Below are positions 1-64,000 of a stretch of DNA of 64,000 nt, in pieces. Below the pieces are notes generated by a model. That model was given only the letters and a program-made list of their open reading frames with translations. It had not been told where the DNA came from and ran no database searches. Source of the DNA: Pseudomonadota bacterium (GTDB taxonomy: Bacteria; Pseudomonadota; Gammaproteobacteria; Pseudomonadales; Pseudohongiellaceae); NCBI GenBank assembly GCA_027621405.1, contig JAQCBT010000019.1, forward strand, positions 1 through 64,000. The letters are read 5' to 3'. The number at the start of each line of letters is the position of its first letter. Within the stretch, counting starts at the first letter, position 1. The translations under genes and the position numbers were made by a program.

Positions 1-59
1 CTGCTGGTCTATGCCTTGCCGGACTGATAGTGGCCGCAAAAGGTGTGTCTTCGGCATCG

Positions 60-117
60 GAGAAAATAGGGACAGATTTATTTTTTTGAAAAAAAATAAA
101 TCTGTCCCTATTTTCTC
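60..117. repeat. REP-like perfect palindrome
   Basis: A 28-bp perfect inverted repeat (60-87 with 90-117) around a 2-base centre. The arms carry AAATAGGGACAGATTTATTT and its complement. Sequences of this kind, with an AATAGGGACAGA core, are familiar from REP-like elements linked to RAYT (TnpA-REP) transposases in gammaproteobacteria; that link is from memory. No RAYT gene and no second copy is visible in this window. As RNA it would form a very stable hairpin and could also protect or terminate transcripts. Confidence 0.7.
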
Positions 118-122
118 TGCCC

Positions 123-155
123 AAAAAAAAGCGAAGACCAGGTCTTCGCTTTTTC
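123..155. terminator. Bidirectional intrinsic terminator after amtB
   Basis: A 9-bp stem (131-139 with 141-149) is flanked by a run of eight A on the left and five T on the right, so it can terminate transcripts from either side. It lies 20 bases past the amtB stop codon and probably ends the glnK-amtB transcript. Confidence 0.8.
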
Positions 156-174
156 CGTTTTGAGTCCGGTTGGC

Positions 175-1479
175 TTACATGGAATAGCCTTTCTCATCGT
201 GATCGCTGATATCCAGGCCCTGTTGTTCGGCTTCGCTGGACACGCGCACACCGGAGGTGATCGCACCTACCAGCTTGAACAGGATGAAGGTCAGTATCGC
301 GGTGTAGACACCAGTCGCCAGGATGCCGGTAATCTGTACCATCACCTGGGAGCCGATGGTTGCGCCTTCGGCCAGGCCGTTGCCGCTGAAAATTCCCAGG
401 TTGCCGGATACCAGGATGCCTGCCAGGAAGGTGCCGACGATGCCACCCACGCCGTGCACCGGGAACACATCCAGCGAGTCATCGATACGCAGGGTTTGCT
501 TCATGTAGGTAGTAGCGAAATAGCAGACCACGCCACCCGTGAGGCCAACCAGGAGTGCGCCTGCTGGTCCGACACTGCCAGACGCCGGGGTAATGGTCGC
601 CAGGCCAGCCACCATGCCCGTTATGGCGCCGAGGCCGCTGGGTTTTCCATGTTTGATCCATTCTATAGCCATCCAGCTGGATGCCCCCACAGCCGCAGAT
701 ATATGCGTAACCAACAGGGCCATACCCGCTGCGCCATTGGCGGCCAGGGCACTGCCCGCGTTGAAGCCAAACCAGCCAACCCACAGCATCGCAGCGCCGG
801 TAAAGCTCATGGTCAGGTTATGGGGCAGGGTAGATGAAGTGCCGAAGTCCTTGCGTCGGCCAAGCATGAGAGCGAATACCAGTGCACCGACACCCGCAGT
901 CACGTGGACAACGGTACCCCCGGCGAAATCGATCAGCCCCATCTGGCCCAGCCAACCGCCACCCCAGACCCAGTTGGCCACCGGGAAATAGACGACCAGG
1001 GTCCACAGCACACTGAACAGCAGCATGGCAGAAAACTTGATGCGCTCAACGAAGGCGCCAACGATCAGGGCCGGAGTAATTATGGCGAACGTCATCTGGA
1101 ACGCGGCGAAGACTGTCTCTGGGATATCGCCGGACAAGGCATTGATGTCCACGCCGGCAAAGAGCGCCTTGCTCAGTCCACCCCACCAGGCTGATTCCGA
1201 GGGACCGAATGCAATGCTGTAGCCCACAAGCAGCCAGAGTATTGAAATGGCGACGGCGATAGAGAAGCACTGCATCAGCACCGACAGTACGTTCTTGGTT
1301 CGCACCAGGCCGGCATAGAACAGGGAGAGCCCGGGCAGGGTCATGAACAGTACCAATGCCGTGGATGTGAGAATCCAGGCTGTATTCGCCCCGTTCAGTT
1401 CATCCTGGGCCGAAGCCATAGAGGGTAGCAGGAGGAATAGTGCTGCCAGCAGAGAGGAGATTGTTCTTATTCTTGGCAT
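175..1479 (-). CDS. amtB: Ammonium transporter AmtB
   Basis: Inner-membrane ammonium channel of the Amt/MEP/Rh family, 434 residues. The N-terminus is a signal peptide ending near ASA (residue 24), as in E. coli AmtB, followed by eleven predicted hydrophobic helices. Family sequences seen include the GLSLFYAGLVRTKN segment of helix 1 and the HNLTMSFTGAAMLWVGWFGFN segment around the pore His. The frame stays open further upstream, but the ATG at 1479 is preceded by GAGGAATA and lies 10 bases after the glnK stop, so this start is preferred. The pairing with glnK is the usual one: GlnK blocks the channel when nitrogen is plentiful. Assignment is secure. Confidence 0.97.
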   Translation of the reverse strand: MPRIRTISSLLAALFLLLPSMASAQDELNGANTAWILTSTALVLFMTLPGLSLFYAGLVRTKNVLSVLMQCFSIAVAISILWLLVGYSIAFGPSESAWWGGLSKALFAGVDINALSGDIPETVFAAFQMTFAIITPALIVGAFVERIKFSAMLLFSVLWTLVVYFPVANWVWGGGWLGQMGLIDFAGGTVVHVTAGVGALVFALMLGRRKDFGTSSTLPHNLTMSFTGAAMLWVGWFGFNAGSALAANGAAGMALLVTHISAAVGASSWMAIEWIKHGKPSGLGAITGMVAGLATITPASGSVGPAGALLVGLTGGVVCYFATTYMKQTLRIDDSLDVFPVHGVGGIVGTFLAGILVSGNLGIFSGNGLAEGATIGSQVMVQITGILATGVYTAILTFILFKLVGAITSGVRVSSEAEQQGLDISDHDEKGYSM

Positions 1480-1489
1480 GGGTATTCCT

Positions 1490-2174
<685 letters not shown>

Positions 2175-3377
2175 TTATGCAGCAACTCGCTGCTGAATAC
2201 TGCGTACTGAATTTATGAGTGGCAGCATGACTACTACAAAAACCATGATGTAGCATGCGCCTAATAAACCCAGTGTTACTTCGAGCCCTTTAAGCTGGGC
2301 CACATAACCAACCACTGGACCGCTGACGATAAATGACAGTCGAAACAGAAAACTGGTGATGGAGTTCGCTGTCGCACGAAACTCACTCGGTACACGCCGG
2401 TTCAAGGCATTTACCAGTATTACTTGCTTGAAACCCCGACCTACAAAGAGCAGCAGGGCTATCGCTATGCCCACCCAGCCCTGGAACCAGGCCATGCCAA
2501 AATGGGCGAATATGGGCAGTAGACCGATGATCGCCAGAGCCGTAATCGCCCCCAATCGTTTCTCGACGGCGAATCCAAAGCGGGTGGCGGCAGCGGCGGT
2601 AAGGCTCTGCGCACACCACAGGACCCCGAATATGGCCAGTGACAGACCCTGGGCTTCCCAATAGGGCTGGATTAGCCAGATCGCGTTGAACGTGGCCAGG
2701 CTGTACAATGGAATCGCAATCACGATTTGTCGCAGGATCGGGTCCGAATGCAACAAGTGTCTAAGTATCTCGATGATTCGTACCCGAGACGCAAACTCCT
2801 CACTGCGCCTGTAAGGCGGTTCCACAATAAAGATCGCGAAGACCAGGCACATCCAGGCTGCCAGCGACTGGGCAATGATCATCAGGTCGAACGAATACAG
2901 AGCCAACGCACCACCCAGCAACGCTCCCAGAGCTTCGGCCACGCACTTGGTCACGCCTATATGGGCGATCGCTGAGCTATGCTCGTCAGACTCTTCATCC
3001 TCGAGAGCCTTCCTGGTGTCGTACAGCAGTGCCAGGTCGGCGCCCGACAACAGGCTGGCCGCCACTCCAAGGATGATTTCGAAGATCATCAAGCTGAAAA
3101 ACTCATCAGCGAATATCAGCAAGAAGTAGCCACTGCCATGAATCACGCTGCCGATCACCAGTGCCAGGCGACGACCGAAGATATCGGCGAAGTAGCCGGA
3201 CGGCGCCTCGAAGATCACAATGGTAGTCGCGAACACCGCCTGCAGATAAAAGATTTCCGCCAGGCTGAGCCCCTTAGATGCAAAGAACGGCACGATAACA
3301 GGGACGATCACCATGAAGCACTGGAAGAACGCCAGGCCATAGATCAATTGTATATTTCTCTGCAGTTTTTCGGACAC
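2175..3377 (-). CDS. Major facilitator superfamily transporter
   Basis: Inner-membrane MFS permease of about 400 residues with twelve hydrophobic segments. The loop after helix 2 reads SGYFADIFGRR, the family's motif A (G-x-x-x-D-x-x-G-R-R). Substrate is unknown; efflux is possible. Start choice: the longest frame begins with TTG at 3404, but GTG at 3377 follows a GGGGGA ribosome-site-like run by five bases, so GTG is preferred. An ATG at 3400 is out of frame. Upstream lie an intrinsic terminator (3431-3470) and a 38-codon ORF with its own promoter. Expression may therefore depend on read-through of that terminator. No other gene is close downstream. Confidence 0.85.
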   Translation of the reverse strand: MSEKLQRNIQLIYGLAFFQCFMVIVPVIVPFFASKGLSLAEIFYLQAVFATTIVIFEAPSGYFADIFGRRLALVIGSVIHGSGYFLLIFADEFFSLMIFEIILGVAASLLSGADLALLYDTRKALEDEESDEHSSAIAHIGVTKCVAEALGALLGGALALYSFDLMIIAQSLAAWMCLVFAIFIVEPPYRRSEEFASRVRIIEILRHLLHSDPILRQIVIAIPLYSLATFNAIWLIQPYWEAQGLSLAIFGVLWCAQSLTAAAATRFGFAVEKRLGAITALAIIGLLPIFAHFGMAWFQGWVGIAIALLLFVGRGFKQVILVNALNRRVPSEFRATANSITSFLFRLSFIVSGPVVGYVAQLKGLEVTLGLLGACYIMVFVVVMLPLINSVRSIQQRVAA

Positions 3378-3430
3378 AATAGTCCCCCAGTACCCAACAT
3401 CCAATGTGGGTAGATAAAAAAGTTAGTGCA

Positions 3431-3470
3431 AAAAAAAAGACCTCTAGTTGTTTGAACTTAGAGGTCTTTT
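3431..3470 (-). terminator. Intrinsic terminator between short ORF and MFS gene
   Basis: Twelve-base arms (3435-3446 with 3459-3470) form a stem; on the minus strand it is followed by a run of T (3431-3438). It lies 26 bases after the stop of the 38-codon ORF and just upstream of the MFS gene. It could end a separate small-gene transcript or act as an attenuator. Confidence 0.8.
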
Positions 3471-3495
3471 CTTTGATTCTTTAAGTAGATGTCTA

Positions 3496-3612
3496 CTATG
3501 CAGAAAATCGCTCCAAGTTTGCCGCCCAATTCTTCGCCACGCGCACGCAGGACTGATGACCTTGGGTGGCCTCAATCGTGTACATGGTGAATAGAATGGT
3601 GAATATGCTCAT
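3496..3612 (-). CDS. Short ORF, 38 codons, small protein or leader peptide
   Basis: Too short for usual gene finders. ATG at 3612, TAG at 3496-3498, 38 residues beginning MSIFTILFTMYTIEATQG and ending LERFSA. Support comes from context: a promoter-like TTGACC-16-TAAAAT lies 65 bases upstream, and a strong intrinsic terminator lies 26 bases downstream on the same strand. The ribosome site is weak (AAGAAG at about 10 bases). The first third is hydrophobic and the rest polar. No run of one regulatory codon is seen. It may be a free-standing small protein, or a leader peptide controlling read-through into the MFS transporter gene. I do not recognise the protein. Confidence 0.5.
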   Translation of the reverse strand: MSIFTILFTMYTIEATQGHQSCVRVAKNWAANLERFSA

Positions 3613-3676
3613 TGGTCTTACTTCTTATGAAATTTTTTGCTCGGTTTTGTTACACTGAATTACTTTCGACGGGCTC

Positions 3677-3704
3677 ATTTTACTCTCATCACTTATGTGG
3701 TCAA
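3677..3704 (-). promoter_or_regulatory. Sigma-70-type promoter for the short ORF
   Basis: On the minus strand TTGACC (3699-3704), 16 bases, TAAAAT (3677-3682). The predicted start is near 3669, about 57 bases before the 38-codon ORF. It lies just beyond the stop of the BASS transporter gene, so the short ORF probably has its own transcript. Confidence 0.6.
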
Positions 3705-3734
3705 GAAAAAGTTTGAGAGGCGGTGTGATTTGGA

Positions 3735-4685
3735 TCACTTGGTACTGAACTCTTGTTCGTCCTTGATGACATATTCAAGCGAATCCCTCTTGCGACCCCA
3801 AGCCGATGCCAGCAATGAACCGCTGATGTTATGCCAGACGCTGAAGATGGCTCCTGGAAGGGCAGCGGTGGCGGAAAAAAATTCCAGCGCCAGCGCGACG
3901 CCCAGGCCAGAATTCTGCATGCCCACTTCGATGGCGATTGTATGGCTTTGACGAATATCAAATCCCATCAACCGTGACAGATAGAACCCACCGGCCAGTC
4001 CACCCAGGTTGTGCAGTGCTACCGCGATTATAGTGATGCCTCCCACGGCCAACAGGCTGTCGCTATTGAGGGCCACCACGATGGCGATGATGAGCAGGAT
4101 AATCACAATGGACAGGCTTGGCAGATAGCGCTGTGATCGTTCAACGATAGTCGGCATAAAGTGGTTGCATAATGTACCTATTGTCACCGGCAGCAGCACC
4201 ATCTGGACGATACTCATGAGCATACCCAGCCTGTCGACAGAGATCGTCTCTGAAAGATAGAACGCGCAGAGCAGAGGGGTGGCGATTACCCCTACCAGTG
4301 TCGAAGTAATCGTCATGCTGATAGAAAGAGCCAAGTCACCTTTAGCCAGGTAGCTGATTACGTTCGATGCCGTACCTCCAGCACAACTGCCCACCAGTAC
4401 CATACCCGCAGTCAATTGGGAGGAGAGCTGCAGCATGGTTGCCAGGGTCAGGGCGAGTATTGGCATTAACAGGAACTGTAGTACGACACCGACGAGAACA
4501 GGCTTGGGGCTCTTCAGGATTCGCTGGAAGTCTTCCTTACCGAGGGTGAGCCCCATGCAGAACATCACCAAGGCGAGCAGCGGCACGATAAGATCACTCA
4601 AACGGGAGAAGGCATCACTGAAGAAGAAGGCAGTGATCGCCAGCAGGAAAGCCCACAGAGGAAACAGGGCGTTGAATCTGGTCAT
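3735..4685 (-). CDS. Bile acid:sodium symporter family (BASS/SBF) transporter
   Basis: Inner-membrane transporter of about 316 residues with nine to ten hydrophobic segments. Typical SBF-family motifs are present: GSCAGGTASNVISYLAKGD in the first half and EVGMQNSGLGVALA in the second, the two crossover regions that bind sodium and substrate. Family members move bile acids, pantothenate, pyruvate or other organic anions; the substrate here cannot be read from sequence. The frame extends 17 codons upstream, but the ATG at 4685 gives the normal N-terminus (MTRFNALFPLWAF). It is transcribed away from the lipoprotein gene at 4926. Confidence 0.88.
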   Translation of the reverse strand: MTRFNALFPLWAFLLAITAFFFSDAFSRLSDLIVPLLALVMFCMGLTLGKEDFQRILKSPKPVLVGVVLQFLLMPILALTLATMLQLSSQLTAGMVLVGSCAGGTASNVISYLAKGDLALSISMTITSTLVGVIATPLLCAFYLSETISVDRLGMLMSIVQMVLLPVTIGTLCNHFMPTIVERSQRYLPSLSIVIILLIIAIVVALNSDSLLAVGGITIIAVALHNLGGLAGGFYLSRLMGFDIRQSHTIAIEVGMQNSGLGVALALEFFSATAALPGAIFSVWHNISGSLLASAWGRKRDSLEYVIKDEQEFSTK

Positions 4686-4797
4686 TGTTCGGGCGGCTGG
4701 TTGGTTGAGAGCGCCAGCATACTGCAAATACACCACTCAATTAAGCGCTATTAAGCTTTGATTCAGGCTGGGTCGCTAAGCTGGCAGGACCATCTGC

Positions 4798-4823
4798 TGT
4801 AACCTTTTTTGCGCCTTTGCGTC
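4798..4823 (+). promoter_or_regulatory. ECF-type promoter upstream of the lipoprotein gene
   Basis: TGTAAC (4798-4803), 16 bases, CGTC (4820-4823). The first 12 bases, CTGTAACCTTTT, are identical to those of the element directly before the ECF sigma gene (6154-6165), with the same spacing to CGTC. The pattern matches the general ECF consensus (AAC-type -35 with CGTC-type -10). The predicted start near 4830 leaves a leader of about 95 bases before the lipoprotein gene. Confidence 0.65.
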
Positions 4824-4925
4824 AAAACAGTGGATGGGAGGCTACCGATTCTTGATTCCTGATGTGAATGGTGCCGCCATAAATCTCTCAACAAGTAAAA
4901 AGTGAACCATAACGGGGTACGAGAA

Positions 4926-5285
4926 ATGATAAGAAAGGCACTATTACTGGCAATGGCCATAGCCCTTACCGGCTGCCTTGTCACCGTGGATTCCGATTCG
5001 CGCCCACTGCAGACTTCCTGGGACGAAGGTGATGTGCATCGAATGCAGGTGGGCCAGAGTGACCAGGAATACGTTCGCAATTCCTTTGGTGATCCCGGCA
5101 CCAAGCTGAGCTATGCCGATGGCACGGAGATCTGGAAGTACCGTAACCGTTCCGAGAAAGACACAGAGGTCGGTGTGTTCCTGGTATTTTCAGTCGATGT
5201 AGAGGAAGAGCGTGTTGAGACACTGTCTATAGAATTCGTGGATGGCATCGTCAGCAACTACTGGATCGAAGAAGACCGCTTCTAG
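4926..5285 (+). CDS. Small lipoprotein with BamE/SmpA-like domain
   Basis: A 119-residue lipoprotein. The signal peptide ends in the lipobox LTGC, with Cys17 as the acylated residue. The body resembles the SmpA/OmlA (BamE-like) fold: a 'VGQSDQEYVRNSFGDPG' segment similar to the conserved 'GMTKEQV..LLGTP' of that family, followed by a WKYRNR strand and a C-terminal strand. Such proteins act at the outer membrane in assembly or stress responses. The start at 4926 is chosen over an in-frame ATG eight codons upstream because it gives a proper signal peptide. An ECF-type promoter matching that of the neighbouring sigma gene lies 103 bases before it, so I infer it belongs to that regulon. Confidence 0.8.
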   Translation: MIRKALLLAMAIALTGCLVTVDSDSRPLQTSWDEGDVHRMQVGQSDQEYVRNSFGDPGTKLSYADGTEIWKYRNRSEKDTEVGVFLVFSVDVEEERVETLSIEFVDGIVSNYWIEEDRF

Positions 5286-5329
5286 TTTCTGGGGTCCACT
5301 CAAGGTTCGGAAGCAACCGAGCGCTGTGG

Positions 5330-6022
5330 TCAGGGTCCGCGCGACTCTGACTGCAGGACGGTCGCCAGCCAGGATTCAATCTCATCCCAGTTCAGTGTGA
5401 ATATGTGGTGGGCGCCCGGCACCAGTGCCGCGTCGACCCTGGCCCCCCTGACTGCCAACAACTCCCTGCTTTCCAGCAGCTTTCGATTCCAGCGGAAGTC
5501 GTCTTTCTCTCCCACGCGCAGGAAAATCGGTAAGCCCTCCAGTTCCCCAAGCGGATATTCCTCGAGAATTCGCCCGGGGGTAGCTATTACACCCAGGTAA
5601 TCCTGAGGATTCTGGGTGGCAATAGTCAGGGCAGCGCTGCCACCCGAAGATATCCCCAGTATCAGGGGTTTTTGCTCCTTTATTGTGTGCAGCTCGTGCA
5701 ATTGGGCCACGATGCCACTCATGAGGCTGCTGTGCTCGATGAAGAAGTTGCGTCCCTGGTCGGTCATCGGGACTACTATGGCCCAGCCCCGGTTAACCAT
5801 TTCCTTGCCCAGCCAGAATTGGGCGCGGGCCATGAATTCGTTGTTCAGGCCTCCAGAAAGCAGGATGGCGAGGGGAGGCGGGGCTGTGGCATTCTCTGGC
5901 TCGAAATAGAGCACCCGCACGCTAAGTCCGTCCCCCAGATCGAGGGTATTCTCGGCGGCTGACGTCGCCATGCTGTACAGTAACAGACAGGCTGATAGCA
6001 GCAATTGGAGGAGCTTGGGCAT
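5330..6022 (-). CDS. Exported alpha/beta hydrolase
   Basis: A 230-residue protein with a cleavable signal peptide (residues 1-23) and an alpha/beta hydrolase body. The nucleophile elbow is GISSG with Ser125; the likely acid is in GEKDD (Asp174/175) and the base in PGAHH (His205/206). The oxyanion region is LLSGGLN. Enzymes of this kind are esterases or lipases, and the substrate is not predictable. It is divergent from the ECF sigma gene with 169 bases between, and the ECF promoter reads away from it. I see no operon partner. Confidence 0.8.
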   Translation of the reverse strand: MPKLLQLLLSACLLLYSMATSAAENTLDLGDGLSVRVLYFEPENATAPPPLAILLSGGLNNEFMARAQFWLGKEMVNRGWAIVVPMTDQGRNFFIEHSSLMSGIVAQLHELHTIKEQKPLILGISSGGSAALTIATQNPQDYLGVIATPGRILEEYPLGELEGLPIFLRVGEKDDFRWNRKLLESRELLAVRGARVDAALVPGAHHIFTLNWDEIESWLATVLQSESRGP

Positions 6023-6154
6023 GGCAATCCGGGCCTTTCAACAGACTAAATTATATCAGCAGGCCCATCGAAACCGATGAGCTATGAGATGAAATACCCC
6101 GGAATCCGGCTGTTCTACGGATGTTGGGCCCGAATCGACTCCTGACCTCGCTCC

Positions 6155-6180
6155 TGTAACCTTTTATTTGGTACCTCGTC
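6155..6180 (+). promoter_or_regulatory. ECF-type promoter of the first sigma operon
   Basis: TGTAAC (6155-6160), 16 bases, CGTC (6177-6180). It shares CTGTAACCTTTT and the spacing with the element at 4798-4823. Its position directly upstream of the sigma gene suggests autoregulation, as is common for ECF sigma factors. The predicted start (about 6187) is only some five bases before the ATG at 6192, and no ribosome site precedes that ATG, so the message may be leaderless. Confidence 0.7.
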
Positions 6181-6191
6181 TTTATTATCAA

Positions 6192-6779
6192 ATGCTAGCG
6201 CAATACCAACAGGCAATAACCCAGCACCGGCAGAGAGTGTTCTCTTTTGCCCACTATAGCCTGCGCGCGAAGGAAGATGCCGAGGACATCACCCAGGAAG
6301 TGTTCATCAAGCTCTGGCAGCACTGGCAGAAGATTGATCACAGCAAGCTTGGGGCCTGGCTGATGCGGGTGGCACACAATGCAGTGATAGACCATGTGCG
6401 GAAGCAAAAGAATGTGGCCAGCCAGACAGATGACTACGCGGAGCCGGAGGAGCAGGCTGCTGAGGCCCTGACTGAACAGCAGGTGGATGACGGAAAATTT
6501 AAAGAGGTGCTTATGGCCAGTATTAAGCTACTGGACGATCCCTTCCGCAGCATCATCATCATGCGGGACATTCAGGGAATGAGCTACGGCGATATCCAGC
6601 ACACGCTTGATATGAGCGAGAGCCAGGTGAAGGTTTACCTGCATCGCGGTCGGCGCAAATTGAGAGAGAACCCGGTATTGAGGAAATTATTCGACACCAT
6701 GACGGGTAGGGATGCGGGCCAGAAGAAATCATCGGCGCAAGTCAAGGCGGACGTGGTGGAACTGGGTAAACGGAAATAA
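6192..6779 (+). CDS. ECF RNA polymerase sigma factor
   Basis: A 195-residue sigma-70 family factor with only regions 2 and 4, typical of group 4 (ECF). Region 2 spans about residues 10-75 with the core-binding helix EDITQEVFIKLW. Region 4 spans about 105-158 with the helix-turn-helix MSYGDIQHTLDMSESQVKVYLHRGR. The longest frame starts with TTG at 6168, but ATG at 6192 is preferred. The gene leads an operon with a zinc-type anti-sigma factor and two DUF4252-like exported proteins. An ECF promoter lies immediately upstream, pointing to self-activation. The basic tail after residue 160 is longer than usual. Confidence 0.93.
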   Translation: MLAQYQQAITQHRQRVFSFAHYSLRAKEDAEDITQEVFIKLWQHWQKIDHSKLGAWLMRVAHNAVIDHVRKQKNVASQTDDYAEPEEQAAEALTEQQVDDGKFKEVLMASIKLLDDPFRSIIIMRDIQGMSYGDIQHTLDMSESQVKVYLHRGRRKLRENPVLRKLFDTMTGRDAGQKKSSAQVKADVVELGKRK

Positions 6780-6891
6780 CAAGGTTGGATATGCCGGCGA
6801 AGCAAGACTGGAATCAAATAAAAACAATAAAGCAAGACTAAAACAGCAAGACCCTACAACCGAGTCAACGAGTAGAAACAGGTTAACAGTG

Positions 6892-7545
6892 ATGAACAGC
6901 AACAATGAAACCCAATGCTATTTTGTGCAGTTGCAGATAGATAACTATCTCGATGGGGATCTGACTGCAACTCAGCAGGAGTCATTCATCAGCCACGTGC
7001 AACAATGCAGTGAGTGCGCCAGTGAATTCCGTTACGCGAAGACTATTCAGGATGGGCTGGTAGATATGCCCCTGATCGACTGTGCAGACAGCGTCGTGGA
7101 GTCGCTTCTGACAACGGTGCAGTCTCAACCACAGGAGCAGCCCGACAGGCAGAAGGCTGGCAGCTCGGGTCTGGCAGATTTCTGGCAATGGCTTCTCAAT
7201 GCCCCCCTGCTGGTGCGTTACGGAGTGCCTGCCATGGCAGTAGCCGCGCTGGCGATCGGCCTGTTGCCTTCGAGCCCAGTGGCCCCTGAGCAGGCTCAAC
7301 CGCCCCTGCTGGCCAATTCGCCAGCAATATTAAATGCGACCCCGGTGGAATATAGCCCGGAGGAGGTTGTCCAGGCATTGCAGGACCTCAACCTCGCGAT
7401 CCAGTATCTGAACCAGGTGAGCGAGCGCACAGAGAACATGATCGGTGGACGCTTCCTCATGGCGCCGCTGCAGGAAAACCTGAACGCATCTTTCGAGCGC
7501 ATCAGGGAGAGGGATGCAAACCCTCTGAACAATGACCCGATTTAG
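6892..7545 (+). CDS. Membrane anti-sigma factor with zinc-binding motif
   Basis: A 217-residue single-pass protein. The cytoplasmic N-terminus holds the H-x3-C-x2-C zinc anti-sigma motif (His35, Cys39, Cys42, in SHVQQCSEC). A transmembrane helix follows at about 106-126, and then a periplasmic tail of about 90 residues that may sense or bind a partner. Family knowledge: such proteins hold the ECF factor inactive until a signal releases it. It lies 112 bases after the sigma gene. The frame is open further upstream, but ATG at 6892 (with an in-frame GTG one codon before) gives the normal N-terminus. Confidence 0.88.
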   Translation: MNSNNETQCYFVQLQIDNYLDGDLTATQQESFISHVQQCSECASEFRYAKTIQDGLVDMPLIDCADSVVESLLTTVQSQPQEQPDRQKAGSSGLADFWQWLLNAPLLVRYGVPAMAVAALAIGLLPSSPVAPEQAQPPLLANSPAILNATPVEYSPEEVVQALQDLNLAIQYLNQVSERTENMIGGRFLMAPLQENLNASFERIRERDANPLNNDPI

Positions 7546-7615
7546 ACACCAGACAATTTTGAGCAAAGTTTATTTCGTGCCTGGCACGAAGATTAGAGAA
7601 GGCGAGGATAGAACC

Positions 7616-8185
7616 ATGAAGACAATCAAGACACTGTTTGTGAGTACCGCAAGCGCAATTCTGCTCAGCCTGATGCCACTGGCTATGGCGGCAGACGACA
7701 ACATCGAAGACCATCCCGGTTATGTCGATTTCTCCGGCCTGACGACTATCGCCAATACGGAGCCAACGGTAGAGATCAGCCTGAAGGCGCCGCTGCTGAA
7801 TATGATCACCAATCTAATTCGGGCGGAAGATGACCTGGCGGCAGATTTTATCTCCAAGCTGCTGAGGGTTACGGTCAATGTCTTCGAGAGTGAAGACATC
7901 GACGTCGACCAGATTGCAGACAGGATGACGGAAATAGCTTCTAACCTGGATGCCCAGGGGTGGGAGCGAGTGGTGCGGGTGCGCGAGGACAGCGAACACG
8001 TGGATATCTACATGCGCATGTCGGATGACGCCGAGTTTATTCATGGTGTGGCCATCATGGTGGCCGAGCCGGGCGATACGGTCATGGTTAACATCGTTGG
8101 CGAGATCAGCGGTGATGATATCGCCGCCCTGGGACGCCGCTTTGAAATCGACGAACTGGTCGATCTGGATGTGGATCACCAGTAG
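7616..8185 (+). CDS. DUF4252-like exported protein
   Basis: A 189-residue protein with a signal peptide cleaved after about residue 25 (AMA). The rest resembles the DUF4252 family: an amphipathic first half rich in acidic residues, then strands around 'GWERVVRVREDSEHVDIYM' and 'VMVNIVGEISGDDIAALG'. The family's function is not known. As I recall it, it is best represented in Bacteroidetes, often beside ECF sigma genes. The start at 7616 has a GGCGAGGATAG stretch upstream. A second, related gene follows after 39 bases, suggesting a tandem duplication with one soluble and one lipid-anchored copy. Confidence 0.8.
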   Translation: MKTIKTLFVSTASAILLSLMPLAMAADDNIEDHPGYVDFSGLTTIANTEPTVEISLKAPLLNMITNLIRAEDDLAADFISKLLRVTVNVFESEDIDVDQIADRMTEIASNLDAQGWERVVRVREDSEHVDIYMRMSDDAEFIHGVAIMVAEPGDTVMVNIVGEISGDDIAALGRRFEIDELVDLDVDHQ

Positions 8186-8224
8186 AGCGCTATCTCCAAA
8201 AAATAATCGCCTGGAATAAATACC

Positions 8225-8785
8225 ATGACAGTAAATCCGACTCGATATCGAACCCTGCTAATGCTGTCTCTTGCTTCGCTATTGTTAACATCCTGTATGT
8301 CCTTCTCTGATCGCTCGTTGCGCCCCGTACGCAACTCCATACAGGAGCAGATGCCTGAAATACGCCTGGAAAAGGAGATGGCTATCGCCCTGCGCAGTGG
8401 GATGTTTGATTTTCTGGATTTGATAAGCCTGGAAGAGGCCGACCTGTCCGAGGTGGAGCACTTGCAGGTAGCGGTCTATGAGGTCATTCCCCGGGGAGGG
8501 GAGCGCAGCTTCAGTGACGCAATTTTCCAGCGTTCCCTGCAGGAGAAAGACGCTTCACTGCATTGGGAGCGTATCGTAAAGGTGCGTGAAGAAGGGGAGC
8601 AGGTCTGGGTGTTTGTTGGCATGAACCTCGATGCAGAAACCCTGGAAGCAGTTTCCGTATTTGTCGTTGAACAGGATGAGTTGGTGCTGATCAATGTCGA
8701 TGGTGACATGCACGAGTTGCTGCGCTATGCCTTCGAGCCCGCCAAAGGCCGCAGGGGAGCCTATAAATCCTCTCACTCAGGTTGA
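8225..8785 (+). CDS. DUF4252-like lipoprotein
   Basis: A 186-residue lipoprotein with lipobox LTSC (Cys24). The body follows the same pattern as the preceding DUF4252-like protein, including 'WERIVKVREEGEQVWVFV' matching 'WERVVRVREDSEHVDIYM', and an ending 'LVLINVDGDMHELLRYAF' matching 'VMVNIVGEISGDDIAALG'. It is the last gene of the ECF operon. Its 3' end overlaps the convergent molybdoenzyme gene by 13 bases, so no terminator separates them. Function unknown; I infer a role in the envelope stress output of the ECF system. Confidence 0.78.
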   Translation: MTVNPTRYRTLLMLSLASLLLTSCMSFSDRSLRPVRNSIQEQMPEIRLEKEMAIALRSGMFDFLDLISLEEADLSEVEHLQVAVYEVIPRGGERSFSDAIFQRSLQEKDASLHWERIVKVREEGEQVWVFVGMNLDAETLEAVSVFVVEQDELVLINVDGDMHELLRYAFEPAKGRRGAYKSSHSG

Positions 8786-10989
8786 TGGGGTGATACTTCC
8801 ACCGCGACGTTCTTGAAAGTGGGTGTGCGGCTGCGATCATCGATAGTCTGGGGAATGAGTACGTTGGCCTCTGGAAAATAGGTCATCACATTGCCAGGCT
8901 TGATATCGAATCTTGCGAGGGTAAGCCCCTTCATTTCTCCGGTGGAATTGCGTACGTCCACCCGGAAACCTTCCTGCAGTCCCAGCCTTTCCATATCGAC
9001 CGGGTGCATCAGCAACACATCACGCCTCGACTGCTTGCGGTACACATCCTCTTCGCTGTAGATGATCGTATTGAACTGACCTTCGCTGCGTACTGTGGTC
9101 AGGTTAAACTGTCTGGCGTCCTTCGCGCTGTCACGGGCTGACCAATTGGTGTTTTTCGGGACTGAGAAGCGACCGCGGCCCGAATCGGTCTTGAAATCGG
9201 GGCGCGACAGGTGGCGCCCCTCGATATGGAATTCCTGCTTGCTGCGGTCGATGTCCGCCAGCTTGCTGAAGCCAGGAACCAGTTTCGCAATGGTCTGGCG
9301 AATTGTCTGGTGACGTCCGAACTGTGAAAAATCCAGAACATCCTTGTCTATCACCGACGCCGCAATCCGGCCCACTATTTCCACCTCGGACAGCAAATCC
9401 GGTATGCGGTCGAAACCGCCTTCGCTGAGCCGCACAAAATTGAACATGGATTCCTGGGTCGTTCCCTGTTTCTCTTCGTCGCGTACCAGTATGGGAAGCA
9501 CGATGTTCTCGCCGGCCACGCCATGTACATGAGTCTGGTTCATGGTTGAATTCACCATTACCTTGAAGGGAATGACATCCAGTGCTTCTGCAGAATAGGC
9601 TGAATCCGGATTCGCCGCGTAAAGATTGCCTCCCAGCAGGAAGGCGAAATCGATGTCGCCGCGATGGGCGGCCTGCACACAGGCCAGGGTGTCCATGCCT
9701 GCTTCGGTGGGGAGCCTGATGTCGAATTCCGCCTCGATGGCGTCAAACACCTGTCGCTTCAGCGCTGGCGTGAAGCCCATGGATCCAACGCCCTGCACAT
9801 TTGAGTGTCCTCTAAGGGGTAACAGTCCCTTGCCCTTGCCACCTATCATGCCGCGCAGCATGGCCAGTGCCGCAACCGCTTCGATGTTTTCTGTGCCGTT
9901 CTCGTGATGAGTGAGTCCCATACCCCAGGCGAATACCGCATTCTCTGCCTCGCTGTAGCAGGTGGCGATTGCGTCCACTTCAGATTTCGCCACGCCACTC
10001 TCGCGTTCGATCACATTCCAGTCCAACGCTTGGATGAAGTCGCGGTATTCCTCGTAATTTTCACAGGACGTAGCGATAAAATCGTGATCGACAAGATCGC
10101 GTTCAAGCAAGGACTTGGCGATTCCACTGAGCAGCGCGACATCACCGCCCAGGTGAGGTTGTACATAATGCGACGCTACCTCACCGCCACCGCTGATCAT
10201 GGACTTGAAGTTGCTGGGAGAGGCGAAGCGAACGAGACCAGCCTCCCGGGCAGGGTTTATCACGATGACCTGACCGCCGCGTTGGCGACACTCCAGCAAA
10301 ACCTTTACGAAGCGGGGATGATTTGAAGCAGGGTTCGCACCAAGCACGAAGATCAAATCGGCATGATGCAGGTCCCCGTACTGGATGGTCGCGGTACCGG
10401 TGCCGATGGTGGCACCAAGTCCCACCCCGGACGCCTGGTGGCAATAATAGGAACAATTATTGATGTGATTGCAGCCGTAGACCCGGGCGAACAACTGCAG
10501 CAGGAATGCCGCCTCATTGGATGAGCGTCCTGACCCATAGAAGAAGGCCCGGCTGGGATCGGTCTTGCGCAGGCGCTGGCTGATCTTGTCGAAGGCTTCT
10601 TCGTAGCTGATGCACTGGTAATGGCTGTCGCCCGCGGCCTTGAACAGGGGATGCGCCAGTCTGCCCAGGTCTTCCAGTTGTTTGCCCGTAAGCGCTGCCA
10701 GTTCGGCGATGGAATTGTGGCTGAAAATTTGCGCCGGGATCGGATCCCTGATGTCGCTGAGTTGGGCCTGGATATTCTTGTTGCAAATTTCCACCCGCTT
10801 GCTGTACTCGTTGTGGAGCCCACCGCGTTGTCCACCGGTACCAAAGGCGCAGGCCTTGCAGGTGTTTTTTGAGCGCACGGCGGCTGCCAGGTTGCGTGTG
10901 CCAACCCGCTTGGCCACTGACAGAACATAGTTGATAGCCTTGAAACCGCCTGCGGCCTCCAATTCCAGCTTGTCCTGCTTACTGCTCAA
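8773..10989 (-). CDS. FdhF/YdeP-family molybdopterin oxidoreductase
   Basis: About 738 residues, alike throughout to the FdhF/YdeP group of bis-MGD enzymes. The N-terminus has NTCKAC, the CxxC typical of this group; the wider four-Cys cluster of true formate dehydrogenases is not seen. NCSYYCHQASGVGL carries the likely Mo-ligating Cys, and a C-terminal MopB-binding domain spans about residues 610-735. The reaction is unknown; YdeP has been linked to acid resistance in E. coli. Start: the frame is open to 11031, but TTG at 10989 sits 9 bases after GGAGG and overlaps the stop of the upstream gene, so TTG is preferred. No fdhD or maturation gene is nearby. Confidence 0.87.
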   Translation of the reverse strand: MSSKQDKLELEAAGGFKAINYVLSVAKRVGTRNLAAAVRSKNTCKACAFGTGGQRGGLHNEYSKRVEICNKNIQAQLSDIRDPIPAQIFSHNSIAELAALTGKQLEDLGRLAHPLFKAAGDSHYQCISYEEAFDKISQRLRKTDPSRAFFYGSGRSSNEAAFLLQLFARVYGCNHINNCSYYCHQASGVGLGATIGTGTATIQYGDLHHADLIFVLGANPASNHPRFVKVLLECRQRGGQVIVINPAREAGLVRFASPSNFKSMISGGGEVASHYVQPHLGGDVALLSGIAKSLLERDLVDHDFIATSCENYEEYRDFIQALDWNVIERESGVAKSEVDAIATCYSEAENAVFAWGMGLTHHENGTENIEAVAALAMLRGMIGGKGKGLLPLRGHSNVQGVGSMGFTPALKRQVFDAIEAEFDIRLPTEAGMDTLACVQAAHRGDIDFAFLLGGNLYAANPDSAYSAEALDVIPFKVMVNSTMNQTHVHGVAGENIVLPILVRDEEKQGTTQESMFNFVRLSEGGFDRIPDLLSEVEIVGRIAASVIDKDVLDFSQFGRHQTIRQTIAKLVPGFSKLADIDRSKQEFHIEGRHLSRPDFKTDSGRGRFSVPKNTNWSARDSAKDARQFNLTTVRSEGQFNTIIYSEEDVYRKQSRRDVLLMHPVDMERLGLQEGFRVDVRNSTGEMKGLTLARFDIKPGNVMTYFPEANVLIPQTIDDRSRTPTFKNVAVEVSPHQPE

Positions 10990-11365
10990 GGCCCAGCACC
11001 TCCATGCGTTCGCTGCCAGCCACGGTGACATGTGTGCCGTCGATCGTGGTAAAGGATCGTTCCTGTAGCTGATATTTGTACACTTGATAGCTCACGGGCT
11101 GGGCCTGGTTTTCCCGGTGCAGGTTGATGGTGAGAATGGTGTGTTCATCCTGCCAGCGAAAGTAATAGACGGCACCCCCTATGCCTACCATCAACACCAT
11201 GAACATATAGGCAGCCATTCGCAAGTCCTGGCTCAATTCGTCCCGGAGCTTGTCCTTCTTCACCGGTACCGGCTTGTTCTCGGCTTCCTCGGCCAGGCGG
11301 CGCTGGCGAACGAACACATAGGCTATGGCGATAACTGCCAGGGTGAGGATGATTCGTCCAATCAT
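10979..11365 (-). CDS. Small two-helix membrane protein in operon with the molybdoenzyme
   Basis: A 128-residue protein with two hydrophobic helices (about residues 3-20 and 50-68), separated by a charged, Lys/Glu-rich loop, then a soluble C-terminal domain of about 60 residues. Its stop overlaps the start of the FdhF/YdeP-type gene by 11 bases, which implies translational coupling and a shared role, perhaps as a membrane anchor. I do not recognise the family. A longer minus-strand frame running to 12610 is only the shadow of the plus-strand ATP-grasp gene. Confidence 0.72.
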   Translation of the reverse strand: MIGRIILTLAVIAIAYVFVRQRRLAEEAENKPVPVKKDKLRDELSQDLRMAAYMFMVLMVGIGGAVYYFRWQDEHTILTINLHRENQAQPVSYQVYKYQLQERSFTTIDGTHVTVAGSERMEVLGLEQ

Positions 11366-11450
11366 GCGATTTCGGGGCGCCCGCGGATAAAATTCGATAA
11401 TAGCAATGGCCCCGAGTTGTTGACCAGTCGCCGCCTCCCTGTCCGGGCTG

Positions 11451-11456
11451 TATAAT
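11451..11456 (+). promoter_or_regulatory. Consensus -10 box before the ATP-grasp gene
   Basis: TATAAT at 11451-11456, followed by a GC-rich stretch and the ATG 27 bases later. The -35 region at 17 bases spacing (TCGCCG) is poor; a TTGACC at 11420 is too far away (25 bases). Likely the promoter for the ATP-grasp / acyltransferase genes. Confidence 0.45.
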
Positions 11457-11482
11457 CGCCGCCTGATCGCGCCGGAGCAGAA

Positions 11483-12691
11483 ATGTCGCGCGCACCGGTC
11501 AGCTGCTATGTTGGCATGCGAAATGTCGACAAGATCGGGAAAACTTACTGGATATCGGGAATCAGGGTCGTGCCTGGGCCATCGGAACTGGACAACACAT
11601 ACGTACCGGAAGGCATGCCGCCCCTCGATCTTGGTGGGCGCAGCACTTCCTACTTCGAATTTTGGCCCATGTGGCTGATGTATGTTCCTGTGGTCCTGCA
11701 GTGGCTGCTTCTGTCGCTGCGTTATAGGAGCTTGAGCCTGCCACTGATCGCCAGCCCGGCGGTTCCCCTCTCTGGCATGGTAGGCGTTGCCAAGTCTGCC
11801 GTCTTCGATGTGGCGGGCCCCGAAGCCAGGGACTGGATCCTGCCCTGGATGGTATACGAGGTAAGCGCGGAGAATCCCGATCTGCAGGCGATGATGGTTG
11901 AAGCCGGGCTCGGGTTGATGAAGCTGGAATTGCCTGTTGTAGGCAAACCCAATATCGGCTGCCGCGGTTCCGGGGTGAAGCTGTTGAAGACTCGTGCAGA
12001 ACTGGCAGCCTATATCAGTGAATTTCCGCAGGGCGGGAGTATCCAGTTTCAGCAACTCAGTCGCTGGGAACCGGAGGCCGGGGTCTTCTATGTCCGCCAT
12101 CCGGACACCGAGCGCGGTGAAATAACTTCCCTGACCCTGAAATACACGCCCTATGTGGTGGGGGATGGCAACTCGACCCTGCGCCAGTTGATTGCCAGGG
12201 ACCCTCGGGCCGGGGAACTGAAACATCTCTATCAGCAGCGGCATGCAGGGAATATGGAGCAGGTTATACCAGAAGGTGAGCCCTATCGACTGGTGTTTTC
12301 GGCCAGCCATTGTCGTGGCGCGGTATTCAGGGATGGGAACCAGTACATTGATTCCAGGCTGGTGAAGGCCTTGGATCGCATCTTCGATGATATACCCGGC
12401 TACTATTATGGCCGTCTCGATATCAAGTTTCGCGATCTGCAGAACCTGCAGGCGGGCTATGATTTCGAGATCATCGAAATCAATGGTGCCAGCTCGGAGT
12501 CGATCCACATCTGGGACCGGAACGCCCGACTTTCGGATGCCTTCTCTGCCTTGTTGCAGCAATACAGCACCCTGTTTAAACTTGGTGCCGCAAATCGCCG
12601 GCGCGGACACAAGACGCCGGGTTTAATGGCTCTCATAAGAGCCTGGCGCTACGAATCCAATTTAGTAAAGCAATATCCACACAATGACTAA
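11483..12691 (+). CDS. ATP-grasp (D-Ala-D-Ala ligase-like) protein
   Basis: A 402-residue protein. The N-terminal part contains FEFWPMWLMYVPVVLQW, a hydrophobic stretch seen in a poorly known 'D-alanine-D-alanine ligase-like' group. The rest has ATP-grasp features: VVGKPNIGCRG as a nucleotide-binding loop and strand, and a late FEIIEINGASSE with acidic and Asn metal ligands. Such enzymes join a carboxylate to an amine or alcohol using ATP. Substrate unknown. The ribosome site is GGAG, 9 bases before ATG. It overlaps the OlsF-type acyltransferase gene by 8 bases, so the two are probably translated together. I infer a joint role in a lipid or lipopeptide product. Confidence 0.8.
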   Translation: MSRAPVSCYVGMRNVDKIGKTYWISGIRVVPGPSELDNTYVPEGMPPLDLGGRSTSYFEFWPMWLMYVPVVLQWLLLSLRYRSLSLPLIASPAVPLSGMVGVAKSAVFDVAGPEARDWILPWMVYEVSAENPDLQAMMVEAGLGLMKLELPVVGKPNIGCRGSGVKLLKTRAELAAYISEFPQGGSIQFQQLSRWEPEAGVFYVRHPDTERGEITSLTLKYTPYVVGDGNSTLRQLIARDPRAGELKHLYQQRHAGNMEQVIPEGEPYRLVFSASHCRGAVFRDGNQYIDSRLVKALDRIFDDIPGYYYGRLDIKFRDLQNLQAGYDFEIIEINGASSESIHIWDRNARLSDAFSALLQQYSTLFKLGAANRRRGHKTPGLMALIRAWRYESNLVKQYPHND

Positions 12692-14432
12692 TCCCTGTCG
12701 GCTGCCGGTCAGGCCGCGCATCCTAGCCTCGACACTGGAGAGTATCCTGGGCCTCAAGCCCCTGGCGAAAATCTGGGACGACTTGCCCCGTGGTCTGGAT
12801 CCATACAACTTCCTCGATCGCTCACTCGCTGCACTGGGCATCGAAATCAAGATCGAGAATATTGAGAATCTTGAGGAAATACCCCGTACCGGACCGGTCT
12901 TGATCGTTGCCAACCATCCCCTGGGTGGGCTGGAGGGAATGGCCCTGGCCAAGGTGATCATGGAACTGCGGCCGGACCTACAGGTTCTCACCAATGAAAT
13001 TCTGCGTCTGATTCCCGAACTGGCTCCACTCTTCATAGGAGTGAACGTGCTGTCGAGCAACGCCGCTGCTGGCAATGTGGGGAGTATCAAACAGGTACAC
13101 AAGCACCTCGGCAATGATGGCGCCGTGCTGCTGTTTCCGGCAGGCATGGTGTCTGCCTACGAGTTCAGTCATGGCCGCATCCAGGACAGGGAGTGGAACC
13201 GCCTGGCAGGGCAGCTATTAAAGAAATACGAGGCCACTTGCATACCTGTACACGTGGGCGGCAAGAACTCCTCCTATTTTTATGGTGCGGGTGTCATTCA
13301 CCCCCGCCTGCGCACCCTGTTACTCCCCCGGCAGTTGGCAAACAAGCAGGGCTTCGAGTTATCGCTGAAGTTTGGTCGTCCTATTCCAGCGCAGGAATTG
13401 CGTTTACTCAAGAGTCCCGTGGCAGTCACCCAGTATCTCAGGGTCAGCACAGATGGCCTAGGTCAGGACCAACAGGCGCAGGCGAATCTGCCATCGCTGC
13501 AGGGCATCCAGGAACTGGATCCCACGACAACGGCCAGTGAGGTAGATCGGGCTATCGCCAGGCTTGAGGAATTCCGCCTGGTCCAGCACGAAGAGTTCGA
13601 TGTTTATTGTGCGCCCTATGATCGTCTCGGTGCCATCATGGAACAGATAGCCATTGCCAGGGAGATAACCTTCCGTGCTGTCGGCGAGGGTACGGGACTT
13701 TCCAAGGACTCCGACGAATTCGATCCACACTATCTGCACCTGTTCCTGTGGGACAAGGCCGAGAAGCGCATAGCAGGCGCCTACCGGGTTGGGCTGGTAG
13801 ACGAGATCGTTGCCAAGCATGGCGTGAAGGGACTCTACAGTCGATCCCTGTACAAGTATGACGAGGCCTTCATCAGGCAACTCGGCTCTGCGATCGAAAT
13901 GGGGCGCTCATTCATTCATATCGATTACCAGCGGCGCCCGGTGTCGCTGAACCTGCTTTGGCGAGGTATTGGAGCAATTCTGGTACAAAGGCCCACGTAT
14001 CACACTTTGTTCGGGTCGGTGAGTATCTCAAGGGAGTACAGCGACCTGGCTCGTTCCCTCATCGCCGATACCCTGCTTACCAATTTCAAGGCCAAGGAAT
14101 TTACTTCCCTGGTGCAGCCCATTACGCCGCACAAGGTGGACAACCGGGTATGGACGGAAGACATGTTGGCGGAGCTTGCCAATGTAAAGATGCTCGGCAA
14201 GCTCATTGGTCGCTGTGATCCCGGCAAGGCGGTACCGGTACTATTACGGCACTACCTTTCTCTCAATGGACGCCTGGTTTGTTTCAATATTCATTCCGGG
14301 TTCAATAATTCGCTGGAAGGCCTGATCGTTGTAGACGTGCGAAAGACGGACCAGAAGACCCTGGCAAGATTCCTCGGTGCTGAAGGCCTGCAGCATTTTC
14401 TTTCCTTTCATGAATTGCAAGACTCTGCCTGA
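12684..14432 (+). CDS. olsF: Two-domain acyltransferase, OlsF-like (PlsC + GNAT-type)
   Basis: A 582-residue fusion. Residues 1-270 are a PlsC-type acyltransferase, with the catalytic NHPLGGLEG (His78) and FPAGMVSAYEF blocks. Residues 290-580 resemble the OlsB/hemolysin-like GNAT acyltransferases (VGEGTGLSKDSDEFDPHYLH and EMGRSFIHIDYQRRP segments). OlsF of Serratia has this order: the N-terminal domain does the O-acylation and the C-terminal the N-acylation of ornithine, giving ornithine lipid. Length fits. The 8-base overlap with the ATP-grasp gene is unusual and may mean a modified aminolipid. The start at 12684 gives the normal N-terminus. Confidence 0.78.
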   Translation: MTNPCRLPVRPRILASTLESILGLKPLAKIWDDLPRGLDPYNFLDRSLAALGIEIKIENIENLEEIPRTGPVLIVANHPLGGLEGMALAKVIMELRPDLQVLTNEILRLIPELAPLFIGVNVLSSNAAAGNVGSIKQVHKHLGNDGAVLLFPAGMVSAYEFSHGRIQDREWNRLAGQLLKKYEATCIPVHVGGKNSSYFYGAGVIHPRLRTLLLPRQLANKQGFELSLKFGRPIPAQELRLLKSPVAVTQYLRVSTDGLGQDQQAQANLPSLQGIQELDPTTTASEVDRAIARLEEFRLVQHEEFDVYCAPYDRLGAIMEQIAIAREITFRAVGEGTGLSKDSDEFDPHYLHLFLWDKAEKRIAGAYRVGLVDEIVAKHGVKGLYSRSLYKYDEAFIRQLGSAIEMGRSFIHIDYQRRPVSLNLLWRGIGAILVQRPTYHTLFGSVSISREYSDLARSLIADTLLTNFKAKEFTSLVQPITPHKVDNRVWTEDMLAELANVKMLGKLIGRCDPGKAVPVLLRHYLSLNGRLVCFNIHSGFNNSLEGLIVVDVRKTDQKTLARFLGAEGLQHFLSFHELQDSA

Positions 14433-14444
14433 GCTTCCTATAAT
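14415..14444 (+). promoter_or_regulatory. Possible promoter giving a leaderless message
   Basis: TTGCAA (14415-14420), 18 bases, TATAAT (14439-14444), inside the last codons and just past the stop of the acyltransferase gene. Transcription would begin at or next to the ATG at 14451. No ribosome site precedes that ATG. Confidence 0.45.
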
Positions 14445-14450
14445 TCTGCC

Positions 14451-14699
14451 ATGAATAAATTTATAGCCGTGCTGCAGATTATTGCGGCAATTCTGCTCGC
14501 TGCCCTCGCCCTGGCAACCGTAGTCAATCTGGTCCTGATTTCCACCAGGCCTGAAACCATCTCCGTGGTAAACGCCATGGTGGGGCAGGGTGTTGTGATC
14601 GTCTGCCTGGCGGCCGCCAGTAAGATCATCTTCCGCCGGGGCCTGGAAAAATATCGACAGGCCTCCTCGACCCCCGCCGGGAGTGACGATCAGGCCTGA
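14451..14699 (+). CDS. Small two-helix membrane protein
   Basis: An 82-residue protein with two hydrophobic helices (about residues 4-28 and 42-60), a basic stretch (FRRGLEKYRQ) and a polar tail. It lies 18 bases after the OlsF-like gene and ends 81 bases before ribF. It has no visible ribosome site; a TATAAT six bases before the ATG suggests leaderless expression, or it is read with the acyltransferase. The family is not recognised. Being next to an acyltransferase it could assist lipid handling, but that is only inference. Confidence 0.65.
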   Translation: MNKFIAVLQIIAAILLAALALATVVNLVLISTRPETISVVNAMVGQGVVIVCLAAASKIIFRRGLEKYRQASSTPAGSDDQA

Positions 14700-14721
14700 C
14701 AGGTCCTGTCGCCGCAACTCC

Positions 14722-14750
14722 TGCACAGCCAGCCTGGAAAGGAGTATAAT
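14722..14750 (+). promoter_or_regulatory. Promoter of ribF
   Basis: TGCACA (14722-14727), 17 bases, TATAAT (14745-14750), followed by CTCGCGC. The start is predicted near 14757, 24 bases before the ribF ATG. Confidence 0.6.
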
Positions 14751-14780
14751 CTCGCGCTTTTAGCTCCACCCGGGCCAGCC

Positions 14781-15722
14781 ATGATTATCTTTGATGATCC
14801 CGAACGATTCTCCCAGTTTCACCAGAACTGTGTCGCTACCATCGGAAAATTCGATGGTGTGCATCTTGGGCACCAGCTCATTCTGGACCAGCTCAAGGAG
14901 AAAGCCGAGCAGTTCAACCTGCCCTCGGTAGTCATATTGCTGGAACCCCACCCCGAGGAGTACTTCGCGGGAGAAGATGGTGATTGCCCGGCGCGGCTGA
15001 CTTCCATCAGGGAGAAGCTGGAATTGCTGGAGAGTTTCGGTATCGATTTCGTGTTCCAGCTCAATTTCGACAAGACTACCAGCGAGTTGAGTGCCGAGGA
15101 GTACGTCGATCATATCCTCGTGGAAGGGCTGGGCGTGAGCAGCTTCATCGTGGGTAACGACTTCCGCTTCGGACACAAGCGTTCCGGCGATTTCTCGCTG
15201 TTGCAGGCCAAGGGTGAGGTATACGGGTTCGAAGTCATCGAAACTGCAGCCTATGAGCGCAATGGCCAGCGCATCAGTTCCACGGTGATTAGGGAGAAGT
15301 TGGCCGAAAGCGACTTCGCCCTGGTTGAACAATTGCTGGGTCGCCCCTATTCCATGAAGGGAGAGGTGCAGCCTGGTCAGCAGCTGGGCAGCGATCTGGG
15401 ATACCCCACCTGTAATATCAATCCCCACCGCCGCAAGATACCCCTGCACGGTGTGTATGCCTGCGAAGTGCGGCTGGGTGACAGGTTCAGGCAGGCGGCG
15501 GTCAATATTGGCTATCGGCCAACGATCACGGAACAGGGTGAGGCATTGCTGGAAGCACACATCCTGGATTTCGATGAAAATCTCTACGGCAAGACAATTG
15601 AAGTAATTTTTAGACAGAAGATTCGAGACGAGGAAAAGTTTGATGGGCTCGATGCCCTCAAGCAACAGATTCGCACCGATGTTCAGCAGGTGAGAGAAGT
15701 ATTGACTGCCGCTACAGGCTAA
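14781..15722 (+). CDS. ribF: Bifunctional riboflavin kinase / FAD synthetase
   Basis: A 313-residue enzyme, normal length. The N-terminal FAD synthetase half (1-180) has GKFDGVHLGHQ, the nucleotidyltransferase HxGH motif, and VGNDFRFGHKR. The C-terminal flavokinase half has LGYPTCNI and the later NIGYRPT. It converts riboflavin to FMN and then FAD in the cytoplasm. It stands before ileS as in most gammaproteobacteria, but the usual upstream neighbours murJ and rpsT are absent. The start codon has no strong ribosome site. Confidence 0.96.
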   Translation: MIIFDDPERFSQFHQNCVATIGKFDGVHLGHQLILDQLKEKAEQFNLPSVVILLEPHPEEYFAGEDGDCPARLTSIREKLELLESFGIDFVFQLNFDKTTSELSAEEYVDHILVEGLGVSSFIVGNDFRFGHKRSGDFSLLQAKGEVYGFEVIETAAYERNGQRISSTVIREKLAESDFALVEQLLGRPYSMKGEVQPGQQLGSDLGYPTCNINPHRRKIPLHGVYACEVRLGDRFRQAAVNIGYRPTITEQGEALLEAHILDFDENLYGKTIEVIFRQKIRDEEKFDGLDALKQQIRTDVQQVREVLTAATG

Positions 15723-15803
15723 ACCTATTGAACGAGGATGCACAGGGACAGGGTCGCGGCGCGATTGGCGACTCAAGATGGCTGAGTATTGAAGACTGCA
15801 AAC

Positions 15804-18629
15804 ATGACCGACTACAAGAGCACCTTAAACCTACCGCACACTGAGTTCCCCATGAAGGCGAATCTCGCGCAACGCGAGCCCGCCATGCTGGAACATTGGG
15901 ACAGCATCAAGCTGTATCAGAAAATTTGCGAGAAGAACGCGGGGCGACCGAAGTTTATTCTTCATGACGGGCCTCCCTACGCCAATGGTGAATTGCATCT
16001 CGGTCACGCCATCAATAAGGCGCTTAAGGACTTCGTCGTCAAGTCGCGGCAGATGACTGGCTTCGACGCACCCTATGTTCCGGGCTGGGATTGCCACGGT
16101 CTGCCTATTGAGCACAACGTGGAGAAGAAGAAAGGCAAGGCTGGCCAGAAGATCGGCTTCACTGAATTCCGCCAGGCCTGTCGCGACTATGCCATGAGCC
16201 AGGTCGATACCCAGCGCAAGGGTTTCATACGCCTGGGGGTGCTGGGCGATTGGGAGAATCCCTATCTCACCATGAATTTTCACACCGAAGCAGACATCGT
16301 TCGTGCGGTCGGACGTATCGTGGCCAATGGTCATATGGTCAAGGGCTACAAGCCCGTGTATTGGAGTGTGGTGGGGGCCTCGGCCCTGGCAGAGGCAGAA
16401 GTGGAATACAAGGACAAGCAGTCCTTTGCCATCGACGTCAGGTTTGCCGTGGCCAATTCGCAAGTATTCCTGGCGGCGTTCGAAGGTGTGGCTGCAGTAG
16501 ACCAGTCTCTGCCACTCTCCGTCGTTATCTGGACTACTACGCCCTGGACCCTGCCTTCAAACCAGGCAGTCTCCCTGAATGCCGAACTGGACTACGCGCT
16601 GGTAAAGTGTGATGTCGGCAAGGGCGAGGAGTTGATGCTTCTGGCCGCGGACATGGTGGAAGGTATCATGACTCGCTATCAGGCGAGCTCACACGAGGTG
16701 CTGGCAACTGCGAAGGGCCAGGCCTTCGAGAGGCAACTGCTACAGCATCCGTTCGAAGAGAAGCAGGTGCCGATTATTCTCGGTGATCACGTTACCACAG
16801 AAGCCGGTACCGGTGCGGTGCACACAGCGCCTGATCATGGTCTGGATGACTTCTTTGTTGGCAAGAAATACGACATAGGCACCCTGAACCTGGTGGATGA
16901 AAATGGCGTGTTTACTTCCGCTGCTGGTCAGTTCGCCGGGGACCATGTCTACAAGGTCGATGAGAAAATCATCGAGGTTATGGCGGCGAACGGCGCACTC
17001 GTAAAGCAGGACACCATTACCCATAGCTACGCACACTGCTGGCGCACCAAGACACCTCTTATTTATCGTGCCACGCCGCAGTGGTTCATCAGTATGACCG
17101 AAAATGGCTTGCTGGATGGCGCGCTCAAGGCCATCAAGGGAGTCAAGTTTATTCCCGACTGGGGCGAAGCGCGTATCGAGTTGATGCTCAAGGGTAGTCC
17201 GGACTGGTGTGTTTCCCGGCAGCGAACCTGGGGTGTTCCCATAACGCTGTTCGTGCATAAGGAAACCCAGCAATTGCACCCTCGTACCAATGAACTGTTC
17301 GAAGAAGTGGCCAAGCGCATCGAGGAGAAGGGCATCGACGCCTGGTTCGAACTCGAGGCTGAAGAACTGCTGGGTGCCGATGCGTCTGATTACGAGAAAG
17401 TCAGCGACACGCTGGATGTGTGGTTTGATTCCGGCGTCACCCATTTCTCAGTGTTGCAGAGAAGGGAAGAACTGCAATACCCCGCAGACCTGTATCTCGA
17501 GGGCTCGGACCAGCACCGTGGCTGGTTCAATTCATCATTAAAGACGGCGATCGCCATGAATGGCAGCGCACCCTACAAGGAACTGCTCACCCACGGTTTC
17601 TTCGTCGACGGTGAAGGCCGCAAGATGTCCAAGTCACTCGGTAACACCGTTGCGCCCGCGAAGATCTACCAGCAATACGGGGCCGATATCCTGCGGCTGT
17701 GGGTCGCCGCCACCGACTATCGTGGCGAGATGACGGTTTCCGACGAGATCTTCAATCGCGTCGCCGATTCGTATCGCCGTATTCGCAACACGGCTCGTTT
17801 CATGCTGTCCAACCTCAACGGTTTCGATCCCGAACATGCGGTGCCCGCAGATGAGATGCTGGCCCTGGATTACTGGATAGTAAGACAATGCCAATTGTTG
17901 CGAAATGAAATCGTGGGTCACTATCACGAGTACAACTTCCTCAATGTCTACCAGCGCATTCATAACTTCTGTGTGATCGAACTCGGTGGTTTCTATCTCG
18001 ATGTCATCAAGGACCGTCAGTATACGACCGCGACCGAGAGTCTGGCGCGGCGTTCGACCCAGACAGCGCTCTACCATGTCGTGGAATTGCTGAGCCGGAT
18101 GATCGCGCCGATCCTGAGCTTCACCGCGGATGAGATCTTCAAGGAGATTCCTGGTCAACGAGCGCAGTCTGTATTCCTTACTGACATGAGCGATGGTATT
18201 GCGGATCTGCCGGAATCAGCAGAGTTTTCCGATGGCTTCTGGGAAAAGGTGATGGCGGTCAAGACGGCTGTGAACAGGGAATTGGAAAGCAAGCGTGCCG
18301 AGAAGCTGATCGGCTCCGGTTTGAGTGCCGAGGTCGACCTGTATTGCGATACAGGGCTCATGGAAACCCTGCAGCGACTGGGCGAGGAACTGCGCTTCGT
18401 GCTCATAGTTTCCCGTGCCACCCTGAATCCACTGGAGCAGGCGCCTGCGGTGGCAGCTACCACGGATCTTGGAGGTCTCTCATTGCAGGTGTCCGCCTCT
18501 ACCCATGAGAAGTGTGAGCGTTGCTGGCATCATCGTGAAGATGTGGGTCAGGATGCTGCGCATCCGACACTTTGTGCACGCTGTGTAACGAACATCGAGG
18601 GCGAAGGTGAACAACGGCAGTTCGCCTGA
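15804..18629 (+). CDS. ileS: Isoleucyl-tRNA synthetase
   Basis: A 941-residue class I synthetase, the usual bacterial length. The HxGH signature is in [12 protein letters not shown] (residues 59-69) and the KMSKS loop is in [10 protein letters not shown]. The C-terminus keeps the zinc finger of CERCWHH and LCARC. The editing (CP1) domain lies between, with [12 protein letters not shown]. It charges tRNA-Ile in the cytoplasm. The frame extends five codons to a TTG, but ATG at 15804 gives the standard N-terminus [11 protein letters not shown]. The lspA gene that normally follows ileS is missing: fkpB begins 34 bases after the stop. Confidence 0.97.
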
Positions 18630-18663
18630 TGTCTGAGCTATCCAGTGCAAGCGGAATGAAGAA

Positions 18664-19158
18664 TTGAACAAGGTTTCAGGTCTCTCTATAGAGCAGGGCT
18701 CTCTCGTAGAGCTGCATTTCTCATTGGCCCTGGAGTCAGGAGAGGTCATTGATTCCAATTTTTCCGGAAAGCCGGCTCGCTTTCGGATAGGAGATGGCAA
18801 TGTTCTGCCAGGGTTCGAGGAAACTCTGCTGGGCCTCGCGGCTGGGATAGAAATTGAGAAGTTGATTCCTGCTGAACGGGCATTTGGGCCGGTTAACCCC
18901 AATAACAGGCAGAGCTTTCCGATAGCCAGATTCCAGCATCTGTTCGAAGATGATCTGATTCCGACCGAGATTGGCAGCGTCGTATCGTTCCGGGATCCGG
19001 GTGGCGGCGAACTGCCGGGAGTGGTAGCCAGCATCGACGAGCATCAGGTAGTCGTGGATTTCAATCACCCGCTGGCGGGAAAGAATATAGTCTTTCGTGC
19101 GCAAATACTCTCTGTGGTAGCCGCCGATACAGAGGCCGTGAGTATTAAATTATCGTGA
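18664..19158 (+). CDS. fkpB: FKBP-type peptidyl-prolyl isomerase (SlpA/FkpB)
   Basis: A 164-residue cytoplasmic FKBP-type prolyl isomerase of the SlyD/SlpA type. It has the opening strand [20 protein letters not shown], the [11 protein letters not shown] active-site helix and the signature DFNHPLAGK that ends the inserted chaperone flap. It starts with TTG at 18664; no ATG is in frame nearby. An ATGAAGAATTGA stretch just before could serve as the ribosome site (GGAATGAAGAA). It lies between ileS and ispH, as in E. coli, but without lspA. Confidence 0.9.
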
Positions 19159-19168
19159 GAATGAATTT

Positions 19169-20149
19169 GTGACCGTCGCTGAATCACCAATAAGCCCCAG
19201 TATTCGAATGGCCAATCCCCGTGGATTCTGCGCCGGTGTGGATCGTGCCATCGAAATCGTTGAGCGTGCACTGGATATGTTCGGTGCGCCGGTGTATGTC
19301 CGTCATGAAGTTGTGCATAACAAATATGTTGTGGATACCCTGCGCAACAGAGGCGCCATATTTGTGGATGAACTCGAGGAAATCCCGGCCACCGATGCCA
19401 AGGGCCGAAACTCTATCGTGATCTTCAGCGCTCATGGAGTCTCGCAGATGGTCAAACAGGAGGCCGAAGACAAGCAGTTCAAGGTGTTCGATGCTACCTG
19501 TCCCCTGGTAACCAAGGTGCACCTGGAAGTCGTGAAATTCAGCCTGGCTGGACGAGAATGCGTATTGATCGGCCACCAGAATCATCCCGAGGTGGAAGGA
19601 ACCATGGGTCAGTATGATTCGAGCCGGGGTGGCAGCATCTATCTGGTTGAGTCGGTAGACGATGTTGCGCGGCTGGAGGTGAAGAATCCCGATAGCCTGT
19701 CCTATGTCACCCAGACCACCCTGTCTATGGATGACACGTCCAAGGTGATCGATGCGCTGCGAAAGAAGTTTCCACGCATCAAGGGCCCGCGCAAGAAAGA
19801 CATTTGTTATGCGACCCAGAATCGACAGGACGCGGTCAAGCAACTGGCCCTAGAATGCGATCTGCTGTTGGTAGTGGGTTCGCCGAACAGTTCCAACTCC
19901 AATCGACTGCGGGAACTGGCTGAGCGCCTGGGCTGTGAATCACATCTGCTGGACCATGTGGATGACCTCGACGTAGCGTGGTTAGTGGGCAAGAAACATA
20001 TCGGTATCACCGCCGGTGCTTCCGCGCCAGAGATCCTCGTTGAACAGGTCGTGAAAAGACTGCAGGAGATATGTGGGAGCTCTTCAGATGAAGTGCCCGG
20101 GGTCGAGGAAAATATTCTTTTCAGCCTGCCGCGGGAACTGCGTGCCTAG
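19169..20149 (+). CDS. ispH: 4-hydroxy-3-methylbut-2-enyl diphosphate reductase
   Basis: A 326-residue iron-sulfur enzyme making IPP and DMAPP in the last step of the MEP pathway. The three cluster cysteines are visible: Cys21 ([12 protein letters not shown]), Cys111 (DATCPLVTK) and the Cys of [10 protein letters not shown]. The catalytic region [13 protein letters not shown] and the AHG motif are also present. It starts with GTG at 19169, 10 bases after fkpB. The window also holds ispG (51932), the preceding enzyme of the pathway. Confidence 0.96.
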
Positions 20150-20186
20150 TCACAGCGCATCCCGCGTGCTTTAGCTCAGCAATAGA

Positions 20187-22952
20187 TTACAACTTGCCGA
20201 GCTGCTGTAATTTCTCCTGCAGGGCGTTCAAGGCTGCAGTCATTTCCTGTTCCTTGGCCCGTTCCTTCTCTACTACTTCGGCGGGTGCATTGTCCACGAA
20301 CTTGCTGTTACCGAGCTTTGCACTAACAGACTTCAGGCTTCCCTGAAGCTTGTTAATTTCTTTCTCCAGTCGAGCCTGTTCGGCAGCAACATCGATCAGT
20401 CCGGCGAGCGGCACCAACACCTCCACCGAGCCGTATAAACCAGTGGCAGAAGCGGGTGCCTCTACGTTCGCCTCCAGCCAATCGATACTCTCCAGCTTCG
20501 CCAGTTTTTGCAGATAGGGCCGATAGCTTTCCAGTCTTTGTTGGTCAGATGGCTCGCCACCGCGCAGGTGTACCGTAATTGCCTTGCCGGGTGAGATATC
20601 CATCTCACCACGGATGTTGCGGATTGCGACGATAATCCCCTGCAGCCAGGCGATGTGATCTTCAGCTTCTGGATCAGACCTAGAGGCTTCATACACCGGA
20701 TATGGCTGCAGCATGATGCTGTCACCCTTGATCTCCAGCATGGGCGCCAGCTTCTGCCAGACCTCCTCGGTAATGTAGGGCATGAACGGGTGCAGCAGGC
20801 GCAGGCTCTGTTCCAGAACAGACAGCAAGACGAGGCGAGTGGCCTGGGCTTTCTCCGGCTGGTTTTCTTCGTCCCACAGAATCGGCTTGGACAGTTCCAC
20901 ATACCAGTCACAGTATTCATTCCAGATGAATTCGTGCAGGGTCTGGGACACAAGATCGAAGCGGAAATTCTCCATGGACTCTGCCACAGCCTTTGTCGTC
21001 TGTTGCAGGCGACTGATGATCCAGCGGTCCGCTACTGAATACTGTGCCTCATCCACACTGGTGCTGATGTCTGCATTTTCGCAATTCATCATCACGTAAC
21101 GGGCAGCATTCCAGATCTTGTTGCAGAAATTTCGGAAACCTTCCATGCGCCCGATGTCGAACTTGATGTCGCGACCGGTTGAGGCGAGAGAGTAGTAAGT
21201 GTAGCGCAGGGCGTCGGTGCCATAGCCGACGATGCCGTCGGGAAAGGATTCCCGGGTGCGCTTGGCAATCTCTTCCTTGATATGGGTCTGCATCATGTCG
21301 GCGGTGCGCTTCTCCACCAGGTCTTCCAGGCTGATGCCGTCGATGAGATCGATCGGGTCGAGTATGTTGCCCTTGGACTTGGACATCTTCTGACCATGCT
21401 CATCGCGTACGAGACCCGTGATGTAGACTTTCTTGAAGGGGATCTCGCCGGTGAATTTCAGGGTCAGCATGATCATGCGGGCAACCCAGAAGAAGATGAT
21501 GTCGAAGCCGGTGACCAAAACATCTGTCGGATGGAACTTGTTGAAATACTCGAGATCGTCAGGCCAGCCCAAGGTTGAAAAAGTCCACAGTCCGGAGGAG
21601 AACCAGGTGTCCAGCACGTCCTCGTCCTGTCTCAGGGAGACGGATTCATGCAGTTTGTGTTTCGCTCTCACTTCCTCTTCACTGTGCCCGACATAGACAT
21701 TGTCGTCTTCGTCATACCAGGCAGGGATGCGGTGCCCCCACCAGAGCTGACGGCTGATGCACCAGTCCTGGATGTTGCGCATCCAGGAGAAGTAGGTGTT
21801 CTCCCAGTTCTTGGGAACGAACTCGATATCGCCATCCTCAACTGCCTTGATGGCCGGGTCGGCCAGTGACTGCACTGCCACGTACCACTGGTGAGTGAGA
21901 TAAGGCTCGATTACGACACCCGAGCGGTCCCCGCGAGGCACTTTTAATTTATGGGGTTCGGTCTTGGCCAGCAGCCCGGCGGCGTCCATGTCGGCGACTA
22001 TGCGCTTGCGAGCTTCAAAGCGATCGAGTCCGCGATAGGCAGCGGGCGCCTCATCATTGATGCTGGCGTCATTGGTAAGGATGTTGATCATCTCCAGGTT
22101 GTGACGCTTGCCCATCTCGTAGTCATTAAAATCATGGGCAGGAGTAATCTTCACGCAGCCTGTGCCGAACTCGGGGTCAACATAGTCATCGGCGATGATC
22201 TGTATCTTTCGATCACACAGGGGCAGGTCTATCATTTTGCCAATGAGGTGCTGATAACGTTCGTCATCCGGATGAACCGCAACGGCAGTATCGCCCAGCA
22301 TGGTTTCCGGTCTCGTAGTGGCGATCGTGAGGTGACCTTCGCCATCACTCAATGGGTAATCGAAGTGCCAGAGAAATCCATCCTCTTCTTCGGATATCAC
22401 TTCCAGGTCAGAGATCGCAGTGTGCAGTTGCGGGTCCCAGTTCACCAGACGATTGCCGCGATAGATCAGCCCTTCGTCGTAGAGGTCGATGAAGACCTTC
22501 TCTACTACAGCCGACAATTGCTCGTCCATGGTGAAGCGTTCCCTGGACCAGTCCAGAGAGGAACCCATGCGGCGCAGCTGTTGGGTGATGATGCCCCCGG
22601 ATTCTTCTTTCCATTCCCAGACTTTCTTGACGAATTCTTCCCGTCCCACTTCCTGGCGGCTGGTGCCGGCGGCATTGAGTTGGCGCTCGACTACCATCTG
22701 GGTGGCGATACCAGCATGATCCGTACCCACCTGCCACAGAGCCTGGCAGCCGGCCATTCGGTGATAGCGGGTCAGGGCGTCCATGATGGCGTGCTGGAAG
22801 CCGTGTCCCATGTGCAGTCGACCGGTGACGTTGGGTGGCGGAATAACGATACAGTAGGGTTTACCATCACCCTGGGGCGCGAAATAGCCACGCTCTTCCC
22901 AGGTCTTGTACCAGTGTTCTTCCAATTGCTTTGGCTGGTAGGTCTTTTCCAT
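20187..22952 (-). CDS. valS: Valyl-tRNA synthetase
   Basis: A 921-residue class I synthetase. The HxGH motif is in [15 protein letters not shown], the KMSKS loop in [10 protein letters not shown], and the editing domain holds [10 protein letters not shown]. The C-terminal 60 or so residues are a coiled-coil tRNA-binding arm rich in Glu, Lys and Leu. It is the last gene of pepA-holC-valS, the common gammaproteobacterial order, 107 bases after holC. It is convergent with ispH with 37 bases between. Confidence 0.97.
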
Positions 22953-23059
22953 GGAACTTGCTTAACTCTTGCGATTTTTCGATGGTTTAAAAAAGGCGCA
23001 AGTATACATGAAGGCGGCCAGTCATGGTGGATTCCATCGTGACCTGCAGCGGCGCCTGA

Positions 23060-23500
23060 TCAGAGTTTATGGGTTTCCAGCGCGTAGCCGAGGTTCTGGT
23101 AGCTTCTGTAGCTGACTCGACCGGCCGCCAGGATTTCGGGGTCGGCGCTGAGGATCTCGTTGATCTTCTGGAACTTGTCCGGCTCGACGCAGGGTTCGGA
23201 ACTTAGGTTGATGAGGATATCCAGGCCTGTAGCATCCTGAGTGCTGGTGCCTACAAGGACTGCCGGTGTTCCTGCATGCTGGATATTACTGTCCCTGTCG
23301 GTTGCCAGACCGTGAGGCAGGAAGCTGGAGGGACGGTATTCCCACAGCAGCGAATCCAGTTGCCGTGCGGCATCGTCGTGTTCCACCTGCAGGAATACAC
23401 TGTGACCCAGTCCTGCTGCCTTTTCTGCAAGGCGGCAGGCGAATTGCCAGCGGCTCTGTTCGTCTTCGCTGCTGAGTGTGTAGAAATTTACCTGCGTCAT
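23060..23500 (-). CDS. holC: DNA polymerase III chi subunit
   Basis: A 146-residue protein of the HolC family. The typical pattern is seen: a short opening strand (TQVNFYTL), a Rossmann-like core with LLWEYRPSSFLPHGL, and a later DILINLSSE strand. Chi links the clamp loader to single-strand binding protein. Its ATG overlaps the pepA stop by one base (TGATG), so it is translationally coupled, and valS follows. The position between pepA and valS supports the call strongly. Confidence 0.93.
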   Translation of the reverse strand: MTQVNFYTLSSEDEQSRWQFACRLAEKAAGLGHSVFLQVEHDDAARQLDSLLWEYRPSSFLPHGLATDRDSNIQHAGTPAVLVGTSTQDATGLDILINLSSEPCVEPDKFQKINEILSADPEILAAGRVSYRSYQNLGYALETHKL

Positions 23501-24987
23501 CAGGCCTTCTGGCGCTTCAGGTATTCCATCAACATGCTGACGGGGCGGCCGGTGGCTCCCTTGCTATTACCGGAATTCCAGGCACTGCCTGCGATGTCCA
23601 GGTGGGCCCATTTCTGTTTCTCCGTGAAGCGGGATAGGAAGCAGGCAGCGGTAATCGTGCCTCCCTTGGGGCCTCCGATATTGGCGATATCAGCGAAGTT
23701 ACTGTTCAGCAGGCTCTGGTAGTCATCCCACATCGGCAGTGGCCAGCCGCGATCCAGGGCATGCTCGCCGCACTCCAGCAATGTTTCCGACAGCTTGTCA
23801 TTGTTGCTCAGGATGGCTGTGGCGAAGGAACCAAAAGTGGCTACTGCTGCCCCGGTGAGTGTTGCGATGTCGATCACGGAGCGTGGTTTGAAACGTTCAA
23901 CATAGGTGAGCGCATCACATAGGACCAGTCTGCCTTCCGCATCCGTATTCAGAATCTCGATGGTCTTGCCGGACATGCTGGTGACGATGTCGCCGGGTTT
24001 GGTGGCCTTGCTACCTGGCATATTTTCGGCGGCTGCCACGACTCCTACCACATTGATTGGCAGTTTCAGGCTCGCCACGCCGCCCATTACGGCGACCACA
24101 CTGGCCGCACCGCACATGTCGAACTTCATCTCGTCCATGGCGAGGCCCGGCTTGATACTGATGCCGCCAGTATCGAAGGTAATGCCTTTACCCACCAGGG
24201 CGTAGGGACGGCTGTCATTGGGCGCCCCCTTGTATTGCATCACGATGAGCTTGGCTTCCTGGGCGGAACCCGCAGAGACAGAGAGCAAGGAGCCCATGCC
24301 CAGCCTGGACATCTGCTTCTCGGAAAGAATCTGGGTAGTGATGCTCTTGTGGTGTGTCGCCAGGCGCTGGGCCTCATTGGCCAGGAACGTCGGCGTGCAA
24401 ACGTTACCCGGCAGGTTACCCAACTGCTTTGCGGTGTTAATGGCCTTGCCGACTTCCTGGCCGTATTTGAGACCGGCCTCAAGAGCCTTGCGCCCGGTTC
24501 CAGCGATGGCGGAAATGCTGACGCTGCGCAGGCTGGCAGGCTTGGGTTTCTTGCTCTTGGTGGTGCTGTAGCGATAGCACTGATCTTCTACGTTGCGGGA
24601 AAGCATGGAAGCGAGCCAGGCGCCGTCACGATCTTTTGCCTGCAGACTGGATACGGCGAAGTGAACACTGCTTGCCTCCAGCTTGCTTACCGCTTTGGCA
24701 GCTGCTTCGACAAGCTTGCCGACATTGAGCGCATCCAGTTTTTTCTTGTCGCCGGCACCGAGCAGCAGGATTCGCCGCGCCGAGACGCCATCCATACCGT
24801 ACAGCAGAGTGGTCTCGCCCAAATTGCCGGTGAAGTCACCAGCTTTGATGACCTTGCTAATGGTCTTGCCTGAAGCCGCGTCGATGCTCTTTGCTTCGTC
24901 GCTTAGTACGCCTTTGCTCCAGACTCCCACTACCAGGCAGTCTGTAGTGATCTTCTCAATGGCTCCGGATTTAACTGTGTACCTCAT
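23500..24987 (-). CDS. pepA: Leucyl aminopeptidase
   Basis: A 495-residue cytosolic M17 aminopeptidase. The signature NTDAEGRLVL and the metal-binding region GKGITFDTGGISIKPG are both present. It removes N-terminal residues from peptides, and in some bacteria PepA also binds DNA as an accessory factor. A good ribosome site (AAAGGAG) precedes the ATG. Divergent lptF-lptG, the usual neighbour in gammaproteobacteria, is absent here: a thioesterase gene lies upstream instead, beyond a 315-base gap. Confidence 0.96.
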   Translation of the reverse strand: MRYTVKSGAIEKITTDCLVVGVWSKGVLSDEAKSIDAASGKTISKVIKAGDFTGNLGETTLLYGMDGVSARRILLLGAGDKKKLDALNVGKLVEAAAKAVSKLEASSVHFAVSSLQAKDRDGAWLASMLSRNVEDQCYRYSTTKSKKPKPASLRSVSISAIAGTGRKALEAGLKYGQEVGKAINTAKQLGNLPGNVCTPTFLANEAQRLATHHKSITTQILSEKQMSRLGMGSLLSVSAGSAQEAKLIVMQYKGAPNDSRPYALVGKGITFDTGGISIKPGLAMDEMKFDMCGAASVVAVMGGVASLKLPINVVGVVAAAENMPGSKATKPGDIVTSMSGKTIEILNTDAEGRLVLCDALTYVERFKPRSVIDIATLTGAAVATFGSFATAILSNNDKLSETLLECGEHALDRGWPLPMWDDYQSLLNSNFADIANIGGPKGGTITAACFLSRFTEKQKWAHLDIAGSAWNSGNSKGATGRPVSMLMEYLKRQKA

Positions 24988-25302
24988 GGGACTGTCGGGC
25001 TCCTTTCTGGGTAAGTAGGGCTAAGGGTGGGCACTATCCCGGATAGGCTCCGGGTTAATTATTCGTGGCAAATAGTGCAAGCGACAATCCTAAAGTTATT
25101 CAATGGCTTAAGCAAGAAAGGCTGCTTTTCCGACCTGTCAATACTGTAAAAACCGGATTTTTTTTAATAAGATTCGCGCGAATTTCATGGGTCCTCATTG
25201 GAACTGAACGAAAGTTTCGTTGCGAGTGAACCAGTCCTGAAAATTGTTGTCTGATCTGTAAGGTTTGTCCTGGCCCGTCATCCAGATTTTGCAGGAGGAT
25301 TT
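24988..25302. other. Divergent regulatory region between pepA and the thioesterase gene
   Basis: 315 bases without a gene. It holds a perfect 12-bp palindrome ATTCGCGCGAAT (25172-25183) next to a run of T, and a 15-base palindrome AACGAAAGTTTCGTT (25207-25221). Both could bind a regulator of the thioesterase gene, which begins at 25303 after a strong AGGAGG ribosome site. No clear -10/-35 pair was found. Confidence 0.45.
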
Positions 25303-25746
25303 ATGCCCCGAGTTAAAGTTAGCAATCCAGAACAGTTTATCTATAGTATGGAGCGCAGCGTGGGCATAAGTGATCTCAATTATGCGAAACACCTGGATAG
25401 TGTGGCTATGGTCAATGTGCTGCACGAGGCCCGCCTGCAGTTTCTCGCCAGTCTCGGTTTCACCGAAGCCAATATCTTTGGCCTGGGCATGGTGATAACC
25501 GACATCGCTATTGATTTCCGGTCAGAATCGTTTGCGGGCGATCGCCTGATAATAGATGTGGGTGTCGATGACTTTAATCGTTATGGTTTTGACATCTGCA
25601 TGCAGATAACCAACAGCGCCCTGGATACGATCGTTTGTCAGGCCAAGTTCGGTGTCGTGTTCTTCGACTTCGACAAACACCAGATCGCAGAAGTGCCCGT
25701 GGCATTCATGACCCACCTCGGTCGTTTGCAGAATCGGGTTGCCTGA
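25303..25746 (+). CDS. Hotdog-fold acyl-CoA thioesterase
   Basis: A 147-residue protein of the 4HBT-like hotdog family. The active-site region reads DLNYAKHLDSVAMVNVLHEARLQFL, matching the family pattern 'D-x-N-x-x-x-H-L-D-x...-E-A-R'. A strand with ITDIAIDFRSESF follows, as in YbgC/FadM-like enzymes. Such enzymes hydrolyse acyl-CoA; the chain length is unknown. It has an ideal ribosome site, AGGAGG, 7 bases before ATG. The RDD-family gene converges from the other side, 59 bases past its stop. Confidence 0.82.
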   Translation: MPRVKVSNPEQFIYSMERSVGISDLNYAKHLDSVAMVNVLHEARLQFLASLGFTEANIFGLGMVITDIAIDFRSESFAGDRLIIDVGVDDFNRYGFDICMQITNSALDTIVCQAKFGVVFFDFDKHQIAEVPVAFMTHLGRLQNRVA

Positions 25747-25805
25747 TCCTCGGAAAACCGCCGAGCTCAGCGTCGCTGCCCTGCCACTAGATTACCCCGG
25801 TACTC

Positions 25806-26282
25806 CTAGAGCGGACGCTTTTCACGTGGTACCAGGACTACCCGGGTCTTGCAGATCCGATCATGCAGGGTGTCGCCATTGCTGTCTACGTAGAGCCACA
25901 AGTAGCCGATACCGAGGCAGAAGAAAGAGGGCCAGGCCGCCAGGAATCGCAACAGGGCCTGTCCCGGCTTAAGCAGCTTGCCATCCAGGTCCTCCAGGCG
26001 CATGCGCCAGGCGAGCATGCCCAGGGTCTGGCCACTGCGCATCCAGAAATACAGATAGAAACCCGAGCAACTCGCGACCATCATGGTGAACAGGATAAAG
26101 TCCTGCAGTGGGTCGGTTTGCACCCGCTCGTTGACGACCTGGTTACTGTCTGCGCCGAAGAAGGCGAGCACGATATAACCGAGCAGCATCCAGATGGCGG
26201 CTACCAGGAAGGAGTCGTAGAGGAGGGCGGCCAGGCGCCGGAACAGGCCGGCCCGTGGTAAAACTTCGGCTGTATCAGACAT
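25806..26282 (-). CDS. RDD-family membrane protein
   Basis: A 158-residue membrane protein with three to four hydrophobic segments. The pattern is that of the RDD family: GLFRRLAALLYDSFLV at the start (Arg and Asp conserved) and later GQTLGMLAWRMRLED and DTLHDRICKTRVV. The function of most RDD proteins is unknown; some have been linked to ion or osmotic homeostasis. It is divergent from cimA. Confidence 0.85.
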   Translation of the reverse strand: MSDTAEVLPRAGLFRRLAALLYDSFLVAAIWMLLGYIVLAFFGADSNQVVNERVQTDPLQDFILFTMMVASCSGFYLYFWMRSGQTLGMLAWRMRLEDLDGKLLKPGQALLRFLAAWPSFFCLGIGYLWLYVDSNGDTLHDRICKTRVVLVPREKRPL

Positions 26283-26654
26283 ATTCGTGTGTTAGCGATT
26301 CGGCTGCTGGATAAGGATTAAGGTCAGTGCTGGCCATGGATTTTCTTCACGAACATCCCAGGACGCACGAGATTCACCTGTCATGACTTGCCTCAGTCTC
26401 TCCGGTTCGCGGTGCGCGGGCAGTATATACTCTTAGGTAGACGGCACCAATGGGCTATGAGCGAGCAGCGTGGAAGATGCGCTGTACCCAGGGCCCTGAA
26501 TTTATTGGCTTTTATTTCCAAGTGGGTAAGAGTTTTTGTTAGAATGCCCGGCCCTCGGGTTCACGGTGCGCATCTGGCGAGTAATCGCTGGATTCTGGGC
26601 AACAGCGCACTTGAGTACAGCAAAATCAACCCGAGCCTGAACCAGGACAATCTC
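26283..26654. other. Divergent region between the RDD gene and cimA
   Basis: 372 bases. The cimA frame stays open through most of it, but there is no family-like sequence before residue 1 of the chosen start. It contains an extended -10 box (26537-26545) reading towards cimA and a TATACT at about 26425. I see no leader peptide rich in branched-chain codons. Confidence 0.4.
26537..26545 (+). promoter_or_regulatory. Extended -10 promoter of cimA
   Basis: TG-T-TAGAAT (TG at 26537-26538, TAGAAT at 26540-26545), followed by the GC-rich GCCCGGCC. The predicted start is near 26552, giving a leader of about 100 bases before cimA. Confidence 0.45.
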
Positions 26655-28184
26655 ATGAGCAGTAAAGCACAGCCACGGCATATCCGTTTGCTGGACACGA
26701 CACTTCGTGACGGCGAACAAACCCAGGGAGTTTCATTTTCCAGCAATGAGAAAATGAATATCGCCCGTGCCCTGCTGCAGTCATTGAAGGTGGATCGTAT
26801 CGAGGTCGCTTCAGCCTGCGTATCAGAGGGTGAAAAGGAAGCCGTGTCCCGAATTACCAGCTGGGCTGAGAAAGAAGGTCTTGCGGACAGGGTCGAAGTG
26901 CTCGGCTTTGTGGACTACAAGCGCAGTGTGGACTGGATCAAGAGTGCAGGCGGCAGGGTGATCAACCTGCTGAGCAAGGGCAGCGAAAAGCATTGTCGGG
27001 AACAGTTGGGCAAAGATCTGCCTACCCACATCGAAGACATCACCCGCACGGTCGAATACGCGCGCGAGCAGGGTCTGCGGGTCAACATGTACCTGGAAGA
27101 CTGGTCTAACGGTTACCGGGACAGCAAGGACTACGTGTTTGGCCTCATCAGCGGCACGGCCAATCTTGGAATCGAGCACTACCTGTTGCCTGACACCCTG
27201 GGACTGATGTCGCCACTGGAAGTTCATGAATCACTGACGGACATGATTGCCTCATTCCCGGACCAGGAGTTCGATTTTCATCCACACAACGATTACGGAC
27301 TGGCCACGGCTAACGTACTGGCGGCAGTGCAGGCCGGTATCAACAATATTCACTGCACCATGAATTGCCTTGGTGAGAGAGCGGGTAATGCCTCGCTCGC
27401 GGAAGTGGCGGTAGCACTCAAGGACAAGCTGGGTATGGAGCTCTCTATCGATGAGACCAATATCGCCCTGTTGTCACGCATGGTGGAAAACTTCTCGGGT
27501 AAATGGATCGCGGCCAACACGCCAATCGTCGGTGCCGACGTATTTACCCAGACCGCCGGAATTCATGCCGATGGTGACTTGAAGGGTAATCTTTATGTGA
27601 CCAACCTGAGCCCGGAGCGATTTGCCCGCAAGCGCAAGTATGCACTGGGCAAGATGAGCGGCAAGGCATCGCTGAAGAATAACCTGGACGAGTTGGGTAT
27701 CCAGCTTTCCGAAGAGGAGCAGGCCAGGGTGCTGGAGCGTATCGTTCAGCTCGGTGATTCCAAGCACATCATCACTTCAGAAGATCTGCCGTTTATTATC
27801 GCCGACGTGATGGAAAGCAAGGACTATCACCACATCACCTTGCTCAACTGCTATATCAACACCGGTTTCAATGTTGAGAGTACGGCCAGCATACGAGTCA
27901 ACTTCGAGGGTGAGGAGTTACAGGGTACTGGCGCCGGCAACGGTGGCTTCGATGCGTTCATGGATGCCATTACCCGCATGCTCAAGAAGAAGAAATTCCA
28001 GATGCCGGAATTGGTAGACTACGAGGTGCATATTCCACGCGGTGGCCAAACCAACGCCTTGACGGAATGTATTATTAGCTGGGAAGGGCCTGAGCGTCGC
28101 TTCAAGACCAGGGGTGTGGATGCAAACCAGGTGATGGCAGCGGTCAAGGCGACGCTACGCATGATCAACCTGTTGCGTTCTTGA
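26655..28184 (+). CDS. cimA: (R)-citramalate synthase, Leptospira-type
   Basis: A 509-residue enzyme of the isopropylmalate/citramalate synthase family: TIM barrel (1-320) with LDTTLRDGEQ (Arg18, Asp19) and HPHNDYG metal ligands, linker, and C-terminal regulatory domain. It closely recalls the Leptospira citramalate synthase; the three residues forming the pyruvate pocket there (Leu81, Leu104, Tyr144) match Leu83, Leu106 and Tyr146 here. I therefore infer pyruvate + acetyl-CoA to citramalate, the first step of threonine-independent isoleucine synthesis. A separate LeuA is at 35248. The upstream frame is open, but ATG at 26655 begins the family-like sequence. The leuB-type gene faces it 218 bases downstream. 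Confidence 0.75.
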   Translation: MSSKAQPRHIRLLDTTLRDGEQTQGVSFSSNEKMNIARALLQSLKVDRIEVASACVSEGEKEAVSRITSWAEKEGLADRVEVLGFVDYKRSVDWIKSAGGRVINLLSKGSEKHCREQLGKDLPTHIEDITRTVEYAREQGLRVNMYLEDWSNGYRDSKDYVFGLISGTANLGIEHYLLPDTLGLMSPLEVHESLTDMIASFPDQEFDFHPHNDYGLATANVLAAVQAGINNIHCTMNCLGERAGNASLAEVAVALKDKLGMELSIDETNIALLSRMVENFSGKWIAANTPIVGADVFTQTAGIHADGDLKGNLYVTNLSPERFARKRKYALGKMSGKASLKNNLDELGIQLSEEEQARVLERIVQLGDSKHIITSEDLPFIIADVMESKDYHHITLLNCYINTGFNVESTASIRVNFEGEELQGTGAGNGGFDAFMDAITRMLKKKKFQMPELVDYEVHIPRGGQTNALTECIISWEGPERRFKTRGVDANQVMAAVKATLRMINLLRS

Positions 28185-28190
28185 TTAATC

Positions 28191-28221
28191 GCGAAAGCCC
28201 ATCTCGGCGCTTTCGCTCTTT
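28191..28221 (+). terminator. Possible terminator after cimA
   Basis: Eight-bp perfect stem (28191-28198 with 28209-28216) seven bases past the cimA stop, followed by TCTTT. The T run is short. Confidence 0.5.
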
Positions 28222-28402
28222 CGTCGGACTCTATTAGCGCCGAAGGCCGCTCTTGGGTCTCCATGCCCAGTCTGCAAGCACAGCTTGCGACTGTTCATAC
28301 TGCGCTCAGAGCTTTCGCTTTGAGACCGATAGGTTTTCTCCTTCGCGTCACCCGGTTCATCCTGTGCTTTGTTGCCAACTGTGGCTCAAAGTTGCGCTTC
28401 AT

Positions 28403-29500
28403 TTAGCTTCTGGAGAGTTCTTCCGCCACCAGGTCACCGAAGGCATCGGTGTTGATAATTTTGGCATCGCTATTCGGTGACTTCAGGTCGGGAGTTGTGA
28501 AACCCTGGGCGAACACGCTTTGCATGGCGTGCCACAGGTTCCTGGCTTCTTCTTCCATGCCGAAACTCATCTCCAGCATCATGGCCACGGAGCCAATCAT
28601 GGAGTAGGGGTTGGCGATGTTCTGGCCTGCGATGTCAGGTGCGGAGCCATGGGAAGGTTCGTAGTAAGCCTTGTCTGGTCCGACACAGGCGGAAGGCATG
28701 AGACCCAGAGAGCCGAGGATGCCGCCGCCCTGGTCGCTGAGAATATCGCCGAACATGTTCTCCATTACCATGACGTCAAACTGGCCCGGGTTGAGGCAGA
28801 GATAGGTCGCGGCTGCATCGACGAGGATGTGTTTGACTTCCACGTCCGGATACTCCTGGCCGACTTCCTCCACAACCTCATTCCACAGCACGCTGGATTT
28901 CAGCACATTGCTCTTGTGGATGTTATGCAGCACCTTCTTGCGTTTCTGCGCAGTAACGAAGGCCACCCGCGCAATGCGCTCAATCTGGTCCTCGTCGTAT
29001 TCCAGGGTCTCTCTCACATAGCGCTTTCCGCTATCTGTGGTACCTGTCTCCTTTTGGCCAAAATACAGCCCGCCCACCAGTTCCCGAATGATGATGAAGT
29101 CGATGCCGTCACCAATGATTTCAGGTTTGAGCGGGGAGAAGTGAGCGATACCCTTGGGCAGGTAAACCGGTCGGAAGTTGGCAAAAGTGTCATAGCGACG
29201 ACGCAGGGGCAACAGGGCGCCTCGCTCGGGCTGCTCATCAACCGGAATCTTCTTCGATTCTTCATGGCTCAGTCCAATAGGCCCCTTCATTATAGCGTCA
29301 GCCCGGTCGCACAGCGCCTTGGTCTCTTCCGGAAAAGAGTGGCCGTGACTGAAATAGGCGGAGGCACCGAAGGGGGCATGCTGCAGATCGAATTCGATAT
29401 CGTTGCGTGATTCCACGAGACGCAGGATCTTCTCTGCCTCTGCCGTGATTTCTGGTCCAATACCGTCGCCGTCCAGCAGTGCTATCGTTTTAGCTGCCAT
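28403..29500 (-). CDS. leuB: 3-isopropylmalate dehydrogenase-type enzyme
   Basis: A 365-residue NAD-dependent beta-decarboxylating dehydrogenase. The start is [11 protein letters not shown]. Substrate-binding Arg residues are in the [21 protein letters not shown] region, a metal-binding site is near [14 protein letters not shown], and the NAD motif is [14 protein letters not shown]. It matches LeuB in length and layout. LeuB enzymes can also oxidise beta-methylmalate, so with the neighbouring citramalate synthase it could serve both leucine and isoleucine routes (inference). leuC and leuD are not in the window. The ribosome site AAGG lies just before the ATG. Confidence 0.88.
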
Positions 29501-29713
29501 ATCCTTGTCTTACCTGTGTGTATTGTGGAAATCTGTCGCGGAATCACGTCCCGCTGCGAGGCGCGTAATTTATCACAGGGACGCTGCCGCTTAACAGTTT
29601 GCGAGGGGAATCTGCTCCACAGGAGGGCGAATTAAAAGCGAGCAAGGCCGGTTGCAGGCGACTATCGCCAAGGTATGGGCGCTAGTGTCTGGAGAATACA
29701 CGAACCGGGGGTT

Positions 29714-29899
29714 TCAGGGGTTGAGAGCCTGCAACACCACGGCAACCTGACGGATGAAGATCAGAGTAAGAATAATGACGATTGTGTACACAACGCCATC
29801 GCTCAATTCCATACCGAAGAAAGTCTTTGGCTTTTTACCGCTATCTGATTCGGAGCCCGAATCAAGATTACTACTGGTATCTTCGTCGTCGAAACTCAT
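29714..29899 (-). CDS. Small acidic membrane protein
   Basis: A 61-residue ORF: an acidic, Ser-rich N-terminus (DDEDTSSNLDSGSESDSG), a short basic link (KKPK) and one C-terminal hydrophobic helix of about 21 residues (residues 36-56). An AAAGG ribosome site lies 8 bases before the ATG. It follows tRNA-Leu on the same strand and may be read from that promoter. The family is not recognised; the plan resembles tail-anchored small proteins. Confidence 0.5.
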   Translation of the reverse strand: MSFDDEDTSSNLDSGSESDSGKKPKTFFGMELSDGVVYTIVIILTLIFIRQVAVVLQALNP

Positions 29900-30079
29900 T
29901 GCTTGGCCTTTGGGTATGTCAGTTATTGCGCTGGATAAACCATCTCAAACAAGCGTATCGGCAGCAATTCTCTACCCTTCAACACTAGAATCGCTCAGGA
30001 TTTGCCTGCCTGGGCGAATATACGAGCGATCCTGGCCCACTAGCCGATGGATTTCTTCCCCGATCCAGGGCTAAAGAGC

Positions 30080-30166
30080 TGGTACCAGCGGGCGGACTTG
30101 AACCGCCACGCCCGTGAGGGCAATGGATTTTGAATCCATCGTGTCTACCAATTTCACCACGCTGGC
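30080..30166 (-). tRNA. tRNA-Leu (anticodon CAA)
   Basis: An 87-base class II tRNA with CCA encoded. Anticodon stem ATGGA/TCCAT closes the loop TTCAAAA, giving anticodon CAA. The T arm is GGCGG-TTCAAGT-CCGCC, and the long variable arm has CCC/GGG. The acceptor stem is GCCAGCG/CGCTGGT, so the first pair is G-U rather than G-C. Its own promoter is 53 bases upstream. Confidence 0.95.
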
Positions 30167-30218
30167 ACGTACCGCCTGCAGGATCAGCCACTGGGGCCGG
30201 CCGTTCAGCGAGCCGCGC

Positions 30219-30247
30219 ATTATACCAATTGCCCTCTACACCGCAAA
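30219..30247 (-). promoter_or_regulatory. Promoter of tRNA-Leu
   Basis: On the minus strand TTTGCG (30242-30247), 17 bases, TATAAT (30219-30224), followed by GCGCGGC. A GC-rich discriminator after a consensus -10 is typical of stable-RNA promoters under stringent control. Confidence 0.7.
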
Positions 30248-30341
30248 GAATCTGTGGCCTGCGCGGGAATGGGGCAGGCTCAGGCTCTTTTCTCGGACGC
30301 CGGTTTTCTATAGTCTGGCCGCTCGCAAAATCGAGCCCGCT

Positions 30342-31406
30342 ATGAAACCCAGTGAATTCAGCTATCAATTGCCGGAGCAGTTGATCGCCCATTTCCCCAC
30401 CGAGCAACGAACGGCCAGTCGGCTGCTGTGTCTGGATGTGGATTCCGGCACCTTGCAGCACAGGCGCTTCCCGGACCTTGTCGGCTATCTCGATGAGAGG
30501 GATCTGCTGGTTTTCAATAACACCCGAGTCATACCTGCACGCCTGTTCGCTATCAAGCAGACCGGTGGCCAGGTGGAAATCCTGATTGAGCGGGTGCTGG
30601 ATGACGGCCGCTTCCTGGCCCAGCTGCGGGCAAGCAAGTCACCGAAGCCAGGCATGCAGCTGTTCCTGACCAACGAATCCGATGGGAAGGAACCTGGCGA
30701 AGGGGCAGCAGTACTGGAAGTCCTCGGCAGGGATCAGCAGTTCTTCGAGCTGAAGCTGGTCTCTGGTGGCGAACTGGGGGCGGTATTGGATTCCTACGGG
30801 CATATGCCGCTGCCGCCCTATATAAAGAGGCAAGACGAGGAACTGGACCAGGAGCGCTATCAGACTGTCTATGCCAGGGAATCGGGCGCCGTTGCCGCGC
30901 CCACCGCAGGGTTGCACTTCGATGATGAGCTGCTGGAACAAATCAGAAAGAAAGGGGTGAGCACTGCATTTCTCACCCTGCATGTTGGTGCCGGCACCTT
31001 TCAACCCGTGCGAGTCGACAACATCGAAGACCACCAGATGCACAGAGAGCGCATCAGCGTTGATCAGTCGGTGGTCGATGCCGTGGCCGAATGCAGGCAA
31101 CGGGGCGGGCGGGTCGTGGCGGTGGGAACCACCAGTGTGAGAAGCCTTGAATCAGCCGCCTTGGAGGGAGAGTTGCGCCCCTACCAGGGCGAAACAGAAA
31201 TCTTTATTTATCCGGGTTATGAGTTTAAGGTCGTTGATGCGATGGTGACAAATTTCCATTTGCCTGAATCCACCCTTCTTATGTTGGTTAGTGCGTTCGC
31301 CGATCAAAAAATGATACTTGACGCCTATGCAGAGGCAGTTGCGCAACAGTATCGCTTCTTCAGCTATGGAGATGCCATGTTCCTTTATCACAGAGCCCGG
31401 GATTGA
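30342..31406 (+). CDS. queA: tRNA preQ1 ribosyltransferase-isomerase
   Basis: A 354-residue enzyme adding the ribosyl part of SAM to preQ1 in tRNA, giving epoxyqueuosine. Family segments: [18 protein letters not shown] at the start, [20 protein letters not shown] and the C-terminal [17 protein letters not shown]. The frame is open upstream, but ATG at 30342 gives the standard N-terminus MKPSEFSY. The usual partners tgt, yajC, secD and secF do not follow; mdh does. It is divergent from tRNA-Leu. Confidence 0.95.
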
Positions 31407-31483
31407 GCCCGAACGCTAAGCCAGAACTGGTTCGGGGGGCTGTTTTACTGGCCCCCGAGCCCGCCCACAGGGCAATTTTGTTC

Positions 31484-31492
31484 TGCTATAAT
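31484..31492 (+). promoter_or_regulatory. Extended -10 promoter of mdh
   Basis: TG-C-TATAAT (TG at 31484-31485, TATAAT at 31487-31492), 46 bases before the mdh ATG. The -35 region is weak, as is common with an extended -10. Confidence 0.65.
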
Positions 31493-31538
31493 CCGCTTCC
31501 CTGAAATCCAACTTCACACGACAAGGAAACCCAGACCA

Positions 31539-32516
31539 ATGAAAGCCCCAGTGCGCGTCGCCATTACCGGAGCAGCAGGCCAGATCAGCTATTCACTTCT
31601 ATTCAGAATCGCCTCAGGCGCCATGCTCGGACCGGATCAGCCCGTCATCCTGCAATTGCTGGAAATCACGCCAGCCCTTGGTGCCCTGGAAGGCACGGTG
31701 ATGGAGATCGAGGACTGCGCATTCCCGCTGGTGGCTGGAATCGTACAGACAGACGATCCCAATGTGGCATTCAAGGACGCAGATTACTGCCTGCTGGTGG
31801 GTGCGCGTCCCCGTGGTCCTGGCATGGAGCGCAAAGACTTGCTGGCAGCCAATGCCCAGATTTTCTCGGTACAGGGCAAGGCAATCAATGATCACGCCAA
31901 TCGCGATGTAAAGGTGCTGGTGGTAGGAAATCCCGCCAACACCAATGCACTCATCGCCTATCGCAATGCACCGGATCTGAATCCCGGCCAGTTCACCGCC
32001 ATGACCCGTCTCGATCACAACCGGGCTATCTCCCAGCTTGCGGCGAAGACTGGCAAACACAGTACGACTATCAAGCACATGATCATCTGGGGTAACCATT
32101 CCGCGACCCAGTATCCAGACATCCACCACTGCACCGTCGACGGCACTGCTGCGATGGATCTTGTGGATCAGGACTGGATGAGCAGCGATTTCATTCCTAC
32201 CGTGCAGCAGCGCGGTGCCGCCATCATCAAGGCGCGGGGCGCTTCCAGCGCAGCCTCCGCTGCCAGTGCCGCTATCGAACACATGCGGGACTGGGCCCTG
32301 GGTACGTCCGGTGGCGTGGTGAGTATGGGAATTCATAGTGATGGCAGCTACGGTGTGGAAGAAGGTCTCATCTACTCCTTCCCGGTTACCTGTGAAGGCG
32401 GTAACTACACGATTGTGCAGGGACTACAGATCAATGACTTCAGTCAGGATCTTATGAACAAGACCGAGCAGGAACTCAGGGAAGAGCGCGACGCGGTTGC
32501 CGACCTCCTGCCGTGA
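31539..32516 (+). CDS. mdh: Malate dehydrogenase
   Basis: A 325-residue NAD-dependent malate dehydrogenase of the cytosolic-like type (MDH type 2), interconverting malate and oxaloacetate in the citric acid cycle. Visible: the dinucleotide loop [18 protein letters not shown], the Arg loop [25 protein letters not shown], the catalytic [13 protein letters not shown] and the IWGNHS His. It has its own extended -10 promoter and an AAGGAAA ribosome site. A perfect hairpin follows its stop, and a histidine kinase gene begins 44 bases downstream. Confidence 0.96.
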
Positions 32517-32523
32517 TGAAGTG

Positions 32524-32554
32524 TTGCCAGCCTCATGAAGCATGAGGCTGGCAA
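32524..32554 (+). promoter_or_regulatory. Strong hairpin between mdh and the kinase gene
   Basis: A perfect 14-bp stem (32524-32537 with 32541-32554) with a 3-base loop, starting 8 bases past the mdh stop. No T run follows, so it is a poor intrinsic terminator. The only ribosome-site-like sequence before the kinase ATG (GAGG at 32544-32547) lies inside the right arm, so the hairpin may limit kinase translation or protect the mdh mRNA end. Confidence 0.55.
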
Positions 32555-32560
32555 TTCGCC

Positions 32561-33652
32561 ATGGGTCCCGATTCCTTCCAACTTGTACTCCGCAGCCAGT
32601 TCTGGATCTTCCAGTTAATCGGTTGGTCGATCTGGGTATTGATGCTGGTTCTGCGGGACCTGTTCTTCGTACCTCCCGAATACATTTTCTCCCGGGCGCT
32701 GGTGTTCAGTATGAGTGCAGTGGTGGGCATGGTGCTGACCACGGGCCTGCGCTACCTGTATCGACTCGTGTGGGAGAAAGGATTCGTAGTCCGCTTCCTG
32801 GTCACCTGGTTCGGGTCCTTGCTCGCCTCCTTGTTGTGGCAGCCTTTTCGCAATACTTTCGCACTGTTGCCGTTCGGGGAGATATTCGATCTTCGCAGTG
32901 CGGGCGCGGAAGATCTTTTCGATGGGGTGTTTTCCTCGTCTTTTCCACTCTTGCTATCGTGGAGTGGTCTCTATTTTATCTTCAAGTATTACCAGCTTTT
33001 CCAGGCGGAGAAAGAAAAGAGCCTGCGCTCCGAGGCACTCGCCCACGAGGCGCAGCTGCTCATGCTGCGCTACCAGTTGAACCCGCATTTCCTGTTTAAC
33101 ACCCTCAATGCCATTTCGACCCTGGTGCTCTCCAAATCCACAGAGAAAGCCAACGAGATGGTGACCAAGCTGAGCAAGTTCCTGCGTTACTCCCTCGATC
33201 ATTCGCCCCTGGACAGGGTGAGCTTCGCTCACGAACTGGAGACCTCTCAGTTGTATCTGGATATCGAGAAAGTCAGGTTTGGCGAGCGGCTGCAGCTTGA
33301 GCTCGATATCGATCCCGACGCGGAGCAGGCGCTGGTACCCACGATGTTATTGCAGCCGATCATCGAAAATTCGATCAAGCACGGTATTTCCAAGGCAGAA
33401 AAGGGCGGGTGCATCACTATTAGCGCGAAAAAGGAAGGTGATAACCTTACTATTAGCGTGACAGACGACGGCCCCGGCCTGGCAAAGGAAGATCTGCTCG
33501 ACAAGTCTTTCTCTTTCTCAAAAGGTGTTGGAGTCAGTAATATCAGAAACAGGCTGAGTGAGATCTATGGTGAAAATCACAGCCTGGAATTCTTGAACGC
33601 CCAGCCTTCCGGGCTAACGGTAAAGGTAACTATTCCCTATGACAGAGAATGA
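32561..33652 (+). CDS. Sensor histidine kinase, LytS/YehU type
   Basis: A 363-residue membrane kinase. The N-terminal 145 residues hold about four hydrophobic helices. They are followed by the His_kinase segment LNPHFLFNTLNAISTL, with phospho-accepting His176, and an ATPase domain with the N box IIENSIKHG and the G box DDGPGL. It pairs with the LytTR regulator whose gene overlaps its end by 14 bases. The signal is unknown. A start at ATG 32561 places any ribosome site within an upstream hairpin. Confidence 0.9.
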   Translation: MGPDSFQLVLRSQFWIFQLIGWSIWVLMLVLRDLFFVPPEYIFSRALVFSMSAVVGMVLTTGLRYLYRLVWEKGFVVRFLVTWFGSLLASLLWQPFRNTFALLPFGEIFDLRSAGAEDLFDGVFSSSFPLLLSWSGLYFIFKYYQLFQAEKEKSLRSEALAHEAQLLMLRYQLNPHFLFNTLNAISTLVLSKSTEKANEMVTKLSKFLRYSLDHSPLDRVSFAHELETSQLYLDIEKVRFGERLQLELDIDPDAEQALVPTMLLQPIIENSIKHGISKAEKGGCITISAKKEGDNLTISVTDDGPGLAKEDLLDKSFSFSKGVGVSNIRNRLSEIYGENHSLEFLNAQPSGLTVKVTIPYDRE

Positions 33653-34457
33653 TCCAAGCAAGTTAACTGCCGTCATTGTTGACGATGAAGAACTGGCGCG
33701 AAAAGGGTTGCGCCTGCGCCTGCAGGAAATCGATTCTGTCTCCGTGCTGGGTGAATGCGGCAATGGCAAGGAGGCAATGCGCGCAATCGTTGAATTCGAG
33801 CCCGATATCCTATTCCTGGATATCGAGATGCCGGGTATGAATGGCTTTGAATTGATATCGGAAATCCAAACCGAAGTCATGCCTATGATCATCTTCGTAA
33901 CGGCCTACGATTCCTATGCCATCGAGGCATTCAAGGTCCATGCAGTGGACTACCTGCTCAAACCTGTTGAGTTGCCACGACTGCAGGAAGCCATAGCGGC
34001 TTGCGCTCAGCGCAAGCTGGAACGGGAGGCGGGGGACGAAAAACAGCGCCTGTTGGAGATGGTAGTTGCGCTGTCCGGCAAATCAGAGGCAGCCATCGGT
34101 GAGATCCTGGACAGTGGAGAAGCCCTCGTAGAGCCTGTGGATCGTCTTGCTATCAAGGATGGCTCGTCCATAACCTTCGTGCCGGTGCGTGACATAGACT
34201 GGATCGATGCGGCGGGGGACTACATGTGTGTGCATGCCCAGGGGGAAACCCACATCATGCGTACCACCATGAAGGACCTGGAAGCGAAACTGGACCCGAC
34301 TATATTCCAGCGGGTGCATCGTTCAACGATCGTAAACCTGGAAAGAGTGGAGAAAGTTTCTTCCCATATCAACGGTGAGTTTCATCTCACCCTGAGTTGT
34401 GGCTCTTCATTGAAGATGAGTCGTTCCTATAAGGAAAAGGTCAAACATTTCTTCTAG
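33639..34457 (+). CDS. LytTR-family response regulator
   Basis: A 272-residue regulator. The receiver domain (1-125) has Asp16/Asp17 (VDDEE), phospho-accepting Asp61 (LFLDIEMPG) and the late Lys (YLLKPVE). A LytTR DNA-binding domain follows at about 165-270, with the RVHRSTIVNLERVEKV segment typical of AlgR/YehT-like proteins. The gene starts inside the kinase gene (14-base overlap), so the pair is made together. Target genes are unknown. It is convergent with the Lrp gene, 14 bases apart. Confidence 0.93.
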   Translation: MTENDPSKLTAVIVDDEELARKGLRLRLQEIDSVSVLGECGNGKEAMRAIVEFEPDILFLDIEMPGMNGFELISEIQTEVMPMIIFVTAYDSYAIEAFKVHAVDYLLKPVELPRLQEAIAACAQRKLEREAGDEKQRLLEMVVALSGKSEAAIGEILDSGEALVEPVDRLAIKDGSSITFVPVRDIDWIDAAGDYMCVHAQGETHIMRTTMKDLEAKLDPTIFQRVHRSTIVNLERVEKVSSHINGEFHLTLSCGSSLKMSRSYKEKVKHFF

Positions 34458-34471
34458 TTTCGACGGCGTCA

Positions 34472-34957
34472 CTAATTCTTGCTCAAGTGATTTAGCGGCA
34501 GGGCAGTGGTGTTTTTCACTTCACGCAACATGAAGCTGGAATGCACGTCCGATACCCCTTCGATGCGGGTAATCTTGTTGAGCAGGAATTCCTGGTAGTA
34601 CTCCATGTCCGGCACCAGCACCTTGAGTTGGTAGTCCGCCGACTGTCCTGTGATCAACAGGCATTCGATCACCTCGGGATAGCCACCCACGATTCGCTCA
34701 AATGCCTCGAATCGATCCGGGGTATGGCGATCCATGCTGATCTGGATCAGGGCAGTGAGCTTAAGGTTCAACTTCGATGGATTGAGCAGGATGGCCTGCC
34801 CCTTGATGATCCCGGCATCTTCCAGTTGCTTGACCCTTCTCGCGCAGGGGGAGGGAGAGAGGCCTATTCGCTCCGCCAGTTCCAGATTTGTGATGGCGCC
34901 ATCGCTCTGCAATTCCTGCAGAATGCGGCGATCGAGTTTGTCTAATTGCTGGGTCAT
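34472..34957 (-). CDS. Lrp/AsnC-family regulator
   Basis: A 161-residue transcription factor. The N-terminal winged helix-turn-helix reads LDKLDRRILQELQSDGAITNLELAERIGLSPSPCARRVKQLE, and a RAM ligand-binding domain follows. It resembles Lrp more than AsnC in the DNA-binding part. It is divergent from leuA with 290 AT-rich bases between, so leucine-responsive control of leuA and of itself is a natural inference. Confidence 0.92.
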   Translation of the reverse strand: MTQQLDKLDRRILQELQSDGAITNLELAERIGLSPSPCARRVKQLEDAGIIKGQAILLNPSKLNLKLTALIQISMDRHTPDRFEAFERIVGGYPEVIECLLITGQSADYQLKVLVPDMEYYQEFLLNKITRIEGVSDVHSSFMLREVKNTTALPLNHLSKN

Positions 34958-35002
34958 AGGCGGGTCTCGCTGTGTGGAAAAAGCTATCTTAACAGCCTTA
35001 TT

Positions 35003-35063
35003 GAAATAAATCCCTAATATAAAGCGAAATATTGGTTATTTATTTCATAAAAGCCGGCTTTTA
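35003..35063. promoter_or_regulatory. AT-rich operator region between lrp-like gene and leuA
   Basis: Holds a 9-bp inverted repeat GAAATAAAT / ATTTATTTC (35003-35011 with 35038-35046) and, right beside it, a 16-bp perfect palindrome TAAAAGCCGGCTTTTA (35048-35063). AT-rich inverted repeats upstream of a divergent Lrp gene are likely binding sites for that protein. The rest of the gap (35064-35247) shows no Leu-rich leader peptide. Confidence 0.5.
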
Positions 35064-35247
35064 ATGGAAACTGTGCATAGAAATGCTACGGGTCATGCTC
35101 TATGCTTCACATCCTAGCGATCGGGTTGTCGCCACAAGCGAAGGCCCGCTGGCCAGGAATCCCAAAAGGAGTCCAGGGCCGTGTATCGCAAGCTAACAGC
35201 AAATCCAGCACATGACGGGTAGTCAGGACAGGTAGTGGAGAACAATC

Positions 35248-36924
35248 ATGTCGGGCAAGCGCTTTGACCACCGCAAGTACAAGGCTTTCAAGCCAATCAG
35301 TCTAAAAGACCGAACCTGGCCAGACCAGGTCATCGACAAGGCACCTACCTGGTGTAGCGTGGATCTGCGTGACGGTAACCAGGCTCTGATCGAGCCCATG
35401 TCCGTCGAGCAGAAAATGAAAATGTTCGAATTGCTGGTCGATGTGGGTTTCAAGGAAATCGAGGTCGGTTTTCCTGCCGCATCGCAACCGGATTTTGATT
35501 TCGTGCGTCGCCTGATCGAGGAAGACAAGGTTCCCGCCGATGTCACGATCCAGGTGTTGACCCAGGCCAGGTCTGAGCTCATCCAGCGCACTTTTGAATC
35601 CCTGAAGGGCGCCCGTCGGGCAATTCTTCACGTCTACAATTCCACCTCTGTGGTGCAACGGGAAAAAGTATTCAAGACCGACAAGGCTGGTATCACTGCT
35701 ATCGCCGTTGCCGGTGCGAAGGAGGTCAAGCGTTGCGCAGACCTGGCGCCGGAAACAGAGTGGATGTTTCAATATTCACCGGAAAGCTTCACTGGCACCG
35801 AAGTCGATTTCGCAGTCGAGGTGTGTGACGCGGTCATCGACGTATGGCAGCCCACACCGGAGCGACCTTCCATCATCAACTTGCCGGCCACAGTGGAGAT
35901 GGCTACCCCTAATGTCTATGCGGATCAGATCGAATGGTTCTGTCGCCATATCAAGAACCGGGATTCGGTGATCGTGAGCCTGCATACCCATAATGACCGT
36001 GCCTGTGCGGTAGCGGCAGCGGAGCTGGCGGTGATGGCGGGTGCACAGCGTGTGGAAGGCACCTTGCTGGGTAATGGAGAGCGCACTGGCAACATGGATA
36101 TAGTGATCATGGCCATGAACCTGTACAGCCAGGGAATCGATCCTGAGCTGGACCTGCACGATATGGATCGAATCGTTTCCGTCGTGCGCGAATGTACCCA
36201 GATCGACGTGCACCCAAGGCAGGCTTATTCCGGTGACCTGGTATTCACGGCCTTCTCAGGCTCTCACCAGGACGCCATAAAGAAGTGCCTCGATATTTAT
36301 CAGGAGGGCGCTCCCTGGGAGATTGCCTATCTGCCCATCGATCCGCGTGACATCGGCCGCACCTACCAGGATGTGATTCGGGTTAACAGCCAGTCCGGAA
36401 AAGGCGGCGTGGCCTATGTGTTGGCCCATAAATTCGGGTTCCAGTTACCGCGCTGGCTGCAGATTGAATTCAGTCGGGTTGTACAGAAAGTAACTGAGGA
36501 TACCGGGCAGGAAATATCACCCGATCAGATATGGGACTTGTTCAACACCCATTACCTGAACAACGAGAAGACCTTGAGCCTGGAGAACTTCACGATCGAG
36601 AAGAGTGGAGGCCGGGAAACATTCAATGCCCGCCTTGACTATGCCGGGCAGGAGTTGGAAATCAGCGGCACAGGAGACGGCGTACTCGATGCCTTCGTAG
36701 AAGCGATCAAGCAAGCGATCAATATCGATTTCGAGATCATGGAATACGGAGAGCACGCACTGGGTCAGGGTGCGGATGCCGAGGCGGTGACTTATATCCA
36801 GATTCGTTGCGAGGGCAAGCGCTACAGTGGTGTGGCGATCAGCAAGGACATCATTGCCTCCTCCTTGAATGCATTCATGGGCGCCGCGAGCCAGTTACTG
36901 GTTCAACAGAAAGCCGCAGCCTGA
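35248..36924 (+). CDS. leuA: 2-isopropylmalate synthase
   Basis: A 558-residue enzyme of the long LeuA type found in Pseudomonas. It condenses 2-ketoisovalerate with acetyl-CoA in the first leucine-specific step. Visible: WCSVDLRDGNQAL (catalytic Arg and Asp), the HTHNDRACAVAAAELA metal site, NGERTGNMD and a C-terminal regulatory domain (about 430-555) that binds leucine. It is distinct from the citramalate synthase at 26655, which lacks the N-terminal extension. It has a GTGGAG ribosome site before the ATG. The divergent Lrp-like gene probably regulates it. Confidence 0.95.
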   Translation: MSGKRFDHRKYKAFKPISLKDRTWPDQVIDKAPTWCSVDLRDGNQALIEPMSVEQKMKMFELLVDVGFKEIEVGFPAASQPDFDFVRRLIEEDKVPADVTIQVLTQARSELIQRTFESLKGARRAILHVYNSTSVVQREKVFKTDKAGITAIAVAGAKEVKRCADLAPETEWMFQYSPESFTGTEVDFAVEVCDAVIDVWQPTPERPSIINLPATVEMATPNVYADQIEWFCRHIKNRDSVIVSLHTHNDRACAVAAAELAVMAGAQRVEGTLLGNGERTGNMDIVIMAMNLYSQGIDPELDLHDMDRIVSVVRECTQIDVHPRQAYSGDLVFTAFSGSHQDAIKKCLDIYQEGAPWEIAYLPIDPRDIGRTYQDVIRVNSQSGKGGVAYVLAHKFGFQLPRWLQIEFSRVVQKVTEDTGQEISPDQIWDLFNTHYLNNEKTLSLENFTIEKSGGRETFNARLDYAGQELEISGTGDGVLDAFVEAIKQAINIDFEIMEYGEHALGQGADAEAVTYIQIRCEGKRYSGVAISKDIIASSLNAFMGAASQLLVQQKAAA

Positions 36925-36949
36925 AATCGCCAGGCGCACAAGGAACAGC

Positions 36950-37051
36950 AGGCCAAACAGCGGTTCGAGCCGGAGTAGAAAACTCCTCAAAAGGGAATTC
37001 CCATTCCGGTTGGGATTCTCCGGCTCGGCGGCTGTCTGGCCTCTTTTGTTT
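36950..37051 (+). terminator. Long compound hairpin terminator after leuA
   Basis: Nested stems: AGGCCA/TGGCCT (36950-36955 with 37037-37042), ACAGC/GCTGT (36957-36961 with 37031-37035) and CGAGCCGGAG/CTCCGGCTCG (36966-36975 with 37018-37027), followed by CTTTTGTTT. Confidence 0.6.
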
Positions 37052-37136
37052 CTCCGAGCTGCAATTCCACTGCCTGAATGTTAATTCGTGGATGCCGGGT
37101 CTGCTGATGCAAGGCTTACAGAGATGAACCGGGACT

Positions 37137-37646
37137 ATGCTGACTATGTTAAAGACGAGTTTGATAACAGGACTGGCGACAATGCTGCTTGGCTTCTTCG
37201 GAATCAATTGGGGAAGTGTCGATAAGAGAATCGACCGCGAGTACCCGCAAGTCCGGTTTATTTCCTCTGCTGAACTGGTCGAGGAGCAAGGTGCGGGTGC
37301 CTCCCCCGTGATAGTAGACGTGCGCGAGCAGGATGAATTCGCCGTCAGCCACCTGCAGGGCTCGCTGAACCTGGTATCGGGCGCGGCAATAGCCGAGAAG
37401 TTCCCGGACAGGGAAACCCCGATAGTGGTGTATTGCTCCGTTGGCTACCGGTCAGCCGGTGTCGCGCACGAATTGGCGGAGTTGGGCTACTCCAACGTGC
37501 GCAACCTGCATCATTCCATCTTCGCCTGGGCCGACAAGGGTTTGCCTTTGGTCAATGCCGACGGCAGGACGGAAAAGGTCCACCCATTCAATCGCGCCTG
37601 GGGCAGGCTGGTTAACAAGGACCTGCATGCCTACGATTCTCCGTGA
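37137..37646 (+). CDS. Rhodanese-domain protein with N-terminal membrane helix
   Basis: A 169-residue protein with an N-terminal hydrophobic stretch (residues 9-24), either an anchor or an uncleaved signal. One rhodanese domain follows. The active Cys100 is in CSVGYRS, with IVDVREQDEF and SHLQGSLNL as the usual earlier motifs. Such proteins transfer or carry sulfur, or sense stress; the target is unknown. ATG at 37137 and ATG at 37146 are both possible starts. It stands alone between the leuA terminator and the second ECF operon. Confidence 0.85.
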   Translation: MLTMLKTSLITGLATMLLGFFGINWGSVDKRIDREYPQVRFISSAELVEEQGAGASPVIVDVREQDEFAVSHLQGSLNLVSGAAIAEKFPDRETPIVVYCSVGYRSAGVAHELAELGYSNVRNLHHSIFAWADKGLPLVNADGRTEKVHPFNRAWGRLVNKDLHAYDSP

Positions 37647-37720
37647 TTCCCAGGGGACCAAAATCCAAACTATCCACCGCCCATCTACGACTAATCCTTT
37701 AAAACCAGTACCCTGCGTGC

Positions 37721-37746
37721 TGAAACATTGGCCATGAATGTCCGAT
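37721..37746 (+). promoter_or_regulatory. ECF-like promoter of the second sigma operon
   Basis: TGAAAC (37721-37726), 16 bases, CGAT (37743-37746), 54 bases before the sigma gene ATG. It has the same layout as the elements at 4798 and 6155 but different bases, as expected for another ECF factor. Only one copy is seen, so confidence is limited. Confidence 0.45.
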
Positions 37747-37800
37747 ATACTGGAAGTTCAGGGCGATTAAGCCGCGCAGTGAATCCTGGGGTAGGCCAGC

Positions 37801-38379
37801 ATGAGTTTGATCGATGAAGATGAGGCATTAATCGCCGCAGCTCTCAACGGGTCAGCTTTTGCCTGGGAAAAGCTGGTAAAGCGCTACGAGAGCAAGATTT
37901 ACAACCATGGCCTGCGGCTCATGGGAAATAGCTCCGATGCCATGGACTTGATGCAGGAAGTCTTCCTGGGTGTATATCGAAATCTCCACAGGTTTCGCGG
38001 TGACGCCAGATTCAGTAGCTGGATTTTCCGGATTGCCCACAACAAGGCGGTGGATCTCAATCGCAAGAAGAGATTGCTCGCGGGCTATCCGGTAGACAGT
38101 GATAACGAAGGCGATGTGTTCGATTCTTTCGCAGACGAGGAAGGAGAAGAACCTGAGCTGGAGTTGCTGCAGTCAGAACAGAACAGAAACATCATGGCGA
38201 TGCTCAACATCCTGCCGTTTGAGCAGCGTCTTATTGTGGAACTCAAAGTGTTTCAGTCTTTGACCTTTGAGGAGATCGCAGAGATGCAAGATATATCAGA
38301 GAACACAGCCAAGACCCGATTCTATACAGCGCTGCGCAAATTGAAGAGCGTGACGGAGGAATATCATGTCCTGTCCTAA
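37801..38379 (+). CDS. ECF RNA polymerase sigma factor
   Basis: A 192-residue group 4 sigma factor. Region 2 has DAMDLMQEVFLGVYRNLHRFRGDARFSSWIFRIAHN; region 4 has LTFEEIAEMQDISENTAKTRFYTALRKL. An acidic linker (residues about 100-125) joins them. It heads an operon with a zinc-type anti-sigma gene, whose start overlaps its end by 14 bases, and a secreted protein gene. Region 2 matches the common RpoE-like pattern. The signal and targets are unknown. Confidence 0.93.
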   Translation: MSLIDEDEALIAAALNGSAFAWEKLVKRYESKIYNHGLRLMGNSSDAMDLMQEVFLGVYRNLHRFRGDARFSSWIFRIAHNKAVDLNRKKRLLAGYPVDSDNEGDVFDSFADEEGEEPELELLQSEQNRNIMAMLNILPFEQRLIVELKVFQSLTFEEIAEMQDISENTAKTRFYTALRKLKSVTEEYHVLS

Positions 38380-39034
38380 GACCCCCCACATACTGCAAGA
38401 ATATCTGGCAGATGACCTGACCCCTTTGGCGAAGGAAGAGATCGACAAACATCTATTGCAGTGTGAGCACTGCGCAAGTGAACTTGAGGTGCTGATGCTG
38501 ACCCAGAGCCAACTCGCCAACTGGCAGGCAGAGCGTGTACCCCATTGGGATCGTGGCATGGAGCTGTTTCGTCGTGAACATCGAGTTGGCAAGCAGTCTT
38601 CTTCCTGGTTTTCGGCATGGCAGTGGATGCCAACGGCGGCTTCTTTCGCCATGTTATGCCTGCTGATTTTTAATACCAGTGTAGAGGTTGGTGATGGCGG
38701 CTTCTCGGTGAGTTTTGGTTCACCGGTTAGCGACATGGATGCAGCGCTGGCGGCTTTTGAGCAGGAGCAGCGTACCGAGATAGATTCGATGATTGCGAGA
38801 TTTGAGAGCAGGCAGGATACGAACAATCTGCAACTGATGCAGGCTGTGATGTCCCAGACCCAGCAGGCGACCGTTGAGAACCTGGATCAGATTTACGCCT
38901 ATTTCGAGGAGCAACGACGACAGGATATGCAGCTGATGAGCCAGGGTTACCAGCAATTGGCAGATAGCGACTACGCAACCGTGCAGTCATTGCAGGAGCT
39001 CGCGCAGTTCGTGAGCTTTCAGGGTGCGCGATAA
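38366..39034 (+). CDS. Zinc-type membrane anti-sigma factor
   Basis: A 222-residue protein. The H-x3-C-x2-C motif is at His28, Cys32, Cys35 (KHLLQCEHC), the zinc-binding part of anti-sigma domains. A hydrophobic helix lies at about 90-106 (AASFAMLCLLIF). A long periplasmic part rich in Gln, Asp and Glu follows, probably helical and able to form a coiled coil. It overlaps the sigma gene by 14 bases, which supports a stoichiometric pair. Confidence 0.85.
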   Translation: MSCPKTPHILQEYLADDLTPLAKEEIDKHLLQCEHCASELEVLMLTQSQLANWQAERVPHWDRGMELFRREHRVGKQSSSWFSAWQWMPTAASFAMLCLLIFNTSVEVGDGGFSVSFGSPVSDMDAALAAFEQEQRTEIDSMIARFESRQDTNNLQLMQAVMSQTQQATVENLDQIYAYFEEQRRQDMQLMSQGYQQLADSDYATVQSLQELAQFVSFQGAR

Positions 39035-39037
39035 ACC

Positions 39038-40114
39038 ATGCCAAGCCGCCGAGCCAAAAACCGAATGAACAGGGATGGCAGAGGTTTGAGGCTGACCTGC
39101 CTGCCTGTGCTGCTGGGATTGTCGTTGAACAGTGCTGCTTTCGCCCAGGAACAGAACATCGAGGATGTGCAACGTAACCTGGCGATCTTCTCCGGTATCC
39201 TCGAAGAATCCCTGGATCTCAATGAGTCCACTGGGCTCTTCGGCATGAGCCTTGGTGGGGTGGAGAGCACCTATCTCAGCCATCAGGGGGCTGTGCTGGA
39301 AATACGCTCTCCGCTGGCCAATCGTCGCAACCGCATGGGGCTGGCATCGCTCAGCTCTGCCATGCAGGCTCTCCAGCTGCGCCAGAATCCATTTGAGGCC
39401 ATGCGCAGTCGCGCGGCGGCGCCGGCCTCGACATCGACCCAGTCCCTGGCTTTCGCGGAGGCAGAGTCGGCACCCGCCGGCATTTACCAGCAGTTGATGG
39501 ATCGCATTGCCAATATCGACTATTCCCTGGTGGCACAGACCGCGATGCAACAGGCAGCGCATTCTGCACGTTCGCTCAGGGCACTGGGGGAGCTGGATGA
39601 TGTGTCATTCGATGACCTTAATGAACAGATCAATAATATACGCAGCGATATCAGCGCCAGCATCACTGAACTGAGACAAATCGAGCAGGAAGTACGTGCC
39701 CAGGCCAGTACCTCAGTTGCCACTGAGGACTCTGCGGATTCGTCATTGAGCATGCGTCTGGAGGAACTGCTGCAGCGCATGCAGCCACTACGCGATCAGG
39801 CCCTGGGTATGGCGCAGGATCTTAAAGCCCGCTCTGAACAGGCCGAGCAGGATTATGCGCTGGCCTGGATTGAAGATCTGGCGGTCTTTGAGGCAGATCT
39901 TTACCAGACGCTGTGTGAGTATGGCAGTACACTATCCGCGATTCCCGAGGATCAGAATATTTCCCTGATTCTCAAAGATCTTGGGGAGGACAGGGGAGAA
40001 AATCGTCGCACCGATCAAGTGCATGTCGTTCGCAAGTCGGATATTTCTGCTTGTGGGCGGGGCGAGTTCGACAGCGACAGCCTGCGTGAGCGGGCCACTC
40101 GCTACAGCTACTAG
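39038..40114 (+). CDS. Secreted coiled-coil protein of the second ECF operon
   Basis: About 358 residues (or 349 if ATG at 39065 is used), with a signal peptide ending at AFAQE. The mature protein starts with a region resembling a small mixed domain (residues 40-110), then a long helical, Glu/Gln-rich part (about 190-300), likely a coiled coil. Three Cys occur, two of them in the mature protein. It begins 3 bases after the anti-sigma stop. No family is recognised. As the third gene of the operon it may be the regulated output or a ligand of the anti-sigma factor's periplasmic part; that is inference. Confidence 0.75.
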   Translation: MPSRRAKNRMNRDGRGLRLTCLPVLLGLSLNSAAFAQEQNIEDVQRNLAIFSGILEESLDLNESTGLFGMSLGGVESTYLSHQGAVLEIRSPLANRRNRMGLASLSSAMQALQLRQNPFEAMRSRAAAPASTSTQSLAFAEAESAPAGIYQQLMDRIANIDYSLVAQTAMQQAAHSARSLRALGELDDVSFDDLNEQINNIRSDISASITELRQIEQEVRAQASTSVATEDSADSSLSMRLEELLQRMQPLRDQALGMAQDLKARSEQAEQDYALAWIEDLAVFEADLYQTLCEYGSTLSAIPEDQNISLILKDLGEDRGENRRTDQVHVVRKSDISACGRGEFDSDSLRERATRYSY

Positions 40115-40309
40115 TCAGGTGGTCTGCTCGCTGATAACTGCTGCAGATTCATTCGAAATCAGATATTTTTTGTCGAAATTTCCAACTTTCCAGCGCAGGT
40201 CATCGCGCCATCCAACGTTAGTGTGTGGAATGGTTACACCCCGAAATTCGGGCTTGGTCTCGGCCGCGAATATCTTATAGAATGCCTGCGTTATCGGGCA
40301 TCCAGCCAT
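40115..40309 (-). CDS. Possible small protein, 64 codons
   Basis: An ATG at 40309 is preceded by a strong ribosome-site-like GAGGGGGGCAGA. The 64-residue product is mostly polar and charged, with a plausible composition, but resembles nothing I know. Its stop abuts the stop of the plus-strand gene ending at 40114. No promoter is clear. It may be chance. Confidence 0.3.
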   Translation of the reverse strand: MAGCPITQAFYKIFAAETKPEFRGVTIPHTNVGWRDDLRWKVGNFDKKYLISNESAAVISEQTT

Positions 40310-40526
40310 TCTGCCCCCCTCAGTTCGAATCCGGGTCGAGGCAGTTTAAGGCCACGACTGAGACGGTGGGACCACTCGATGAGAGGTCAGCGAAACAGAT
40401 CTTTGTCCGGTCACAAAAATTTGCGATAAGCAGTGAGACACTGGTCACTTAATGATCAGGAAAAGAATAAACCAGCTAGTCAGAACACGCTGAAAAAGAT
40501 AAGAAGCCGCCGTTAAGGAGACAATA
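40115..40526. other. Gap between second ECF operon and zinc-ribbon gene
   Basis: 412 bases. The minus strand carries a 64-codon ORF (listed separately). CCCGAAATTCGGG (40241-40253) is a small palindrome. GTTCGAATCC near 40325 looks like a tRNA T-loop, but its flanks do not pair, so it is not a tRNA. No promoter or terminator is clear. Confidence 0.35.
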
Positions 40527-40913
40527 ATGGACTGCCCAAAGTGCAATTCAGAAATGCAAGAATTGAAAATCGAGACTCTCTATGGACAAGTGGTCATCGA
40601 CAAGTGCAACAGCTGCAGCGGGCTATGGTTCGATAACGGCGAAGCAGAGCAATTGAAAGGCGACTGGATGGCCGAGTTCGCGGACAGCGGTGACCCTGAT
40701 GTGGGCAAGAGCTACAACACTGTGCGCGACATTCAATGCCCCCGTTGCGGCAAGACCATGAAAAAAGTGAATGACCCCAAGCAGAAGCATCTGGAGTACG
40801 AGGCCTGCGAGGAGCACGGCATGTTTATGGACGCCGGTGAATTCACCGACTACAAGCACGAGACCCTGCTGGATATTTTCCGCGACGTGGTTTCTTCGAT
40901 TAAACGCCGCTAG
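40527..40913 (+). CDS. Zinc-ribbon (TFIIB-like) protein
   Basis: A 128-residue protein with two zinc ribbons: CPKC...CNSCSGLWFDNGE (residues 3-40) and CPRCG...CEEHGMFMDAGE (residues 71-108). The second ribbon has CEEHG in place of a full CxxC, so its zinc site uses Cys and perhaps His. Proteins with this zf-TFIIB plan are common in bacteria and of unknown role. It has an ideal ribosome site (AAGGAG) and a bidirectional terminator just after its stop. Confidence 0.85.
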   Translation: MDCPKCNSEMQELKIETLYGQVVIDKCNSCSGLWFDNGEAEQLKGDWMAEFADSGDPDVGKSYNTVRDIQCPRCGKTMKKVNDPKQKHLEYEACEEHGMFMDAGEFTDYKHETLLDIFRDVVSSIKRR

Positions 40914-40931
40914 TCGCTATTATACGAGTCA

Positions 40932-41765
40932 CTAAAAATGCCATCTGGGGTGATCCCAGATGGCATTTTTTATTGCCGCTGTATCCAGGCTTGGCATCCT
41001 GCCCAGATCTGTCCAGTGGCGGTCGGCATCGTGGAAATCTGAACCAAGTGAAATATACAGGCCATATTCCATGGCCAGCTCACAGAGGTGCTTGCGCATG
41101 ACCGGATCGATGTTCCCGTAGGAGCCTTCCAGGCCTTCGCCACCAGCGGAACGAAAGGTGTCCAACAATTGCAGGAGTTTGCGCCTGCTGAGGGAATACC
41201 TTCCCGGGTGCGCCAGTATTGCAAAGCCGCCAGCGTCCCTGATCAGTTCAACAGCCTGCGCCAGTTCCAGCCATTCAATGCCGACCCAGATCTTGCCGCG
41301 CCTACCGAGGTAGCCTTTAAACGCCTTCTCCCAATTCTTGCAGTGACCGTTGTCGACCAGGAATTCGGCGACATGGCTGCGGGTCCAGCTTACCGCTGGC
41401 AGGGACTCCATATGCTCGTCCAGCCCCCCGATTCCCAGGCTCGACAGTTTGTCATGCATGGCGCGAACTCGCGTCTTTCTTTTTTGTTGCTGGGTATCAA
41501 GGGAATGGGTCAGGTCTCCCGCAGAGGCGTCGATGCCCAGCCCTACGATATGAATCTCACGATTCTCCCAGTTACAGGAAATTTCAACGCCGGGAATGAG
41601 GGTAAGTCCGGCTGTAGATGCCAGCTCCTGTTGATGGCAGTCGAGGCAGTCATGGTCTGTTATCGCCAGGTGGCTGATGCCGTTGTCGGCGGCTCTTTGC
41701 AGCAGAAATTCGGGGCTGTGTTTGCCATCGGAAAAATGGCTATGGCAGTGTAGATCGGCTTTCAC
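40932..41765 (-). CDS. PHP-domain phosphoesterase (RNase AM / TrpH-like)
   Basis: A cytoplasmic metal phosphoesterase of the PHP family, 277 residues from GTG at 41765. Motifs seen: DLHCHSHFSDGKHSPE, AITDHD, PGVEIS, LAHPGRY and GSDFHDADRHWTDLG. They match E. coli YciV (RNase AM / nucleoside 3',5'-bisphosphate phosphatase), which trims 5' ends of ribosomal RNA. The frame is open to an ATG at 41843, but most relatives start just before DLHCHS, so the GTG is preferred. The last dozen codons also encode the hairpin of the shared terminator. Confidence 0.88.
   Translation of the reverse strand: MKADLHCHSHFSDGKHSPEFLLQRAADNGISHLAITDHDCLDCHQQELASTAGLTLIPGVEISCNWENREIHIVGLGIDASAGDLTHSLDTQQQKRKTRVRAMHDKLSSLGIGGLDEHMESLPAVSWTRSHVAEFLVDNGHCKNWEKAFKGYLGRRGKIWVGIEWLELAQAVELIRDAGGFAILAHPGRYSLSRRKLLQLLDTFRSAGGEGLEGSYGNIDPVMRKHLCELAMEYGLYISLGSDFHDADRHWTDLGRMPSLDTAAIKNAIWDHPRWHF
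40934..40970. terminator. Bidirectional terminator shared by convergent genes
   Basis: A perfect 16-bp stem (40934-40949 with 40955-40970) with a 5-base loop, A-rich on the left and T-rich on the right. It ends the zinc-ribbon gene. On the other strand it lies inside the final codons of the PHP gene, so coding and terminator overlap. Confidence 0.9.
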
Positions 41766-42004
41766 TTGACCAGTATACGCTGAACCGAAGGAAAGGTGGG
41801 TGTCGGTTTCGGTTGCGAAGCTGTGTGTAATAAATCCATGCATGACTGGGTCATGTTGGTATCCCGTGGGCTGTGAGCCACGGGGTCACGCAGGAAGGTG
41901 CCAAACCTGCAAATTCTGAGCCTATAGCCGACATGCTATAGTGCATTCATTAAGCAATTGATCGCTTGCGGGCGGTTTTGCCCAGGCCAGCGGTGACCCC
42001 ACTA

Positions 42005-42544
42005 ATGACATCTCTCAATGTACTCAAACCGGGAGATTCAGACCCTCAGTTCCAGGGTTTAATTCTGGGTTGCAGGCACGGCATTCAGCAATGCACCGAT
42101 CTTTTGCAGCAATTATCCGAGACTTCATTTACCCAAACTGAGAATGGTAGTTCTTCCATTGGTGCCCACCTGCGGCACGTCCTCGAACGGTACCAATGCT
42201 TCTTCGCCGGCCTGCAGACTGGTTGCGTAGATTACGATGGCCGCAAACGGGACAAATCGATCGAGACGAACCTGGAAGCCGCAACATTTGCCCTGGTATC
42301 AGTTGCCAAGCGTATCGATGACCTCAAGGCAGGTGCCAGTGGTCCTTTGCAGGTCAGGGAGTCGGTCCACCATCTGAGCCCGCAGGTGCTGCTGGACAGC
42401 TCGGTAAACCGCGAGTTGATGGGCTTGATTACCCACACCACCCACCATCTGGCCATCATTGCCCTGCTGGCCCGGGGGCAGGGCTATCCTCTGCCAGATG
42501 ATTTTGGCAAGGCCCCCTCGACCATCCTCCACGAGCGCTGCTGA
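42005..42544 (+). CDS. DinB-like four-helix protein
   Basis: A 179-residue protein of the DinB/YfiT-like helical bundle fold. The three His ligands are likely in SIGAHLRHVLERY and in LITHTTHHLAIIALL. Members are metal-dependent transferases or unknown. The frame extends to 41966 with TTG, but ATG at 42005 gives the better N-terminus. It lies just upstream of iscR on the same strand; the iscR promoter separates them. Confidence 0.78.
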   Translation: MTSLNVLKPGDSDPQFQGLILGCRHGIQQCTDLLQQLSETSFTQTENGSSSIGAHLRHVLERYQCFFAGLQTGCVDYDGRKRDKSIETNLEAATFALVSVAKRIDDLKAGASGPLQVRESVHHLSPQVLLDSSVNRELMGLITHTTHHLAIIALLARGQGYPLPDDFGKAPSTILHERC

Positions 42545-42561
42545 GCTTACAGCCCCGACCA

Positions 42562-42594
42562 ATACTTGACTAAAATACTTAGGTATTTGATAAT
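42562..42594 (+). promoter_or_regulatory. IscR promoter with type 1 IscR site
   Basis: The 25-base stretch 42562-42586 matches the type 1 IscR consensus (ATASYYGACTRWWWYAGTCRRSTAT) at 23 of 25 positions. It overlaps a -35 TTGACT (42566-42571) and lies just before the -10 GATAAT (42589-42594, 17-base spacing). Binding of the [2Fe-2S] form of IscR here would repress the operon, as in E. coli. Confidence 0.85.
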
Positions 42595-42627
42595 CCGCAG
42601 TGATTTAGTCAGGTAACAGGTTTTTCC

Positions 42628-43134
42628 ATGCGTCTTACAACCAAAGGCAGGTATGCTGTGACAGCGATGCTGGATCTGGCGCTGCATAAGGATCAGGGGC
42701 CCATCAGCCTCGCCGATATTTCCCAGCGCCAGGCCATCTCCCTGTCCTATCTCGAGCAACTCTTTGCCAGATTGCGCAAGAGTTCGCTGGTAAGCAGTGT
42801 GCGCGGACCGGGTGGTGGCTATGAGCTGTTCCGGGACGCCGCTTCTATCTATATTGCCGAGATCATCGATGCGGTGAACGAATCGGTGGATACCACCAAG
42901 TGCAGGGGAGCCGGCAATTGCCAGGACGGTGAAACCTGCCTCACGCATTATCTCTGGGAAGACCTCAGCGAACAGATTCACAGTTTCCTGCAGGGAATCA
43001 GTCTTGCTGATCTGGTCACCCGCTCGGAAGTGAAGCGCATCGCGGAAAGCCAGGACAGACGCCAAATGATAAGCAGTGAGAACATTGAATTGAAGGAGGT
43101 CAGTGACCTTCAGCTGCCGGCGAGCAGCGTGTAA
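42628..43134 (+). CDS. iscR: Iron-sulfur cluster regulator IscR
   Basis: A 168-residue Rrf2-family regulator. It starts [11 protein letters not shown]; the winged helix covers 1-70. Cluster cysteines are Cys92, Cys98 and Cys104, the standard spacing. It heads the isc operon and its own operator lies at 42562-42586. It represses isc genes when clusters are plentiful and acts on other targets as apo-protein. Confidence 0.97.
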
Positions 43135-43167
43135 ACTCGCCAGGTTCTAAACGAGGTCAGGAATAAC

Positions 43168-44382
43168 ATGCAATTTCCTATTTACATGGATTATTCATCT
43201 ACCACTCCGGTCGATCCCCGGGTGGCAGCAAAGATGATGGAATGTCTTACCCTGGAGGGTAATTTCGGTAATCCCGCGTCACGCTCACACATGCTGGGCT
43301 GGAAGGCGGAAGAAGCTGTAGAAACGGCTCGCCGTAACGTGGCAGATCTGATCAACTGTGATCCCCGGGAAATCGTCTGGACGTCCGGCGCGACTGAATC
43401 CGACAATCTAGCCATCAAGGGCGCAGCCCACTTCTACCAGAAGAAGGGCAAGCATATTGTCACTTCCAAGATTGAACACAAGGCTGTACTGGACAGCTGT
43501 CGTCAGCTGGAGCGTGAAGGCTTTGAAGTCACCTATCTGGATCCCGACAAGAACGGCTTGATTACTCCTGAGGCCGTGGCGGCCGCTATTCGCGAAGACA
43601 CAACGCTGGTTTCCCTGATGCATGTCAATAATGAAATCGGTGTCATCAATGATATTGAGGCGATAGGCAAGATTACCCGGGAAAATGGCGTCATCTTCCA
43701 TGTTGATGCTGCACAGAGTCCCGGCAAGGTACCCATCGACCTGGAAACCATGCAGGTGGATCTGATGTCTCTGACATCGCACAAGATTTATGGCCCGAAA
43801 GGAATCGGAGCGCTGTACGTGCGACGTAAGCCAAGGGTTCGGATTGAGCCGCAGATGCATGGCGGAGGACACGAGCGGGGCATGCGCTCCGGCACACTCC
43901 CTACTCACCAGATTGTGGGTATGGGGGAAGCGTTTCGCATCGCCAAGGAAGAGATGGCTGAAGAGAACGCGCGCGTTTTGGCTTTACGCAACCGTCTGCT
44001 TGATGGATTGAAAGATATCGAAGAAGTCTATGTGAATGGTGATCTCGATCATCGGGTAGCCGGCAACCTGAACATCAGCTTCAATTTTGTTGAGGGTGAG
44101 TCCTTGATGATGGCGCTGAGAGACCTGGCGATATCTTCCGGTTCAGCATGCACGTCGGCGAGCCTGGAGCCCTCCTATGTGCTGCGGGCGCTGGGACTGA
44201 ATGACGAGCTGGCCCACAGTTCGCTGCGTATCACCCTGGGCCGGTTCACTACCGAGGAAGAGATCGACTTCGCGATTGAAAAGATTCACGAGGCGGTAGC
44301 TAAACTCAGAGAGTTGTCCCCCTTATGGGATATGTATAAGGATGGGGTGGACCTGAGTCAGGTTCAATGGGCAGCACACTAA
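43168..44382 (+). CDS. iscS: Cysteine desulfurase IscS
   Basis: A 404-residue PLP enzyme taking sulfur from cysteine for cluster assembly and tRNA thiolation. The PLP Lys is in [12 protein letters not shown], and the persulfide Cys is in the [21 protein letters not shown] loop near the C-terminus. N-terminal [15 protein letters not shown] is typical. 33 bases after iscR, followed by iscU. Confidence 0.98.
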
Positions 44383-44409
44383 CAGCAACAGATTGCTAAC
44401 GAGGAAATC

Positions 44410-44796
44410 ATGGCTTATTCAGACAAGGTTATTGATCACTACGAAAACCCACGCAACGTGGGCAAGCTGGATGACGCAGATAGCAACGTCGGTACCGGCA
44501 TGGTTGGCGCGCCGGCTTGCGGTGATGTTATGCGATTACAGATCAAGGTAAATGACCAGGGCGTAATAGAAGACGCCAAGTTCAAGACTTACGGCTGTGG
44601 TTCTGCCATTGCTTCCAGTTCACTTCTGACCGAGTGGGTAAAGGGGCGTTCCCTGGAGGAAGCAACGGCTATCAAGAACAAGGACATCGCTGACGAGCTG
44701 GGCTTGCCGCCGGTTAAAATCCACTGTTCTGTGCTGGCAGAAGATGCAATCAAGGCTGCCATCGCGGACGTGAAGAAGAAACAGGGATCCAGGTAA
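44410..44796 (+). CDS. iscU: Iron-sulfur scaffold IscU
   Basis: A 128-residue scaffold on which [2Fe-2S] clusters form. The three ligand cysteines are at the standard places: Cys37, Cys63 and Cys106, with LPPVKIHC, the site recognised by HscA. A GAGG ribosome site precedes the ATG. Confidence 0.98.
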   Translation: MAYSDKVIDHYENPRNVGKLDDADSNVGTGMVGAPACGDVMRLQIKVNDQGVIEDAKFKTYGCGSAIASSSLLTEWVKGRSLEEATAIKNKDIADELGLPPVKIHCSVLAEDAIKAAIADVKKKQGSR

Positions 44797-44860
44797 TTCA
44801 GTAGCGGCTCTTTAGCTTGGTCGAAAGGGCGGCTGGACAACGCAAACTGAAACAGTATTG

Positions 44861-45184
44861 ATGGCTATATCGATTACAGAAAATGCAGCCAGGCATGTCT
44901 CGGCACAGCTGGCGAATCGAGGCAAGGGACTCGGGATCAGGGTCGGGGTGAAGACCACCGGCTGTTCCGGCATGGCCTATGTGCTCGAATTCGTGGACAA
45001 ACTGGAAGTGGGGGACCAGGTGTTCGAAGACCAGGGCGTGAAGATTATCGTAGACCCCAAGAGCCTGGTCTATATCGACGGAACAGAGATGGATTTCGTC
45101 AAGCAGGGGGTCAATGAAGGATTCGAATTCCGCAACCCCAATGCCAAGGGTGAATGTGGCTGCGGCGAAAGCTTCAGCGTGTAG
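44861..45184 (+). CDS. iscA: Iron-sulfur carrier IscA
   Basis: A 107-residue A-type carrier moving clusters to target proteins. The three cysteines are in [11 protein letters not shown] and the C-terminal [12 protein letters not shown] at 44861; a TTG directly before it is in frame. 64 bases after iscU. Confidence 0.96.
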
Positions 45185-45240
45185 CCGCTCTCATCAAATT
45201 TCAAGCTGACTCTACGCCGAACGCAATCCAGAAACCAATC

Positions 45241-45774
45241 GTGCTTTCCCTGGAACATAACTTCTTTCAAATATTCGACTTGCCCGAGGCTTTCGAGCTG
45301 GATGAGAAAGAACTGGGAGCGCGCTACCACAAGCTGCAGAGTGAGACCCATCCCGATCGTTTTGCCGGCGAAGAGGAAGAGAAGAAGCTGCAGGCCGTGC
45401 AACTTAATAGCTATCTCAACGAAGCCTACGCCACATTGAAATCACCACTGCGTCGAGCCGGCTATCTGTTACAAAGAAAAAATATCGATCCAGAGTCTGT
45501 CAGCCAGGAAGACCTGGATATGGACCTGTTAATGGAACAGATGCAGTTGCGCGAGAACCTCGCCGAATTACCACAAGACGAATCAGCACTGCCCAAACTG
45601 GATGCGATGAAGGCGGAGGCCAAAAGTCGCATCGAAGAGCGTGAGTCCAGATTCTCAGAGGCCTTCTCTGCAGATCAGCTGCCCCAGGCCAAGAAAATAT
45701 TCCACGAGCTACAGTTTATCTACAAACTGCTGGATGAAACCCTGCAAGCCGAAGAACAACGCCTGGGATACTGA
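45241..45774 (+). CDS. hscB: Co-chaperone HscB
   Basis: A 177-residue J-domain protein that hands IscU to HscA. The J domain (1-75) has HPDRF, and the C-terminal three-helix part binds IscU. The frame is open back to ATG 45154 inside iscA, but that would overlap iscA by 31 bases; GTG at 45241 gives the standard start (LSLEHNFFQIFDLP). No good ribosome site is visible. Confidence 0.92.
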   Translation: MLSLEHNFFQIFDLPEAFELDEKELGARYHKLQSETHPDRFAGEEEEKKLQAVQLNSYLNEAYATLKSPLRRAGYLLQRKNIDPESVSQEDLDMDLLMEQMQLRENLAELPQDESALPKLDAMKAEAKSRIEERESRFSEAFSADQLPQAKKIFHELQFIYKLLDETLQAEEQRLGY

Positions 45775-45776
45775 CA

Positions 45777-47642
45777 ATGGCATTGCTGCAAATATCAGAA
45801 CCAGGCGGTGAAGCTGCCAGACCTGCGCACCGACTGGCAGTAGGTATAGATCTTGGGACGACGAACTCCCTGGTCGCGGCCAGTTGCGGCGACAAGGTCG
45901 AGATACTGCCTGATGATAAAGGCAGACACTTGGTACCTTCCGTTGTGCACTACAGCGAGGATGGATCGGTTCAGGTCGGCCATGAGGCCAGGGCCAGGGC
46001 TGCCGCAGATCCATCCAATACCATTGCCTCCGTAAAACGCTGGCTTGGTAAGAGTCAACAGGAAATCAGGCAGTCTTCCCAGGCGTCTCGCTATCAATTT
46101 GATGAGACCAGGGCGGACACGGCGCCGGCAATCATTACCGCAGCCGGTAGCCGCGATCCCGTGCAGATCTCAGCGGACATACTGAGCGCCCTGCGTGACC
46201 AGGCCGAGAGTTGCCTGAAGGGCAAGCTGGAGGGCGCTGTAATTACAGTGCCAGCTTATTTCAATGACTCTCAACGCCAACAGACCAAGGATGCCGCCGA
46301 ACTGGCAGGCATTAAGGTTCTGCGCCTGTTAAATGAGCCAACGGCGGCCGCCGTTGCCTACGGCCTTGACACCGAGGACCAGGGCGCGGTAGTGGTGTTC
46401 GACCTTGGCGGTGGAACCTTCGATGTTTCTCTGCTCAGTATGAGACAGGGTGTATTCGAAGTGCTCGCCACTGGAGGGGATACTAATCTCGGCGGAGATG
46501 ATTTCGATCAGGCAATCTTCGACTGGCTGCAGGGTGGCTTCGCCGCGAAAGCCACAGCGATAGCTGAACAGGTAGAACTGCGTACCTATGCGGAAAAGAT
46601 CAAGCAACAGCTTTCCGCGGATGATGAAGTCGCCGTCGAGTGGTCGGAATACAGTGGCAAGCTGGACCGGGAAGAATTCCGAGCGTTGGTGAAGCCGCTC
46701 GTAGACAAGACCATTCTTACCTGCAGGCGGGTTCTGCGGGATGCAGGGATGGAGCCAGGTCAGATCGACAACATCGTCATGGTGGGCGGAGCAACGCGCA
46801 TGCCGGTCATTCGAGAGGCGGTTGCGGAGTTTTTCGGCAAGCAGCCCCTGGTATCTATTGATCCGGACAAGGCGGTAGCTATCGGTGCAGGCCTGCAGGC
46901 GGACGTCCTGATTGGCAATAAATCTGCAGGCAAGTTCCTGCTGTTGGATGTCAATCCCCTGTCTCTCGGCATTGAGACCATGGGTGAACTGGTTGAGAAA
47001 ATAATTCCCCGCAACACGACGATTCCCGTGGCGAAAGCCCAGGAGTTCACGACCTTCAAGGATGGTCAGACGGCAATGTCCATACACGTGGTACAGGGGG
47101 AGAGAGAGCTGGTGAGTGATTGCCGCTCACTGGCCCGTTTTGAACTGCGTGGTATACCGCCAATGGTAGCCGGTGCGGCAAAGATTCGGGTTACCTTTCA
47201 GGTTGATGCTGATGGCCTGTTGAGTGTTGTTGCCGAAGAGCTCAGCACAGGCAAGAAATCTGAGATTCAGATCAAGCCCAGCTATGGCCTCAATGCGGAC
47301 ACCATTGAGACGATGCTGCAGTCTTCCCATGAGCACGCGAAACAAGACATGGAAATCAGGGCGCAGCGAGAGGCCCAGGTGGAGGCGCAGCAGATCATCG
47401 ATGCCATCAATGCCGCCCGGGAGAGCGATGGTCATCTACTGCAGCCCGGCGAATCGGAGCGCATCGATGCAGCTATCGAACGATTAAAGCAGGCCATACA
47501 GGGTGCCAGCAGCATCGAAATCCATGAGCAGACAGAGAAACTTAACAGGCTCAGTGCTGATTTCGCCGCGCGCAGAATGGATCTGCACATCAAGTCCCTG
47601 CAGGGCGAATCGATTAACGCCATCGAGTCGGCCGAAGAGTAG
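45777..47642 (+). CDS. hscA: Chaperone HscA (Hsp70 class)
   Basis: A 621-residue specialised Hsp70. N-terminal ATPase motifs are [24 protein letters not shown] and [12 protein letters not shown], followed by a substrate domain that binds the LPPVK site of IscU. The gene begins 2 bases after hscB, so translation is coupled. Confidence 0.97.
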
Positions 47643-47675
47643 TCATTCGCAATATTCGGAATATCACAGACAATC

Positions 47676-48014
47676 ATGCCAACACTTAAATTTTTGCCCC
47701 ACGAAGTAATCTGCCCGGAAGGCGCGGAGATTGAAGCAGAAACAGGGGAGAGCATCCTGGATGCCGCGCTGCGCAACAAGATTTCTATCGAGCATGCCTG
47801 TGAGAAGTCCTGTGCTTGCACGACTTGCCACGTGATCGTTCGAGAGGGCTTCTATTCACTGGAAGACGCTGAAGAGAACGAAGAGGACTACCTGGACAAG
47901 GCCTGGGGTCTGGAGCCTGAATCCAGACTAAGCTGCCAGGCCCGGGTGGCCGACGAAGACCTGGTTATTGAAATCCCCAAATACACAATTAACATGGTAT
48001 CCGAGGAACACTAG
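47676..48014 (+). CDS. fdx: ISC-type [2Fe-2S] ferredoxin
   Basis: A 112-residue adrenodoxin-like ferredoxin giving electrons to cluster assembly. Cluster ligands are Cys42, Cys48, Cys51 and Cys87 (ACEKSCACTTC and LSCQAR). 33 bases after hscA. Confidence 0.97.
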   Translation: MPTLKFLPHEVICPEGAEIEAETGESILDAALRNKISIEHACEKSCACTTCHVIVREGFYSLEDAEENEEDYLDKAWGLEPESRLSCQARVADEDLVIEIPKYTINMVSEEH

Positions 48015-48026
48015 GGAGGATTTGGC

Positions 48027-48224
48027 ATGAAGTGGACAGACACCTTTGAAATCGCCATGGCCCTGGCTGACCGGTTCCCGGACACGGATCCGCAATATGT
48101 GAATTTCGTGGATCTGCACCGCTGGGTCTGTGAACTGGAAGATTTCGAGGATGAGCCGAACCGCAGCGGTGAGAAGATCCTGGAGGCGATTCAGATGGCC
48201 TGGATCGAGGAAGCAGCCGACTAG
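48027..48224 (+). CDS. iscX: IscX (YfhJ)
   Basis: A 65-residue acidic protein ending the isc operon. It has the standard MKWTDTFEIAMALADRFPD start and a middle LHRWVCELEDFEDEP. It binds IscS and iron and tunes the desulfurase. A GGAGG ribosome site lies 8 bases before ATG. Confidence 0.96.
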   Translation: MKWTDTFEIAMALADRFPDTDPQYVNFVDLHRWVCELEDFEDEPNRSGEKILEAIQMAWIEEAAD

Positions 48225-48291
48225 CGGTCACTCCTGCTGCCAGGCGAAGCTAATCGATTGAAAAATAGGGCTTTTTCCTGCGGAAAAAGCG

Positions 48292-48320
48292 TACAAAACC
48301 GATAAATTACCACGTATAAT
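48292..48320 (+). promoter_or_regulatory. Promoter of ndk
   Basis: TACAAA (48292-48297), 17 bases, TATAAT (48315-48320), followed by GCGCGC. A 9-bp hairpin GCTTTTTCC/GGAAAAAGC (48270-48278 with 48282-48290) sits just before it, possibly marking the isc operon end. Confidence 0.6.
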
Positions 48321-48358
48321 GCGCGCTCTTTTGAATTCACAGGTTACCTGGAGTGACG

Positions 48359-48781
48359 ATGGCGATCGAACGCACACTTTCAATAATCAAACCGGATGCC
48401 GTGGCCAAGAATGTCATTGGCGAAATCTACAGCCGTTTTGAAAAAGCAGGCCTGAAGATAGTGGCTGCCAAGATGCTGCAACTTGATGACGAATCCGCAG
48501 GCGGATTCTATGCAGAACACAAAGGAAAAGGCTTCTACGGTGACCTGATCGAGTTTATGACCTCTGGTCCTGTCATGGTGCAGGTGCTGGAAGGTGAAAA
48601 TGCCGTCATGCTGAACCGGGAATTGATGGGTGCCACCAATCCGGCAGAAGCAGCAGCTGGCACTATCCGCGCCGATTATGCGCAGTCCATCGATGCCAAT
48701 GCGGTGCATGGCTCTGATTCAACCACTTCCGCCGAGCGTGAAGTCGGCTACTTCTTCAAGCCAGAGGAAATTTGTTCGTAA
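48359..48781 (+). CDS. ndk: Nucleoside diphosphate kinase
   Basis: A 140-residue enzyme balancing nucleoside triphosphates. Active His117 is in NAVHGSDS, with the start [18 protein letters not shown] at 48359 is preferred over GTG two codons upstream. It has its own promoter and leads into rlmN. Confidence 0.97.
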
Positions 48782-48811
48782 TCCGTCGCCCAGACTCGAG
48801 GTGAGTTGAGC

Positions 48812-49987
48812 ATGGAATCTGAAACACGGCCCAATCTGCTTGGGCTAAGTCGAGCTAATCTTCGAACCCTGTTTACAGAGTTGGGAGAGAAGCCGTTTCG
48901 TGCCGAACAAATTCTGAAGTGGATTCATCAGCGTGGCGTTCTGGACCTGGACGCCATGACTGACATCAGCAAAGTCCTGCGGGAACGTCTCAGGGAATCC
49001 ACGGTAATATCGCTGCCCCGCGTGGTGCAGGATTTTCCTTCCGAGGACGGCAGTCGCAAGTGGATCATCGAAGTCGCGTCTGGCTCTCGAGTGGAGATGG
49101 TATTCATTCCCGAGGCTGGCCGCGGCACGCTCTGTGTTTCGTCTCAGGCGGGCTGTTCACTGGACTGCAGCTTTTGTGCCACAGGCAAACAGGGATTCAA
49201 CAGCAATCTGACAAGCGCTGAAATTATTGGTCAACTGTGGTGGGCAAACAAGGAACTGGGCGGATTTTCAGGAACTGCTACCGATAGCGGGGGAACCCGG
49301 GTCAGCAACGTGGTCATGATGGGCATGGGCGAACCCCTGCTTAATTTTGACAACGTGATGGAAGCGATAGACCTGATGATGGATGACTGTGCCTATGGTC
49401 TGTCAAAGCGCAAGGTTACCATCAGTACTTCCGGTGTCGTGCCGGCTATTGAACGCTTGAAAGACTTCACAGATGCCTCGTTGGCGATCTCCCTACATGC
49501 ACCCAATGACGAACTGCGCAGCAAGATCATGCCGATCAACAGGCGTTATCCCATTGCCCAGCTATTGGCTGCAGTCAGGACCTATATGGAGAGTCTGCCA
49601 GATCGTCGGGTACCAGTGATCGAATATACCCTGATCAAGGGGGTGAATGATCATCGTCAACATGCACGGGAACTGGCCGAGTTGCTCAGGGATTTTCCCT
49701 GCAAGATAAATCTGATTCCGTTTAACCCTTTCGCGCTCAGTGACTATCGGCGACCCAGTGCTTCGGCGATCTCCAATTTCCGGCAGATACTGCAACAGGC
49801 TGGTTATACGGTCACTGTACGCACTACCCGCGCCGATGATATTGGTGCGGCCTGTGGCCAATTGGTAGGCGAGGTTGCAGATCTGACCCGTCGTCATGAC
49901 CGCCACATCAGGAAAACTGCCGAAAAAGCGGGTAAAGTCTTTGATACTACTGATAATTTAGCTGTAGCGGCCGACAGACTAGAGTGA
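48812..49987 (+). CDS. rlmN: 23S rRNA / tRNA adenine C2-methyltransferase RlmN
   Basis: A 391-residue radical-SAM enzyme methylating A2503 of 23S rRNA and A37 of some tRNAs. The cluster motif is Cys115, Cys119, Cys122 (CSLDCSFC). The methyl-carrying Cys is expected near the C-terminus, where GAACGQL is seen. An in-frame TTG two codons upstream is possible; ATG at 48812 is preferred. Confidence 0.97.
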
Positions 49988-50028
49988 GAAACCAGAATCC
50001 GGCCGGTAATTTTGGGGATGCCGACAAG

Positions 50029-50811
50029 ATGAAAAGTGTAAGAACTATCTTGTTACTGCTTATTGCAGGGCTCGCTGCTGGCTGCGTTACCACGACTACC
50101 GGGGGCTTCAATGTCGAGCCGTCGCCCGAAGAGGCTGTGGAAGATTATATCCAGCTTGCTGTCGCCTACTACGACGCCGGCGATCTGGTGAATGCCCGCC
50201 GTCACCTCAGCAGAGCGCTGGACCTGAATGTTCAAAATTCCGAGTTGTATAATGTTCTCGCGCTCGTGATGCAGGCGGAGGGCGATCTTGATCTGGCCGC
50301 TGAAACCTTCGAGCGCTCTATACGCATCGATCGGACAAATTCCCGTGCCAGGAACAACTACGCGGCTCTGCTGTATTCCATGGGTGACTACGAAGAAGCC
50401 TTTGATCAACTCGAAGAAGTGACTCGGGATACCATGTATGAGGGCCGGGCTTTCGCCTTTGAAAGCCTGGGCCGCAGCGCCTTGCGCCTGCAACGCCTCG
50501 AAGAGGCGGAACTGGCATTTCAGCGTGCGCTGCAACTCAATGGCAATCTCTATATCGCCGCGATCGAACTGGCTTTGCTGCACGCCGATCGGCAGGATTG
50601 GAATGGCGCGCGCAGGGTTTTCCGCCAGTATCTGACTACTGCGGAGTTTTATAACTTGCCACATTCTCCCCGCGCCTTGCTGGCCGGGATTAAAATTGAA
50701 AGTAAATTCCAGAATCGTGAACTGGTGGATAACTTCACCCGCATACTCACGACACTCTATCAGGAGTCACCGGAATACCAGGAATATCTGAGGCTGGATG
50801 ATGTCAATTGA
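50029..50811 (+). CDS. pilW: Type IV pilus assembly lipoprotein PilW (PilF)
   Basis: A 260-residue lipoprotein with lipobox AAGC (Cys19), then about six TPR repeats (residues 35-230), e.g. SELYNVLALVMQAEGDLDLA. PilW/PilF helps secretin assembly of type IV pili in the outer membrane. The frame opens at GTG 49984, overlapping rlmN by 4 bases; ATG 50029 gives the signal peptide. Position between rlmN and rodZ is the conserved one. Confidence 0.92.
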   Translation: MKSVRTILLLLIAGLAAGCVTTTTGGFNVEPSPEEAVEDYIQLAVAYYDAGDLVNARRHLSRALDLNVQNSELYNVLALVMQAEGDLDLAAETFERSIRIDRTNSRARNNYAALLYSMGDYEEAFDQLEEVTRDTMYEGRAFAFESLGRSALRLQRLEEAELAFQRALQLNGNLYIAAIELALLHADRQDWNGARRVFRQYLTTAEFYNLPHSPRALLAGIKIESKFQNRELVDNFTRILTTLYQESPEYQEYLRLDDVN

Positions 50812-51925
50812 TCAGACCTCCAGTGAGGTAGAACAGGCGGACGGAAACGCTATCGAAACAGATTCGGTGAATCGGGAGAATTCGCCGTCTCCAGGTGCCC
50901 GGCTCGCCTGGCAGCGTCAGGAAAGAGGGTTGAGCCAGAAAGACGTTGCCGACAAGCTGCATATAACTATCCACTACGTGAATTCTATTGAGCGCGATGC
51001 CTATGAAAAATTGCCGGGCACCGTATTCGCCAAAGGCTATATAAGACGCTACGCAGAACTATTGGATCTCGATGTTGAGGACTATCTGCAAGACTTCGAG
51101 CAATTGCAGTCACAGCAACAGGGCGGGGCGCAGCAACAGGCTATTCAGCGTCGACGTGCTTCCGGCAGACGCAACCGCAGCGTGGCCTTCGCCTCAATGT
51201 TGCTTTTCGTGGGTGTATTTATCGCGGTTTGGTACTTCTCTGAAGGCGAGAATAGCGATGCGGTGGAGGTCGTGAACAGTGAGTCCAGAACCGCGACCGA
51301 AGCCATGGAAGAATCTGATCCAGTGCCATCGTCAACACCCGGGCTTGCAGGCTTGCCTGGGCCTTTAGTGAATGACCAGTCAGCAACCCTGTCTGGCGCA
51401 CCGGCGGAGCCGACTACGGACACAGCTGTGCAAGAGACTGCTGTTGACACTCAACACACGAGCCCGGTAAACCAGGCAGTCCAGACTACTGGCCTGGTTG
51501 AACAGTTATTACCTGGCAACCAGCAGACATCTGTGGCCGATGACGAGCGCGATGCCACTGGCCTGGACGGCCCCGGAGTGCAACAGGCAGAGATGCCGGT
51601 TATACCAGCACCGGTGGCCATGCAGGAACAGGATATTTCGCCAGACACCGAGGAACGCGTGATAATCGTGGAGGCGGAAGGCGATGACATCCTGCGCATC
51701 AGTTTTTCCGGGGAGAGCTGGGTTGAAATCAACGACGGCTCTTCGAACCAGATTTATCGCGATCTCCTGGAAGCGGGAGACATCCTGCAGATTACCGGTA
51801 CGGCACCTTTCAATGTCTTACTTGGTTATGCACCTTTCACCGAACTCACCTTCAATGGTGATGAAGTAGACGTCACCGACAATATTCGAATCGATAACTC
51901 GGCCAGGCTCACAGTCGGCCTCTAG
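50798..51925 (+). CDS. rodZ: Cell-shape protein RodZ
   Basis: A 375-residue single-pass protein. An N-terminal helix-turn-helix (LAWQRQERGLSQKDVADKL, residues 30-100) binds MreB. A membrane helix follows (SVAFASMLLFVGVFIAVWYF, about 128-147), then a Thr/Ala/Pro-rich linker and a C-terminal DUF4115 domain (from about 287). It overlaps pilW by 14 bases. Two ATG codons in a row leave the exact start open. Confidence 0.93.
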   Translation: MMSIDQTSSEVEQADGNAIETDSVNRENSPSPGARLAWQRQERGLSQKDVADKLHITIHYVNSIERDAYEKLPGTVFAKGYIRRYAELLDLDVEDYLQDFEQLQSQQQGGAQQQAIQRRRASGRRNRSVAFASMLLFVGVFIAVWYFSEGENSDAVEVVNSESRTATEAMEESDPVPSSTPGLAGLPGPLVNDQSATLSGAPAEPTTDTAVQETAVDTQHTSPVNQAVQTTGLVEQLLPGNQQTSVADDERDATGLDGPGVQQAEMPVIPAPVAMQEQDISPDTEERVIIVEAEGDDILRISFSGESWVEINDGSSNQIYRDLLEAGDILQITGTAPFNVLLGYAPFTELTFNGDEVDVTDNIRIDNSARLTVGL

Positions 51926-51931
51926 ACCTCC

Positions 51932-53044
51932 ATGCGAACTGAACATGCCATAAATCGCCGTAAGACGCGGCAAATCAAGGTGGGTAATGTACTCATCGGT
52001 GGCGATGCCCCGATCTCAGTGCAAACCATGACCAACACCGAAACCACCGACGTCGAAGCCACCCTGGCCCAAATCCAGCGTATGCAGTCGGCGGGCGTGG
52101 ATATCGTGCGCGTCTCTGTTCCCACCATGGATGCGGCAGAAGCCTTCAGGAAGATTCGCTCTCAGGTCAACTTGCCACTAGTGGCGGATATTCATTTTGA
52201 CTACCGCATCGCCTTGCGGGTGCTGGAATACGGTGTAGATTGCCTGCGCATCAACCCTGGTAATATTGGCAGCGAAGATCGCATAAGGGCCGTGGTCGAT
52301 AGCGCCAAGGACAAGGGAATCCCGATCCGGATCGGGGTCAATGCTGGTTCGCTCGGCAAGGCTCTACTCCGTAAATACGAGGAGCCTAACGCGGATGCCA
52401 TGGTTGAATCCGCACTTACCCAGATCGATATTCTGGACAAGCTGGATTTTCAGGATTTCAAGATCAGCCTCAAGGCCTCCGAAGTATTCATGACCCTGTC
52501 CGCTTACAGAAAACTGGCCACCCAGATCGACAACCCGTTTCATCTCGGCATCACTGAGGCGGGCGGTAAGCGATCGGGTACCGTCAAGTCTGCTATTGGG
52601 CTGGGCGCGTTATTGATGGAAGGGATTGGCGATACGATCCGCGTGTCTCTGGCCGCAGATCCCGTCGAGGAAGTGAAGGTAGGTTTCGACATCCTGAAGA
52701 GTCTCGGTCTTCGCCATAAAGGCGTTAATCTTGTGGCTTGCCCGAGCTGTTCACGGCAGAACTTCGATGTTATCGGTGTGGTGAATGAGTTGGAGTCACG
52801 TCTGGAGGACATCATCACGCCTATCGACGTGGCGGTGATTGGCTGTATCGTGAACGGTCCGGGAGAGGCGAAGGTGGCCGAGATTGGTTTGACCGGTGCC
52901 AGCCCCAACAACCTGGCCTATGTGGAGGGTGTTCCTCATCACAAGATAAACAACGACAAGCTTGTGGACGAACTCGAGGCGATGGTGCGTGCGCGGGTTG
53001 CCATGAAACTCGCTGCGGAAAAGGACCTGATAGCATCTGACTAG
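51932..53044 (+). CDS. ispG: 4-hydroxy-3-methylbut-2-en-1-yl diphosphate synthase
   Basis: A 370-residue [4Fe-4S] enzyme of the MEP pathway, one step before IspH (also in this window). The cluster cysteines are in [10 protein letters not shown] and [11 protein letters not shown]-terminal TIM-barrel motifs include [16 protein letters not shown]. 6 bases after rodZ. Confidence 0.97.
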
Positions 53045-53065
53045 ACTACAGATGCAGTAATATAT

Positions 53066-54364
53066 ATGAGCAAGATTCAAGCTATTCGGGGGATGAATGA
53101 CATTCTCCCCGAACAATCCCTCACCTGGCATTATCTCGAAAGAATTTTCCAGCAGGTCGTCAAGAAATTCGGCTACCAGGAAATTCGATTTCCCGTGCTG
53201 GAGCAGACTCAACTATTCAAGCGCTCCATCGGCGAGGTAACCGATATCGTCGAGAAGGAGATGTACAGCTTCGACGATCGTAACGGTGACAACCTCAGCC
53301 TGAGACCGGAAGGCACCGCTGGCTGTGTACGGGCGGCAGATCAACATGGTTTGCTCTACAACCAGCAACAGCGACTGTGGTACCAGGGTCCCATGTTCCG
53401 CCATGAGCGGCCACAGAAAGGACGCTATCGGCAGTTTCACCAGTTTGGTATAGAAGCTTTCGGTATGGTCGGCCCGGACATCGACGCAGAAGTCATCCAG
53501 CTGTCAGCCGAGTTGTGGCGAGAATTAGACCTGCTGAAGTACCTGAATCTTGAAATCAATAACATCGGCAGCGCTTCCGATCGCAAAGCTTATGGTGCAG
53601 CGCTCACAGCCTTTCTGTCGGCAAGGACAGAACAGCTGGACGACGATGCTCGTCGGCGCCTGCACACGAATCCCATGCGCGTGCTGGATAGCAAGAATCC
53701 GCAAGTGCAGGAAGCCTTGACTGGAGCTCCAGTTCTACAGGACTACGTGAACGAAGACAGCAAGTCGCACTACCAGGCACTGTGTAGCATCCTCGACGCG
53801 TTGGGTATCTCTTACTCGGAGAATTCGCGCCTGGTGCGTGGTCTCGATTACTATAATAACTGCGTGTTCGAGTGGACCACGGACCAGCTTGGCGCCCAGG
53901 GTGCGGTTTGTGGTGGCGGTCGCTATGACGGCCTGGTTAAGCAGTTAGGCGGTCGCGAGACTCCGGCCGCAGGGTTTGCCATCGGCATCGAGAGAATCGT
54001 GCTCATGCTGGATTCCTTGGAGAAGGTGCCGGCAGAGGAATTGCGCCCCATCGATGTCTACATACTCGCCGTGGGCGAGGGGCTGTCAGCCCAGACCCTG
54101 CAGCTTGCGGCCGATCTGCGCGCCCGCTATCCGGGGCTGGGTGTCATCAGTCATTGTGGGGGAGGCAAGTACAACTCCCAGATCAAGCGAGCCTTTGCCT
54201 GTGGAGCGCGGGTAGCGGTCATCCTCGAGCAGGAAGACGGCTCAGCGGCCCCCCCGCAGAATGCAAGGCTCCGCCGCCTCGATGATAGCGGGGCGGTCCT
54301 GACCCTCGAAATAGCCCAGATCCCCGAACAGATGGGCGATTTTCTCGAAAATTCAGGCATCTAG
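53066..54364 (+). CDS. hisS: Histidyl-tRNA synthetase
   Basis: A 432-residue class II synthetase. Motif 1 is near GFQEIRFPVLEQT-like sequence, motif 2 is FRHERPQKGRYRQFHQFG, and the His-specific loop is LVRGLDYYNNCVFEW. The anticodon-binding domain is at the C-terminus (about 330-425). It lies 21 bases after ispG, with no ribosome site. Confidence 0.97.
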   Translation: MSKIQAIRGMNDILPEQSLTWHYLERIFQQVVKKFGYQEIRFPVLEQTQLFKRSIGEVTDIVEKEMYSFDDRNGDNLSLRPEGTAGCVRAADQHGLLYNQQQRLWYQGPMFRHERPQKGRYRQFHQFGIEAFGMVGPDIDAEVIQLSAELWRELDLLKYLNLEINNIGSASDRKAYGAALTAFLSARTEQLDDDARRRLHTNPMRVLDSKNPQVQEALTGAPVLQDYVNEDSKSHYQALCSILDALGISYSENSRLVRGLDYYNNCVFEWTTDQLGAQGAVCGGGRYDGLVKQLGGRETPAAGFAIGIERIVLMLDSLEKVPAEELRPIDVYILAVGEGLSAQTLQLAADLRARYPGLGVISHCGGGKYNSQIKRAFACGARVAVILEQEDGSAAPPQNARLRRLDDSGAVLTLEIAQIPEQMGDFLENSGI

Positions 54365-54511
54365 GGCGCCAGACGCTCTACAGATTCGCCACCGGCCCGG
54401 TGAAGGGGTAAAATTAGCGGCTTTTCGAAAGCCGGGGAGCTGAACTTCCCCGGTATTCAACGATCAAACACAAAGCGGTATTCAAAGCAGTATCTATAGA
54501 AGGAGTAGGTC

Positions 54512-55180
54512 GTGGCACTGAACGCGGCAGAAGAAGAAACCTTAGAATCCCTGAAGAAGTGGTGGGAAGAGAACGGGCGTAACCTGGTTGTCGCCGTTGT
54601 GTTGTTGCTTGGAGGCTACACAGGCTGGTTACTCTGGCAGAATGCCCAGGCTGACAGCGCGGCCACCGCTTCTGACCTGTATGAAGAGATCCTATCTCTA
54701 TCCCTGGAGGAGCCCGGTGCGATCCTGAGTGAAGAAGACAGCAATCGCATCATCGATATTGCCCAGCAACTGCGTGGTGAATTCGAGTCTACGATCTACG
54801 CTCGCTTCGCTGCATTGTTCGCAGCCCAGCAGCAGGTGGAGCAGGGCAGGCTCGAAGACGCAGAAGCCAGCCTGCAGTGGATACTGGATAATCCCGACCA
54901 GGGCATGTTCAATGAAGTCGATGAAGGGCTGTTGCTGACCACCAGCCTGCGCCTTGGGCGGGTAATCCTCGCCCAGGGTGATGCGGAACGCGCACTGTCT
55001 TTCATCAATGGTGTTGATCCCAAATCTTTTGAAGGGGGCTTCGCAGAATTACGCGGAGACATCTACGTGGCTATGGATCGTGTAGTCGATGCCCGTGACG
55101 CCTATATCGCAGCACAGCAGGCTGGCTCCCAGAGTGATGGCCTGCGTATGAAGCTGGATAGCCTGCCAGACCAGGGTTAA
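54512..55180 (+). CDS. yfgM: YfgM-family membrane TPR protein
   Basis: A 222-residue protein with one N-terminal membrane helix (NLVVAVVLLLGGYTGWLLW, about 24-42) and a periplasmic TPR-like part. In E. coli YfgM works with the chaperone PpiD at the Sec translocon. It starts with GTG at 54512 after an AAGGAG ribosome site. Two overlapping hairpins (54418-54434 and 54432-54453) lie between hisS and this gene. Confidence 0.92.
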   Translation: MALNAAEEETLESLKKWWEENGRNLVVAVVLLLGGYTGWLLWQNAQADSAATASDLYEEILSLSLEEPGAILSEEDSNRIIDIAQQLRGEFESTIYARFAALFAAQQQVEQGRLEDAEASLQWILDNPDQGMFNEVDEGLLLTTSLRLGRVILAQGDAERALSFINGVDPKSFEGGFAELRGDIYVAMDRVVDARDAYIAAQQAGSQSDGLRMKLDSLPDQG

Positions 55181-55195
55181 GCGCCTGAACCAACT

Positions 55196-56398
55196 ATGAC
55201 TCGTTTCCCATCTATGGCACTTTCCGTTTCCCGTAATCTCATCGCCTTGCTGCTCATGGGATTGTTGACGGCGTGTGCCGGTGTGAATCTCAACCCCTTG
55301 GAGTGGTGGGGTAATGATGAGGTTAATCCTCCCAAGGAGTTGATAGAGATCGCGGACGAAGTCCGGCTTCGTCGGCTGTGGTCGGTCAATGTGGGCAACG
55401 GTCAGGGAGACAATTACACAAGGATCATCCCTGCAGTGGACGGGGGGGTTGTCTACGCTGCCAGTGAAAACGGAACGATTGCGGCAGTCGATCTCTCTTC
55501 CGGAGATGTCATATGGCGGGAACGGCTGGATGATATGACCCTTACCGGGGGAGTCGGAGCGGGCGGTGGTCTGGTTGCGGTTGGTACACGCAATGCCGAA
55601 GTTGTCGCCCTCGACCAGCAGGATGGCAGTGTGCGCTGGATTACCCAGGTGAGTTCTGAAGTGGTTGCTGCTCCTACCACCAATGGCGATATCGTCGTGG
55701 TGCAGACCGTAGATGACAAGGTTGCCGGCCTGGAAGCCAGCAATGGTGAACGGCGCTGGATCTACGAATCAACCCAACCAGCACTGACCCTGCGAGGCAC
55801 GAGCCGACCCGTGATTACAGCGGCGGGATCGGTTATAGCCGGCTTCAGCAATGGTACTCTGGTTTCCGTTTCTGCCAGCGACGGAGTCTGGCGCTGGGAA
55901 GAGCGAATCGCTGTGCCGGAAGGGCGCTATGATATCGAGCGTGTCATCGATGTGGATGGTGACCTGCTCATCGACGGCAGTCGTTTACTGGCCTCCAGCT
56001 ACCAGGGCAATCTCATGGCCCTGGATATTCTGACTGGTCGTATTGTCTGGGGGCTCGAGGGAACATCCAGCTATCATGGACTGGCGCGGGGTTTCGGGAA
56101 TCTCTACTACAGCGACGATGAAAGCATTGTAGTGGCGATCAGGGACAACTCGGAAGATGAGGTTTGGCGCAATGAGGATCTGCAGTTCCGCCAGATTACT
56201 GCACCCACTGCAATCACTAATTATATCGCCGTAGCTGACTTTGAAGGTTATGTACACTTGCTGTCCCAGATAGACGGTCGCATCGTAGGCAGAGTGCGCG
56301 TCGACAACGATGGGGTCAGGTCAAATCTTATAAACAGCAACGGACGTCTCATTGCTTATGGCAATAGCGGTACACTCGCCGCCTATAGCATTCAATAA
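55196..56398 (+). CDS. bamB: Outer-membrane assembly lipoprotein BamB
   Basis: A 400-residue lipoprotein with lipobox LTAC (Cys27), forming an eight-bladed beta-propeller seen as repeats such as GGVVYAASENGTIAAVDLSSG. It is a part of the BAM complex inserting outer-membrane proteins. ATG at 55214 is an alternative start. 15 bases after yfgM and before der, the usual order. Confidence 0.95.
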   Translation: MTRFPSMALSVSRNLIALLLMGLLTACAGVNLNPLEWWGNDEVNPPKELIEIADEVRLRRLWSVNVGNGQGDNYTRIIPAVDGGVVYAASENGTIAAVDLSSGDVIWRERLDDMTLTGGVGAGGGLVAVGTRNAEVVALDQQDGSVRWITQVSSEVVAAPTTNGDIVVVQTVDDKVAGLEASNGERRWIYESTQPALTLRGTSRPVITAAGSVIAGFSNGTLVSVSASDGVWRWEERIAVPEGRYDIERVIDVDGDLLIDGSRLLASSYQGNLMALDILTGRIVWGLEGTSSYHGLARGFGNLYYSDDESIVVAIRDNSEDEVWRNEDLQFRQITAPTAITNYIAVADFEGYVHLLSQIDGRIVGRVRVDNDGVRSNLINSNGRLIAYGNSGTLAAYSIQ

Positions 56399-56432
56399 GC
56401 TTCCCCACTAGCGCAGTATCCAGGTTTCTGCG

Positions 56433-57890
56433 ATGCAACCAGTAATAGCTCTTGTCGGTCGGCCCAATGTGGGAAAATCGACCCTCTTCAATCGCCTGAC
56501 GCGATCCCGTGATGCCATCGTGGCGAATATGCCGGGCTTGACCCGCGACCGTCAGTACGGTGAAGGACGGGTTGGGGATCGCAGTTTTATCGCTATCGAT
56601 ACCGGTGGAATTACCGGGCATGAAGAAGGCATCGACGCGGAGATGGCCGCGCAGTCCCTGCTGGCCATCGAGGAATCCACAGTCTGTCTGTTTCTGGTTG
56701 ATGCGCAGCATGGCCTTGCGCCAGACGACACCAGGATACTCGACCACCTGCGGCGTACAGGAAAGCCATATTATCTGGTAGTGAACAAGGTAGATGGCAT
56801 GGATCCCGATCAGGCCAGTGCCGAATTTCACAGTCTGGGTGCGCCCGCCTTGTTCCCGATTACTGCAAGCCAGGGCAGGGGAGTCAGGCAACTCATCGAG
56901 GACGTTCTGGCTTCGGCGCCGAGTAAGGAAATCGACTCTGATGTCTCGCAGTCCCGGGAACAGGCCAGGGGTATCAAGATCGCCATTGCCGGTCGTCCCA
57001 ATGTGGGCAAGTCCACCCTGGTGAATCGTATGCTGGGTGAAGAACGGGTTGTGGTTTTCGACCAGCCGGGAACCACGCGGGACAGCGTCTACGTGCCATT
57101 CGAGCGACGCGGCCAGGCTTATACGCTTATCGACACTGCGGGAATTCGCCGGCGCGGAAAGACCAAGGAGACAGTGGAGAAGTTCTCCGTCGTGAAATCA
57201 CTGCAATCCATCAAGGATGCCCATGTTGTGGTGTTGATCGTCGATGCCCGACAGGGAGTGGTAGAACAGGATCTGCACCTGTTGGGTTACGTACTGGAGA
57301 CAGGTCGCGCCCTGGTTATCGCAATCAACAAATGGGATGGGATGGACCCGGACGAGAAGGATCGCGTGCGCAGTGATATCCGTCGCCGCTTCACCTTCGT
57401 CGACTTCGCACAGATTCACTACATCTCGGCATTGCATGGCACAGGAGTTGGTGATCTATACAAGTCCGTGGACAAGGCCTATTTAGCTGCAACCAGGGAC
57501 CTCCCTACCAATGTCCTCACCAGGGTTTTGGAAGATGCGGTTCATGACCACGCGCCGCCTTCCATCAATAACAGGCGTATCAAGCTGCGCTATGCTCATG
57601 CCGGGGGGCACAATCCACCGACTATCGTGATTCATGGTAAACAGACCGCAAAGCTTCCGGAACACTACGTCCGCTATCTTGAAAAAACATTTCGCAAAAG
57701 CCTGCAGTTGGAAGGCACACCGATTCGAATCGAGTTGCGCAGCGATGAGAACCCATTTACCAAGAAAGAGAGAAACCTGACACCGCAACAAGTGGCGCAG
57801 AAGCGACGTATCAGCAAGAATCGCAAGGTAAACCGTCCCGATAAGCCAGGACGAGGCGGCGCCAGACCCACGGCCAGAAGATCGAGATAG
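56433..57890 (+). CDS. der: Ribosome-assembly GTPase Der (EngA)
   Basis: A 485-residue protein with two GTPase domains, each with its own loop: GRPNVGKSTLF (8-18) and GRPNVGKSTLV (about 188-198). A KH-like C-terminal domain and a basic tail follow. It is essential for 50S subunit assembly. 34 bases after bamB. Confidence 0.97.
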   Translation: MQPVIALVGRPNVGKSTLFNRLTRSRDAIVANMPGLTRDRQYGEGRVGDRSFIAIDTGGITGHEEGIDAEMAAQSLLAIEESTVCLFLVDAQHGLAPDDTRILDHLRRTGKPYYLVVNKVDGMDPDQASAEFHSLGAPALFPITASQGRGVRQLIEDVLASAPSKEIDSDVSQSREQARGIKIAIAGRPNVGKSTLVNRMLGEERVVVFDQPGTTRDSVYVPFERRGQAYTLIDTAGIRRRGKTKETVEKFSVVKSLQSIKDAHVVVLIVDARQGVVEQDLHLLGYVLETGRALVIAINKWDGMDPDEKDRVRSDIRRRFTFVDFAQIHYISALHGTGVGDLYKSVDKAYLAATRDLPTNVLTRVLEDAVHDHAPPSINNRRIKLRYAHAGGHNPPTIVIHGKQTAKLPEHYVRYLEKTFRKSLQLEGTPIRIELRSDENPFTKKERNLTPQQVAQKRRISKNRKVNRPDKPGRGGARPTARRSR

Positions 57891-57901
57891 AAGCCAGCCA
57901 A

Positions 57902-58885
57902 ATGAATATCGATATTGAAAGTATCAGGCTCGCGGCAGGTCGCTTGAAAGGCGTAACTGTACATACGCCGATGTTGCACTCTGCAGTACTCAACGAAAGG
58001 CTGGGTGGCGAGGTCTATGTCAAACCGGAATGCCTGCAGCACATAGGCGCGTTCAAGTTCAGGGGTGCTTATAACCGGTTGAGTCAGCTAACTGAGGAAG
58101 AAAGGGCCCGGGGAGTCGTTGCTTTCTCTTCCGGTAATCATGCCCAGGGCGTTGCCTATGCGGCTGCCCTGTTGGGCATACAGGCGACGATCGTCATGCC
58201 TAGTGATGCGCCGCAGATCAAGTTACAGGGCACGGAGCGTCTCGGCGCCACCGTGCGCTTGTACGAGCGTCATACAGAATCGAGGGAGCAGATCGCGGCC
58301 GATATAGCGGCCGAAACCGGCGCTACACTGGTGCCGGCATTCGATGACCCGCATATTATTGCCGGGCAGGGCACCTGTGGACTGGAGCTGATGGAGGATC
58401 TCGCGGCGAGCGGTTTGGTGCCGCAGCGCGTACTGAGCCCATGCGGCGGTGGAGGTCTCCTGGCTGGAGTATCCACGGCGGTGAAGTCTTTGTCCTCCAA
58501 CACGGTAGTCTACGGTGTCGAACCAGAAGCCTTCAATGACCACTTCCTTTCCAGGCAGGCAGGACATCGAGTAAAGATCGACGGTACTACTCCAACACTG
58601 TGCGATGCCTTGATGGCTACTACCCCCGGGGAATTGACCTGGTCTATCAACAGCCATACCGTTGATGACTACCTGTTGGTCTCGGAGGCCGAGGTACAGC
58701 ATGCGATCAGTTTCGCCTTCCGTTACCTGAAGCTGGTTGTCGAGCCTGGTGGCGCTGTTGCCCTGGCTGCGCTACTCAGCAATAAAATCGATATACGCGG
58801 TGAGCAGGTTGCTATCATCCTGTCGGGTGGCAACATGGATCCTGCCAGTTATAGCGACTGTCTGGACCTGTACCCCGACCCTTAA
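57902..58885 (+). CDS. Threonine/serine dehydratase-type PLP enzyme
   Basis: A 327-residue fold-type II PLP enzyme. The PLP Lys52 is in IGAFKFRGAYN; SSGNHAQGVAYAA and the Gly loop SPCGGGGLLAG are also present. It lacks the regulatory C-terminal domain of biosynthetic IlvA, so it resembles catabolic threonine dehydratase or serine racemase; these cannot be told apart by eye. The product, 2-oxobutyrate, could feed isoleucine synthesis beside the citramalate route. It follows der by 11 bases and meets the DoxX gene 7 bases beyond its stop. Confidence 0.87.
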   Translation: MNIDIESIRLAAGRLKGVTVHTPMLHSAVLNERLGGEVYVKPECLQHIGAFKFRGAYNRLSQLTEEERARGVVAFSSGNHAQGVAYAAALLGIQATIVMPSDAPQIKLQGTERLGATVRLYERHTESREQIAADIAAETGATLVPAFDDPHIIAGQGTCGLELMEDLAASGLVPQRVLSPCGGGGLLAGVSTAVKSLSSNTVVYGVEPEAFNDHFLSRQAGHRVKIDGTTPTLCDALMATTPGELTWSINSHTVDDYLLVSEAEVQHAISFAFRYLKLVVEPGGAVALAALLSNKIDIRGEQVAIILSGGNMDPASYSDCLDLYPDP

Positions 58886-58892
58886 GGCGAGC

Positions 58893-59399
58893 TCAGGCTG
58901 ACTTGCTGTACTCTTCCATCTTCTCCTTGCGCTTCTCTTGCCTGCGCTCCGCTAGCCAGGAATCCGCGCTGGCGGGGCCGGCACCGAAGGTGAACAACAC
59001 GAGGAAGGCGCACCAGTACATGGCGGCCAGCTCACCATTGTTCAGTGTAGGGAACCAGGCCAGGTGTGCGATCAGGTAGGCCATGGTCATGGTAGCCAGG
59101 GCCAGGAACGCGACGATGTGTGTCCACAGCCCAACAAGAATCAAGGCCCCGCCCACCAATTCGATTACTCCTGCTACGAACAACAGATTGATGTCCATCG
59201 GTACCGGATAAGACACGAGATCGGCGATCCGTAATACCGTCATACCACTGCCAATCGGCGCCCGTGGGTTCTCACCAACCAACTTGGCGTAGCCGTGGGT
59301 AATAAACATGGCCGCGACCAGGATGCGAAACAGAGTCCATGAGCTCTCCCTGGCGTTTTCGGTCATTCGGCTCAGCGTATTGTTTATCCTGCCCAGCAT
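58893..59399 (-). CDS. DoxX-family membrane protein
   Basis: A 168-residue protein with four hydrophobic helices. The family pattern is seen in LFRILVAAMFITHGYAKLVG and VAGVIELVGGALILVGLWT, plus GSGMTVLRIADLV. DoxX-like proteins are linked to quinone or redox membrane functions; the role here is unknown. It is convergent with the dehydratase. A charged C-terminal tail (RRQEKRKEKMEEY) is notable. Confidence 0.85.
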   Translation of the reverse strand: MLGRINNTLSRMTENARESSWTLFRILVAAMFITHGYAKLVGENPRAPIGSGMTVLRIADLVSYPVPMDINLLFVAGVIELVGGALILVGLWTHIVAFLALATMTMAYLIAHLAWFPTLNNGELAAMYWCAFLVLFTFGAGPASADSWLAERRQEKRKEKMEEYSKSA

Positions 59400-59597
59400 G
59401 TGACAATCTCCTGTTCGATGACGAATTGATGGCTTTCGAGTTTTGCTTGCTCTAAATATAGTCAGTGCGCCGCGCGGTGACGCTCCGTGCTCTACACAGT
59501 AGTAGATCCTACACCAATAGATCGGCCTTGCTCATCCGGAATAAAGCGGGATGAAAGTTCTGGATTCGGTATTTAGGCCCGCTCTGGAGATACCCCA

Positions 59598-60350
59598 ATG
59601 GACCGCCCAGTCCTGATAATCAAGACCGGAAATACGATCGACAGCCTGCTCGCCGGGGGTGAAGATTTTGAAGACTGGTTTGCACTCGGTCTTGCACATG
59701 AAAAGCAGTCGAAAGACCTGAATACGCAGGTCATGGTGGTGGAATCCCATCGCGGCGAGACCTTGCCTGCGCTGGAAAAAATCAGTGGCCTGATCATCAC
59801 CGGGTCGCCAGCCTACGTCACCGATCTGGCTGCCTGGAACTATACGGTAGCAGGCTATGTGAAGCTCGCACACGAAGCTGGCGTACCGCAACTGGGAATC
59901 TGCTATGGGCACCAGCTAATCGCCTGGGCCTTTGGCGGTGAGGTGGGGTTTCACCCGGCGGGAAGGGAAATCGGCACCGTGCCCGTTCTTCTGCAAGAAC
60001 CGGCAAGGGATGACTCACTGTTCGGGCGATTGCCCACGGAGTTTTTGGTGCAGGCCTCCCATTTGCAGTCAGTGCTGCGACTGCCGGATAGCGCTGTGCT
60101 TCTGGGTGGTAATGACTTCGATCCGAATCACTGTTTCAGAATAGGTGAGTTTACCTGGTGTGCCCAGTTCCATCCGGAATTCGATGCCAGAATAATCCGG
60201 GCATATATCAAGGAACGGGCAGGGGATATCGCGGCAGAAGGGCTGGACCCCGATGGCTTGCTGGAGACGGTACAGGAGACGCCGGAATCAGCCAGCCTCC
60301 TGTTGCGCTTCATGGAGATAATCGAGCGCCGGGAAGCGGAGCGAAACTAA
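59598..60350 (+). CDS. Class I glutamine amidotransferase-like protein
   Basis: A 250-residue protein with the triad of class I amidotransferases: Cys102 in GICYGHQ and the His/Glu of QFHPEFD. Stand-alone proteins of this kind resemble GMP synthase-like or gamma-glutamyl hydrolase-like enzymes; the true substrate is unknown. The stop overlaps the stop of the convergent DsbA-like gene by 4 bases, leaving no terminator. Confidence 0.85.
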   Translation: MDRPVLIIKTGNTIDSLLAGGEDFEDWFALGLAHEKQSKDLNTQVMVVESHRGETLPALEKISGLIITGSPAYVTDLAAWNYTVAGYVKLAHEAGVPQLGICYGHQLIAWAFGGEVGFHPAGREIGTVPVLLQEPARDDSLFGRLPTEFLVQASHLQSVLRLPDSAVLLGGNDFDPNHCFRIGEFTWCAQFHPEFDARIIRAYIKERAGDIAAEGLDPDGLLETVQETPESASLLLRFMEIIERREAERN

Positions 60351-61054
60351 TCGCCAGCAATCGTGGAAAATTCTTCCTCCACAACTTCCCTGATTCGCTC
60401 TCTTGTCGGTCGTGCGACCTGACGACCATTGATAAATACGGCCGGGGTACCGCGTACCCCCGCGGCGTTACCACCGCGCTGATCATTACGGACCTTGGCG
60501 ACGACTTCTTCCGATTCAATGTCACTGTGCAATTGTTGCAGATCGAGATTTAACTCCAGCGCATAGGCATCAAATTCATCCTCGGCATCGGGAAGAACTG
60601 ACCAGATAGTCTGGGTGGCGAACAGGAAATCATGCATCTCCCAGAATCTTCCCTGCTTGCCGGCGGCCTCTGCATAGAGCGATGCCGTCCAGGAATGCGG
60701 GTGAGCGGTGGTAATGGGGAAATGCCTGAAGACCAGGTGTGCCTTGTCGCGAATCTCGGGCCATACCTGGGTCATGTTCTGGTGTTCGGTCGCACAGGCC
60801 GGGCACTGGAAATCGGCATAGACCACGATGCTCACCGGATTGCCTGAATTGCCTCGAACATGGTCGCTGTCTACGATTTCCACGGGGGAATAGGTAGGAC
60901 CCTGGCTGAGAAGTGTGTACAGCACCAGCAGACCGAGCACGGGGGCGACCACGAACAGGCCGATCTTCACCATCAAGTTTTTGGTCTGTTCCCGATGCTG
61001 TGCGGCCTTCTGCTTTTCTTCCTTTCTCTTGCGCTGTTCGTCACGCTTTCCCAT
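60347..61054 (-). CDS. Membrane-anchored DsbA-like thiol protein
   Basis: A 235-residue protein. The first 28 residues are highly charged (Lys, Arg, Glu, Gln), then one membrane helix (about 31-50), then a thioredoxin-fold domain with CPAC (Cys84, Cys87) and cis-Pro RGTPAVF. It resembles the BdbD/DsbA type of disulfide oxidase. The cytoplasmic charged N-terminus before the helix is unusual for a periplasmic oxidase. Partner DsbB is not in the window. Confidence 0.85.
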   Translation of the reverse strand: MGKRDEQRKRKEEKQKAAQHREQTKNLMVKIGLFVVAPVLGLLVLYTLLSQGPTYSPVEIVDSDHVRGNSGNPVSIVVYADFQCPACATEHQNMTQVWPEIRDKAHLVFRHFPITTAHPHSWTASLYAEAAGKQGRFWEMHDFLFATQTIWSVLPDAEDEFDAYALELNLDLQQLHSDIESEEVVAKVRNDQRGGNAAGVRGTPAVFINGRQVARPTRERIREVVEEEFSTIAGD

Positions 61055-61231
61055 GGTCTGAGCTTACCTGTTTGTGCTGGATTGGTTTGGTCGATCTCCG
61101 GGCGGGCCTGAACCTGCCGCGAAGCACCTAACTATACATAATTTAGCTCGACGAGTTCCAGATAATGAACACAGGAGACAGCTGGTCCCAGGATTGCCAT
61201 GGGCGATGCCTGTCTGGCGGGTGGCAGGGTC

Positions 61232-61567
61232 CTACAGGAAGAAGCAGTAGGCCACCTTGCTGCCTATGTGAATACCCTGGTCCTGGTGCACGCTGATCCA
61301 GTTCTCGCATTTACTGAAATCGGTCAGCCAGTGCAGCGCAGTCTCCACCAGGCCGAGGATCAGGGAATTACTTACAAGATATACGACGCCACCATGAACC
61401 AGGGCATGCGCGGTGAGCCAGTACCACCAAACGGGAAACAGACTGTTCTTCTTATCGTGGATCTTGTCATTGCGGTTCTTGCCATAGCCCATGGCCTCGG
61501 GTTGCAGAACGAAGTCTGCGAGGGCATGGCCGAATAACAGCATGAACAGATTTTCTACCATCAACAT
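61232..61567 (-). CDS. DUF3307-like membrane protein
   Basis: A 111-residue protein with about three hydrophobic helices. The opening FMLLFGHALADFVLQPEAMG matches the DUF3307 pattern (H-x-x-x-D-F-x-L-Q), and LTAHALVHGGVVYL follows. The family's function is unknown. It is free-standing with 318 bases before xseA. Confidence 0.75.
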   Translation of the reverse strand: MLMVENLFMLLFGHALADFVLQPEAMGYGKNRNDKIHDKKNSLFPVWWYWLTAHALVHGGVVYLVSNSLILGLVETALHWLTDFSKCENWISVHQDQGIHIGSKVAYCFFL

Positions 61568-61885
61568 CTCAGTATTCCTGCGATCTCCTGCCTCGTTCCG
61601 GTTAGCAGTGCTGGTTGCATTCCGCCTCGATTAAACGCCGGAAACGAATTTCGTTCTGAGATAATAAGCACGTCCGGTGCCACATAAAGTCCTGGACTCG
61701 GCAAACTGTTAGTTCGGTCACATTCTGCTCACGGCTTCGTCCGAATTTTTCCCACCTTGTCCTCGGGGGAAAGGATAAGGCCTTGAATTTATTGTGGGTT
61801 TTTATGGTATGCGGGCGGCAAGACTGGTTGTAAATAGCCTTGGAATGACTGCAACTGACAATTTGCGGCAGCTGGGTATGGTTAA
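61568..61885. other. Gap between xseA and the DUF3307 gene
   Basis: 318 bases with no convincing gene. A palindrome AACGAATTTCGTT (61643-61655) shares its arms with the one at 25207. No T-run hairpin is found after xseA, so how its transcript ends is not clear. Confidence 0.4.
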
Positions 61886-63283
61886 CTACTGCTGTGATTT
61901 TACCGCTTTGGCAGGCGCTTGAGCGGCAGTTGAGACGGATTCCACGACTGATTCGACCATGCCATCAGCAAGGCGCGTGTGAATTTTCTGTCCCGCCCGG
62001 ACCTCGATACTGCTGCGCAATATGTTGTCGTCGTCGGTAAATGTGATGCTATAGCCCCGCGCCAGTACCTGCAGGGGATTCACCGCATTGAGGCCGCGAC
62101 CGAGTTCCGTCAGCTTGGCATGGGATGATGAGAGCAGTGACTGCATGGTCTGGCGGTAGCGCCGGGACTGGGCAGACAGTTCCTGGCGATAGTGCTTGAG
62201 CCTGGCCTGTGGAGAACTGAGCAAGAGTGTGCGCCGCTGCTGTTGGACATCACTTGCCCGGTGCTGCAATAGCTTGTTCATCGCCCTCAGTAATCCCGTC
62301 TCCAGTCTGTCCAGGGTCTGGGCATGGTCCTGCAAGCGTCGGTCGGGTCGTTGCAGGCGCCGCTGCAGAAAGGACAGTGTTTGCCTGAGGTTTCTCAGGG
62401 TGTTGTCGTGCAGCTGGGCCAGTTGCTGACGATAGGCATCGATTGAGTCGAAGTAGTCGTCCTGGTTCGGGCTCATCAGTTCGGCCGCTGCCGAGGGAGT
62501 GGGTGCGCGCAGGTCGGCGACGAAATCCGCAATGGTGAAATCCACCTCATGACCAACTGCCGAAGTGATGGGTAATTCACTGGCGTAGATAGCCCTTGCC
62601 ACTGATTCGTCATTGAAGGCCTGCAGGTCCTCCAGCGATCCACCTCCGCGGCCCACGATCAGCGCTTCCACTCCCAGTTTTCTACCAATGTCATTGGCAG
62701 TGGCTATGGCGCGCACGATCTCTGCTGCGGCATCACTGCCCTGAACCGCAACGGGAAATAGAGTCAGGCGAATGGCTGGGAAACGGCGGCGAAACACCGT
62801 GATCATGTCGCGAACCGCTGCGCCGGTCTTCGAGGTGATGAGGCCGATGTGGCGATAATCCCGAGTGATCTGCTGCTTGCTCTCTGCGTCGAACAGGCCT
62901 TCCTCCTGCAGCTTGAACTTCAATTCTTCGAAGGCACGCCGCAATGCACCATCGCCGGCCTCTTCCAGGGAATCCACGATGAGCTGATAGTCACCCCTGC
63001 CTTCGTAGATGCTTAGTCTGCCCCTGGCGATAACCTGCATGCCATCCCGTGGGCGAAACCTGAGCAACTGGTTGCGATTGCGGAACATGGCGCAGCGTAG
63101 CTGGGCATTCTTGTCCTTCAGGGTGAGGTACCAGTGCCCGGAGGACGGTTGCGCCAGGTTGGAAATTTCGCCCTCGACCGCGACCGCGGGGAAATTGTTC
63201 TCCAGCAATGAGCGAGCGAGCCGGTTGAGGCTGGAGACGGAGAGCGGTACTTCGCTACGGGGAGTGCTTGCAGGATTTAGCAT
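61886..63283 (-). CDS. xseA: Exodeoxyribonuclease VII large subunit
   Basis: A 465-residue enzyme. An N-terminal OB fold (1-105) binds single-stranded DNA, and the catalytic domain (about 125-320) carries LITSKTGAAVRD, GRGGGSLEDL and GHEVDFTIADFVAD. A coiled-coil C-terminus follows. It degrades single-stranded DNA with XseB, which is not in the window. The usual neighbour guaB is also not here. Confidence 0.96.
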   Translation of the reverse strand: MLNPASTPRSEVPLSVSSLNRLARSLLENNFPAVAVEGEISNLAQPSSGHWYLTLKDKNAQLRCAMFRNRNQLLRFRPRDGMQVIARGRLSIYEGRGDYQLIVDSLEEAGDGALRRAFEELKFKLQEEGLFDAESKQQITRDYRHIGLITSKTGAAVRDMITVFRRRFPAIRLTLFPVAVQGSDAAAEIVRAIATANDIGRKLGVEALIVGRGGGSLEDLQAFNDESVARAIYASELPITSAVGHEVDFTIADFVADLRAPTPSAAAELMSPNQDDYFDSIDAYRQQLAQLHDNTLRNLRQTLSFLQRRLQRPDRRLQDHAQTLDRLETGLLRAMNKLLQHRASDVQQQRRTLLLSSPQARLKHYRQELSAQSRRYRQTMQSLLSSSHAKLTELGRGLNAVNPLQVLARGYSITFTDDDNILRSSIEVRAGQKIHTRLADGMVESVVESVSTAAQAPAKAVKSQQ

Positions 63284-63310
63284 AGACGCTAGTGTAACCC
63301 AGCGGCCATG

Positions 63311-63347
63311 AAAACAGCACGGCGAGTCTGTAAGAACACCGTGCTGT
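63311..63347 (-). terminator. Terminator of the small secreted protein gene
   Basis: Nine-bp stem ACAGCACGG/CCGTGCTGT (63314-63322 with 63339-63347) followed on the minus strand by TTTTC. It lies between the secreted protein gene and xseA. Confidence 0.65.
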
Positions 63348-63407
63348 CAGTGGAGAGAAGCAGATAGCGGCAGGCTGCATTCTGTGCCTTGCCACGACAA
63401 ATGCTTA

Positions 63408-63830
63408 CTAGTCGTTACCAGCAACCATATTGCTGTCGAGCTTGGTGAAGCTTTCCTCATTGCGAATGCTGCCATCGAGATCGAGAGAAGTGATGTCCAC
63501 TCGCTTACCGGCCGGGCCGAAGGGGAAGGTCACTCTGACAAAGGCAGCCGTACCGCTGTTGGTTATCAGGCCAGCGGTGATGGCATAGCTCTTGGACATG
63601 CCAATCGCACTCCATTCACAGGCACCGTCACCAGTGGATTCCAGTTCGAACACAGCATCTCCATATTTGTGCTCCCCATCCACGCTCTTGATAACGAGGG
63701 TGCATTGACCATTACCATTGGCATCGCCTGGCGAACGGTACACACCGTCGATCAGGGATTCTGCATTGGCGGCTTGCGCGAACAGGGCGCCTGCCAGCAG
63801 GCAGGGGCTCAGGAGGGCTAATCTTTTCAT
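63408..63830 (-). CDS. Small secreted protein of unknown function
   Basis: A 140-residue protein with a signal peptide cleaved after about residue 23 (ANA). The mature part is beta-rich with two Cys (in GNGQCTL and GDGACEW), probably a disulfide. Gly/Asp-rich GDANGNGQ might bind calcium. No family is recognised. An FNR-type site lies 96 bases upstream of the start. Confidence 0.7.
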   Translation of the reverse strand: MKRLALLSPCLLAGALFAQAANAESLIDGVYRSPGDANGNGQCTLVIKSVDGEHKYGDAVFELESTGDGACEWSAIGMSKSYAITAGLITNSGTAAFVRVTFPFGPAGKRVDITSLDLDGSIRNEESFTKLDSNMVAGND

Positions 63831-63925
63831 AGGACACCTGTCGATTCTGTATTAGGAGCCTGAAAGCCCCCGGTTTTAGAAAAATCCAAGCAGGCTCTAG
63901 TTTAGAAGTCCGGGACCGGGAGATT

Positions 63926-63939
63926 TTGACCTAAATCAA
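63926..63939. promoter_or_regulatory. FNR/ANR-type binding site
   Basis: TTGAC-CTAA-ATCAA is one mismatch from the FNR/ANR consensus TTGAT-N4-ATCAA. It may regulate the secreted protein gene at 63408-63830, or a gene to the right beyond the window. Confidence 0.5.
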
Positions 63940-63977
63940 GCCTGTGGCCTTGAGCCCGGTTGCTGTCGATGCTGGCC

Positions 63978-64000
63978 CGCGACCGCGACCGCGACCGCGA
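63978..64000. repeat. Hexanucleotide tandem repeat at the window edge
   Basis: CGCGAC repeated almost four times and cut by the window end. In one frame it would encode alternating Arg-Asp; in another, Arg-Pro. Its full length is unknown. Confidence 0.6.

Follow-up and report, generated by a model that had tools for sequence, protein, structure and literature searches.

A probably autoregulated ECF sigma factor and its predicted envelope and export regulon in a genus of Pseudohongiellaceae

A stretch of 64,000 nt (hereafter the window) from a marine bacterium of the Pseudohongiellaceae (GCA_027621405.1, contig JAQCBT010000019.1) carries two copies of an ECF-type promoter, one ahead of a lipoprotein gene and the other ahead of an operon for an ECF sigma factor and its anti-sigma factor. 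The motif recurs before the same envelope and export genes in related genomes, so that the two copies are apparently components of a larger response that has been conserved. Gene content, promoter conservation, gene co-occurrence and a motif enrichment found only where the sigma gene is found make it very likely that the sigma factor regulates itself and directs a conserved envelope and export regulon. The wider regulon, a predicted near-leaderless sigma gene and a second cis-element at the lipoprotein gene are new, the original prediction having contained none of them.

Results

Two ECF-type promoters in the window

Both promoters have the layout TGTAAC-N16-CGTC and lie on the forward strand, at 4798-4823 for the lipoprotein gene (TGTAACCTTTTTTGCGCCTTTGCGTC) and at 6155-6180 for the sigma operon (TGTAACCTTTTATTTGGTACCTCGTC); a hydrolase-like gene on the minus strand (5330-6022) separates the two units. 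The cores have CTGTAACCTTTT and CGTC in common. The two claimed copies are thus present, with 11 bases following TGTAACCTTTT instead of the claimed 12. No third copy had been noticed by eye and there is none: even with one mismatch, TGTAAC-N16-CGTC matches these two sites only. A relaxed N15 match at 40214-40238 (minus strand) was not counted, the gene behind it being on the opposite strand.

In the window the bare pattern is no better than chance, since 1.95 matches with one mismatch are expected against the 2 found and 57 of 100 shuffled sequences reach two or more. The organism's own genome (3.71 Mb) has 6 exact matches, versus 16 for the reversed control, and 19 matches to TGTAACN15-17CGTY versus 66. 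Judged by random occurrence in this genome, the test that the original prediction had set for itself, the bare motif alone fails. As the bare motif is not enriched genome-wide, the case rests on conservation across the genus.

Genes behind the two promoters

The sigma gene (6192-6779, forward strand) encodes 195 residues matching Pfam Sigma70_r2 (PF04542) and r4_2 (PF08281) above cut-off with no match to region 3, as in an ECF sigma factor; TIGR02937 is matched at 97.4 bits (cut-off 42.9). The nearest NCBIfam model is NF058625, the GFO_1088/PG0214 family (E 5.3e-36), whose curated cut-off of 130 bits places the protein, at 123.9 bits, outside the family. The second gene (6892-7545, forward) specifies an anti-sigma factor with a zf-HC2 domain (PF13490, 25.4 bits; cut-off 22.2). 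Zinc-finger (ZAS-type) anti-sigma factors are marked by H-x3-C-x2-C with an upstream Cys or His, and C9, H35, C39 and C42 are present in 16 of 16 aligned sequences together with an equally invariant C64, a layout that we take to be that of a zinc-binding anti-sigma factor. By its sequence the protein has one likely transmembrane helix, and its C-terminal part is conserved. Two DUF4252 genes follow on the same strand. The first product (7616-8185; PF14060, 57.4 bits, E 2.1e-15) is exported by the look of its N-terminus and the second (8225-8785; 26.5 bits) is a lipoprotein by its lipobox LTSC; both exceed the gathering cut-off of 23.9. A PDB search with the first as query gave no match. Pfam thereby confirms all four of the gene assignments proposed for the operon.

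The lipoprotein gene (4926-5285, forward; 119 residues, lipobox LTGC read from the sequence) starts with the ATG at 4926, preceded by a Shine-Dalgarno-like ACGGGG, and its product is 64-82% identical to 16 relatives (alignment A1). The BamE-like label given to it finds no Pfam support in the window protein alone, which has no match and falls short of the gathering score of BamE (PF04355); 13 of the 17 members of the alignment match this family weakly (best E 0.0031), and a PDB search with the profile produced only two unconvincing matches (E 0.28). The resemblance to BamE is thus weak.

Conservation of both promoters

Fifty-eight genomes were searched, with thresholds of E ≤1e-20 for the sigma protein and E ≤1e-5 for the lipoprotein. 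Each gene was found in 21 of them, all within the genus. Among 37 genus genomes, 19 have both, two the sigma gene only and two the lipoprotein gene only (Fisher 3.6e-6), absences carrying little weight because many of the genomes are drafts. In 19 of 21 genomes the sigma ATG follows the promoter at a distance of 10-13 nt, 14 of these promoters being exact and 5 having one mismatch. G021 and G036 have a one-mismatch site farther upstream, at 67 and 61 nt from the ATG. In G017, G029 and G032 a distant site tied in scoring and the GGTAAC site 11 nt before the ATG was used. All 21 lipoprotein genes have the promoter 61-165 nt before their start, with a motif score of at least 9. Scores are to be read against the background: none of 1234 window segments of 245 bp outside 4500-6400 scores 10 or more and 20 reach 9; in loci L078-L097, 14 of 3088 segments reach 10, several of these being sigma or lipoprotein promoters, as do 4% of 3000 segments drawn at random from the collected loci with their promoters.

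The core bases and their spacing are conserved; the remainder of the spacer varies between the two copies and between species. The sigma and lipoprotein genes are unlinked in G017, G021 and G032, and each still has the motif, with one mismatch. G012 was not counted as unlinked, since its two genes stand at the ends of two contigs and may be neighbours. Two drafts in which no sigma gene was detected (G008, G020) keep the lipoprotein promoter. Conservation of both sites across the genus bears out their reading as ECF-type promoters, and the promoter conserved before the sigma gene supports the proposed autoregulation. That the lipoprotein gene belongs to the regulon, also proposed at the outset, draws support from conservation, co-occurrence and the motif enrichment limited to sigma-bearing genomes (see below).

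Two further features of the sigma locus were seen. In two loci from metagenome-assembled genomes (L096, 320-730, from G012; L097, 24-338) the sigma gene has lost an internal part and is fused to the end of the second DUF4252 gene, possibly through assembly error; in G012 the -10 element of the sigma promoter is altered to CCTC and the lipoprotein promoter is intact. One genome has two sigma-gene matches (G076:C150 and G076:C222), each preceded by an exact motif.

A predicted near-leaderless sigma mRNA

Transcription from ECF promoters starts 6-9 nt after CGTC. With the ATG 10-13 nt after CGTC, the sigma leader would therefore be a few bases long. In the window the ATG at 6192, 11 nt after CGTC, lacks a Shine-Dalgarno sequence, and an alternative TTG at 6168 falls within the promoter itself. 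Shine-Dalgarno-like tetramers are present in none of 20 sigma leaders versus 18 of 19 lipoprotein leaders, counts that set aside G019 (sigma) and G003 and G012 (lipoprotein), where the projected start is not a start codon; the 13-nt distance in G019 is likewise a projection from the alignment, the nearest ATG by eye being at 11 nt. G021 and G036, whose leaders are long, are exceptions: GCGGGAA adjoins their sigma ATG, partly outside the scored interval. Together, the 10-13 nt spacing and the missing Shine-Dalgarno sequence predict that the sigma mRNA is near-leaderless and would be translated as such. Leaderless transcripts in Sinorhizobium are the subject of PMC3616915.

A second element at the lipoprotein gene

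Upstream from the lipoprotein promoter lies a direct repeat with an 11-bp period, TTAAGC-N4-ATTCAG (4751-4766, forward strand), 31 bp before the ECF -35 sequence. It is followed after 10 bp by a degenerate -10-like TAAGCT, the whole element spanning 4751-4782. In the relatives the consensus is TTMAGC-N4-RTTMAG with the same period, often with a TATNAT-like element 10 bp downstream. A repeat score of at least 10 out of 12 is attained by 17 of 21 lipoprotein upstream regions, from which the consensus was itself derived, versus none of 21 sigma upstream regions; in 15 of the 17 the repeat lies 30-31 bp from TGTAAC. The window copy scores 11; six other places in the window score 10 and none 11. 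In 1.06 Mb of collected loci, a set that over-represents the lipoprotein gene, 29 of 36 distinct matches scoring at least 11 are followed by an ECF motif within 120 bp, and a further two belong to lipoprotein genes with one mismatch in that motif; the repeat was not found before other regulon genes in this set.

Repeat and -10-like element resemble PmrA/QseB-type boxes at sigma-70 promoters, making the repeat a candidate box for an OmpR-family response regulator. Given this likeness, the lipoprotein gene is probably under tandem control, by the ECF sigma factor and by a putative response regulator that would bind the repeat. A literature search for a TTCAG box found no paper with that term among the matches listed.

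Further genes with the motif

A pattern search covered 61 genomes sampled from the genus, which is larger, and yielded 103 matches versus 55 for the control. Fifty-four matches (52 of the 103 and two from the own genome), judged by eye to lie outside known sites, were examined further; of the 52, no fewer than six turned out to be sites of the sigma or lipoprotein genes (L108, L123, L127, L132, L141, L146). Of 46 downstream reading frames picked automatically, 25 fall into six recurring families, one being the lipoprotein, and 21 do not; some picks are wrong, as in L133, where the LiaG-like protein is in another frame. Orthologs were then searched by protein and their upstream regions scored for the motif, an N17 spacer being penalized for the LiaG-like and QGVW families and not for the MacB/FtsX, adaptor and small membrane protein families or the background segments. 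The regulon thereby outgrows the two sites originally proposed: the motif stands before orthologs of four further genes and, in part, before those of a small membrane protein.

An exported protein, named LiaG-like from a weak match (22.3 bits vs 285), has an exact TGTAAC...CGTC in all 18 cases with upstream sequence, among 19 orthologs found (N16 in 13, N17 in 5); two drafts without a detected sigma gene (G061, G079) retain it. For a MacB/FtsX permease the motif is present at 12 of 12 loci of at least about 54% identity (10 exact, 2 with two mismatches) and absent from a 40% paralog. MacB-type permeases behind the motif in L115, L122 and L147 were not among the loci of this ortholog search. 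A HlyD-family adaptor has the motif in all 15 cases with upstream sequence, 16 orthologs having been found (11 exact, 3 with one mismatch, 1 with two). Its operon continues with an ABC ATPase, for which DarD is the best NCBIfam model (277.8 bits; cut-off 375), and two MacB/FtsX permeases that fit the halves of the ADOP model better than the Dar models; the adaptor matches DarC weakly (42.8 bits, fourth best; cut-off 450). In the own genome the adaptor stops after residue 330 (L282, 609-1601, G000:C48), against an open frame of 338-453 codons in the 15 other genomes, perhaps through mutation or assembly error.

Thirty loci of the large family of exported QGVW proteins were covered. The six best orthologs have the motif (3 exact, 3 with one mismatch) and none of the other 24 scores 9 or more; L199, counted as negative, is a partial match of 57% identity and differs from the motif at one position (TGTAAC-N17-AGTC). 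Among 24 cases of the small membrane protein in sigma-bearing genomes, 17 have the motif (score at least 9.5; 14 exact). None of the four cases with enough upstream sequence in sigma-less genomes has it, two others (L247, L271) being left out as too short upstream. Motif sites of further targets in the own genome are at C40:109751-, C19:15642-, C48:62041+, C56:3545+ and C32:209225-.

Between tolC and thiC (L287, G000:C12), a TGTAAC-N17-CGTC lies 191 nt upstream of a gene for a TolC-like outer membrane efflux protein, possibly a further member of the regulon. In L128 and L129 (G021, G032) the identical motif TGTAACTTTTTTACCCGTGGCTCGTT stands 57 nt before a gene for an exported protein that looks TonB-plug-like by eye, Pfam giving no match.

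Motif occurrence with and without the sigma gene

In the 37 sigma-bearing genomes the motif occurs 98 times versus 35 for the reversed control, and in the 24 without the sigma gene 5 times versus 20. The figure of 98 is inflated, because the pattern was drawn from sigma and lipoprotein promoters that are included in it, and the Fisher value of 6e-7 for the difference is not a true probability, as related genomes are not independent. Of the genomes with the LiaG-like protein, 17 have the sigma gene and 2 lack it; for the MacB match (E ≤1e-100) the numbers are 11 and 0, and for the adaptor (E ≤1e-50) 16 and 0.

Discussion

Interpretation and alternatives

Read as a whole, the data fit the following model. 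A signal from the envelope, for which the DUF4252 partners may act as sensors, would free the sigma factor from its membrane-bound zinc-finger anti-sigma factor. The sigma factor would then transcribe the four genes of its own operon, the short distance from the promoter leaving the sigma mRNA almost without a leader, and act in trans on the genes for the BamE-like lipoprotein, the weakly LiaG-like exported protein, the MacB/FtsX permease, the HlyD-family adaptor with its ABC ATPase and two permeases, the exported QGVW protein and often also the small membrane protein. The anti-sigma and DUF4252 proteins would be induced along with the sigma factor and so complete the loop, and the lipoprotein would answer in addition to the second conserved element, which is like a two-component response-regulator box. 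A more specific version, which we offer tentatively and think rather unlikely to hold in full, makes this an envelope-defence regulon not defined before in Gammaproteobacteria. In it an ECF sigma factor that amplifies itself from a near-leaderless mRNA would converge with a two-component regulator on the BamE-like lipoprotein, which is strongly conserved. Export functions of LiaG-like and MacAB/Dar-like type would be co-effectors, and the whole would respond to outer-membrane assembly damage or envelope-active peptides.

The signal might instead be oxidative or disulfide stress, the zinc site of the anti-sigma factor being a redox sensor as in RsrA. We regard this as a possibility of some substance, if an improbable one. 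The invariant zinc-site residues and fifth cysteine would suit it, as would the match to the RsrA model, itself weak (23.7 bits vs 62.5). So would the behaviour of two Porphyromonas gingivalis operons, PG_0214 and PG_0985, which in the accessible part of PMC10101095 are among the genes with raised expression in strain FLL361 (apparently the PG_0686 mutant): about 2- to 3-fold when hydrogen peroxide is absent and 6- to 11-fold when it is present. Against it, the named targets are exported proteins and exporters, with no clear redox enzyme in the scans made, and the anti-sigma factor of a like operon in another family (see below) has no NCBIfam match and, by eye, no H-x3-C-x2-C. Many zinc-site anti-sigma factors, moreover, are not redox sensors.

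Less probable still is that the motif is a generic promoter serving several ECF sigma factors, so that the genes do not form one regulon of this one. Elements of the TGTAAC/CGTC type are common among ECF groups and the sigma query found 17 candidates in a first look at the organism's own genome; enrichment confined to genomes with this sigma gene speaks against that reading, as do the MacB (11/11) and adaptor (16/16) matches found only in such genomes and the small membrane protein motif, present in 17 of 24 sigma-bearing and none of the four informative sigma-less cases. That the two copies reflect mere chance or local duplication, as the chance-level count in the window and the below-control count in the genome might suggest, is scarcely credible and already contradicted by the comparative data, namely the kept core and spacing amid differing spacers, the motif before orthologs of several other genes, and the 0 of 1234 background segments reaching 10. 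We thus retain the autoregulated envelope and export regulon as the preferred reading.

Relation to known systems

The original prediction knew of no earlier description of such a system. The cassette itself is known, as it resembles the NCBIfam families GFO_1088 (sigma), GFO_1090 and GFO_1091 (lipoprotein), whose neighbourhood is inferred from their locus numbers; for the regulon, no paper describing it was found in the literature searched, nor one on DUF4252 with DUF4097 or on an ECF/MacB/TolC combination. The gene PGN_0319 is presumably the same as PG0214. The sigma factor SigCH (PGN_0319) is said, in the part of PMC5607195 available, to act on cdhR and hmuYR. In Bacteroidota, PG_0214-0218 have the gene order of the window cassette (sigma, anti-sigma, DUF4252, further small gene): the accessible text of PMC10101095 gives PG_0214 as sigma factor, PG_0215 as putative anti-sigma factor, PG_0216 as DUF4252 protein and PG_0217-0218 as hypothetical, with PG_0985-0987 likewise arranged. 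The window genes differ from this type in scoring under the NCBIfam cut-offs and in coming from another phylum, and no regulon with these target genes is described for it in those parts of the sources. For a cassette that is functionally blank in Bacteroidota and a few Gammaproteobacteria, the present data provide a concrete, testable target set, a link to envelope and export genes, and two regulatory details, the near-leaderless sigma mRNA and the tandem control of the lipoprotein, both as predicted.

Some of the targets recall other systems. The LiaFSR- and SigW/SigM-type envelope stress regulons of Bacillus share a LiaG-like protein, ABC permeases under stress control and a similar promoter core, and differ in their Gram-positive hosts and their regulators; the LiaG match of the exported protein is, as noted, weak. 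The DarBCD darobactin exporter is approached by the ATPase (nearest DarD) and faintly by the adaptor (DarC), with both scores below the cut-offs and the permeases better fitted by ADOP.

DUF4252 exceeds its cut-off in 3 of 370 Gammaproteobacteria genomes, the own one included, and because of this rarity in the class the genus is a natural place to study the domain. The other two genomes (G207, G306) belong to another gammaproteobacterial family and have the same order, sigma/anti-sigma/DUF4252/DUF4252, with TGTAAC-N16-CGTA upstream of the sigma gene. The G207 sigma factor scores 113.4 bits against NF058625 (cut-off 130), and its anti-sigma factor has no NCBIfam match. The distance from TGTAAC-N16-CGTA to the sigma ATG is 7 nt in L280; in L281 it is 46 nt, measured to the ATG listed there. 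The two loci (L280, 4402-4437; L281, 5219-5293) have TGTAACCTTT(T/C) and CGTA, and L281 has CTG where L280 has its near-leaderless ATG.
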